Virus record (IMG/VR): IMGVR_UViG_3300030116_006646
Span: 1 to 33,284 of that record
DNA: 33,284 bases
Source of the DNA: a virus
Strand: one strand, 5' to 3'
Of this stretch, positions 1-33,284 are shown piece by piece. Both the position numbers and the translations under genes were made by a program. The stretch's first letter is position 1. Every line of letters begins with the position of its first letter. The notes below the pieces were generated by a model. The model worked only from the letters and a program-made list of their open reading frames with translations. It was not told where the DNA came from and searched no databases.

Positions 1-34
1 GTTCAACATCAACTTTTTCAAAAGTCCAACTCAT
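1..34 (-). CDS. 5' end of an unidentified gene, cut by the window edge
   Basis: An ATG at 34-32 is preceded by an AGAGG ribosome site and overlaps the stop of the glycosyltransferase gene as ATGA. The first eleven codons read MSWTFEKVDVE and run off the left edge. The coupling makes this a real start and part of the same leftward operon. Eleven residues are too few to name the protein. By layout it could be another modification gene or the large terminase, which is missing from the window; both are guesses. Confidence 0.6.
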   Translation of the reverse strand, partial: MSWTFEKVDVE

Positions 35-879
35 AATTTTACCTCTTTTAAAACCATACCATAATTATTTACCCCAGTCGGTATTACTAAATTTTTTTTC
101 TTAATGGGAATATTTTTTTTAAAAACGCTATAGTCAACGAAATGATGCCACCGATTAAAACGCCACACAACTTTAGCAACGTCAGGGTGTTGCTCTTGCA
201 AGGATTTTGATTTGGCCATTACTCCATCCATATAGTCTAAATTATCGTTCTTATAGATTGAATCTGTATTTCCACCTTTTAATCGCATTGTAGTAGCTTT
301 CTCACTTAAAAAAGCGTTAAATTGCAAAGTACAATAACCAAGTTTTAGACATCTTATAGACAAATCTGTGTCCTCATTGTATTTTCCTCTCCAACGTAGG
401 TCCAGTCGATTGTCAATTAATATTGTAGAATAAATTCTAGTGTTAAATAAAAAAGGTGGATATTTTTCACTAGCTATACAAAACTTACAATAGTTAAATC
501 CACTTATCATGACGTTTTCGTAGCGATCCACAAAATCTTCCGCAGCTTTAAAGATTGCACCACTTTCAACAATGTTTTTAGCGTTACGATTTAATCTATA
601 AAAATCATAAATGTTATCATCTATGATCCAATGCTTTTTCGCACCAATGCTTATAGAGTGATCCCAAACCCAATTTCTTGCAGGGATTGAACCTTTACCT
701 AAATTTGAAAATGGTAAAGTATAAATCTTTTTAGGGTCAATTACTTTTGCATATTCATCGTATTCTTGTGGCTCTACAACGATATGATAAGGAACTCCCA
801 TTCTCTCAAGCGTTTTAGAAGTTAATCGACTTTCCCAACGCCCTTTGCTAATCACATATATAGGATGTTTAGGATTCAT
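31..879 (-). CDS. TET/GREB1-associated-type glycosyltransferase (TAGT family)
   Basis: A protein of about 282 residues with the layout of the TET-associated glycosyltransferase family: an N-terminal YVISKGRWESRLT block, then SIPARNWVW, then WIIDDNI (the DDN lies at residues 87-89 from this start and is the likely metal/nucleotide-sugar site). A C-terminal NEDTDLSIRCLKLG block is followed by EKATT and KGGNT. Known members are predicted to add sugars to oxidised or hypermodified DNA bases, in phages and in eukaryotes with TET/JBP genes. The ATG at 879 lies ten bases after AAGG, so it is preferred to the ATG at 888, where the spacing is one base. It overlaps both neighbours and sits downstream of an MT-A70 methylase. 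No TET/JBP or hydroxymethylase is visible, so the substrate is unknown. The family call is firm by motif; the DNA-base role is inferred. Confidence 0.8.
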   Translation of the reverse strand: MNPKHPIYVISKGRWESRLTSKTLERMGVPYHIVVEPQEYDEYAKVIDPKKIYTLPFSNLGKGSIPARNWVWDHSISIGAKKHWIIDDNIYDFYRLNRNAKNIVESGAIFKAAEDFVDRYENVMISGFNYCKFCIASEKYPPFLFNTRIYSTILIDNRLDLRWRGKYNEDTDLSIRCLKLGYCTLQFNAFLSEKATTMRLKGGNTDSIYKNDNLDYMDGVMAKSKSLQEQHPDVAKVVWRFNRWHHFVDYSVFKKNIPIKKKNLVIPTGVNNYGMVLKEVKL

Positions 880-1138
880 CTTTAACATACCTTTTATTAA
901 AATGGTTTTGGAATTTAAGTTTAGGATGCCAAATACTTTTTGTTTTATTATTTAGTTCTTGCCCTATTACTTTTGCAAAGTCTTGCAAATCTTCCTCACT
1001 TGCAAATCTTATTATTATTTTATGATAAGCCTCTTTTGTATATTGCTCAAACTCAGGCATACCATCCCACTCTTTTCGCCAATCCTCTTTTAATTCTTCT
1101 TGACCAAAAAGATTATTTTGTTTTTCTCTCTCACTCAT
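869..1138 (-). CDS. Conserved small phage protein next to TAGT
   Basis: 89 residues: an acidic, charged N-terminus, then WDGMPEFEQ, a compact alpha/beta-looking core (IIIRFASEEDLQDFAKVIG) and a basic KTKSIWHPK motif. I recall small phage proteins with this WxGMPE...IRF...FAxxxGQ...KTKSIWHPK layout near such glycosyltransferases and ParB-like genes, but know no function. Its start overlaps the MT-A70 stop by 8 bases, and its end overlaps the glycosyltransferase start, so the three are translated together. The basic Trp-containing end could bind nucleic acid (inference). Confidence 0.7.
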   Translation of the reverse strand: MSEREKQNNLFGQEELKEDWRKEWDGMPEFEQYTKEAYHKIIIRFASEEDLQDFAKVIGQELNNKTKSIWHPKLKFQNHFNKRYVKDES

Positions 1139-1676
1139 TTAGTTCATTTCCCCAGTGATCCCAACCTTTGTGTGTAAAATCTTGTCTAGCAAAAAGTTCA
1201 ATTCTTGAAATATCACCACATAATTCAACGATGCGATCTCTTACGCAATCAGGCTTTCTTGAGTGTTCTCTTATTTTATCAATGACGACTTGATGAACTT
1301 TATTAGAAATTCTTTTTGGCTTACCTTTAGTAGCAATCAAACATAACTCACTATTAGCTCTAGTCCAATAACCCAACCCCCAAAATAAACTATCTTTTAA
1401 TTTATTTTTTTTAATCCATGCAAAACCACAAGTTTTAAAATCAAAACCCCATGACTTAATTGTTTCTAAACCTTTGTCTAACATTGGGTAGATAACCCAC
1501 ATAAACAATATACAATCATCATCGCTTATAGATGTAATTGGAAGATTTTTAATATCTTCAAGACTCATTAAATCGTATTTAGGTGATTTAGCTCTACCTT
1601 TATTAGACCATGTTTTAAAATTCCAGGGTGGATCAGCGTAGATAATTTTATATTTTTTTTTTGGAAAATTAATCAT
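1131..1676 (-). CDS. MT-A70 family adenine N6-methyltransferase
   Basis: A 181-residue MT-A70-type methylase that would transfer a methyl group from S-adenosylmethionine to adenine N6, most likely in DNA for a phage enzyme. The catalytic DPPW motif is at residues 15-18. Other family landmarks are HSRKPD (138-143), RIELFAR (158-164) and GWDHWGNE (171-178), which are the expected C-terminal blocks. The length matches compact phage members with no separate target-recognition domain. AAGG lies upstream of the ATG, and the start overlaps the previous stop as ATGATTAA. It lies between a zinc-finger gene and the TAGT gene pair. It may protect phage DNA from restriction or mark it for its own nucleases; the target site is not visible. 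Confidence 0.9.
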   Translation of the reverse strand: MINFPKKKYKIIYADPPWNFKTWSNKGRAKSPKYDLMSLEDIKNLPITSISDDDCILFMWVIYPMLDKGLETIKSWGFDFKTCGFAWIKKNKLKDSLFWGLGYWTRANSELCLIATKGKPKRISNKVHQVVIDKIREHSRKPDCVRDRIVELCGDISRIELFARQDFTHKGWDHWGNELNE

Positions 1677-1866
1677 GTTTGTTAAACCTTAACTTTTCCA
1701 TCTCTTGTTTTAATTGTTCTAAAGTGAACCCTGTAGATTTTTGACAATAATGTTCGGCACAATAATCTCTACCTTGCTCAACCACATCGGCTTTTTTTTT
1801 GCATTTACAACAAAGCCTTTGGTCGCCATAAATATTAATCAAGTTTGGATCAATTCCATTTGCCAT
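1669..1866 (-). CDS. Small zinc-finger-like protein
   Basis: 65 residues with Cys at 19, 20 and 22 (CCKC) and a second cluster C36, H39, C41 (CAEHYC), spaced as in a small treble-clef or zinc-ribbon fold. The C-terminus is a charged helix (EQLKQEMEKL). It overlaps the nuclease-like gene before it by 17 bases and the methylase after it by 8. It could be a DNA-binding accessory protein of the modification cassette (inference); the family is not recognised. Confidence 0.65.
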   Translation of the reverse strand: MANGIDPNLINIYGDQRLCCKCKKKADVVEQGRDYCAEHYCQKSTGFTLEQLKQEMEKLRFNKHD

Positions 1867-2356
1867 CTTGTAAAATTTCTATTGGGGTTAAAATATCTTT
1901 AGGGATGTAATGACACTTTGGTCGCCCATTACCTAAATCAGTTAAATATTTATTTGTTCCTAAAACATGGCTTGAATTGATAAAGCCACAAATTTCGTAA
2001 ATAGGTGATTTATCTATTACTAAAATATAAATTTCGTTGGGCTTCGCACCTTTAGGCCTAATAATTAAACCATTATTTTCTTTTGGCATTTGACAACGAA
2101 TTTGTAAATGCAAGTCATGATAAATTAAATCAGGGTTGTTGCCATGATTAACATGGTAAGTAAATTCTATTTGTAATAATTTTGAACAAGCTAACTCTGC
2201 TCCACTACCACTTATTGATCTAGCAATTTTTTCGTTTAATGAACTTTTATATCCATGACCCCACTCTTGATTTAATCGCATTGACTCAAATACTCTAGTC
2301 AAGCCATTATTAGCACTAGCCATTAATTCATATAAATCTAGTTTAACTTGTTTCAT
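1850..2356 (-). CDS. PD-(D/E)XK nuclease-like protein, possibly inactive
   Basis: 168 residues. A glycine-rich helix with SGAELACSKLL (E54), then PDLIYHDLHLQIR, in which D76 and the Q85-I-R87 strand fall where a PD-(D/E)XK nuclease has D and E-x-K. A strand/helix end (YILVIDKSPIYEICGFI) follows, typical of small phage restriction-like nucleases. The Q and R at the E-x-K position make catalysis doubtful; it may be a DNA-binding relic or a divergent variant. The distant fold call is inference. It lies two bases downstream of the HNH gene. Confidence 0.5.
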   Translation of the reverse strand: MKQVKLDLYELMASANNGLTRVFESMRLNQEWGHGYKSSLNEKIARSISGSGAELACSKLLQIEFTYHVNHGNNPDLIYHDLHLQIRCQMPKENNGLIIRPKGAKPNEIYILVIDKSPIYEICGFINSSHVLGTNKYLTDLGNGRPKCHYIPKDILTPIEILQDGKWN

Positions 2357-2357
2357 A

Positions 2358-3035
2358 TTATATTAACAATTTATTTCCTTTTTTTAAATTTTGTTTAGCT
2401 GTTAAATATTGAAGATTATTTTCAACATGAAAACCACAAACAATAGGATTATTTAATGGAACAATGTGATCTACATGATAACCTTTAGGACAATTTTTAT
2501 AAATTTCTTTTATTTTTTCTAAATTACACCATTTTGGTATAGCTCTTAATTTGATTGCTCTCCTCTTATTCATTCTTGCTTTCATTAAAGCAATTGCCTC
2601 TGGCCTTTTAAAATATTCTTTTCTATAATTAGATAATTTTTCTTTGCCACCTCTTTTATAATAATATTTTTTAAAATATCTTAACCTTGCCTCTTTCCCT
2701 TTTTGTGTAAGACGATAATTATTATCCCAAACTTTTCTTGCTAAATTTCTTTTTTTTTGCCAAATTGGATTTTCTCTATATTTTTGTTCTCTTATTTTTC
2801 TTAATTCTTTACCTTTTTTTGTTTGAGCATACTTTTTACTACAAGCTTTTCGCTTACTTGATCTATTATAAATATAATTAGATAATTTAGCTTTATCAGT
2901 TTGTCTATAAACTTTTCTACAACAAGCTTTTGAACAAAATCTAACTTTTTTATTTTTACCCTTTAACTTGATTTCTTTGTTACAATGTTCACAATTTTTT
3001 ACATCTATTCCAAAATATTTTTGTTTTTGTTTCAT
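2358..3035 (-). CDS. HNH endonuclease with N-terminal zinc knuckles
   Basis: 225 residues from the ATG at 3035, which overlaps the previous stop as ATGA; an upstream TTG at 3065 is less likely. The N-terminus holds CEHC and FCSKACCRK, a Zn-binding pair. A long Lys/Arg/Tyr-rich region of repeated K-x-x-R-x-Y helices follows (about residues 50-160), typical of DNA-contacting arms in phage HNH proteins. The C-terminal HNH core reads YHVDHIVPLNNP (H187, D189, H190) and continues HVENNLQYLTAKQNLKKGNK. It would cut DNA with a divalent metal. It could be a homing-type endonuclease or part of the adjacent modification cassette. Confidence 0.85.
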   Translation of the reverse strand: MKQKQKYFGIDVKNCEHCNKEIKLKGKNKKVRFCSKACCRKVYRQTDKAKLSNYIYNRSSKRKACSKKYAQTKKGKELRKIREQKYRENPIWQKKRNLARKVWDNNYRLTQKGKEARLRYFKKYYYKRGGKEKLSNYRKEYFKRPEAIALMKARMNKRRAIKLRAIPKWCNLEKIKEIYKNCPKGYHVDHIVPLNNPIVCGFHVENNLQYLTAKQNLKKGNKLLI

Positions 3036-3262
3036 AACAACCAATTTCCTTTTTCGTCTTGGCAATAAGAAGCAATAATTGGTTTATTGTTGTAAATATA
3101 AAATCCCCATAACTCACCATTACCATCTTTAAATTTTGGGTTGTCATACCAAGTGGCTTTGCTTTCATAAGCATCATCACAATTAGTAAAATTTTCTATT
3201 AAAATTTTTTCATAAGTTAAATTAGGGCTAGTTAATAAAACTAAAATTAAAAAAGATTTCAT
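3032..3262 (-). CDS. Small secreted protein
   Basis: 76 residues with a clear N-terminal signal peptide (MKSFLILVLLTSPNLTY) and a mature part containing two cysteines (C28, C67) that could pair in the periplasm. The YDNPKFKDGNGELWGFYIY stretch looks like a small beta protein. Coupled on both sides by ATGA overlaps. Function unknown; a periplasmic role such as superinfection exclusion or envelope modulation is only a guess. Confidence 0.65.
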   Translation of the reverse strand: MKSFLILVLLTSPNLTYEKILIENFTNCDDAYESKATWYDNPKFKDGNGELWGFYIYNNKPIIASYCQDEKGNWLL

Positions 3263-3579
3263 TTTGATAAATTTTTTTTTATAAAGGTTATTAGTTTAGG
3301 ATTTTGTAAAAATACTTTGCAAAACTCACTACCAATAAAAGTTGCGACCCCTTCCTCACCTAAATTTTTTAAACGAATCGCTGACTTGTCGGCAATAAAA
3401 TGAGCTATTTCATGTAGTAAAGTGTCAACATAAGAAATTTTTCCTAAATTTTCTTGTATTGCTATGGTAGATTCGTTTGGGTTGTAATACCCATAAATCA
3501 TATCTTTTTTGGCTTGTTTTTTAGATAATTTTACAATTTTAGCTTTAAAATTACGATATTTTATCTCTTTAAGACTCAT
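3259..3579 (-). CDS. Small zinc metallopeptidase-like protein (HEIAH motif)
   Basis: 106 residues from the ATG at 3579. The open frame extends to 3642, but only with a TTG start and an unlikely hydrophobic leader; an ATG at 3603 is also possible. TLLHEIAHFI at residues 53-62 is an HExxH zincin site, and GEEGVAT about 15 residues later offers a third ligand (E75 or E76), as in ImmA/IrrE and SprT-like small peptidases. It is the first gene of the leftward cassette and divergent from the recombination operon. Given the two regulators in this phage, it may act on a repressor like ImmA (inference). No helix-turn-helix is fused to it. Confidence 0.65.
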   Translation of the reverse strand: MSLKEIKYRNFKAKIVKLSKKQAKKDMIYGYYNPNESTIAIQENLGKISYVDTLLHEIAHFIADKSAIRLKNLGEEGVATFIGSEFCKVFLQNPKLITFIKKNLSK

Positions 3580-3599
3580 AATTGATAATATTCTTATAA

Positions 3600-3684
3600 C
3601 CATAATATGAATAGTTTCAATATTTAAAAAAAAGATATACAAAAAGATTGCAATTTCTTATAAAAAAATTATACCTTAATTATA
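3600..3684. promoter_or_regulatory. Divergent promoter region between the left cassette and the recombination operon
   Basis: A roughly 100-base A+T-rich gap between divergent genes. On the plus strand TTGCAA (3648-3653) is followed 16 bases later by TATACC (3670-3675), a plausible sigma70 pair that would place the mRNA start almost at the ATG at 3684, giving a leaderless or very short-leader message. On the minus strand a TATAAT lies at 3673-3668 with no good -35. No operator palindrome is obvious. Confidence 0.4.
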
Positions 3685-4559
3685 TGACGAATCGCCCAAG
3701 ACAAATTGGAGAATGTTATACAAATTTTGGACTTAAACACACTTCTAAAAGCCAAAACACAATCCCTGACGATGTACGTTTTTTTAGATACGTTTGTTTA
3801 ACACCTAAAGAAAAATCGAACCTACCTACTAATTCCTCATTTATTGGTGGAACTTTATCACATGAAGTTTTGCAAGAATCTTTATGTGAAAATAAAAAAG
3901 TTGGAGATGTAATAGCTAGTGAAAAATTTAAAGAGAAAGTTGAAAAGTATGAGCCAATTAATGAAAAAGATAAAATAAAATTTGAGCATATTATCAAAAA
4001 TATGAGTGCTTTATCAATGAATCATTTAACAAATATTGCATCATTACCTAGTCAAAAGTGGGAAAATGAAAAAGAATATACACATTGGGATCAAAGAATT
4101 AAAACTTATTTTTTAGCTTATGTAGATTTAATTGGTCAAACTCATTTTGGAGATATTAAAAATGTTTTTGGAACTTTAGTAAAAACTAAAAATGGATATT
4201 CTTATACTAAAAAGAAATGCCCTAAAGTACCTTTTCATAGTGATTGTTTGCAAATAGCTTTGTACTCAAAACTATTACCAAAACATACTCCATTTTTAAC
4301 TTATGCTAGTGATAGCGACCACATAATTTTTACGCCTGATAATTGCATAGAATTAAGAAAAGAAAATTTAGAAAAATATTATGATGAATTAATTTTATAT
4401 CAAATGTGTTGGGAAAAAAAATTGGAACTAGCAAATGGCGATATAAAAACTCTAGCTTTATTATGTAAGCCTGATTTTAGTGAAATAAGAAAAAATGGCT
4501 TTTGGTGGAATGGAATAGAGCCTGACTTGATTGAAAGATTTAGAGGTTATTATGCCTGA
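3684..4559 (+). CDS. RecB/Cas4-like PD-(D/E)XK exonuclease
   Basis: 291 residues from the ATG at 3684; the frame opens earlier only with TTG at 3648. Motifs in order: GGTLSHEVLQ (H60), WENEKEY (E129/E131), AYVDLIGQTHFGDIKN (D148, D157, K159) and HSDCLQIALYSKLL, the helix that follows the active site (Q-x-x-x-Y motif). This is the layout of the RecB-like/Cas4-like nucleases used by phages as recombination exonucleases. It would resect dsDNA ends to give ssDNA for the Erf-type protein two genes on. First gene of the operon; no ribosome site is evident, in line with a very short leader. Confidence 0.8.
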   Translation: MTNRPRQIGECYTNFGLKHTSKSQNTIPDDVRFFRYVCLTPKEKSNLPTNSSFIGGTLSHEVLQESLCENKKVGDVIASEKFKEKVEKYEPINEKDKIKFEHIIKNMSALSMNHLTNIASLPSQKWENEKEYTHWDQRIKTYFLAYVDLIGQTHFGDIKNVFGTLVKTKNGYSYTKKKCPKVPFHSDCLQIALYSKLLPKHTPFLTYASDSDHIIFTPDNCIELRKENLEKYYDELILYQMCWEKKLELANGDIKTLALLCKPDFSEIRKNGFWWNGIEPDLIERFRGYYA

Positions 4560-4815
4560 TATTAAACCAACTAATCAAACACAAAGTGGTCATACATACA
4601 ATAATCAATCTACATCCGTAACAACTAATGAAGCAAATGGAATTGTAAAACCATTAAGAGAAAGAGTTAGGGATTTAGAAGAAATTAATGAAGCACATCA
4701 AAAAAAGAATGGTGAATTAAGAGTCGAAATTCAAAACAAGGATAAAAAAATAGAAGAACTACTAGAGAGAATAAACAACCCACTAAAAAAAATGAGAGGA
4801 GATGGTGATTTATGA
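4552..4815 (+). CDS. Small coiled-coil protein of the recombination operon
   Basis: 87 residues from the ATG at 4552, which follows an AGAGG ribosome site inside the exonuclease 3' end (8-base overlap); an upstream TTG at 4531 is rejected. The first 35 residues are polar and Asn/Thr-rich. Residues about 38-78 form a strongly predicted coiled coil (LREVRDLEE-like heptads ending EELLERINN). Possibly a bridging or scaffold protein for the exonuclease and annealing protein; family not recognised. Confidence 0.65.
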   Translation: MPDIKPTNQTQSGHTYNNQSTSVTTNEANGIVKPLRERVRDLEEINEAHQKKNGELRVEIQNKDKKIEELLERINNPLKKMRGDGDL

Positions 4816-5465
4816 GTAATGAAAAAACACTAGAAAGTGCAATACAAAAATTTAGAGATGGAATTAAACAAAGCGACTATGTAAAGCTTGGTGCAAAAGG
4901 TGAGTATTTAACAGTTCCTTATCGTATTAAGTTTGTAAGAGAATATTTTGGAAATAGATTACAAATTTTAACATTTAGTAGTGAGTTGGCTAATGGATCT
5001 ACAAAATTTAGAGCAAGTGTATTTTTAGATGGCAAAGAATTAAGTGTTGGTGAATCTAAAATGATGGTCAATAGAGATAAAGAATTTGAAAAAGCACAAA
5101 CAGTTAGTATTGGTAGAGCATTATCTATACTTGGATTTATGGGTAATGAGATTGCAACAGCAGAAGAGATTGAGGATTTTGTAAAAGGTAAAGAAATAAA
5201 ACCAATTGCTAAACCCAATGGTAAAGAAGTTGTTAAAGAATTTAATGTTGAAGAATTTGCTAATGAATGGATTGGTAAATTAGAAAAACAAGCAAAGCTA
5301 TCAACTAGCGTTAATAAATTTGAACAAGGTATTCAAAGTTTATCAAAAGAATACACAAAAGAATTAGAACAACTTTATCTTGATCCTATTCAAGACGTTA
5401 AGGTTGCTAATAAATACAACAAACTAAAAAATACAATACAAGAAAGAAAATCTAATGGACAATAA
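4812..5465 (+). CDS. Erf-type single-strand annealing protein
   Basis: 217 residues. The N-terminal domain ends in VSIGRALSILGFMGNEIATAEE (98-119, quoted here in part as a landmark), which matches the conserved end of the ERF family (GRAL..LGF...IATAEE). Beta strands with FRASVFLDG and the MMVNRDKEFEKA region match the core that anneals complementary ssDNA in phage recombination and genome circularisation. The C-terminal third is charged and helical. GAGGAG precedes the ATG, and the start overlaps the upstream stop. It pairs with the RecB-like exonuclease and the SSB-like gene to form a Red-like system. Confidence 0.8.
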   Translation: MSNEKTLESAIQKFRDGIKQSDYVKLGAKGEYLTVPYRIKFVREYFGNRLQILTFSSELANGSTKFRASVFLDGKELSVGESKMMVNRDKEFEKAQTVSIGRALSILGFMGNEIATAEEIEDFVKGKEIKPIAKPNGKEVVKEFNVEEFANEWIGKLEKQAKLSTSVNKFEQGIQSLSKEYTKELEQLYLDPIQDVKVANKYNKLKNTIQERKSNGQ

Positions 5466-5682
5466 ATACGATAATCAAATCGCACTTTGGAAAAGACAAC
5501 CTAGAGAAAACGATAAGCCTGGTACTAAATATCCACACTACACAGGCAAAGCTACTATTAATGGTCAACCTAAACAAGCTGCGGCTTGGTTGAACACCGA
5601 TAAATCAAAAGACACCCAACCTGATATTAGTATCAAGTTAAGTGAACCAAACGCTAACAAACAAGAGGAAGCACCGTTCTAA
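5455..5682 (+). CDS. Small SSB-like protein with acidic tip
   Basis: 75 residues, overlapping the Erf-type gene by 11 bases. An N-terminal strand-rich part (IALWKRQ, YPHYTGKATINGQ, AAAWLN, ISIKL) looks like a small OB-type or DUF736-like domain. The protein ends in QEEAPF, much like the DDIPF tip by which SSB proteins recruit repair enzymes. I infer that it binds ssDNA or partner proteins during recombination. Canonical SSB is about twice as long, so this is a minimal or different protein. Confidence 0.55.
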   Translation: MDNKYDNQIALWKRQPRENDKPGTKYPHYTGKATINGQPKQAAAWLNTDKSKDTQPDISIKLSEPNANKQEEAPF

Positions 5683-5984
5683 TGCAAAATGAAAGTGTAA
5701 ATCCTGATCATTATAAAAAGGCAATCCAAACTTGCGATGCGATCTTGAGTCAACAAACGCATGAAGAAAACATTGGTTACTTAAAGGGTGCTGGTCTAAA
5801 GCACCTTTTTCGTTTTGGTCAAAAACATGGAACTACGATTGATAGTATCATTATGGATTTGGAAAAGTGCCTTTGGTATTTAAAAAAATTATTGAATTAC
5901 CTAAGAGCCTTAAAAGAAGATGGCCATGATATTAGGCAATCACAAGAAAACGTAACAAATTTATTTAAGGATAAAGACGAATGA
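5682..5984 (+). CDS. DUF3310-family phage protein
   Basis: 100 residues. VNPDHYKKAIQTCDAI, then GAGLKHLFRFGQK and DLEKCLWYLKKLL, follow the DUF3310 (SaV-like) pattern of HPxHY, a KYxxR helix and a final DLxKAxWYL helix. These proteins are common in phage early regions and sometimes fused to nucleotide kinases; the function is unknown. Start and stop are coupled to the neighbours (TAATG upstream, ATGA downstream). Confidence 0.75.
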   Translation: MQNESVNPDHYKKAIQTCDAILSQQTHEENIGYLKGAGLKHLFRFGQKHGTTIDSIIMDLEKCLWYLKKLLNYLRALKEDGHDIRQSQENVTNLFKDKDE

Positions 5985-6289
5985 AAATTAGAAATGGAAA
6001 TGGAAATGGTCATCAAATCTATTTGAGTCAAATCAAGTTAGATGTATTGAAATTTATTAAAAGGTTTATTGAGCAACATGAATATAGCCCAACCTATAAA
6101 GAAATTTCTACTAAGTTTAAATTTTCTAGGGCTAGAGCTGGTGCAATTATATCAGAATTATACAAACTAAATTTGATTAGCAAAAGCAATCAAGCACAAA
6201 GAAACATTGAGTTAAGTAATAATCAATTGGAAAAAATTTCAATGCTTAAAGTTAATAAAAGTTATTCAACAATGGATTTAAGACGATGA
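5981..6289 (+). CDS. LexA-type winged-helix DNA-binding protein
   Basis: 102 residues. Residues about 15-75 match the LexA N-terminal winged helix: LDVLKFIKRFIEQHEYSPT, KEISTKFKFSRARAGAIISEL, LNLISK, then RNIEL. There is no C-terminal S24 peptidase domain, so it cannot self-cleave as LexA does. Probably a regulator of this phage's early genes. The N-terminus contains an (Asn-Gly)3 tract encoded by three copies of the hexamer AATGGA. AAGGA lies upstream. Confidence 0.65.
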   Translation: MKIRNGNGNGHQIYLSQIKLDVLKFIKRFIEQHEYSPTYKEISTKFKFSRARAGAIISELYKLNLISKSNQAQRNIELSNNQLEKISMLKVNKSYSTMDLRR

Positions 6290-6480
6290 GTAAAGTCGTA
6301 AAAGAAAGTTTTTATGAGGCCAATTTTAAGGTCGATGAGGAATTTGAAAGTGTGGAAAAAGCACATTTATCAAATAGCCCAAGTGAAAACGCTAGGGTTA
6401 AAGTTCTTGATTTAAAATTAGACAAATCAAGAATTAAATTAACTAACGATGAGGAGTCTAAAGAGGATGGCTTTAAGTAA
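6286..6480 (+). CDS. Unknown small acidic protein
   Basis: 64 residues, rich in Glu, Lys and Ser, with no recognisable family. Its start overlaps the winged-helix stop as ATGA and its end overlaps the next gene by 14 bases, which supports translation. The sequence looks partly disordered (SNSPSENAR). Confidence 0.55.
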   Translation: MSKVVKESFYEANFKVDEEFESVEKAHLSNSPSENARVKVLDLKLDKSRIKLTNDEESKEDGFK

Positions 6481-6661
6481 TAGTCTTATAAGAAGATATG
6501 CCAAACTTCAAAAATTGCATGACGAAATCATGAAACCAGCGAAGAACAAAGGTCGTCAATGTGTTCACACATTAAATGCAAAAAAGAAGTATGACAAAAC
6601 TTATAGGCAGATTGTTGGCACAGAAAATGAAGATGCAAAATTCATTTATTCTAGTGGCTAA
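6467..6661 (+). CDS. Unknown small basic protein
   Basis: 64 residues from the ATG at 6467 (MALSNSLIRRYAKLQ), which has AGGAG eleven bases upstream; an ATG six codons earlier is possible. Helical and basic N-terminus, a single Cys (QCVHTLNAKKKYDKTY) and a short acidic tail. Not recognised. The helix plus basic patch would suit a DNA- or RNA-binding accessory. Confidence 0.55.
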   Translation: MALSNSLIRRYAKLQKLHDEIMKPAKNKGRQCVHTLNAKKKYDKTYRQIVGTENEDAKFIYSSG

Positions 6662-6690
6662 TTGACAATGAACTTAAAAGTTGTAAAAAA
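6662..6690 (+). promoter_or_regulatory. Possible promoter of the repressor gene
   Basis: A perfect -35 TTGACA at 6662-6667 is followed after 16 bases by the weak -10 TAAAAA. It lies in the only gap of the plus operon (6662-6728), just before the Cro/CI-type gene, so the regulator may have its own promoter as well as read-through. Confidence 0.35.
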
Positions 6691-6728
6691 CTCTAGGCCA
6701 CTTGTCCGCCAAATTTAAGGAGAGAGGA

Positions 6729-7109
6729 ATGAATAGACCATACAAAGCTTACAAAAAAACAGAAGAAGAAACTAGACTCAATAAAGAGATAGGAAAAAAA
6801 ATTAAAGAAGCAAGATTAAATCATGTTGTTATGTATGAAGTTGAACAAGACATGAATGGAGAAAGTTTTATTGTAAAACAAGCTAGAAAAAAATTAGTTA
6901 CACAAAGCGAATTATCTAAACAAATCGGCGTAACTTTCCAACAAATCCAAAAGTATGAAAAAGGACAAAATGGAATTAGTTCTACTAAGCTTTTAAAAAT
7001 TAGTCGTTTTTTTAAAAAACCACTTGCTTATTTTGTAAGTGGTGCAAATGAATTGTTAGGTCAAGACGTTCCACCTAATAATAACCCAACAGCTCCCTCT
7101 TTAAATTAG
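6729..7109 (+). CDS. Cro/CI-type helix-turn-helix regulator
   Basis: 126 residues from the ATG at 6729, chosen because AAGGAGAGAGG sits just before it; a start at 6702 has none. The helix-turn-helix spans about residues 50-100: KLVTQSELSKQIGVTFQQIQ, then KYEKGQNGISSTKLLKISRF, closing with PLAYFVSG. This HTH_3 fold is the class of phage repressors and Cro proteins. A helix resembling the usual first helix (IGKKIKEARL, 21-30) is separated from the rest by about 25 extra residues. Last gene before the tandem terminators. It likely controls lysogeny; the operator is not identified. Confidence 0.8.
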   Translation: MNRPYKAYKKTEEETRLNKEIGKKIKEARLNHVVMYEVEQDMNGESFIVKQARKKLVTQSELSKQIGVTFQQIQKYEKGQNGISSTKLLKISRFFKKPLAYFVSGANELLGQDVPPNNNPTAPSLN

Positions 7110-7159
7110 AGTCAATGGGTAACTATAAAAGTGAGTGTCAATAAAATGTGAAAACAACT

Positions 7160-7195
7160 GATAAGTGCTTTGTAACCACTTATCTTTTATTTTGT
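7160..7195 (+). terminator. Terminator hairpin 1 after the plus operon
   Basis: A perfect 8-bp stem GATAAGTG/CACTTATC with a 9-base loop, followed by TTTTATTTTG. The first of two stem-loops ending the plus-strand operon. Confidence 0.65.
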
Positions 7196-7206
7196 TGTGT
7201 ATGAGA

Positions 7207-7234
7207 GGGGGAGAGAAATCTCCCCCTTTTTTTT
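7207..7234 (+). terminator. Strong rho-independent terminator 2
   Basis: Stem GGGGGAGA/TCTCCCCC (8 bp) closed by a GAAA (GNRA) tetraloop and followed by eight T. A textbook intrinsic terminator, very GC-rich against its surroundings. The next small gene starts right after the T run. Confidence 0.9.
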
Positions 7235-7405
7235 ATGTATTTTGTAATTTGGAAACCTAAAGATAAATTTACTCTTTACTCAAACACCATATTTGCTTTA
7301 GAAAAAGAAGCTAGAGAATTTGCTAAAAAAAGTATTAAACGAAAAATAGAATGGGATGTAGTTCTCTATAATAGTGAGAACTACGATAAGTATTGGTACA
7401 AATAA
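7235..7405 (+). CDS. Unknown 56-aa protein directly after the terminator
   Basis: ATG immediately after the terminator T run, reading MYFVIWKPKDKFTLY and ending YDKYWYK. Aromatic- and charge-rich, with a plausible beta-beta-alpha pattern (YFVIW, FTLYS, then an EKEAREFAKKSI helix). There is no ribosome site other than the GGGGGAGA in the terminator stem, so expression may depend on read-through or be leaderless. No family recognised. It could be spurious, though its composition is protein-like. Confidence 0.5.
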   Translation: MYFVIWKPKDKFTLYSNTIFALEKEAREFAKKSIKRKIEWDVVLYNSENYDKYWYK

Positions 7406-7460
7406 TTAATTATTAATTAAATAATAACTAAGTGCTACTAACTCTATAATAATAATAGCT

Positions 7461-7628
7461 TCAATCATTTTTATTAATATGCTTAATTGCATCTTTCTCA
7501 TTTATAAAAAATTTTTTAGTAAATAGCTCTTTATTTACATTATTTATAAATACACTTAATTTATATTTTTTAACTCTTTTACTTCCATGATTAACTCTAT
7601 AAACGTATAGATCATTTTTTGTTGTCAT
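7461..7628 (-). CDS. Unknown 55-aa protein, last of the integrase operon
   Basis: ATG at 7628 with AGAGG just upstream (inside the previous gene, 17-base overlap). It reads MTTKNDLYVYRVNHG and ends INEKDAIKHINKND. The pattern of two strands followed by a helix resembles small AP2/Arm-type domains or the 56-aa protein encoded at 7235 on the other strand. No function assigned. Confidence 0.65.
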   Translation of the reverse strand: MTTKNDLYVYRVNHGSKRVKKYKLSVFINNVNKELFTKKFFINEKDAIKHINKND

Positions 7629-7881
7629 GTTCCTCTCCCTTTTTTTTTATAAAATGTTCATATTTTAAGTAGCTATTTTGTTTAGCTAAATTTTTAATTT
7701 TAATATTTACTTCTTGTTTTAAAGTTTTTGCATTATTGTAAATTTCAAACAATAATTTAGCTTGTTCATCTATTTTATGAATATCTTCATAATAAGATGT
7801 ATTTAAAAGTTTAATTTTAAATTTATGTATTAATTCAAGAAGTTTATTAAACTTAATGCTATTTCTTGTTTTTTTAATCAT
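7612..7881 (-). CDS. Unknown helical protein in the integrase operon
   Basis: 89 residues from the ATG at 7881; the frame runs on to a TTG at 7908, but the ATGATTAA overlap with the upstream stop favours 7881. Lys/Asn/Leu-rich and mostly helical (KLLELIHKFKIKLL, EQAKLLFEIYNNAKTLKQ), likely coiled coil. Not recognised. The position after integrase would suit a directionality or lysogeny accessory, but no winged helix is visible. Confidence 0.55.
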   Translation of the reverse strand: MIKKTRNSIKFNKLLELIHKFKIKLLNTSYYEDIHKIDEQAKLLFEIYNNAKTLKQEVNIKIKNLAKQNSYLKYEHFIKKKGEEHDNKK

Positions 7882-8083
7882 TTTTTTTATTGGTTGTAGG
7901 TTGTTCAATTATGTGATCTGAGTGCAAAATACCTCTATGTATATAATCTCTACCAGATCCTTTGTTCGGTGGAATATTTTTTCCACAAAGCCTACCCCCC
8001 TTACAAGCTTTAGTATATTCTCCTTGCACATCTATATTTTTTTTAGCCAACGCTTCTGCTACTGCTTTTGCTATTATATCCAT
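7874..8083 (-). CDS. Unknown small protein downstream of integrase
   Basis: 69 residues with the strong ribosome site GGAGAGAG before the ATG. A short N-terminal helix (IIAKAVAEALAKKNIDVQ) is followed by a Gly/Cys/Lys/His-rich part with CKGGRLCG and HRGILHSDHIIEQ that may bind metal or nucleic acid. Ten bases after integrase in transcription order. Possibly an excisionase-type or regulatory protein (inference only). Confidence 0.6.
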   Translation of the reverse strand: MDIIAKAVAEALAKKNIDVQGEYTKACKGGRLCGKNIPPNKGSGRDYIHRGILHSDHIIEQPTTNKKND

Positions 8084-8093
8084 ATCTCTCTCC

Positions 8094-9260
8094 TTATTTC
8101 CAATTAAAGTGTTTGTTTTGATAATCTACGTTTTCAACTTCTTTCTCACTCTTGAGATATAAAGCTATGTAGTTATCTTGGACAAAATCTATTGACTTAT
8201 CTCCAAGTGCTTTGGCTAAGTCGATAGCGTTTTTGTATTTAGACGTATAAGCCCAAAAACTAGCCGTATAATGCCTAAAGAAGTAACCTTTACGCTTAAT
8301 TGGTAGCGTAAGGTCTAATTTCTTTAAACTCTTGTCTATGCCTCTAATAATGGCTTCTAGGCGTATAGGTGAGTTAGTTTTATCTAAAAATAGATAATTC
8401 TGGTCCTTTGGCAAGGTTTTGACATATTTGTTAATTTCATCCCTTAGATCGTTAGAAATTACTAATTGTCTAAAACCATTATCAGTTTTTGGATCACCTA
8501 TTTTTTTAGTACCACTCTTAACTGATTTATTAATATCAATAATTGGTGGTAAATTAGAACTAGCATTAAAGTTTAGCAAGTCATCTAGGGTTAAGCATCT
8601 AGCCTCACTTGGCCTTAATGCACACTCTAAAAGGATTTTGCATATTAATTTAACTTCGTATCTTGGAATATTATGGATAATCTTTTTTATTAAATCCATG
8701 TTCCAATATTCAAAATCAATACGTTCTGGTTTTGTTCTACTAGTAACAACCATAGTCATCCAATTAGCATCTTTGCAAATATTACGTTTTATTTTTCTAT
8801 TTGGTGGATCAACTTGGTTTTGTAGAATAGCTGATAAAGTATTAAATATTTTTCTAATAGTTTTAGCTTTTAAATCATTATTAAATAGTTTGTCGGTTAA
8901 GTATTTGACAAAACCATTAATCTCTTGCTCACCTATTTTTCTAATATCTACATTATTAAAGTATGGCAAAATGTGATTAGTGTAAAAACTACCATAATCT
9001 TTTGCATGGCCAACCTCAATAACACCCTCTCTAATCTTATATTTAAGTCTTTTGTAAAAAGATTCATAAGCTTCATTTAAAGTTATTTCTTGTGAGTCAA
9101 ACTTAGTAAAGCCTACTTCTTGTATTTTTTCTTCAGCTTTTTCCTTACAATCTTTGTAAGTGTTTTTAGTTATAGATTTTGGTTTTGTATCATTACCAAT
9201 GTATTTCCATCTAAATCTTCTTTTACCATTTAGATAAACAGGTCTTATATTTAGTTCCAT
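8094..9260 (-). CDS. int: Tyrosine recombinase integrase
   Basis: 388 residues, full length for a phage integrase: an N-terminal arm-type region (MELNIRPVYLNGKRRFRWKY), a SAM-like core-binding domain (about 60-165) and a catalytic domain. Catalytic residues: R216 in CALRPSEARCL, a probable Lys in GDPKTDNGFR, R329 in YFFRHYTAS, and nucleophile Y364 in DNYIAL. The box II histidine of the usual HxxR is a Tyr (Y326), and the usual H/W before the nucleophile is D354 (LGDKS). It would insert the phage into the host chromosome. AAGGAG precedes the ATG. It shows that the phage is temperate. Confidence 0.92.
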   Translation of the reverse strand: MELNIRPVYLNGKRRFRWKYIGNDTKPKSITKNTYKDCKEKAEEKIQEVGFTKFDSQEITLNEAYESFYKRLKYKIREGVIEVGHAKDYGSFYTNHILPYFNNVDIRKIGEQEINGFVKYLTDKLFNNDLKAKTIRKIFNTLSAILQNQVDPPNRKIKRNICKDANWMTMVVTSRTKPERIDFEYWNMDLIKKIIHNIPRYEVKLICKILLECALRPSEARCLTLDDLLNFNASSNLPPIIDINKSVKSGTKKIGDPKTDNGFRQLVISNDLRDEINKYVKTLPKDQNYLFLDKTNSPIRLEAIIRGIDKSLKKLDLTLPIKRKGYFFRHYTASFWAYTSKYKNAIDLAKALGDKSIDFVQDNYIALYLKSEKEVENVDYQNKHFNWK

Positions 9261-9288
9261 TTTTTCTCTCCTTATAGGTTATATAAAA

Positions 9289-9317
9289 GTTATATATAAG
9301 ATATAGACAAATTGCAA
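9289..9317 (-). promoter_or_regulatory. Integrase promoter
   Basis: Minus-strand -35 TTGCAA (9317-9312), 17-base spacer, -10 TATAAC (9294-9289), then AAGGAG and the integrase ATG 29 bases further on. Good spacing and a five-of-six -10 match. Confidence 0.55.
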
Positions 9318-9365
9318 TAAATCAATTGACAAAAAAAATGGCTAAAAACCTTGTATTTCGGACAT

Positions 9366-9412
9366 AAAAAAAGAGCCAAAACGAACCATTTTTGATTCAT
9401 TTTGGCTTTTTT
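9366..9412. terminator. Bidirectional terminator between late block and integrase
   Basis: Stem AGCCAAAAcGAA pairs with TTCaTTTTGGCT (9374-9407, one mismatch, loop about 10 bases). Six T follow on the plus strand and seven A precede it, so it can end transcription both ways. It is placed to stop the long leftward late transcript before the integrase operon. Confidence 0.8.
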
Positions 9413-9436
9413 AATAATTTACCCACCACTATCCCA

Positions 9437-9468
9437 TTTGATTAGATCAAATCATGATCGTTAGATCA
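9437..9468. promoter_or_regulatory. Pair of GATC palindromes, possible operator or att-related site
   Basis: Two adjacent palindromes: TTTGAT-TAG-ATCAAA (9437-9451) and TGATC-GTTA-GATCA (9455-9468), with TTAGATCA repeated directly at 9442 and 9461. They lie in the non-coding gap between the last late gene and the terminator. Suitable for a dimeric regulator or a recombination accessory protein; identity unknown. Confidence 0.4.
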
Positions 9469-9481
9469 CATCCTATTCGGT

Positions 9482-9640
9482 TTAAGCTCTAGCTGTTTTA
9501 GATGCTCTTTTCAAAGCTACGTCAGATACAGTACCTTTGCCTTTTCGACTAGTACCTGCCTTTTTTCTTTTGTTCATGTAATAGTACAAACCTTTTTTTG
9601 CAGTTCGACCATCTTTAGTTCTATGATAACCTTTTTTCAT
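9482..9640 (-). CDS. Small basic conserved phage protein (52 aa)
   Basis: ATG at 9640 reads MKKGYHRTKDGRTAKKG and continues LYYYMNKRKKAGTSRKGKG to a final Ala/Arg-rich helix. KKGYH-x-x-x-DG is a start I recognise from many small marine phage proteins encoded near virion genes. Strongly basic, perhaps associated with packaged DNA. Last gene of the late block; only 3 bases from the previous gene. Confidence 0.75.
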   Translation of the reverse strand: MKKGYHRTKDGRTAKKGLYYYMNKRKKAGTSRKGKGTVSDVALKRASKTARA

Positions 9641-9643
9641 AAT

Positions 9644-9904
9644 TTACATCCATGCCTTTCTTGACCAATAGTTAGCTGATAAAGTTTTTTGACCACTTGT
9701 TTTAATTCCACCACTTCTAGCCAAATAACTTTTTCTAGCTTTAGGGTTATTTTTTCTGATCTTCATATTAGGATCGCCAAAAGTAACTTTATTGACTTTC
9801 CCTGTTTTTTTATTTTTTACATACACTCCACTTTTTTTAGAACTGCCTTTAGGCAATCTAAAAGGTTTATTAAGTGTAACTTTTCTTCCTTGATATATAG
9901 CCAT
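9644..9904 (-). CDS. DUF6321/DUF5872-like conserved phage protein
   Basis: 86 residues with the landmark pattern KPFRLPKGSSKKSGVYVKN, then KVTFGDPNMKIRKNNPKARKSY, and an end near LSANYWSRKAWM. This KPFR...GDPNM...NYWS layout is a recurring small phage family of unknown function, found near head genes in many marine phages. Very basic. Its start overlaps the preceding stop by one base. The family name is from memory, not a search. Confidence 0.7.
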   Translation of the reverse strand: MAIYQGRKVTLNKPFRLPKGSSKKSGVYVKNKKTGKVNKVTFGDPNMKIRKNNPKARKSYLARSGGIKTSGQKTLSANYWSRKAWM

Positions 9905-10140
9905 TACGTTTTAACCTTTGGTTTTGGTGGTGGAACAACAATTTCTTTACAATCAAACTTGATATAAATTCCACTTGTATTTACATCATGCTTACCTATT
10001 TCTATTAATTTTTCGTAAGATTTATTGTAACCATCTAAAAGACAAGTATAATCATCTTCAAAAGGATCAGGTATTATAATTGGGTTAAGACAAGTGTTAG
10101 CCACACTACTACACAAATATAATACTAAGAATACTTTCAT
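9904..10140 (-). CDS. Small exported Cys/Pro protein
   Basis: 78 residues with a signal peptide (MKVFLVLYLCSSVANTC), four cysteines (C10, C17, C33, C64) and a proline-rich tail (VVPPPKPKVKT). No good lipobox: the residues before C10 and C17 do not fit. Next to the holin/endolysin group, so an outer-membrane spanin-like role is possible but unproven. Such exported proteins recur in marine podoviruses. ATGA overlap with the upstream gene. Confidence 0.6.
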   Translation of the reverse strand: MKVFLVLYLCSSVANTCLNPIIIPDPFEDDYTCLLDGYNKSYEKLIEIGKHDVNTSGIYIKFDCKEIVVPPPKPKVKT

Positions 10141-10349
10141 TCATTGTCTTTCTCTAATTGCTCTTGTAACTCTTTTATTTTCTTGTTTGCATCCTCTAGG
10201 TCTTTGTTAGAATGTTCTAACTTTTGTAAGCACCTTTTGTTTGCACTATCTTTAGATTTACCAGCGTCTTGCAACTCTGATATTTCTTGTTTTAAAATAC
10301 GAATTTGATCTTTATATTCGTTTAATAAATCTAGGTTGTTATCCGACAT
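10137..10349 (-). CDS. Small coiled-coil protein
   Basis: 70 residues, almost entirely heptad-like (LLNEYKDQIRILKQEISEL, then a second helix ending LQEQLEKDNE), with one Cys. No signal or membrane segment. Between the exported Cys/Pro protein and the holin-like gene, overlapping both. A soluble coiled-coil partner of the lysis or virion proteins; not recognised. Confidence 0.6.
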   Translation of the reverse strand: MSDNNLDLLNEYKDQIRILKQEISELQDAGKSKDSANKRCLQKLEHSNKDLEDANKKIKELQEQLEKDNE

Positions 10350-10741
10350 TATTTCTTACTAGAAATGCCACCCTTAAATATTTGAGTGCCTTTAATACCA
10401 TAAATACTAGCAACAACTAAAATCCACAGATTAGTGAACCAGCTCGGCAAGTTTGAAAAGTGATCGAAAAAAACATTTATTTTATTCATGACTTCTACGT
10501 CATCACTTATAACGCCATATGCAAGGACCAGTATCGGCAAAGTCAGAATTAAAAGTACAGCTTCGTCTTTCCAGTCAGATTGTCTAGCTTCTAACAATTT
10601 TCCACTGTACTCAAGTTCACCGTTTGCCATTCGCTCTGCATGTTTAGCCTGAGCATTGGCCATCATCATTTTAGTTTCTTGTTTCTTTTTATAAATATGA
10701 CTTCCTGCGTTTAACGCTAGTTTAATTGCACTTAACCACAT
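10349..10741 (-). CDS. Holin-like membrane protein
   Basis: 130 residues: an amphipathic N-terminus (WLSAIKLALNAGSHIYK), a charged helix, then the sequence SDWKDEAV leading into hydrophobic segments at about 61-78 and 102-116. The W-L-S...SWKDE...membrane layout resembles the 3TM holin family of gene transfer agents and marine phages (PF11351-like). It directly follows the endolysin gene and has TAAGGAG before the ATG. It would form the inner-membrane lesion that releases endolysin; by sequence alone the assignment is moderate. Confidence 0.65.
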   Translation of the reverse strand: MWLSAIKLALNAGSHIYKKKQETKMMMANAQAKHAERMANGELEYSGKLLEARQSDWKDEAVLLILTLPILVLAYGVISDDVEVMNKINVFFDHFSNLPSWFTNLWILVVASIYGIKGTQIFKGGISSKK

Positions 10742-10750
10742 AGTTACTCC

Positions 10751-11179
10751 TTATAGTTTTGCACTCCGCATTTTACCTGCTAATTTACCAGCTCTTGCTG
10801 GAGTTTGTTTAGCCCATAGTGAGTCAAGCATTTGAAATGATGCTTCACCATAATCTTCGCTATCCAAAGCTTTCCACATATTTTTAAATTTAGATACGCC
10901 ACCAATTCCTAATTGAAATACCATCTCAATAATTACTTCTTTAGCAACATCATTGATTGGTCTATTTTCTATTAGTGTAAGGGCGTTATGATGAGCATTA
11001 TCAAAATCTTTATTAAAGATTTCTTCTAAATACTCTTTTTCATATTTTTTATCATCTTCCCAATGATCCTCTACACATAGATGACCATAGCCGATTGTTC
11101 GTTTCCCAAGACTGTCTTTATAAACTACATCTCTAAAACCCTCATGTAATTTAACTTCTTCTTTTAATGTTTCGTACAT
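10751..11179 (-). CDS. T4-lysozyme-type endolysin
   Basis: 142 residues, glycoside hydrolase family 24 (muramidase). The catalytic triad is E13, D22 and T28 with the exact T4 spacing, in HEGFRDVVYKDSLGKRTIGY and followed by GH. The family's later helices are seen in FQLGIGGVSKFKNMWKAL and WAKQTPARAGKLA. Cleaves the MurNAc-GlcNAc bond of peptidoglycan at the end of infection. No signal peptide, so it needs a holin; the holin-like gene follows ten bases later. CGGAG precedes the ATG. Confidence 0.93.
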   Translation of the reverse strand: MYETLKEEVKLHEGFRDVVYKDSLGKRTIGYGHLCVEDHWEDDKKYEKEYLEEIFNKDFDNAHHNALTLIENRPINDVAKEVIIEMVFQLGIGGVSKFKNMWKALDSEDYGEASFQMLDSLWAKQTPARAGKLAGKMRSAKL

Positions 11180-11233
11180 TTATTCTCCGTTTCAATTTTG
11201 TTGTGAATTTGATTCTTATTCTAAATGCGTAAC

Positions 11234-11262
11234 CATAGAGTCTTCTAAAAAAACACTCTATG
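11234..11262. other. Stem-loop upstream of the endolysin gene
   Basis: Perfect 8-bp stem CATAGAGT/ACTCTATG with a 13-base A-rich (T-rich on the mRNA strand) loop, in the 115-base gap before endolysin. It is not followed by a T run, so an RNA processing or translational control element is more likely than a terminator. The rest of the gap shows no convincing gene. Confidence 0.5.
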
Positions 11263-11294
11263 CTTAATAATATCCTCTCCATCATCGTCAACTC

Positions 11295-11495
11295 CTAGCA
11301 TTTGCAAACCTCACAAGTACATAATTCACCATCGTAAAAATGACTATGTAAAATTTCTTTACAATGACACTTGCATTGACAATTTTTACATTTTCTTTTT
11401 TTTCTTTTTTTTGGCTTTGGAAAAAACACTTTGTCTAAATGTTCAGAAAATGTATCTAGCCAACCAAAAAATGTGTATAAAATTCTATCTAACAT
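11295..11495 (-). CDS. Cysteine-rich protein, possible metal binder
   Basis: 66 residues. An N-terminal helix (LDRILYTFFGWLDTFSEHL) leads into VFFPKPKKRKKRK, then nine Cys and several His in the last 32 residues: CKNCQCKCHC and CTCEVCKC. Could bind two zinc ions or an Fe-S cluster. The FPKPKKRKK motif recurs in small marine phage proteins at this locus (from memory). The start overlaps the previous gene's end by 11 bases. Confidence 0.65.
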   Translation of the reverse strand: MLDRILYTFFGWLDTFSEHLDKVFFPKPKKRKKRKCKNCQCKCHCKEILHSHFYDGELCTCEVCKC

Positions 11496-11601
11496 TTTGT
11501 AATTTTTTTCTATCGTATAACTTTTTGCTTTTAATAATTTTTTTTGAAAAATTTTTTAGTTGTTTAGCAATAGGATTACGTTTTTTATTTATTTTTTGCA
11601 T
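11485..11601 (-). CDS. Very small basic phage protein (38 aa)
   Basis: ATG at 11601 reads MQKINKKRNPIAKQL and ends YDRKKLQNVR. The KRNP-[IV]-AK...Y-x-RKK pattern matches a common tiny marine phage protein (DUF7230-like, from memory). 14 of 38 residues are Lys or Arg. It overlaps the genes on both sides, which supports it despite its size. Confidence 0.65.
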   Translation of the reverse strand: MQKINKKRNPIAKQLKNFSKKIIKSKKLYDRKKLQNVR

Positions 11602-11813
11602 TACTCTAAAATAAGTTTTTTAATAGAGTATGAACCATCTATATTCTTTTCTAATTCAGCTTTTGTTTTGATACATCTATACTCAACACTATCCGATGTA
11701 TTTCTGCTAGCCTGACGTTTGCCTTTAAGACATGAACTTAAATCAGGTTGCAATCTTGCCTCTGTAATTTCATTATTAACTAATAAAAGTAATGCTATAA
11801 CTACTTGCTCCAT
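11601..11813 (-). CDS. Small exported protein, spanin-like candidate
   Basis: 70 residues with a short hydrophobic start (MEQVVIALLLLVNNEI), then two cysteines (C28 in SSCLKGKRQA and C47 in YRCIKTKAELEKN) and a final GSYSIKKLILE. Recognised as a recurring marine phage small protein of unknown role. The TAATG overlap ties it to the membrane coiled-coil gene upstream. The pair could be spanins, but no lipobox is present. Confidence 0.6.
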   Translation of the reverse strand: MEQVVIALLLLVNNEITEARLQPDLSSCLKGKRQASRNTSDSVEYRCIKTKAELEKNIDGSYSIKKLILE

Positions 11814-12181
11814 TAATGACTCCCATTTGCTCTTACTTTGTCTTTAATATTTTCTAATTGTTCTTTAATTTTTTCTATATCTTTCATAGCGTAATTAATA
11901 TTGACATTATTATTTCTCATAAGTTCCATTTCTTCTTGGATGCTTTCTACTTGAGATGCGATATGTTCCAACAGCATAAATTGTTCTTGGTCAGTTGGTT
12001 TTTGCTCAGATTTTTTTAAGAGATCAGCGTTAAATAATTCTCTACTAGTTTCTAAACTTCCTATTCGGTTTTCTAATTCAAAAAAACTAACAGTTGCTAC
12101 AACTGCCCCAGCTACAATCATAATTAAATTTTTAGCTGGTAATTGAATTCCTGTGTCCTCAGACAGTTTTAAATTTTTCAT
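11813..12181 (-). CDS. Membrane-anchored coiled-coil protein (Rz-like topology)
   Basis: 122 residues: about 17 polar residues, one membrane segment (NLIMIVAGAVVATVSFF, 18-34), then a long periplasmic coiled coil (about 37-116, for example MKDIEKIKEQLENIKDKV). This is the topology of inner-membrane spanins (Rz), though sequence alone cannot prove it. It overlaps the nuclease-like gene (ATGA) and the exported Cys gene (TAATG). Confidence 0.6.
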   Translation of the reverse strand: MKNLKLSEDTGIQLPAKNLIMIVAGAVVATVSFFELENRIGSLETSRELFNADLLKKSEQKPTDQEQFMLLEHIASQVESIQEEMELMRNNNVNINYAMKDIEKIKEQLENIKDKVRANGSH

Positions 12182-12513
12182 ATTTTATTTCCATGATCAA
12201 CCATGATAATTTTAATACCTAGTTTTTTTTGTTTAGGTGTAGGAACTCTCCAAATCTTTCGCCTATATGATTTGACGTTTTTTCTATAAGTATTCGTTTT
12301 AATATCAACAAGTTCAATCTTACCACTAGGGCTTACCAACACTAAGTCAAATGGACATTGAGGGTTACAACTTTGAGCAACCCAATAACCTTGTTTGGTA
12401 AAATCAACAATACATTGATGTTCACCAACTACGCCTTTTTGCGATGTGTTTAACTTAGTAGATTTGATATTAGATTGAGCAAGGTTGATAGACTTATCAA
12501 TCCTACTGCCCAT
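12178..12513 (-). CDS. PD-(D/E)XK endonuclease/resolvase-like protein
   Basis: 111 residues with a complete nuclease motif set: G30-E31 in KGVVGEH, D56 in PFDLVLV, D70-I-K72 in ELVDIKT, then basic residues (YRKNVKSYRRK). This is the Hjc-like/phage resolvase or repair-nuclease pattern. The first 30 residues are a polar lead. There is no other Met before the core, so the ATG at 12513 stands even though it lies 64 bases inside the previous gene. It could trim branched DNA before packaging. Odd place, between ejection and lysis genes. Confidence 0.65.
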   Translation of the reverse strand: MGSRIDKSINLAQSNIKSTKLNTSQKGVVGEHQCIVDFTKQGYWVAQSCNPQCPFDLVLVSPSGKIELVDIKTNTYRKNVKSYRRKIWRVPTPKQKKLGIKIIMVDHGNKI

Positions 12514-12656
12514 AATAATTTATAAATAGAACTCACTTTAGCGTCTAAGTGAGCTAAGTGATTATCTTTTATAGTTGATATTTTGTTGTGTATTAATTTT
12601 ATTTCACCTTGTAACTTAATAATTTGCTCTGAGTTTTTTTGTGATTGTGTGGCCAT
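12450..12656 (-). CDS. Tail-anchored coiled-coil membrane protein (XhlA-like)
   Basis: 68 residues: a polar helix with heptads (EQIIKLQGEIKLIHNKIS) followed by a C-terminal membrane segment (LLWAVGLISLSTLLNLI). The layout matches XhlA-type holin helper proteins. TAATG overlap with the 817-aa gene. Its last 64 bases also encode the start of the nuclease-like protein in another frame. Confidence 0.6.
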   Translation of the reverse strand: MATQSQKNSEQIIKLQGEIKLIHNKISTIKDNHLAHLDAKVSSIYKLLWAVGLISLSTLLNLISNLLS

Positions 12657-15109
12657 TATCTATACTTATTTAAACTTTCAATTATTTTGTATTGTTCTAA
12701 TAAAGATGATTGATCTTGTTCATTCATCTTAGGTAAAATAGTTTGATTTTCATAAGCTGTTGTTATTAAACCTTGACCACCACCAGCATTAGGTAATTTA
12801 GCAAAAGCAATAGCATTTGTAATATCGTCAATTGCTTGATTGTGTTTTACAGTTTTGGCAAAAGCATCATAAGTAAATCTTGATGTTAAAGTACCTTGAA
12901 TTCCAAATGCTTGAAATCCTGCGATCCCAGCTAATGATCTAAATGCACTACTAAAAATTTCTAAAAATTTTTTTCCACCTTTATCGACTTGTTTAAAATC
13001 ATTTATGTCAGTTGTTTTTTGTAATTCTTTTGCGAAACCTAATAAATCTTTTTGTTGTTCTTTGGTAAATAAAATTTTAGAAATTTCTTTACCATTCCCC
13101 TCAATCATTTCACTAACTTGTTTTACAAAAATTTTAGGATCAAATACTTCATTTGTTCCAACTTTTTTAAAAGAATTGTTTATCATTCTTTGAACTGATC
13201 CATCTACTAACAAATCAAATCCCTCTGATCCTTTAGGAAATATAGTTTTAGTTAATCTATTTAAAATATCAGTTGATTGTTTTACACTATTTGCACTTAA
13301 ACTAGCGTTACCATATAAATAATTATTTATTTGTAATGCACTATATTTACCATTTAAAATATTATTCACAAATGCACCAGCTTGATCTTTAACTTTACCT
13401 ACATTATTAGGCTCAAATATTTTTTTGATTTTACTAGCGTCAGCTCTTGCACTTTTAATAGCTTCTAAAACACTTTTATCGCCACTTGCCAATGCACCTT
13501 GTATAGTTTTATCGTAAAATTTATCAAACTCACCTTTTAAAGTAAGTAATGCTTTTTTATCAGTTGCATCTTTTGTAGTGCTTATAATTGTATTTAAGTT
13601 TCTTCTTTTAGCTTCTAAACTATCTAAAGTTATTTTAGTTACTTTATTGTCTTTAATACCTTTTAAAAATTTATCAAAATCATTCATCCAAGCTAGTGAT
13701 TTTGGTGTAATATCTTTATTAAGATTCATACCAATACCATCGCTACTTGATACAACTAACCTCATATTTTTAGTTACATTATTAACAATTGGTGATTTAA
13801 TCTTCCCAGTCCAATCGATAGCACTATATTTAGCATCAACTGCATTATCCATTTGAGATTTAATAGCGTTAATTTGATTTGTAATATTATCTATTGTATC
13901 TTCAACAGGTGTTTTTTGGCCTGGCAAAGTAGTAGTACGTTGAGTGTTTTTATTTCTAATTAAACTATTTCTAAATTTAGTAAGATAATCAAATGATTGT
14001 TTTAATTGTATCTCTGCTTGATAATTAACAATATTTTTTAAATCTTCTCCATGAACACCTTTTTTAGCTTGTTCAATCCATTTTAAAACTTTTTGATTTC
14101 CACTAGCTTGAGCTTTCCATAAAGATATTCCATACTTATTAGCACCAACAATTTGAACTGCTAAACTAGGCTCAATACCATCTTCTAAAGCTTGTGCGAA
14201 TTCTTTCATGACTCTTTTGTCATTTAATAAATTTAAATCTTCAAAATTTTGTTTAGCAATTGTTTTAGCTTTGTCGGTTATCATACCTTTGTTGTTTAGA
14301 TATAAACCACTTCCACTAAATATATTAAACTTACTAGGTAAAACTTTATTAACTCCATCTTTAACAATATTAAAACCACTAAATCTTGCTAAAAATTTTC
14401 CTATTGGCTCACCAGCCATTCCCATAGTTTGATTTAATAAAAGCCTATCATCTTCTATAATTGGAATTCCACCTTGACCTGCCTCTGATCCCATACCACT
14501 AGCTACAACATCTTGAGTTGCCCCAGTAGCAGATGCCATAGTACCTTGAGCTATTGATTTTTTTATAATTCCACCACCAACTTTTTTATAAACAAAACCA
14601 GCACCAGGGATGTATTGTAAAACTTGTGCAACTCCCTCAACTGCGTCTTTAAATGTAAAGCCTGGTTTATTTAAATAAAAAGTTCGATCAGTTCCTTTTT
14701 TTACTGCTCCATCAGGTAATGTAATAACAACATTATCAAATTTATCTCTTGATATGACAGCTTCAGGATATACGTTTTTTACCATATCGATTTGTGCTTC
14801 AACCGATGGTGTAATACTAAAACCTATTCCAAGCTTAATGGAGTTACCAATGTTAGTTAAGGGTGCATTATTTAATTCACCCATTTTAGAAAATTCTTCT
14901 CTATTGTTACCAGTAAAGAAATCACTTATAAAATTAATTGACTTATTAAAAAAACCTTGTTCTTTGTTTTTTTTCTCAATTGCTTTAGTTACTAATTCTT
15001 GTTCTTCACCCTCAACTTCATTTGAAGAAGTATCTACGTTGCTATATTTTTTTTTAATTAAAGCTTTTTCTATAAGATTTAATTCTTCTTCATTAGTTAC
15101 AACAGTCAT
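12656..15109 (-). CDS. Large internal-virion/DNA-ejection-like protein
   Basis: 817 residues. A charged N-terminus, a glycine/alanine-rich hydrophobic segment (about 150-210, VLQYIPGAGFVYKKVGGG) and a long helical body rich in Lys/Asn/Ile. No transglycosylase motif was found. The size, helical content, the amphipathic Gly-rich patch and the position after the tail genes fit an ejection protein that enters the host envelope at injection. It may instead be a fibre-associated structural protein. AAGGA before the ATG. Confidence 0.55.
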   Translation of the reverse strand: MTVVTNEEELNLIEKALIKKKYSNVDTSSNEVEGEEQELVTKAIEKKNKEQGFFNKSINFISDFFTGNNREEFSKMGELNNAPLTNIGNSIKLGIGFSITPSVEAQIDMVKNVYPEAVISRDKFDNVVITLPDGAVKKGTDRTFYLNKPGFTFKDAVEGVAQVLQYIPGAGFVYKKVGGGIIKKSIAQGTMASATGATQDVVASGMGSEAGQGGIPIIEDDRLLLNQTMGMAGEPIGKFLARFSGFNIVKDGVNKVLPSKFNIFSGSGLYLNNKGMITDKAKTIAKQNFEDLNLLNDKRVMKEFAQALEDGIEPSLAVQIVGANKYGISLWKAQASGNQKVLKWIEQAKKGVHGEDLKNIVNYQAEIQLKQSFDYLTKFRNSLIRNKNTQRTTTLPGQKTPVEDTIDNITNQINAIKSQMDNAVDAKYSAIDWTGKIKSPIVNNVTKNMRLVVSSSDGIGMNLNKDITPKSLAWMNDFDKFLKGIKDNKVTKITLDSLEAKRRNLNTIISTTKDATDKKALLTLKGEFDKFYDKTIQGALASGDKSVLEAIKSARADASKIKKIFEPNNVGKVKDQAGAFVNNILNGKYSALQINNYLYGNASLSANSVKQSTDILNRLTKTIFPKGSEGFDLLVDGSVQRMINNSFKKVGTNEVFDPKIFVKQVSEMIEGNGKEISKILFTKEQQKDLLGFAKELQKTTDINDFKQVDKGGKKFLEIFSSAFRSLAGIAGFQAFGIQGTLTSRFTYDAFAKTVKHNQAIDDITNAIAFAKLPNAGGGQGLITTAYENQTILPKMNEQDQSSLLEQYKIIESLNKYR

Positions 15110-15119
15110 GTTTTATTCC

Positions 15120-16184
15120 TTAAAGTGAATTAATTTTTTTATATTTTTTATTTTCTTCATCAATAATGTAATACCATTCACCATTTTCAGCTTGTATAAA
15201 ATTATCGTTATTTTTCATTTCCTCTAAATTTGTATTTGAAAGTTTAAGGATTTCTTCCATTTCTTCTTTTGGTATAATTGGATTTACAAGATCACCATTT
15301 TCATCTAAAGCGTTTGTGTATTCATCCCACATTTGATTAAAAGTCATCATTTTACCATTAACTTCTTTTTTAGTTAAAAGTGTGTTTAGACCATCATCAC
15401 CAGCTACCCACTCCTCTGCCATTTGTGCTTTTAAAATTTCTCTATCGTTAATAGCTTCTAAAATTCTTGCATTAGCTTTAATACCATCAGGGGTCATAGA
15501 TAAACTAGTAGTTAAACTTTCAAAAATATCCATTTCTTTTTCTGATATAGCACCTTTTGTTTGTGAGATTTTTCCAAACAATTGATTACCTGCTAATACA
15601 CCAATAACTTCTGTATTTTGTATTTGACTATTCATATCTCCTACATCACTTAACCATGAAACATCTAATCCAAAACCTTTAGCATATTTCATTAGATCAG
15701 CTAATATTGGAGCTACTTTACCAGTTTCTAAATTATCAGCTGCTATAGTAAGTAATTCTAAATCAATATTTTCTTTAGAAGCATTATCTGCTGTTTCTAA
15801 AATCTTATTAAAAACTTCACCTTGACCTTTACCAACTGTTTTTGAAAATTCAGTTTCCATTTTAGAACCTGTATTAACATTTAAGTTAGTTACAGGAGCA
15901 TTTGTTTTGTTAGTTTTAATTAATTCAATTTTATTTGTTGTTAAATTTCTTTGATAATTAGAATTATTATCTAACGATGGATTAGACTCTATTTCTTCTC
16001 TAGTTAAAATTTCATACTTATCTTTAGTTTTATTTGCATTAAAAAGTTTTTTTAGTTGACCAGCTTGTGCTATTGCAGGGAATATAGCTTCACCAACTCC
16101 TTTCCCCTGAGCTCCTTGTTGTAGCAAACCTGCAGCTACTAAAAATTCTTCGTCTTGTAAAAGTCCTTTAAAATTGATTGCCAT
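15120..16184 (-). CDS. Virion-associated protein, probable ejection protein 2
   Basis: 354 residues, starting MAINFKGLLQDEEFLVAAG followed by LLQQGAQGKGVGEAIFPAI, a Gly/Ala-rich amphipathic start. The body is helical, and the C-terminus is acidic and ends with Trp/Tyr strands (GEWYYIIDEENKKYK). Same locus and style as the ejection proteins on both sides. Not assignable to a family by eye. Confidence 0.55.
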   Translation of the reverse strand: MAINFKGLLQDEEFLVAAGLLQQGAQGKGVGEAIFPAIAQAGQLKKLFNANKTKDKYEILTREEIESNPSLDNNSNYQRNLTTNKIELIKTNKTNAPVTNLNVNTGSKMETEFSKTVGKGQGEVFNKILETADNASKENIDLELLTIAADNLETGKVAPILADLMKYAKGFGLDVSWLSDVGDMNSQIQNTEVIGVLAGNQLFGKISQTKGAISEKEMDIFESLTTSLSMTPDGIKANARILEAINDREILKAQMAEEWVAGDDGLNTLLTKKEVNGKMMTFNQMWDEYTNALDENGDLVNPIIPKEEMEEILKLSNTNLEEMKNNDNFIQAENGEWYYIIDEENKKYKKINSL

Positions 16185-16185
16185 A

Positions 16186-17223
16186 TTATATTAGTCCTTG
16201 ATTATCTAGTTCTTCTTCGAATGGATTTGCACTTGTCATACTTCTTGCATAATTTTGATTAAAAGTATTACCAAATCCAAATTGTTGATTGTTTGGTGTT
16301 AAGTTTAAAGTTTTTGCTATTTTATCTTTAGCGTTGTTGTAAGTTGTCATGTATGTAGATGAAACACCTAAATTAGTGTTTCCTAAATTCTTAAAATAAT
16401 CGTTGACCATAGAGTTTTGATTAGTTTGAACAGTTTTAACATCGTCAGGATTATCAAATTGAACTACATTATTGTTTTCATTACCACCACCATCATTATT
16501 AGAATTATCTGGTAATGTACTTTTATAATCAGTTTCATTAAATAAATAATCGTACTCTGGTGATCCTTTTACAATTACTCCATTAGGATTCCAATTTAAC
16601 CCTGTGCCTAACTCATACTCTTTTATCATAGCAGTAGTCATGTAATTGTTTCTTCTTTTTTTATTTGCAGAATTTGCAAAAGGGGAAAGAATTTCATTTA
16701 AAACATTTGCACTTATAAATGGTGAGTCAAAAATTCTTTCTAAAGAAGTTTTTCCACTTAAAGCATCATTAATATTTACACCTTGATCTACAAGATCAAC
16801 TACGTTTTGTGCAACAACTCTATCTTGTTGCGATTGTGTCATCGCTGTATTATATTTATTGCTTTGTTGTCCTTGAAAAGCACTTGTAGAGCCACCCCCA
16901 CTTGATTGAGAGCCACTATCATCTCTACCTCTATCCATATCACTAGATACATCACCACCAGCTCTATTTTGGCCAGGATCGGTTGATCCAAAACCATCAA
17001 AACTTAAAAGCCCTGATGCTCCAATATTTGCTTGATTATTTTTTAAAGAACCATGTAAATTAGCGTCTAGCAAAAGACCTTTTTCAGCATCAGTTATGTA
17101 TGCTAATTCTGTCTTTGGGCTATTAGGTGATGACTTCCAAAATCTAGGTGCTGTAACTTCTTGAGTTTCACCAAGATAATTTCTTACCCCACCTTGCATT
17201 ACAAAGTCTTTTTCTAATAACAT
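16186..17223 (-). CDS. Virion-associated protein with low-complexity centre
   Basis: 345 residues. N-terminus MLLEKDFVMQGGVRNYLGE and TAPRFWKSSPNSPKTELAYI; a Gly/Ser/Gln/Asp-rich centre (about 75-130); helical parts; then an Asn-rich stretch (NNDGGGNENNN). Disordered spacers suggest a flexible internal virion or ejection component. AAAGG precedes the ATG; an internal Met at residue 8 is an alternative start. Confidence 0.5.
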   Translation of the reverse strand: MLLEKDFVMQGGVRNYLGETQEVTAPRFWKSSPNSPKTELAYITDAEKGLLLDANLHGSLKNNQANIGASGLLSFDGFGSTDPGQNRAGGDVSSDMDRGRDDSGSQSSGGGSTSAFQGQQSNKYNTAMTQSQQDRVVAQNVVDLVDQGVNINDALSGKTSLERIFDSPFISANVLNEILSPFANSANKKRRNNYMTTAMIKEYELGTGLNWNPNGVIVKGSPEYDYLFNETDYKSTLPDNSNNDGGGNENNNVVQFDNPDDVKTVQTNQNSMVNDYFKNLGNTNLGVSSTYMTTYNNAKDKIAKTLNLTPNNQQFGFGNTFNQNYARSMTSANPFEEELDNQGLI

Positions 17224-17231
17224 TTTAACCT

Positions 17232-17342
17232 TTATAAAATTATCGAAACAACAAATAGAATAGCAAGACCCATCACATATTTAGATGTTCTTTTATTTAT
17301 ATCAGTTTCTATATCAAAAATTATTTTTTTTATTTTATTCAT
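17232..17342 (-). CDS. Single-pass membrane microprotein (36 aa)
   Basis: ATG at 17342 shares a TAATG junction with the end of the 230-aa gene. It reads MNKIKKIIFDIETDINKRTS and then a membrane segment (VMGLAILFVVSIIL). It fills the gap between two virion genes, so translation is likely. Possibly a membrane-active ejection accessory. Confidence 0.6.
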   Translation of the reverse strand: MNKIKKIIFDIETDINKRTSKYVMGLAILFVVSIIL

Positions 17343-18034
17343 TATAATAATCCCCCTAATAATCCACCTACAACAGCACCACCAATTCCTGGTGCAATCA
17401 TATTACCAATTAAAGCACCACCTAAACCTTGTGTTACTCTATTTGGATTGTTAACAGTTTGTTGAACAGGAAATCCTGTAGCAATAGGATTTACCAAAGA
17501 TGAATATTGTTGTAATGATTGAAATGGTGCTAAATTTTGTTGTCTTTGAATATTCTCTAACTGAGCACCAACTTGAGTTAATGTTGGAGAAGCACTAGCA
17601 ATACCTAATTGTCTTTGTCTTTCTCTTTCATAAGAATCGAAAGCGTATGGCAAAGCTTCTTGAGTTATACCACTTAGAATTTGTTGTTGACTCATTGGCG
17701 ACCCTGGTGTTCGACCCATTCCACTAAACTCACTATTAACTGCTGTAGCAATTTGATTAGCACTACCTTGAAGCATTGGAGATAAAAAAGGATTTAAATA
17801 TTTCCCACTTAATGTGTCGGCTAATTGTTGTTGCGAAGCATTGGCCATAAGCTCTTGTTGAGCAAGGCCTTGAGTTGTTTGAGTTGTTGGTGCTACATAT
17901 CCACTAGCACTTACACCTTGATTATATAAATTACCTGCCTCTGAAATAATTTGATTTAACGCAGGTTGTGCTGGTGCATATGGGTTGACTTGTGCTTGAC
18001 TACCCCCACCACTTGATCCACCACCAAATGACAT
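17342..18034 (-). CDS. Gly/Gln-rich virion protein, probable ejection protein 1
   Basis: 230 residues: a glycine-rich start (MSFGGGSSGGGSQAQ), a Gln/Ala/Ser helical body with many QQ pairs, and a C-terminal glycine-zipper hydrophobic tail (about 205-230, GGALIGNMIAPGIGGAVVGG). Glycine zippers insert in membranes, as in ejection proteins of P22/T7-like phages. AAGGAGAA precedes the start. Assignment rests on composition and position. Confidence 0.6.
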   Translation of the reverse strand: MSFGGGSSGGGSQAQVNPYAPAQPALNQIISEAGNLYNQGVSASGYVAPTTQTTQGLAQQELMANASQQQLADTLSGKYLNPFLSPMLQGSANQIATAVNSEFSGMGRTPGSPMSQQQILSGITQEALPYAFDSYERERQRQLGIASASPTLTQVGAQLENIQRQQNLAPFQSLQQYSSLVNPIATGFPVQQTVNNPNRVTQGLGGALIGNMIAPGIGGAVVGGLLGGLL

Positions 18035-18477
18035 TAGTTATTCTCCTTTTTAATTAATTGTTTTTCAAGAACTACATGAGTTCTTTTATAGTCGTAATTT
18101 TGTAAAACTTTTTGCCAACCAACTCTAGCGTTAAGTTCCATAAGATCACAATTTTGTTCTAAAGCAAAATCTTCAAGCACTTGAATAAGAGCTGTCCATT
18201 TTTGCCTATGCCTACCTGTCATAATAAATATTTGACAAGATTTTTTTAGCTTACGTTGTATTACTTCTGTTACAACAACCCCATAATATTTTTCTAAAGT
18301 TTTAGATTTGTTTTTATCCCAAATAATCCACAATTGCATTTTGTTTTCTTTCAAACAATCTAAAACAAATTGTGAGTCAGTATAATCGCCTGAGTAAGTT
18401 AAAGCATTTTGTATATCTTGTTTAACTAAACTCCAAACTTCATCAACATTAGAAGTTGGTATTCTTACAAGTTTCAT
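18034..18477 (-). CDS. GNAT-fold protein of the virion locus (T7 gp13-like)
   Basis: 147 residues: LVRIPTSNVDEVWSLVKQDI, YYGVVVTEV, QIFIMTGRHRQKW, ALIQVLEDFALEQNC, LMELNARVGWQKVLQNY. This follows the N-acetyltransferase fold order, with the RxGW...xxxGY end, but the acetyl-CoA P-loop is GRHRQKW rather than RGxGxG/A. Proteins like this are found at the T7 gp13/DUF2833 place in podovirus tail modules, where they help assembly. Catalysis is uncertain. Confidence 0.6.
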   Translation of the reverse strand: MKLVRIPTSNVDEVWSLVKQDIQNALTYSGDYTDSQFVLDCLKENKMQLWIIWDKNKSKTLEKYYGVVVTEVIQRKLKKSCQIFIMTGRHRQKWTALIQVLEDFALEQNCDLMELNARVGWQKVLQNYDYKRTHVVLEKQLIKKENN

Positions 18478-18806
18478 TAAGTTACACTTAAATAATTTAA
18501 TCCTATGTGAACACTATCTGATGTACTTGTAGTAGCCTTTAACACATCATTACTTTCTAATACTAAAGGCTGTGATAATATTTCTATTGAAGTATTAGCA
18601 CTTAAATTTTGTGTGTGTAGTATTGTAAATTCAGTATTACTTTGTGAGCTATCCAAAACATCCATAGATATATTTGGAGTGTTGCCACTATTATTGGTAA
18701 CTCTTATTGATTTTACAATTAAAGTTTCGTTATTACTTGATGTTAATAAAGCAGTTTCATTAGTTGTAGCTAAAGCAACTCCTTTAAATTTATATTGATT
18801 TGCCAT
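18477..18806 (-). CDS. Small beta-rich tail/neck structural protein
   Basis: 109 residues, strand-rich and Thr/Ser/Asn-rich, with the start MANQYKFKGVALATTNE and regular strands (LIVKSIRVTNNSG, NISMDVLDSS, SIEILSQPLVL). The look is of a jelly-roll or fibre-collar structural protein widely encoded next to marine phage fibres. TAATG overlap with the GNAT gene. Confidence 0.6.
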   Translation of the reverse strand: MANQYKFKGVALATTNETALLTSSNNETLIVKSIRVTNNSGNTPNISMDVLDSSQSNTEFTILHTQNLSANTSIEILSQPLVLESNDVLKATTSTSDSVHIGLNYLSVT

Positions 18807-18808
18807 AA

Positions 18809-19831
18809 TTATCTAGCTGTACATGGTACGTTATTACTGCCAACCAAACTCTGACCAAATGCCATAAAAATACATTCTCTACCAGCTGTATTAGAACCAC
18901 TACCACCAGTAAATTTAAAACCATTTGAAACTATGTCTATTGAATGATTGGCATTAGATGTATATTCTGCTGCATTACCATCTGCTTCTAAAAATTGTTG
19001 AACATTATTATAACCAGGTCTTTTATTATCATACATAAACCAATTTCCAGATGTTATAGCTTTTACTATAATAAATGCTGGAGCAAAACCACAGTATACG
19101 AATGTACCATCTGTACTACCATTTCCAGTTAAAGAACCAAACTTGCTATAACCAGTTTTCTCTGCGAAACAATAAGCAATCATATTTCCACTATTAACTG
19201 AAACATCAGAACCTAAAGTAATAATTGAAGATGATGGTGCAGTATCTTGGAAATGTCCTGAAAATGTTCCAGCAGCATCAGTTGTACTTAAATACATATA
19301 TTTAGTTGCACCTATTCCTACATGATATACAGGCCAAGCATATGAACTACTTCTATTTTTAAAAATCATCATTTTAGGAACTGCTCCTAAACCATGACCA
19401 ACTGTAGCATTAGCACTTGTACCTGTATAAGACACAATACTAAATCCTGCTGTTGTATTAACACTAACAGTTGAGTTTATAGAACCATCAGTATTAGATG
19501 AACCTGCACCATTTGCTTTCCAGTTCCATGATGCAAAAGTACCAGAAGAATTATTTGCATCTCCATTTGTACCCACTGTAAATCCATCACTATCAAATGA
19601 AGAAAGTTTTTGTGCGTCTGTGCTTTCAGCAGCATTAGAATTAGAATATAAAACTTTTGTAGCACCAGAAATTGCATTGTGTAAGTGATGATTTGTTGCA
19701 GAGTTTCGTCTTTTAATCCATGTAAAATCTGGTTGAAATCCAACACCAGTTATTGAATTTGAACTTCCAGTACCATTATAAAGTTTAGTATTAAAATGTG
19801 CTGTCGATTTATTTATAGTTGTGTATGCCAT
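18809..19831 (-). CDS. Tail fibre/adhesin with DUF7483-type repeats
   Basis: 340 residues built of about three beta modules: GVGFQPDFTWIKRRN (about 28), GLGAVPKMMIFKNRSS (about 150) and GFAPAFIIVKAI (about 247). Each is followed by a small aromatic/Gly-rich strand set (SWNWKANG, IAYCFAEK, FMAFGQS). This (G..P.F...K) repeat is typical of the DUF7483 family in marine phage tail appendages. Likely displayed on the tail and involved in binding the host surface. Confidence 0.75.
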   Translation of the reverse strand: MAYTTINKSTAHFNTKLYNGTGSSNSITGVGFQPDFTWIKRRNSATNHHLHNAISGATKVLYSNSNAAESTDAQKLSSFDSDGFTVGTNGDANNSSGTFASWNWKANGAGSSNTDGSINSTVSVNTTAGFSIVSYTGTSANATVGHGLGAVPKMMIFKNRSSSYAWPVYHVGIGATKYMYLSTTDAAGTFSGHFQDTAPSSSIITLGSDVSVNSGNMIAYCFAEKTGYSKFGSLTGNGSTDGTFVYCGFAPAFIIVKAITSGNWFMYDNKRPGYNNVQQFLEADGNAAEYTSNANHSIDIVSNGFKFTGGSGSNTAGRECIFMAFGQSLVGSNNVPCTAR

Positions 19832-19832
19832 A

Positions 19833-21152
19833 TTATTCGTTTAACCCCTTTGTTGATAAAGCAGTATATCCTGTTGGTACATCATATTCAAATATTCCAT
19901 TACCACTTGCGTTAGTTCCTGCACTAGATACTGCTGTTGTTCCGAAATAACCATTGCCGAAGTTTGCATTACAATAATTGGAATGTGTTGTAGCATCTCC
20001 CCATGCAAAGAAATAAGTTCCAGCAGTTATTGTTATCGCTCCTGTGCTTGTAGTTGGGTCAGCACTATTTTGCCATGTTCCATTTTTACTAAAAAATAAT
20101 CTGTTATTATCTAAATCCATAGCTACACCAATAATATCATTTTGTGTCCAAGTATTCCCACTCCATGAAATATTAGAATTATTATTTCTTACATATCCTG
20201 TATTATCATAATAACCCCAAGAAGTAGATGTGCTTCCTAATTGAGCAGACGCAGATGTTGTTGGAGATTGTGTAATACCTACAAGTTGTCTATAAGGTGT
20301 AGCAGAGCCACCATTGTGTTTCAATTCAAAATAATATTTACCAGAAGATGCTGCTAAAGTTGATGTGTTCCAAGTTTCAATACTAGAACCACCACTATCT
20401 AAACCAGTATTACCAGAACCAAATGTTGAACTAGCATAATAATTATCTAAAGGATTCCATGTAGCAAAAACATTACTTGGATTATCTTCTGTTTTTGTAA
20501 GTGTACCACTAGAAAGTGTTAAGTTATTAGTATTTGGAGATTGATCTGTTAAAGAATTACCATCTTTTAAAATAAAGAAACCATTTGTTCCATAAGATAC
20601 ACTTGGAGAAGTTTTTATTTTCCATTCACCAGTTGTACTATCTGTTTCGCCAAAGTCTGATGCAGAATAAGCATAATTATCACAAAAATGAACATGAGAA
20701 AGAGAGCCATCAAAATAATTTCCACTAGCACCATTATTTCCTATTGCAGTGTAAGTTGTATAATTAATTAAACTTTCTCTACCAGATGTTGGATTTATTC
20801 TTGTACTAAAAGAAGTTTCTTCAACCCCATTAACCCAAATTTTCATTCTATCGTCTGCTGTAGAGTTATTAGTATCCCATCTACAAACAATGTGATACCA
20901 AGCATTTACATCTCTAAACACTCTACTAGTAATTAAATTTCCCATATTAGTATAACTTCCAGCTTGAAAGCTACCCCATGATAATTTACCATCTGTATGA
21001 AAAGCTATTTTGTCTTTGTTGCTACTATCAAGATGAGATCCAACTACACAATTTTCGTTTGACAAGTTACTTCTTTTAACCCAAAAACTAATTGTCCATT
21101 TTGTTCTTGTTCCACTTGAAGTTGTTGATACTGATAATTTTGTACTAGCCAT
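19833..21152 (-). CDS. Tail adhesin with LamG and SPRY domains
   Basis: 439 residues. The first half (TKWTISFWVKRSNLSN, MKIWVNGVEETSF, YTAIGNNGASGNYFDG) is a concanavalin-like LamG lectin fold. The second half (WNTSTLAASSGKYYFELK, QLVGITQ, WGYYDNTGYVR, DIIGVAMDLDNNRLFFSKNG) is a clear SPRY domain. Both bind carbohydrate or protein and suit receptor recognition. SPRY is best known from eukaryotes but recurs in marine phage fibres. TAATG junction with the upstream gene. Confidence 0.8.
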   Translation of the reverse strand: MASTKLSVSTTSSGTRTKWTISFWVKRSNLSNENCVVGSHLDSSNKDKIAFHTDGKLSWGSFQAGSYTNMGNLITSRVFRDVNAWYHIVCRWDTNNSTADDRMKIWVNGVEETSFSTRINPTSGRESLINYTTYTAIGNNGASGNYFDGSLSHVHFCDNYAYSASDFGETDSTTGEWKIKTSPSVSYGTNGFFILKDGNSLTDQSPNTNNLTLSSGTLTKTEDNPSNVFATWNPLDNYYASSTFGSGNTGLDSGGSSIETWNTSTLAASSGKYYFELKHNGGSATPYRQLVGITQSPTTSASAQLGSTSTSWGYYDNTGYVRNNNSNISWSGNTWTQNDIIGVAMDLDNNRLFFSKNGTWQNSADPTTSTGAITITAGTYFFAWGDATTHSNYCNANFGNGYFGTTAVSSAGTNASGNGIFEYDVPTGYTALSTKGLNE

Positions 21153-22033
21153 TAGTTAAATTGTCCTCCACCTGTTGCACCGAAGCTAGATGTTAAGCTA
21201 AATGCTCTATCAACTGTTTGATTTTCAGCATCGGTTATTCTTAATGTAAAATTGTATAAAGTTGGTGTAGTTGAAGTTCCACCAAAATCAGTTGTTGTTA
21301 TTGCACCTGTTGAACTATTTAATGAACAATTAGCCCCAGATGATGCAGTTAATACATTTCCACCTGATGTAACTTCACTAAATGTTATTGCACTATCAGA
21401 TGATCCTGCAACTGTCGCAACTGTACCACTAAAATTTCCTGCAATCGTTCCAAGAGAACCTGCAGCTGTTGAAAAACTTGGCGCAGTAGAAGCTGTTATA
21501 ATATTGTTTGTTGATCTACCAGCTAGACCATTTGGATTTTCAACTCTAACATAATAGTTACCTGATGCTAAAGTTACATTAACTGATAATGTTGTAGCAT
21601 TAGTAAATGAAACTGTGTTTGCATTTGTTATAGCCCCAGTTGAGCCATTAACAAATTGTACTTGTGGTATAGAAACAAATCCTGTCCCTGTAATACTTAT
21701 CGTTGTAGCTGTAGCTGGTGCAATTGTTTGAGATACATTGGCCACTGTTGGTTTTGTTTCTACAGCGTCTATCCAAGATAATTGATTTGTATTATTTCCA
21801 TTAGTAGCAAGTACCTGTCCATTTGTTCCTACATTTTGTGGTAAAATTAAATTATAAGACTGCCCTGCTGAATGTGGTGGTGCTTGTATAGACACCCCAT
21901 GACTGTTTTGACTACAATTCAATGTTAGTTTCGCATCAGCACTAGAGCCATCACCCTTAATTTTTAATACAGGGTTTTCTATTGTGCTAGTAGTTCCTGA
22001 AACTATATTTCCAAGATTCCTTGCTTTAGACAT
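21152..22033 (-). CDS. Fibre protein with IPT and Ig-like domains
   Basis: 293 residues. N-terminal beta domain (KARNLGNIVSGTTSTIENP) seen in many phage fibre anchors, an IPT/TIG-like domain (PTVANVSQTIAPATATTISI, NYYVRVENPNGLAG), and an Ig/cadherin-like domain at the C-terminus (TGAITTTDFGGTSTTPTLYN, FTLRITDAENQ). Suits a tail fibre stalk or accessory adhesin. Confidence 0.7.
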   Translation of the reverse strand: MSKARNLGNIVSGTTSTIENPVLKIKGDGSSADAKLTLNCSQNSHGVSIQAPPHSAGQSYNLILPQNVGTNGQVLATNGNNTNQLSWIDAVETKPTVANVSQTIAPATATTISITGTGFVSIPQVQFVNGSTGAITNANTVSFTNATTLSVNVTLASGNYYVRVENPNGLAGRSTNNIITASTAPSFSTAAGSLGTIAGNFSGTVATVAGSSDSAITFSEVTSGGNVLTASSGANCSLNSSTGAITTTDFGGTSTTPTLYNFTLRITDAENQTVDRAFSLTSSFGATGGGQFN

Positions 22034-22066
22034 TATTTAATTTTCCTTTATTATTTTGAATTTTGT

Positions 22067-22094
22067 TATGGCTAGATATTTCTACCTAGCCATA
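22067..22094. other. Stem-loop between fibre genes
   Basis: Perfect 9-bp stem TATGGCTAG/CTAGCCATA, loop of 10 bases, in the 65-base gap between the 91-aa and IPT-domain genes. No T run follows on the message strand. A candidate mRNA processing or stability element. Confidence 0.5.
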
Positions 22095-22098
22095 TAAT

Positions 22099-22374
22099 TT
22101 ACAATACAATCGTATTAGCTTCTTCTTCAGTTAATGCTTCACCTGAAATAAGTTTAGCTTTTGCACTAGCTTTAAGATTTGCTTGTGCAGTAGCTTCATC
22201 TTCTTCAGATGGTAACTCTGCAACTTTAGCATCAATAGTAGCCATATCAATTGGTGTCATATCTTTCCAATCAATAGTAATTACACCATCTGCATCACAT
22301 CTAAGTTCAACATCAGGAGCAACACCATTATTTAATGATGTTAATGCTTTTCCATATTGTTCTATTTTTGACAT
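22099..22374 (-). CDS. Small fibre-locus protein, possible fibre assembly factor
   Basis: 91 residues, acidic, helical at the C-terminus: ANLKASAKAKLISGEALTEE, then EANTIVL, an ending I recognise from small phage proteins near fibre genes. The middle has DADGVITIDWKDMTPID. AAGGAG precedes the start. Possibly a fibre chaperone or a host-range accessory. Confidence 0.6.
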   Translation of the reverse strand: MSKIEQYGKALTSLNNGVAPDVELRCDADGVITIDWKDMTPIDMATIDAKVAELPSEEDEATAQANLKASAKAKLISGEALTEEEANTIVL

Positions 22375-22392
22375 CTTATTTCTCCTTAATTA

Positions 22393-23157
22393 TTATGCTT
22401 TATAATGAATCATGCTTACATAGTGATTATTAAAATCACCAGTTGCATTACTAGCAGTGCTATTCCAATAACCCCAGTTTCCATTAAAGTTTGATGAACC
22501 TGCTTGTTCAACATAGTAAGTTGTTCCAACAGTTAAATTAGTACATGGCATAATAAAAGTTTTAGATTTTGTTGCTTTTACTTGTCCTGCACTTGAACCT
22601 GTAAACATACCTATGTCTTTACCATCATAATCTAATTTTGTATCACCACTTCCGATTGTGGAATTGGTACTCATCATTAAATAAGTATTCATACCCATTC
22701 CTGTGTATGGAGTTATTCCACAAGTGTATGAAAATTGTATAAAATCATTTGTGCTTGTTGGTGTAAATTGAACAGTATTTCCATCTGCAATATCTTTGTA
22801 GTCTGTTGATGTAGTTTGACCAATTTGTGTAGTTGCTCTATAAGTATCAATAGCATGAACACTATAAGTGCCTGATGCTATTGTTCCAAATTCTAAAGCA
22901 TTTCCACTACTATTAACTTTAATTGCTTGTCCTGCAGAACCTAGTGAAGTTAATCCAGTACCACCTCTTGCTACAGGAATTGTTCCTGCATTTATTTTAC
23001 TTGCGTTTAAATTTGGTATTCTAGCATCTGCAAAAGTGCCACTTGTTATTGTAGATGATGCTAAACCATCTGTTATTGTTAATGTTTGACCAGAGGGGAT
23101 AGTTATAGAAGAACCTGTGCTTCCCTCAATCTGGTCAACTTTTATTTTACTAGCCAT
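22393..23157 (-). CDS. Short tail fibre protein
   Basis: 254 residues: KVDQIEGSTGSSITIPSGQ start typical of fibre anchor modules, then a linker VARGGTGLTSLGSAGQAIKV (63-82) and a strand-rich C-terminus with GTTYYVEQAGSSNFNG. The RGGTGL...GNALEF linker is shared with the 700-aa fibre next door, so the two probably derive from a common module. AAGGAG before the ATG. Confidence 0.7.
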   Translation of the reverse strand: MASKIKVDQIEGSTGSSITIPSGQTLTITDGLASSTITSGTFADARIPNLNASKINAGTIPVARGGTGLTSLGSAGQAIKVNSSGNALEFGTIASGTYSVHAIDTYRATTQIGQTTSTDYKDIADGNTVQFTPTSTNDFIQFSYTCGITPYTGMGMNTYLMMSTNSTIGSGDTKLDYDGKDIGMFTGSSAGQVKATKSKTFIMPCTNLTVGTTYYVEQAGSSNFNGNWGYWNSTASNATGDFNNHYVSMIHYKA

Positions 23158-23170
23158 ATTGATTTCTCCT

Positions 23171-25273
23171 TTATATTATAGTTAGTGAACCTGAACCTGA
23201 AATAGTCCAAGTTATGTTGTTTGCTACAGTAATATCTCCTGCTAAAAATGAATTTTTTGTAGAAGATAGAGTTGTAGTTGTGTTTGAAGATATTGTGCTA
23301 TAATTTGAAAACACATTACCTTGTGTTGTTATCTCCGATGCTTGTATCGTAGAAAATTCTAAAGCGTTACCATTAGCATTAACAACTAAAGCTTGTCCTG
23401 CTGATCCAATTGAGCTTAAACCTGTACCACCTCTAGCTGTTGCTAAAGTTCCAGCAGTTATGTTTGAGGCATTGATTGAAGCTACATTAAAAGTACCATA
23501 AGCGACTATTGAAATTATATCTCCAACTGTTGCACCACTAGATAAAACAATTGAAGTTCCACTAGTTACAGTTACGTCAGTTCCATTAACTAACTTAGCT
23601 CCGTTCAAATAAACGTCAATAAACCCTGCGTCATAAGCAAGAGTCTCACCGTTATCATCTGTTCCTGTAAATGTTGTTTGTCCACCAGAGGCAGTATATT
23701 TAAACCTTGCCGCAGTTCCGTTTACTGTCGAACCAGCTGAAGCCCACCCACTTGATTTATAAACTTTTAATTCATTAGCCGTCGTATCGAAGTACAGGTC
23801 GCCAACATTCAAACTGCTAGTTGGCGGTGATGAAGAAATTCTATAAACTTCTGCAAAATTATTTACTGATGCTAAATTATTTGCAACAGTTGTTACGTTT
23901 GCTGAGTTAGATGCAAGTGAATTTAATCCACTAATCCCTGCTAACGTATTCATATCAGATACAGTTTGAGCTGTGCCTAAAGTGTTCATGTCAGCTATTG
24001 CATCACTTGTTCCAAGTAATCCTATTTCAGTTGATTTAGATGCAACAGTAGTTACTTCTGTAGCTTTTGGAACTAATCTATGAAAATTGTAAGTGTGTTG
24101 AGTAGTTGTAGATTCAACTAAAATACCAAATCCAGCTGGTAAAGATGCGTTAGCACCACAATTATTTAGTGTAACTGTAGAATTACCAACTGTTCCATTT
24201 GCAATAGTTACAACACCTGATCCATTTGCTGTATGTGAACTTGCAAGTGCTTGAACACTAACAATCGTACCAACACCATTATTTACATCAGGGTTTGTAT
24301 TTGGAAAACTTGTTTCATTTGCAATTGGAACAAAACCACCAACATCATCCACTAAATCAATAACTCTATTATCTATTGCAGAAGTCGTAGCTATAAAATT
24401 ATCATTACTAGTCCAAGTTTGACCTGAGTTAATTAGCTCTGATGTATCTTTATTTAAAAATCTAGTATCAGCTGCGGACGTTGTGTAAAAAGTATTATTA
24501 TCTGGCGTATGAGATGCTTGTTCTGAACTTGTAACGATTGCTGAATCTGAAATTTTAGCAATTGTTACTTGATCATCTCCAATATGAGCTGTGTCTATTG
24601 AACCATCTACTAGATGTTCGGAGTCGATACTATCATCAGCTATCTTTGATCCATTAACACTATCAGCTCCTAATTTAGTATTAGTTACAGCACCAGCATT
24701 TATTTTAGCCTCTGTTACTGCATTTGCATTTATTTGAGAAGCTTGAACTGCATTATCTGCGATCTTAGCATTTGTTACAGCATCGTCTGCAATTTTTGCA
24801 GTAGTGATTGAATTGTTAGTTAAATTACTTGAGCCAACAATATCAGTTGGAATTGAGTTTCCTGTTTTAGTTAGAATAGCTAAATAAATCGTTAATGCTT
24901 CGTTTTGTAAAGTACCACTATCAAGAGTAACATTAACTGTAGTATTTGTAGAAAAAGATGAACTAGATATTGTTCCATAGACAACACCAGTAGATGACCC
25001 TGTAATTTTAACTCTACGACCAGCATGGTAGAATGATGTTACATCTACACCATTTATTGTAAATGAACTTGCACTAGCATAAGCACTTGTAAAAGCACCA
25101 TCTCCATCACCATAAATAACCCATTGAGCATCATTATACCAATCTCTAGTATTTTTCATTAATGCTCTAATAGAGTTGTTTAGATCACTAGGTAACATCC
25201 CCTCTGCTGTATTAATACCATTTAGAGAAGTGTTATTTGCTTGTGTTGTTGAATAATCCTTTATGCCTGCCAT
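23171..25273 (-). CDS. Long tail fibre protein
   Basis: 700 residues. The N-terminus (MAGIKDYSTTQANNTSLNGI, then AEGMLPSDLNNSIRALM and DWYNDAQWVIYGDGDG) is the conserved virion-anchoring head of many marine podovirus fibres. Residues about 151-246 are a regular ten-residue repeat (see separate entry). A trimeric beta shaft follows (DLYFDTTANELKVYKSSGW) and then the RGGTGL linker (about 620) and a C-terminal beta end. This is the main receptor-binding candidate. AGGAG precedes the start. Confidence 0.8.
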   Translation of the reverse strand: MAGIKDYSTTQANNTSLNGINTAEGMLPSDLNNSIRALMKNTRDWYNDAQWVIYGDGDGAFTSAYASASSFTINGVDVTSFYHAGRRVKITGSSTGVVYGTISSSSFSTNTTVNVTLDSGTLQNEALTIYLAILTKTGNSIPTDIVGSSNLTNNSITTAKIADDAVTNAKIADNAVQASQINANAVTEAKINAGAVTNTKLGADSVNGSKIADDSIDSEHLVDGSIDTAHIGDDQVTIAKISDSAIVTSSEQASHTPDNNTFYTTSAADTRFLNKDTSELINSGQTWTSNDNFIATTSAIDNRVIDLVDDVGGFVPIANETSFPNTNPDVNNGVGTIVSVQALASSHTANGSGVVTIANGTVGNSTVTLNNCGANASLPAGFGILVESTTTQHTYNFHRLVPKATEVTTVASKSTEIGLLGTSDAIADMNTLGTAQTVSDMNTLAGISGLNSLASNSANVTTVANNLASVNNFAEVYRISSSPPTSSLNVGDLYFDTTANELKVYKSSGWASAGSTVNGTAARFKYTASGGQTTFTGTDDNGETLAYDAGFIDVYLNGAKLVNGTDVTVTSGTSIVLSSGATVGDIISIVAYGTFNVASINASNITAGTLATARGGTGLSSIGSAGQALVVNANGNALEFSTIQASEITTQGNVFSNYSTISSNTTTTLSSTKNSFLAGDITVANNITWTISGSGSLTII
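24536..24823 (-). repeat. Decapeptide repeat tract in the long fibre
   Basis: Encodes about nine and a half tandem ten-residue units (residues 151-246) of the form [TS]xAKIADDAV, for example ITTAKIADDAV, VTNAKIADNAV, AVTEAKINAGAV, DSIDSEHLVDGSI. Units are in strict ten-residue register though diverged, and form a beta-helical or triple-helix shaft in fibres. Confidence 0.85.
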
Positions 25274-25282
25274 TTATTTCTC

Positions 25283-25429
25283 CTAATTCATAAACCATGC
25301 AAAAGCCTTATCGCTTTCTGTGTTATTTTTGTTAATTAAATTATTTACAGCTTCTTCAATTTGTCTTTGAAAAAACTCTTGGGTTTCAATTGAATATCGA
25401 ACATTATCTATATCAACTTTATCACTCAT
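25283..25429 (-). CDS. Small protein between tail hub and fibre (48 aa)
   Basis: Starts at the ATG at 25429, which shares a TAATG junction with the tail hub stop; an upstream ATG at 25483 lies inside that gene and is rejected. It reads MSDKVDIDNVRYSIETQEFF and continues through a helix (RQIEEAVNNLINKNNTES) to AFAWFMN. Small helical protein of unknown role, perhaps a fibre or hub chaperone. Confidence 0.6.
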   Translation of the reverse strand: MSDKVDIDNVRYSIETQEFFQRQIEEAVNNLINKNNTESDKAFAWFMN

Positions 25430-26904
25430 TATCTTGACCCACCTGGTGTTGCAATTAAATCTATTCCTTGTGCATGACTCCAAATAGAGTCAGCTGGGAT
25501 TTTTACATTTGCTCTAAAATATCTACCACTTTTTCTAACAGGGTTAATACCACTACTATTCATAGTCGATGATGCACTTGAGGTTACAGCATCGGCTAAT
25601 TTATCTCTTGTTTTAACAATTACATTTGCACTAGCGTCAACCAATGGTCTTATACCAGTGATGTTTGCTCTTGCTCCAGGAAATATTTCTGCTTCTTTTG
25701 TTTCAAGTTCAGCTTCTAAATTTTTTCCACTAAATATCGCTGCTTTAAAATTTTCATCTATAGCACCTAAATATAATTGTCCTTGTGTCCAATAAGGAGT
25801 GTCTAAAGAAATATTAATCTCATCCAAGTTCTCTGATACTAAATCCATCAACTCAACTGTATTAATAATTACAAATTGTTTAAAAATTTGTGATGCTTTA
25901 ACATTAGCTAAAGACCATTTTTGAGTTACATAATTATAAATTAACAATCTATCACAAATACCTGTTGTATTAGGATTGTTTTTACTTGGATATAACCATA
26001 TAGCTAGTGTGTTAAATGGATCAACAGCACTTGTTATTCTATCAGGATAAGCTTTGTTTAAATCGTTTTCAAAAAATCTATTTACTTTTTCTGCTCCAAT
26101 AGGCAACACTTGATCACCATTGATTTGAAAGAAACCATCATCAGCGTAGAAAAATATTTGTCTATTATCTTGGCAAACAGTTTGGCCATAGACAGCTCCC
26201 CTGTTCGGTGAGATTACACTAAATCTAAATATTGTATTTCCACCAACAAAGTCCATCCGAATAATTTGGTTTTGTCTAAATACATATCCGACCTCACCAC
26301 TAGTTATGGCAACAACCTGACCCCCTGAGCCTGGCAAGTCTTGTAAATCACTTGAACTTATACCAGCTTCCCAAGTTGATATATCGTTGATACCACTCCA
26401 TTGGACTCTATTTTTAGCGTTCTCAATATTTCCTGTTACTAAAAAATCTCTAACAACACCACTAACTCTAAACTTACTAGGTACGTTACCACTTGTAACT
26501 ATACTTTGAAGTGTAGCAAAGTTTGTTGAAGTACCCATTTGATAATACATTGGTGGATTAACACCATTACTTGCAATTACAAATTGGCCAAATTGAGTAA
26601 ATGTAAAAAAATCAGTATCACCACCACTTATAGTGCAACCACCTTTTACGCTTGTAAAAGTTCCACTAGTTAATTTATAAATATTGTCTTTTGTTCCAAC
26701 AAATGTAAATACAGCGTTTGTGTTATCTCTAAAACTTCCTGCTCCTTTTGCATTTTGTGTAACATTAGATGCACCACTATAAGCTACTAAACTTTTTACA
26801 GGCTTGTAGCTTGATTGTGCATGATACACATTAGTTGCTACAGTTGAGCCAGGGTTTAGATGCGATGGTTGATCAGGTAGCCATTCTCCAAAAGGTAATT
26901 GCAT
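25429..26904 (-). CDS. Tail hub/nozzle protein, P22 gp10-like
   Basis: 491 residues rich in beta strands: LPDQPSHLNPGSTVATNVY start, repeated propeller-like strands (YSGASN, FTFTQFGQFVIASNG, VVAITSGEVGYVFRQN, IFFYADDGFFQINGD). This matches P22 gp10/phage stabilisation proteins, which close the portal/adaptor channel and carry the fibres. It sits just downstream of the gp4/SU10-type adaptor gene, as in P22-like modules. Length and strand order fit the family. Confidence 0.75.
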   Translation of the reverse strand: MQLPFGEWLPDQPSHLNPGSTVATNVYHAQSSYKPVKSLVAYSGASNVTQNAKGAGSFRDNTNAVFTFVGTKDNIYKLTSGTFTSVKGGCTISGGDTDFFTFTQFGQFVIASNGVNPPMYYQMGTSTNFATLQSIVTSGNVPSKFRVSGVVRDFLVTGNIENAKNRVQWSGINDISTWEAGISSSDLQDLPGSGGQVVAITSGEVGYVFRQNQIIRMDFVGGNTIFRFSVISPNRGAVYGQTVCQDNRQIFFYADDGFFQINGDQVLPIGAEKVNRFFENDLNKAYPDRITSAVDPFNTLAIWLYPSKNNPNTTGICDRLLIYNYVTQKWSLANVKASQIFKQFVIINTVELMDLVSENLDEINISLDTPYWTQGQLYLGAIDENFKAAIFSGKNLEAELETKEAEIFPGARANITGIRPLVDASANVIVKTRDKLADAVTSSASSTMNSSGINPVRKSGRYFRANVKIPADSIWSHAQGIDLIATPGGSR

Positions 26905-26906
26905 AA

Positions 26907-27581
26907 TTAAGCCGAATTAGTTGTAGTAATATTTAAAGTTTTAAAAGGTGATGAAATTGTATCTTCACTTCTTATTTGTAGAGGTGATCCACTAAATTGA
27001 TCTTCTCTATCGTTTTGTTCTAATCTTTCCATAGCAGTACCATACATTTGTTGCCATGTTTGAACTTGTTGAGGATTAATACCACCTAAAAAATTCGCTG
27101 CATGAAACAAAGCACCATATAAATAAATAGATGGATGACTTGTTAAAATATAATTAGTAGTGTTGCTATTGCTTAAACTTGTAAAACTTTTATAAAAATT
27201 TAATTTACCAGTATATGTACTATCTGGTCTTGGCATAAATCTAAAATTATCACCTAGTATTGTATAGCTAGATGGCAACCCTGTTTGTGAAGTTCCTTTT
27301 ACTTGATCCATTTGTGATGGAGTCATGTATCTTAAAGGATATTTAGTTGAGCCACTTAAAATATAAAAATCTCTTACTTGTAAAAAACCACTTGGTAGTG
27401 CAACAGTTTCATTGTTGATAGTAATATCACTTGAAGTTACCATAGCTCTAACTCTTAACTTAGAGTTAAAATCAGCTTCTACTAATTTAATAAAGTCGTC
27501 TTGTATCTCACTTGTTAAATCACTTCTATTTAACCAATTAGCAATTGACGTTTTTAATTCTGTGTAATTTGTTAATGCCAT
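26907..27581 (-). CDS. Head-tail adaptor protein, SU10/P22 gp4-like
   Basis: 224 residues. The helical N-terminus (LKTSIANWLNRSDLTSEIQD, FIKLVEADFNSKLRVRAM) followed by strands (VALPSGFLQVRDFYI, LGDNFRFMPRP, GKLNFYKSFTSLS) and a helical end (YLYGALFHAANFLG...WQQMYGTAMERLEQ) matches the SU10-type adaptor/P22 gp4 family. It forms the ring below the portal. TAATG junction with the 111-aa gene. Confidence 0.8.
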   Translation of the reverse strand: MALTNYTELKTSIANWLNRSDLTSEIQDDFIKLVEADFNSKLRVRAMVTSSDITINNETVALPSGFLQVRDFYILSGSTKYPLRYMTPSQMDQVKGTSQTGLPSSYTILGDNFRFMPRPDSTYTGKLNFYKSFTSLSNSNTTNYILTSHPSIYLYGALFHAANFLGGINPQQVQTWQQMYGTAMERLEQNDREDQFSGSPLQIRSEDTISSPFKTLNITTTNSA

Positions 27582-27916
27582 TAAAATCTACCTGGTGCTG
27601 TTCTAAAATATCTATAATCAGAACTATTTAATTTTTCTTTTAAAATTTTAGTTTGAACATCTTTAGGTAATGCAAACCAATTACCTTTATTTTGATCTTT
27701 GTTATATTCTTTAGCCCAAATTTCTAAAACAATTGTAGGAATAGATGCTATTCTTTTTAAACCTTTATCAGCACTATAACCATCGTTTTGAGTATATAAC
27801 TTTTTATTGTGTTCTAATATGGGCTTGTGATCTACTTTTCTTTCTTGGATGACACCTTTTTCTGTGCCAATAAAAGTTTCACTTACTAAACCCTCTTTTT
27901 CAACAACTTTACTCAT
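27581..27916 (-). CDS. Conserved head/neck-locus protein
   Basis: 111 residues, basic, with IPTIVLEIWAKEYNKDQNKG and an end of LKEKLNSSDYRYFRTAPGRF. The (D)xxxFRTAPGRF end is common in small proteins between capsid and adaptor genes in marine podoviruses. Role unknown; position suggests head or connector assembly. ATGA overlap with the 45-aa gene upstream. Confidence 0.65.
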   Translation of the reverse strand: MSKVVEKEGLVSETFIGTEKGVIQERKVDHKPILEHNKKLYTQNDGYSADKGLKRIASIPTIVLEIWAKEYNKDQNKGNWFALPKDVQTKILKEKLNSSDYRYFRTAPGRF

Positions 27917-28050
27917 CGGCCTTGACCCTTGTAAGCTTTAAAATTTTTTCGTTTTTTTTTGTTCATTTTGCAAAGACTAGGATTCCTGCCTATCGATGTT
28001 TTGTGATGAACAGGTTCATGTGCTACAAAATCTTTAAATTTCTTAGCCAC
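27913..28050 (-). CDS. Small basic protein with GTG start (45 aa)
   Basis: GTG at 28050 overlaps the end of the 91-aa gene by 8 bases, and its stop makes an ATGA junction with the 111-aa gene. It reads VAKKFKDFVAHEPVHHKTSI and ends KKKRKNFKAYKGQGR; the (R/K)xYxGQGR end is one I recognise from tiny marine phage head-locus proteins. Coupling on both sides and the missing alternative ATG support the GTG start. Highly basic; may bind DNA in the head. Confidence 0.7.
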   Translation of the reverse strand: MAKKFKDFVAHEPVHHKTSIGRNPSLCKMNKKKRKNFKAYKGQGR

Positions 28051-28318
28051 TTAACTCAGTAACGTAAAGATCGCCACTTCCTATAAAAGCAACTTTTTCA
28101 CCTGGTCTAATTTTTATTATTTCAATATCATTAGCTGGTATATACATTGATGATGTAGTAGCAGTTGGTGATCCACCAAATGCAACATGGCCATTAGCAC
28201 TAGCAACAATTCTTACAAATTGTGTGTGAGCTAACATACCATCACTAGTAGATGCACTTGATCCACTAGATGTTACCTTTTGTGTTTTAATTGGAAATAA
28301 TCCATAATTATAAGCCAT
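28043..28318 (-). CDS. Head decoration/minor structural protein candidate
   Basis: 91 residues starting MAYNYGLFPIKTQKVTSSGS. Beta-rich (FVRIVASANGHVAFGGSP, SMYIPANDIEIIKIRPGEKV), ending VAFIGSGDLYVTELSG. The layout of a small jelly-roll-type capsid or neck protein, as found next to DUF5309 capsids. Coupled on both sides. Confidence 0.65.
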   Translation of the reverse strand: MAYNYGLFPIKTQKVTSSGSSASTSDGMLAHTQFVRIVASANGHVAFGGSPTATTSSMYIPANDIEIIKIRPGEKVAFIGSGDLYVTELSG

Positions 28319-28431
28319 TAGTATTTCCCCTTTTTCATATTAACTTTTTTACCTTTTTTCTTTGCAAAGGCTTTAGCTTTTTTCATTCCACTTTTTGTGT
28401 ATGAAAATTTTTTCTTTCCGACCATCGGCAT
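28318..28431 (-). CDS. Very small basic head-locus protein (37 aa)
   Basis: ATG at 28431 (a second Met at residue 3) reads MPMVGKKKFSYTKSGMKK and continues AKAFAKKKGKKVNMKKG to the stop, which shares a TAATG junction with the 91-aa gene. The MPMVGKKKFxYTxxG start is shared by many tiny marine phage proteins. 17 of 37 residues are Lys. Likely a nucleic-acid-binding head component. Confidence 0.7.
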   Translation of the reverse strand: MPMVGKKKFSYTKSGMKKAKAFAKKKGKKVNMKKGKY

Positions 28432-28461
28432 AGTATTTTCTCCTATAAAATTTTATTGTGC

Positions 28462-28498
28462 ATTTGGGGGAAGTACCGCTAGGCAAGATCCCCCAAAT
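28462..28498. other. Stem-loop between head genes
   Basis: 10-bp perfect inverted repeat ATTTGGGGGA/TCCCCCAAAT with a 17-base loop. No T run on the message strand. It sits between the 37-aa and 115-aa genes and could be an RNA processing site or a partial terminator that sets the level of tail versus head mRNA. Confidence 0.6.
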
Positions 28499-28505
28499 TC
28501 TGTAA

Positions 28506-28853
28506 TTATCTTCTTACAATAATTGTAAAATGAGCAGAGTGAGTTCCTGTTGATGCACCATCAGTAGCGATGGCGATGTAATCACCCTCAACTACACTAT
28601 TAGCACCAGTTGGCTCACAAGTGTCAATATCACCTGCAGCACTTCCACTATGTGCAATAGTGATAGTTCCACCAGTCATATTTGTAGTATTAACTTTGGC
28701 AGTGATACCAGCGTTAGCACCAGAGATAGCTCCACCTAATACAGAAGTAATTTTAATTACTCTCCCATTATCTGGCACTGCTACTCTTACAGTTCCAGCT
28801 GTTGAAACATCGTCTAAATGACACTCTAAAAAATAATCGTTTAAAGTTCTCAT
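28506..28853 (-). CDS. Capsid decoration/head-fibre-like protein
   Basis: 115 residues: RTLNDYFLECHLDDVSTAG, then Gly/Ala/Thr/Ile strands (GRVIKITSVLGGAIS, TITIAHSGSAAGD, IAIATDGASTGTH). Small beta proteins like this follow the major capsid gene in many marine podoviruses and are likely head decoration or fibre-base proteins. AGAGGAA precedes the start. Confidence 0.65.
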   Translation of the reverse strand: MRTLNDYFLECHLDDVSTAGTVRVAVPDNGRVIKITSVLGGAISGANAGITAKVNTTNMTGGTITIAHSGSAAGDIDTCEPTGANSVVEGDYIAIATDGASTGTHSAHFTIIVRR

Positions 28854-28926
28854 GTTATATTCCTCTTATTTGCTTCGTTCCGACTTTAAAAAAATCTTCA
28901 AAGACCAAACAAAAATGTTAATTGAA

Positions 28927-28950
28927 TATAGGGGGATTGCTCCCCCTATA
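28927..28950 (-). terminator. Stem-loop just after the major capsid gene
   Basis: Perfect 10-bp stem TATAGGGGGA/TCCCCCTATA with a 4-base loop, directly after the capsid stop in transcription order. Only a weak, broken T-rich stretch follows (TATATTCAATTAACATTTTTG), so it may be a leaky terminator or an RNase-protected 3' end for capsid mRNA. Confidence 0.6.
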
Positions 28951-28960
28951 ATTAAATTGA

Positions 28961-29917
28961 TTATGATGTAGTTACATCAAAAACTGCACCACTTGCTTTT
29001 TGGTTTTTAGAAACCAAAGTATATTCGCAAAGTAGAGCTTGTTTTTCAGCGTCTCCAGTTTTCGCTAAGTTCATAAGAGAGAAATCTCTTAGGAAAGCAG
29101 TAGCAAACATATCTGGTTGTAATACAAACACATCTCTTGCTCTTGAGAATCTATTTGGAACAACAGTCATTGATCCAAAGTCAGATTCATAAACATCAAC
29201 TGCAGCTACAAGTCTTTTGTTTTCAGCTGGGTCAAATCTAGTTGATCCACCTGTAAAACCAGAAAGAACTTGTTTGTTGAAAGAACCAAGCATGATCATT
29301 GACGGATCACCACCCTCATCCCAACATTTTTTGATTACTGATTTTAATTGAGATTCAGTAAATGCTCTTTGAGTTCCATCAGTTCTTGCAGTACCAGGTA
29401 CGTCAACACTTGATACTTGACCATTTGCACCACCTGCGCCTGCATCTACGTTTTGTTGAATCCAACCTGCTAATCCAGCAAGTTCTCTAGCTGTAGAGTC
29501 ATCTCCAACAACTGGTGAATTGTTAGCTGTTAATGAACTTTCCATATCTCTTTTAAGCTCTTTAGAAGCTTTTGAAATTTGATAAGCTAATTCATTATTT
29601 CTACCAGCTTTTGATACACTTTCTAAAGTACCAGAAACGATTACAGATTTTCTTGAAATCTGAGTTCTGTTATTAACTCTAGTAGTAGCAGTAGGTGCTG
29701 CGAAAGAAATCTCATCACCCTCTATTTGTGCGTTTGTTGCAGAAGCTCCTGCTAAAGCGTCTGTTTGCCATTCATGAAGAACAGCTGTTGCTTTTTCTTT
29801 ACCAATACCACTCATGAAAGGTGTATCAGTAGGTGAGATTGAGTAAATTAGATCTGATAAATCTTCTCTCAATCCTTTAGCGTCATATTGACTATATGTT
29901 CCAGTTACCTGTGCCAT
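28961..29917 (-). CDS. Major capsid protein (DUF5309/SU10-type)
   Basis: 318 residues. An HK97-fold capsid protein of the DUF5309 family: QYDAKGLREDLSDLIYSISP and TPFMSGIGKEKATAV at the N-terminus, HEWQTDAL, then IEGDEISF, a long spine helix (NELAYQISKASKELKRDMES), and the C-terminal landmarks MIMLGSFNKQVLSGF and VYESDFGSMTVVPNRF. The most expressed gene of the late block, with AGGAGAA before its ATG and a stem-loop after it. Follows the scaffold gene by 18 bases. Confidence 0.88.
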   Translation of the reverse strand: MAQVTGTYSQYDAKGLREDLSDLIYSISPTDTPFMSGIGKEKATAVLHEWQTDALAGASATNAQIEGDEISFAAPTATTRVNNRTQISRKSVIVSGTLESVSKAGRNNELAYQISKASKELKRDMESSLTANNSPVVGDDSTARELAGLAGWIQQNVDAGAGGANGQVSSVDVPGTARTDGTQRAFTESQLKSVIKKCWDEGGDPSMIMLGSFNKQVLSGFTGGSTRFDPAENKRLVAAVDVYESDFGSMTVVPNRFSRARDVFVLQPDMFATAFLRDFSLMNLAKTGDAEKQALLCEYTLVSKNQKASGAVFDVTTS

Positions 29918-29935
29918 AATATTCTCCTATTGAGG

Positions 29936-30970
29936 TTATTTATTGTTAATCATATCTAAGAAAATACTAGTAGCGTCTTTAATGCTCCCAGTTTTTTTTA
30001 GACGACTCAACTTTTCCTTACGCTTCGCTAAACTTATATCGCTTTTTTCGTTTTTAACCCCACTTGTAAAAACTTTACCTGGTTTAGATATTTTTTTTGC
30101 TAAACCTGGTTTTGAACTTTGCATATTTCTAAATTTCATAGCATCGTTCACCAACATAACAATTCTATGATCATAAACTTGTGCTACTTCTTGGTCATTA
30201 AAACCATAAGCATTTAAAGTTGATTTCATAGAAGCTTTTAATTTAGATGCTTTTGTAGGATCGCTAAACTCTGGCATCTTAGATACCAATTTACGTTCTT
30301 GATCTTTCAAAAATTCTCCAAATTGTTTTTGTTGTTCGCTTTGAGTCTTTTCTATAGCTTGATCAAGACGTTCTTGTCTTTTTTTCATTCTATGTTCAAT
30401 CTTCATCGCTTCCGTTGGATCTTCTTCGTATAACTTTTCTAAATCAATGTTATTTTTTTCTTGATTTAGTTCTTGTTGGGCTAAAGACACCATTTGATTA
30501 AGTTCATTTAACTTATTAGAATAGTCTTGTCTTTGCTTTTCCGACTCTGCCTGTAATTGCTTTCGTTCCATAGCAAGATTTTCAGTTTTTTGTCGGTAGT
30601 CGGCATCTCTTGAGTAACCATTCCTCAATTCATCAAGGGTAACATCGAATTCTTGTCCATTAACTTTAACTTTATGTAATGGGGACTCTTGTTTCTCTTG
30701 AATCTCAGATTGTTCTTCGTCTTGAGTTGCTTCTTCGGAAGTTTCCTCTTGCGATTCTTCTTCCATTGTTTCCTGTTCCTGAGGTTGATCTTCTATTTGA
30801 GATTCCTCATCGGTTGGACCAGGGGAATTTTGTTCTTCTTGGGGTGGCTCACCATCTTCTTGAGTTTGTTTTTTATTCTCATCAGGGTTTAATAGACCAC
30901 TTATTGTTTTTGTTGCTCTTTGTATATCAGTTTCAGCTTCCTTTAATGGATTAGCGTAATTGTCTGCCAT
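29936..30970 (-). CDS. Capsid scaffolding protein
   Basis: 344 residues, highly charged: an acidic Glu/Gln/Pro-rich N-terminal third (residues about 35-105, many EE, QE, EQ pairs), then VKVNGQEFDVTLDELRNGYS, long coiled-coil helices rich in Lys/Glu/Gln, and a basic end (KISKPGKVFTSG). This is the standard make-up and position of a phage scaffold, between portal and capsid genes. It directs prohead assembly and is lost from the mature head. AAGGAG before the ATG. Confidence 0.85.
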   Translation of the reverse strand: MADNYANPLKEAETDIQRATKTISGLLNPDENKKQTQEDGEPPQEEQNSPGPTDEESQIEDQPQEQETMEEESQEETSEEATQDEEQSEIQEKQESPLHKVKVNGQEFDVTLDELRNGYSRDADYRQKTENLAMERKQLQAESEKQRQDYSNKLNELNQMVSLAQQELNQEKNNIDLEKLYEEDPTEAMKIEHRMKKRQERLDQAIEKTQSEQQKQFGEFLKDQERKLVSKMPEFSDPTKASKLKASMKSTLNAYGFNDQEVAQVYDHRIVMLVNDAMKFRNMQSSKPGLAKKISKPGKVFTSGVKNEKSDISLAKRKEKLSRLKKTGSIKDATSIFLDMINNK

Positions 30971-31030
30971 ACTTTTCTCCTTTAAGTTAAGTTCCTGTTG
31001 TGTAGGTTGACTTATCCTAAACTTGATTGT

Positions 31031-31318
31031 TTAGAATTTTTTGTTTTTGATACTTTTTCTAAAATCTTCTAATTGTTTAGAAGCTAATTTACCTGTATCA
31101 ATAACTTCTTTTAAATTTTGTTCTACTTTGCCTACAATGTTATAGGCCAACCAAAGCATTTCTCTAGTTTCTTGTTCTTTTACACCAGTACTAAATAGAC
31201 TATCTTGATAAGCTTTTTTTAATTTATCAAAAGACTCTTGTAATAAAGGATTTTCAAAAAGTTGTTTAGCCTTGTTTGACTGGCTCACTTCCTTTTGGAG
31301 TTTGTCCTGGTCCATCAT
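31031..31318 (-). CDS. Small conserved head-locus protein
   Basis: 95 residues, helical. KAKQLFENPLLQESFDKLKK and EMLWLAYNIVGKVEQNLKEV and DTGKLASKQLEDF are the landmarks (NPLL..SF.KL...W.A...VGKV...L...V..GKLA...L). A recurring podovirus protein between portal and scaffold genes. It overlaps the portal end by 53 bases and has no clear ribosome site (the first two codons are both ATG), which suggests coupling to portal translation. Confidence 0.7.
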   Translation of the reverse strand: MMDQDKLQKEVSQSNKAKQLFENPLLQESFDKLKKAYQDSLFSTGVKEQETREMLWLAYNIVGKVEQNLKEVIDTGKLASKQLEDFRKSIKNKKF

Positions 31319-33284
31319 TTAAGTTACTCACTTGTTTTTCTAGTGACTCTGCGCTTCGTTGTGCTTCTAAAAAAGTTTTATTTCTATTGTTTGTAACTAA
31401 CTTCTCAAGATCTGCTTCTGCTTTTAATTTTGCTACGTCTATTTGTGAATTATATTTTAATTCTAATTCTTTTATTTTAGTTTCAAAACCTAAAATAGCT
31501 TCTGCAGTGTCAGCTCTTAGTTTTTTGTTTTCTAATTCCAACTCTGCTATTTTACGTTTTTCTTCACTTTGTATTCTAGTAAATTCAATTTTTTCAATTG
31601 GTGTTAATGGTGGCTCTGGTGGTGGAGTCATCATTGATTTACCCATATCTGGATTAACAAAATAGTTTTCGACATTTTTTAAACCAGCGTTTTCTATAAT
31701 TTTTGCTAAACTATTATAAATATTTTTAAGACTAACCATTGGGAACTCTCTATTGCCTTGCAATTGGAAAGCTTGTAGTTGTCTTTCTAAAATATTATTT
31801 AGCATTACTATTTGTTGTTCTTTTGATCCACTACCTAATCCAACAACAATTGAAATATTAAATCTATTCTTCCACTCTGTAGGTTTTACAGGTACAAATT
31901 GATTGTTTAATTCTACAACTCTTTCTTTGTCTTGATACTTACAAGTTAATTCAAAGATACGTCTAAACAAATCCTTAATCCCTGTCTCTGCAAATACCCT
32001 AGCGATCAACTCCATTCTCATTTGAGATTGAGTCATAATCGCATTAACGCCAGTCGCTGTTTTGTTTAAGCTATCAGCGTCTAGGCCTTGATTGTATCTT
32101 GTTATCCCTGTTCTAGTTTCTCTAATTGTATCTAGGTATTCTAATAAAGGGAAAGCTTGTTGAGATATAGTTTGGTTTTGCATAGGGAACATCACTTGTG
32201 ATGGTGGTTGTTTAGTTCTAACCACACCCCCTGGTCTTGACGTAAGTAAATCATCAAGATTAACTTGGCCGTCCATAATCGCAACTCTATTGTTATTAGT
32301 TAAATACATATTATCTAATAACTGTCTCATAACTGTCGATTTAATTAATTGAACATCTTCAACTAATTCACTAACACTACGACCATAAAATCTATGAGGC
32401 ATTGGAATAGGTGTTAAGCTACAAAAAGGAATATTATCACAAGGCATATTCTCTAGTATTTCATTTGCACTAGACCCTGCTACTATTACTTTTCTTAGCT
32501 CTGCTACGCCATCACCATCCATATCACATCTTACATAGCACTCATAAACTTCAATGTCAGTTGTCGCTTCGTCTGGTGCTTCGTTTAATGGTGACTCATC
32601 TATATCACTTAATCTTGTAAGTCTTTCGTCATTCAAAAGAATATTATTTGATGTTGGCAAATTTTCTACAACATCTCTATCAAAGCCCATCTCTATAAGT
32701 TGGCTTCTAGTTTTCATAACTCTATGTGCTACAAAGTTTGCATCTTCGATAGACTTTGCACTTCTTTGAATTAGGAATTCTTCAGGTGGTACGTTTTCTA
32801 TTTTAACTTTACCACTAGTTGATGTTCTTTTAATCACTACGTCATGCAACATAGGTGTTGGAACATTTTCTAAATTTTGGCCAACCTCTTGAGGTTGATC
32901 AGGGTTTTGTTCCTCTTGTAATTTTGTTAAAGCTTTTAATTGTTCTAATTCTTCTTTTGCTTTTTCATCAACTCTAGTTTCTTCACTAACAATTTCTACA
33001 TTGTCATCATTAACTAAAACTTGATATTCAACTTCATTTAAATTTTTATAAGTTTCTTGCTCAACACTTGAGCTATCATCCCAATAAACTTTTACAATTC
33101 CATTTTTTTCTAAAAGTGCATCTTTAAACCAAGTGTATAGAATACTAAAACCATTATTATCTTTGTTAAAAATATAATTAATATAGTTTGTAGCTTGATC
33201 ACTTAATGGAACATCTTCGCTTTTTACAGGCTCACATTTAACTACTTGATCACTAGCTGTGAATATTCTTAACAAGTTAGGTAA
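31266..33284 (-). CDS. Portal protein, P22/SU10-like (5' end outside the window)
   Basis: At least 672 codons, open to the right edge; the first ATG-like start in the window is only a TTG at 33275, and the upstream codons continue LPN, so the real N-terminus lies beyond. Landmarks: NLLRIFTASDQVVKCEPV, YINYIFNKDNNGFSILYTWF, KDALLEKNGIVKVYW, NVPPEEFLIQRSAKS, PHRFYGRSVSELVEDVQLIK, RTGITRYNQGLDADSLNKTA, GVNAIMTQSQ. These are the P22-type portal fold elements. The C-terminus is a long charged coiled coil. It would form the dodecameric DNA gate of the head. Confidence 0.88.
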   Translation of the reverse strand, partial: LPNLLRIFTASDQVVKCEPVKSEDVPLSDQATNYINYIFNKDNNGFSILYTWFKDALLEKNGIVKVYWDDSSSVEQETYKNLNEVEYQVLVNDDNVEIVSEETRVDEKAKEELEQLKALTKLQEEQNPDQPQEVGQNLENVPTPMLHDVVIKRTSTSGKVKIENVPPEEFLIQRSAKSIEDANFVAHRVMKTRSQLIEMGFDRDVVENLPTSNNILLNDERLTRLSDIDESPLNEAPDEATTDIEVYECYVRCDMDGDGVAELRKVIVAGSSANEILENMPCDNIPFCSLTPIPMPHRFYGRSVSELVEDVQLIKSTVMRQLLDNMYLTNNNRVAIMDGQVNLDDLLTSRPGGVVRTKQPPSQVMFPMQNQTISQQAFPLLEYLDTIRETRTGITRYNQGLDADSLNKTATGVNAIMTQSQMRMELIARVFAETGIKDLFRRIFELTCKYQDKERVVELNNQFVPVKPTEWKNRFNISIVVGLGSGSKEQQIVMLNNILERQLQAFQLQGNREFPMVSLKNIYNSLAKIIENAGLKNVENYFVNPDMGKSMMTPPPEPPLTPIEKIEFTRIQSEEKRKIAELELENKKLRADTAEAILGFETKIKELELKYNSQIDVAKLKAEADLEKLVTNNRNKTFLEAQRSAESLEKQVSNLNDGPGQTPKGSEPVKQG

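Follow-up and report, generated by a model that had tools for sequence, protein, structure and literature searches.

A WxGMPE protein is the near-constant partner of TAGT-type phage glycosyltransferases and looks, together with them, like one sugar-attaching enzyme

Those TAGT relatives whose function is known act on DNA (PMC13216743, PMC13390438), an example being the T6 enzyme, which puts a second sugar on glucosyl-hmC (PMC13216743). A TAGT without any known partner has already been noted in 288 of 753 phage genomes (PMC13216743), and the glucosyl transferase of Aeh1 is listed as modifying an 'unknown base' (PMC8056088, there citing Iyer 2013). Here, we analyzed a TAGT locus at the left end of a viral sequence of 33,284 nucleotides (IMG/VR record IMGVR_UViG_3300030116_006646, hereafter the window) and identified the partner as WxGMPE, a family without a library entry that is encoded with TAGT or fused to it. 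All cassette genes run leftwards on the minus strand, towards the edge of the window:

1..34, minus strand: start of a helix-turn-helix gene that the left edge truncates (MSWTFEKVDVE...; whole in relatives L002-L009 and L038)
31..888, minus strand: TAGT-type GT-A glycosyltransferase, predicted catalytic subunit (PF20691, 1e-40; phrog_842, 2e-43)
869..879, minus strand: WxGMPE/TAGT overlap of 11 nt, GATGAATCCTAA-type (WxGMPE C-terminus DES-stop over TAGT start MNP)
869..1138, minus strand: WxGMPE protein, split N-terminal domain and near-constant TAGT partner (sequence and pairing counts)
1131..1676, minus strand: MT-A70 family N6-adenine DNA methylase, accessory, pelagiphage-like group (PF05063, 5e-29; phrog_359, 5.5e-82)
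1669..1866, minus strand: small zinc-ribbon-like protein, group-specific (Cys/His pattern CCKCKKKADVVEQGRDYCAEH)
1850..2356, minus strand: possible PD-(D/E)XK-like protein, group-specific (motif NPDLIYHDLHLQIR only; phrog_18407, 3.1e-11, function not assigned)
2358..3035, minus strand: HNH/endonuclease VII-like gene (HVDHIVPL...NNLQYL..QNLKKG; phrog_1035, 9.7e-5)

The original prediction was of seven genes that overlap or abut, and this coupling is confirmed. The HNH and PD-(D/E)XK-like genes abut by 1 nt, and overlaps join the PD-(D/E)XK-like and zinc-ribbon-like genes (17 nt), the zinc-ribbon-like and MT-A70 genes (8 nt), MT-A70 and WxGMPE (8 nt), WxGMPE and TAGT (11 nt, counted from the ATG at 879, likely the true TAGT start), and TAGT and the cut gene (4 nt, ATGA at 34-31). 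The product of the cut gene matches HTH_36 (PF13730) at approximately 2e-4, under the Pfam cut-off; in relatives the gene is complete and leads into terminase. What did not hold is the place of the HNH gene in the cassette. Its flanking genes overlap by 4 nt in 12 of 12 relatives showing the junction, and only in the window does a gap (676 nt) separate them. Going by this junction comparison, the HNH gene was inserted in the window genome alone, is probably a free-standing homing endonuclease and was rejected as a cassette member; on the same grounds, the coupled unit in the window is six genes, plus this inserted one. Of the identities proposed for the genes, TAGT, WxGMPE, MT-A70 (102 bits to PF05063, DPPW motif present), HNH nuclease and zinc finger are all borne out. 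The HNH-type motif and the Cys-rich zinc-ribbon-like pattern are there in the sequences, and neither protein has a match in Pfam. The PD-(D/E)XK-like call is suggestive only, with a visible motif and no Pfam family.

The window TAGT scores 140.3 bits against PF20691 (curated cut-off, 27.5) and has intact DDN and NED motifs; DDN is found in 137 of 137 non-redundant homologues and YNED[T/S] in 130 of them, and the T6 and TET-type TAGTs also keep the catalytic motifs. A natural WxGMPE-TAGT fusion (L215) is predicted to fold with pLDDT 92.4 and pTM 0.90, its WxGMPE residues 11-50 scoring pLDDT 92-97, and structure comparison identifies the fused relative as a GT-A fold (top Z 13.7, Chlorella virus hyaluronan synthase), in keeping with the TAGT assignment. 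Profile score, fold and DxD-type/ED motifs thus agree on membership of PF20691. The solved structures nearest to it are glycosyltransferases of the polysaccharide and protein kinds, the latter including ppGalNAcT-2, POMGnT1 and COLGALT1; the GT-A fold is uninformative on the acceptor. By sequence, TAGT had no match in the PDB, and a plasmid search with an Erwinia TAGT returned no homologue. WxGMPE modelled alone reached a pTM of 0.46, and Foldseek with this weak model found no chain.

Homologue lists comprised the best 80 per scan, and the pairing rates therefore hold for the nearer part of the TAGT family. Within them, WxGMPE lies immediately upstream of TAGT for 108 of 140 non-redundant TAGT genes, shares one ORF with 19 and is separated by one gene from 10, giving 137 of 140 in total, the window pair included; two of the three TAGT copies without a nearby WxGMPE are TET-type. 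Reciprocally, 79 of the 80 best WxGMPE loci have a TAGT adjacent or one gene downstream, and the last stops at a contig edge. Fusions occur in Aeh1, phage 65, PTm1, Kuja, POP12, Vibrio 1.124.O and Vibrio 1.076.O, and the overlap is exactly 11 nt in 82 of 107 scored non-redundant split pairs. Fusion and fission amount to 14 parsimony changes, at least 7 of them forced by well-supported branches, and the pair occurs across very diverse phages. Any gene family other than these two is found near the pair in at most 17 of 137 loci (best 80 per scan). Searches of WxGMPE against Pfam, NCBIfam and PDB sequences gave no significant match, and those against PHROG only weak ones, to families without known function. 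Comparing neighbourhoods of TAGT homologues, as the original prediction had proposed, thus yields WxGMPE plus TAGT as the near-constant unit in place of the seven-gene cassette. The two look jointly like one sugar-attaching enzyme, and their co-encoding covers nearly all members sampled.

A further component recurs in relatives. ParB_N-WxGMPE proteins were found in L058 (9.4e-11) and L325 (5.2e-6), both above cut-off, and longer WxGMPE proteins of this ParB-fusion kind occur in approximately half of the bacterial-contig loci. An N-terminal extension of more than 90 aa is present in 5 of 137 loci, one of the five not ParB-like, and the ParB domain is absent from the window and most phage loci. 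Neighbours of WxGMPE-TAGT loci include RusA and further replication/recombination genes, as well as N6/N4 DNA methylases. Sister TAGTs that overlap a ParB gene were found in prophages of E. coli, in Lactobacillus phage phi jlb1 and in halovirus HHTV-2, and the overlap is 11 nt in phi jlb1 and HHTV-2. In E. coli, this sister pair sits upstream of terminase in prophages and occurs in 885 of 5,426 complete genomes (approximately one in six), and PGAP names its members 'GREB1-related'. The laboratory strain W is among these genomes, with ParB-X at 1517571-1518359 of its record and TAGT at 1518352-1519284. Genome scanning used a TAGT-only profile, the whole-fusion profile being insufficiently conserved. 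In the literature covered, searches on ParB with a glycosyltransferase, on YnaK and on pelagiphage glycosyltransferases found no paper. The earlier reading of this DNA had missed both WxGMPE as the near-constant, often fused partner of TAGT and ParB-type domains as a recurrent third component.

That reading also offered, as one of three options, a missing acceptor-making enzyme just past the left edge and called for extension in that direction. Extension through relatives contradicts this option. L038, whose TAGT is 99% identical to the window TAGT over the part present, and L009 cover the missing left part, running from TAGT through the helix-turn-helix gene and small genes to terminase and portal, and L002 also continues past TAGT through the helix-turn-helix and small genes; no TET/JBP oxygenase or hydroxymethylase was found in any of the three, and this location was rejected. 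The lack of such enzymes first seen in the window thus extends to its relatives. A Pfam scan of 67 ORFs from the window and the missing stretch together showed no oxygenase or hydroxymethylase, and no beta-GT (PF09198), among the 25 best-ranked of 34 families. None of the 29 larger phage records with WxGMPE-TAGT had a match to TET (control P12024L positive at 2.8e-29), thymidylate-synthase-type hydroxymethylase PF00303, C5-methylase PF00145 or T4 alpha-GT PF11440 (with a T6 control). Most WxGMPE-TAGT records are fragments, and an acceptor-making gene could therefore lie outside some of them.

We favor, at slightly better than even confidence, a model in which WxGMPE and TAGT form a two-chain GT-A enzyme that puts sugar on the phage's own DNA with no known pre-hydroxylation enzyme. 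That they would be two chains of a single glycosyltransferase is suggested by their being encoded as an overlapping pair or one fused protein and almost never apart. WxGMPE would pack against the catalytic domain and recognize the acceptor, with a ParB-type domain adding DNA loading in relatives; a host nucleotide sugar would be used at the DDN/NED active site, and the resulting sugar on phage DNA may protect it from restriction. Since these phages have no known base pre-hydroxylating enzymes, the acceptor would be either an unmodified DNA group, such as an exocyclic amine, or a hydroxyl from an unrecognized or host enzyme. MT-A70 and other nearby methylases would act as separate, exchangeable protective modifiers. 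This model draws support from the pair counts, the constant overlap, fusion and fission, the fold, the conserved catalytic motifs, the ParB link, the replication/recombination neighbours, the DNA-acting relatives and the lack of an acceptor-making enzyme in the 29 records; the polysaccharide and protein glycosyltransferase folds, the 'GREB1-related' names, the fragmentary records and the lack of ParB in most phage loci weigh against it. In a tentative and rather doubtful version of it, the sugar would go directly onto an unmodified group (e.g. cytosine N4 or adenine N6) of a base that WxGMPE, joined in relatives by ParB, delivers. If true, base hypermodification would need no prior hydroxylation, and the sister form would work in approximately one-sixth of E. 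coli genomes. The new modification chemistry raised by the original prediction is a possibility that these results strengthen.

The main rival to DNA glycosylation, one we consider unlikely, is a GREB1-like protein glycosyltransferase, in which TAGT would glycosylate a protein of the host or phage brought to it by WxGMPE or the ParB-type domain, perhaps disabling a host function or labelling a virion protein. The protein enzymes among the nearest folds, the failure to find an acceptor-base enzyme in the 29 records, and the PGAP name of the E. coli sister proteins, given the reported O-GlcNAcylation of protein by GREB1 (PMC12645433), would fit this view, but the ParB-type fusion and coupling and the replication/recombination neighbourhood point to nucleic acid, as do the DNA-acting members of the TAGT family (PMC13216743). 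It is similarly improbable, in our judgment, that TAGT follows familiar chemistry and sugars a base hydroxylated by a host enzyme or by an unannotated oxygenase of the phage. Every genome has many small ORFs without known function, and in both T6 and P12024L the TAGT is coupled to the hydroxylating enzyme of that phage; against this stand the Pfam scan above, the presence of any third family near the pair in at most 17 of 137 loci, and the lack of a C5-methylase in the 29 records, so that a TET-like enzyme of the host would have no 5mC of phage origin to act on.

Two further proposals fare worse. That MT-A70 makes the acceptor, as methyl- or hydroxymethyl-adenine for TAGT to glycosylate, is suggested by its 8-nt overlap with WxGMPE and by homologues near TAGT in 15 related loci; we regard it as highly improbable, as only 6 of the 137 non-redundant loci (best 80 per scan) place MT-A70 beside TAGT, with unrelated methylases or none elsewhere, and methylation by itself gives no hydroxyl. 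The tight, overlapping packing on a single strand would suit a seven-gene restriction-type cassette whose nucleases tell modified from unmodified DNA, an idea we find scarcely credible. The inserted HNH gene is private to the window genome, and the PD-(D/E)XK-like and zinc-finger genes, with homologues in 16 loci each, are restricted to the pelagiphage-like group of the window; HTVC106P has homologues of both (58% identity over 45 residues for the zinc-ribbon-like protein) but no TAGT match. Nuclease-like genes are missing from most of the 137 TAGT loci, so that no nuclease is conserved with the modification genes, and PADLOC returned methylase models and weak other matches, with no complete system in the window. 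Self/non-self discrimination by these nucleases is therefore unsupported.

Among known systems, the GREB1 glycosyltransferase domain, a probable TAGT relative after which PGAP names the E. coli sister proteins, is eukaryotic and has a reported protein acceptor (PMC12645433). The T6 beta-glucosyl-HMC-alpha-glucosyltransferase shares PF20691, DD/ED motifs and an overlapping upstream partner gene with the window, but there the partner gene encodes gp42, a dCMP hydroxymethylase of the thymidylate-synthase family, and not WxGMPE, and the glucosyltransferase scores only 38 bits to PF20691 and lies beyond tblastn reach from the window protein; of the T-even combination of dCMP hydroxymethylase with alpha- or beta-GT, the hydroxymethylase and the alpha-GT were not found in the 29 records, nor the beta-GT among the best-ranked Pfam families of the window. 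Nor do the 29 records, the window or the relatives that extend it encode a TET/JBP oxygenase with TAGT, as in Nonlabens phage P12024L, whose TAGT (28.6% identity over 61% of the window protein) has PF20691, the same catalytic motifs and a coupled upstream partner, but no WxGMPE; an IMG/VR search with a TET-type query gave only 3 loci, making this contrast set small. The TAGTs of E. coli prophages, phi jlb1 and HHTV-2 (about 24-27% identical to part of the window TAGT) match PF20691 (2e-30 to 1e-35), share the GG-T, KS and R-HH motifs and have an overlapping upstream partner, here ParB with another C-terminal domain instead of WxGMPE; phi jlb1 and HHTV-2, like the window group, lack TET and TS. 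The sister pair makes the substrate question testable in E. coli. Aeh1, phage 65, Kuja, POP12 and PTm1 belong to the same clade as the window (TAGT identity, 47-49%) and have WxGMPE, there in one polypeptide with TAGT. Their label, 'beta-glucosyl-HMC-alpha-glucosyltransferase', was transferred from the T-even enzyme; public records give it to many such proteins, and it is unlikely to be right where the genome cannot make hmC. The marine phage pair is a probable sugar transferase in phages without known base-hydroxylating enzymes, and its bacterial-contig forms are often ParB-extended.

WxGMPE and the TAGT glycosyltransferase (PF20691) are conserved as one unit, often as a single polypeptide; the fold is GT-A and the motifs are intact. 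The original prediction had placed both in a seven-gene cassette at the left end of the window, which is a linear, 33,284-base record from IMG/VR. Its structural genes match SU10-type portal, adaptor and capsid families by Pfam scan, and its portal shares 62.5% identity with the one in Pelagibacter phage HTVC106P. The cassette occupies 31-3035, with all its genes on the minus strand and reading toward the left edge; they are given here with the integrase gene.

31-888, minus strand, TAGT (PF20691, 1e-40)
869-1138, minus strand, WxGMPE protein (visible in sequence)
1131-1676, minus strand, MT-A70 methylase (PF05063, 5e-29)
1669-1866, minus strand, zinc-ribbon-like protein (visible in sequence)
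1850-2356, minus strand, PD-(D/E)XK-like (motif only)
2358-3035, minus strand, HNH protein (visible in sequence)
8094-9260, integrase gene

The TAGT and MT-A70 identities are secure by profile, the WxGMPE, zinc-ribbon-like and HNH proteins are recognisable, and the proposed gene overlaps are real; the PD-(D/E)XK call at 1850-2356 goes as far as its motif, which is present. As a unit, the cassette narrowed to the near-constant WxGMPE/TAGT pairing, given that MT-A70 adjoins the pair in 6 loci and the HNH gene is an insertion private to this genome, because the genes flanking it overlap by 4 nt in 12/12 relatives showing the junction and stand 676 nt apart in the window only. By inference, the HNH gene is probably a free-standing homing endonuclease; it is endonuclease VII-like. 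A small M78/IrrE-like metallopeptidase-type gene, below the Pfam cut-off, adjoins the cassette at 3259-3642.

Relatives were fetched for TAGT, WxGMPE and two fused forms, giving a non-redundant set of 140 TAGT copies, any two of which share under 90% identity. WxGMPE lies directly upstream of TAGT in 108 of the 140; another 19 have both in a single ORF, and 10 more have WxGMPE one gene away. Of the other three copies, two are TET-type TAGTs, in Nonlabens phage P12024L and a relative, and the third is the second copy on contig L050, at which the contig ends. In reverse, TAGT is adjacent or one gene downstream in 79 of the best 80 WxGMPE loci, and the remaining locus ends at a contig edge; each scan was limited to its best 80 loci, so these rates apply to the family's nearer members. 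An exact 11-nt overlap of the GATGAATCCTAA form, whose bases are common to the DES-stop end of WxGMPE and the MNP start of TAGT, joins 82 of 107 split pairs. The two are one protein in the reference phages Aeh1, 65, PTm1, Kuja, POP12 and Vibrio 1.124.O and 1.076.O, and a quick tree shows about 14 changes between fused and split forms, of which well-supported branches force 7 or more. One related locus, L063, carries two tandem pairs. A second, divergent TAGT-like glycosyltransferase adjoins WxGMPE-TAGT at L063:7668-8522 (25.9 bits, slightly below the cut-off of PF20691) and at L312:2516-3385. In Vibrio phage henriette 12B8 (NC_021073.1, about 21000-22250; L172) the reading frames of WxGMPE and of TAGT are open and lack annotation in the record.

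The WxGMPE consensus is W..MPEF.Q....Y..I.VRF...ED...FAKLI.Q..T.KTKSIW.P....KRY.DES. Conservation reaches 99-100% at the W, M, P and last P; the glutamate of MPE is unlikely to be catalytic, because it is conserved at only 93% and is substituted in Aeh1 (MPRY) and POP12 (MPHF). WxGMPE had no convincing match in Pfam or PDB, no match in NCBIfam, and only weak matches in PHROGs, to families of unknown function. AlphaFold modelled the domain alone poorly (pTM 0.46) and the full-length natural fusion L215 confidently (mean pLDDT 92.4, pTM 0.90, residues 11-50 at 92-97), which suggests that WxGMPE belongs to the enzyme as a part dependent on TAGT. The catalytic part has a GT-A fold, matching Chlorella virus hyaluronan synthase at Z 13.7 and ppGalNAcT-2 at Z 13.5, and DDN and NED motifs are common to TAGTs of the WxGMPE clade, of T6 and of the TET type. 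The TAGT family, the activity of T6 TAGT and solitary TAGTs were already known (PMC13216743, PMC13390438), and PMC8056088 had listed a glucosyl transferase of Aeh1 with its target unknown; in a partial literature search, we found no description of WxGMPE, its TAGT fusion or overlap, the ParB-type extension or the E. coli counterpart.

No single methylase is general to these loci; several unrelated kinds adjoin the pair, including N6/N4 DNA methylases, MT-A70 and an uncharacterised class-I SAM methyltransferase of about 270 residues. The last, found in 9 non-redundant loci, abuts TAGT in most of them or sits between WxGMPE and TAGT, and could methylate the sugar. Its copies include:

L107:4302-5102
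L016:2479-3288
L152:4207-4998
L219:1488-2261
L269:2356-3201

WxGMPE also occurs with a ParB-type extension. In about half of the loci from bacterial genome contigs it forms the C-terminus of a longer protein, typically one of about 230 residues. Several of these, together with four viral ones, show a ParB domain at the N-terminus: L058 and L325 exceed the Pfam cut-off, L331 and L317 fall just short of it, and the other viral ones were recognised by eye. On the beta-proteobacterial contig L317, positions 2219-4288 encode a 690-aa single chain of ParB-like domain, WxGMPE and TAGT. In its ParB part, the Erwinia protein (L331) shares about 70% DNA identity with YnaK, a ParB gene found in E. coli prophages. 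There the ParB gene overlaps a second TAGT type (PF20691, 1.1e-35), with the terminase small subunit two genes downstream. The pair recurs in Lactobacillus phage phi jlb1 and halovirus HHTV-2, overlapping by 11 nt in both. Among complete E. coli genomes, 885 of 5,426, strain W included, carry it over at least 80% of its length. Two prophage examples, each ParB plus TAGT-like glycosyltransferase upstream of terminase genes, are:

L347:5066-6785, E. coli STEC308
L352:6001-7714, E. coli W

ParB is linked to DNA-modifying genes once more in a SAR11 phage, Pelagibacter phage HTVC112P, where (MN698246.1, about 6988-8498) a ParB-like gene and an FkbM-type methyltransferase adjoin a TET/JBP-like protein.

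The original prediction's simplest option, an acceptor-making enzyme just past the left edge, is closed for the close relatives, the genomes in which this stretch was read. The gene cut by the edge encodes a helix-turn-helix protein (HTH_36, about 2e-4). Contig L038, whose TAGT is 99% identical to that of the window across the 192 residues present, and L009 read TAGT, HTH, small genes, small terminase, large terminase, portal; HTVC106P shares the HTH-terminase-portal order. A Pfam scan of 67 ORFs, from the window and the missing left stretch taken from relatives, gave 34 families, and the 25 ranked best include no TET, hydroxymethylase or nucleotide kinase. Across 29 WxGMPE-TAGT records of 28 to 334 kb, TET (control P12024L, 2.8e-29), thymidylate-synthase-family genes, C5-cytosine methylase and T4-type alpha-GT (T6 control, 1e-260) were each found in 0/29; single absences mean little because many of these records are fragments, and their repetition means more. 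TET and TS were also not found in phi jlb1 and HHTV-2, and large T4-like references have thymidylate-synthase-family genes. RefSeq gives TAGT-family proteins of Aeh1, PTm1, Kuja, phage 65, HHTV-2 and phi jlb1 the T-even enzyme's name, 'beta-glucosyl-HMC-alpha-glucosyltransferase'; the last two phages are without an enzyme to make hmC.

We somewhat favour a model in which WxGMPE would recognise the acceptor, ParB, where present, would help to load or move the enzyme on DNA, and the product would be sugar-modified phage DNA resisting restriction. The main rival is glycosylation of protein, a reading sustained by the name 'GREB1-related' that PGAP uses, besides 'hypothetical', for the E. coli enzyme, and by the reported activity of GREB1 on protein (PMC12645433). 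If DNA is the substrate, the acceptor may be a group on an unmodified base or, slightly less likely, a hydroxyl made by an unseen enzyme. Whereas the WxGMPE clade comes without either enzyme, the TAGT of T6 overlaps the dCMP hydroxymethylase gene and that of Nonlabens phage P12024L follows a TET gene.
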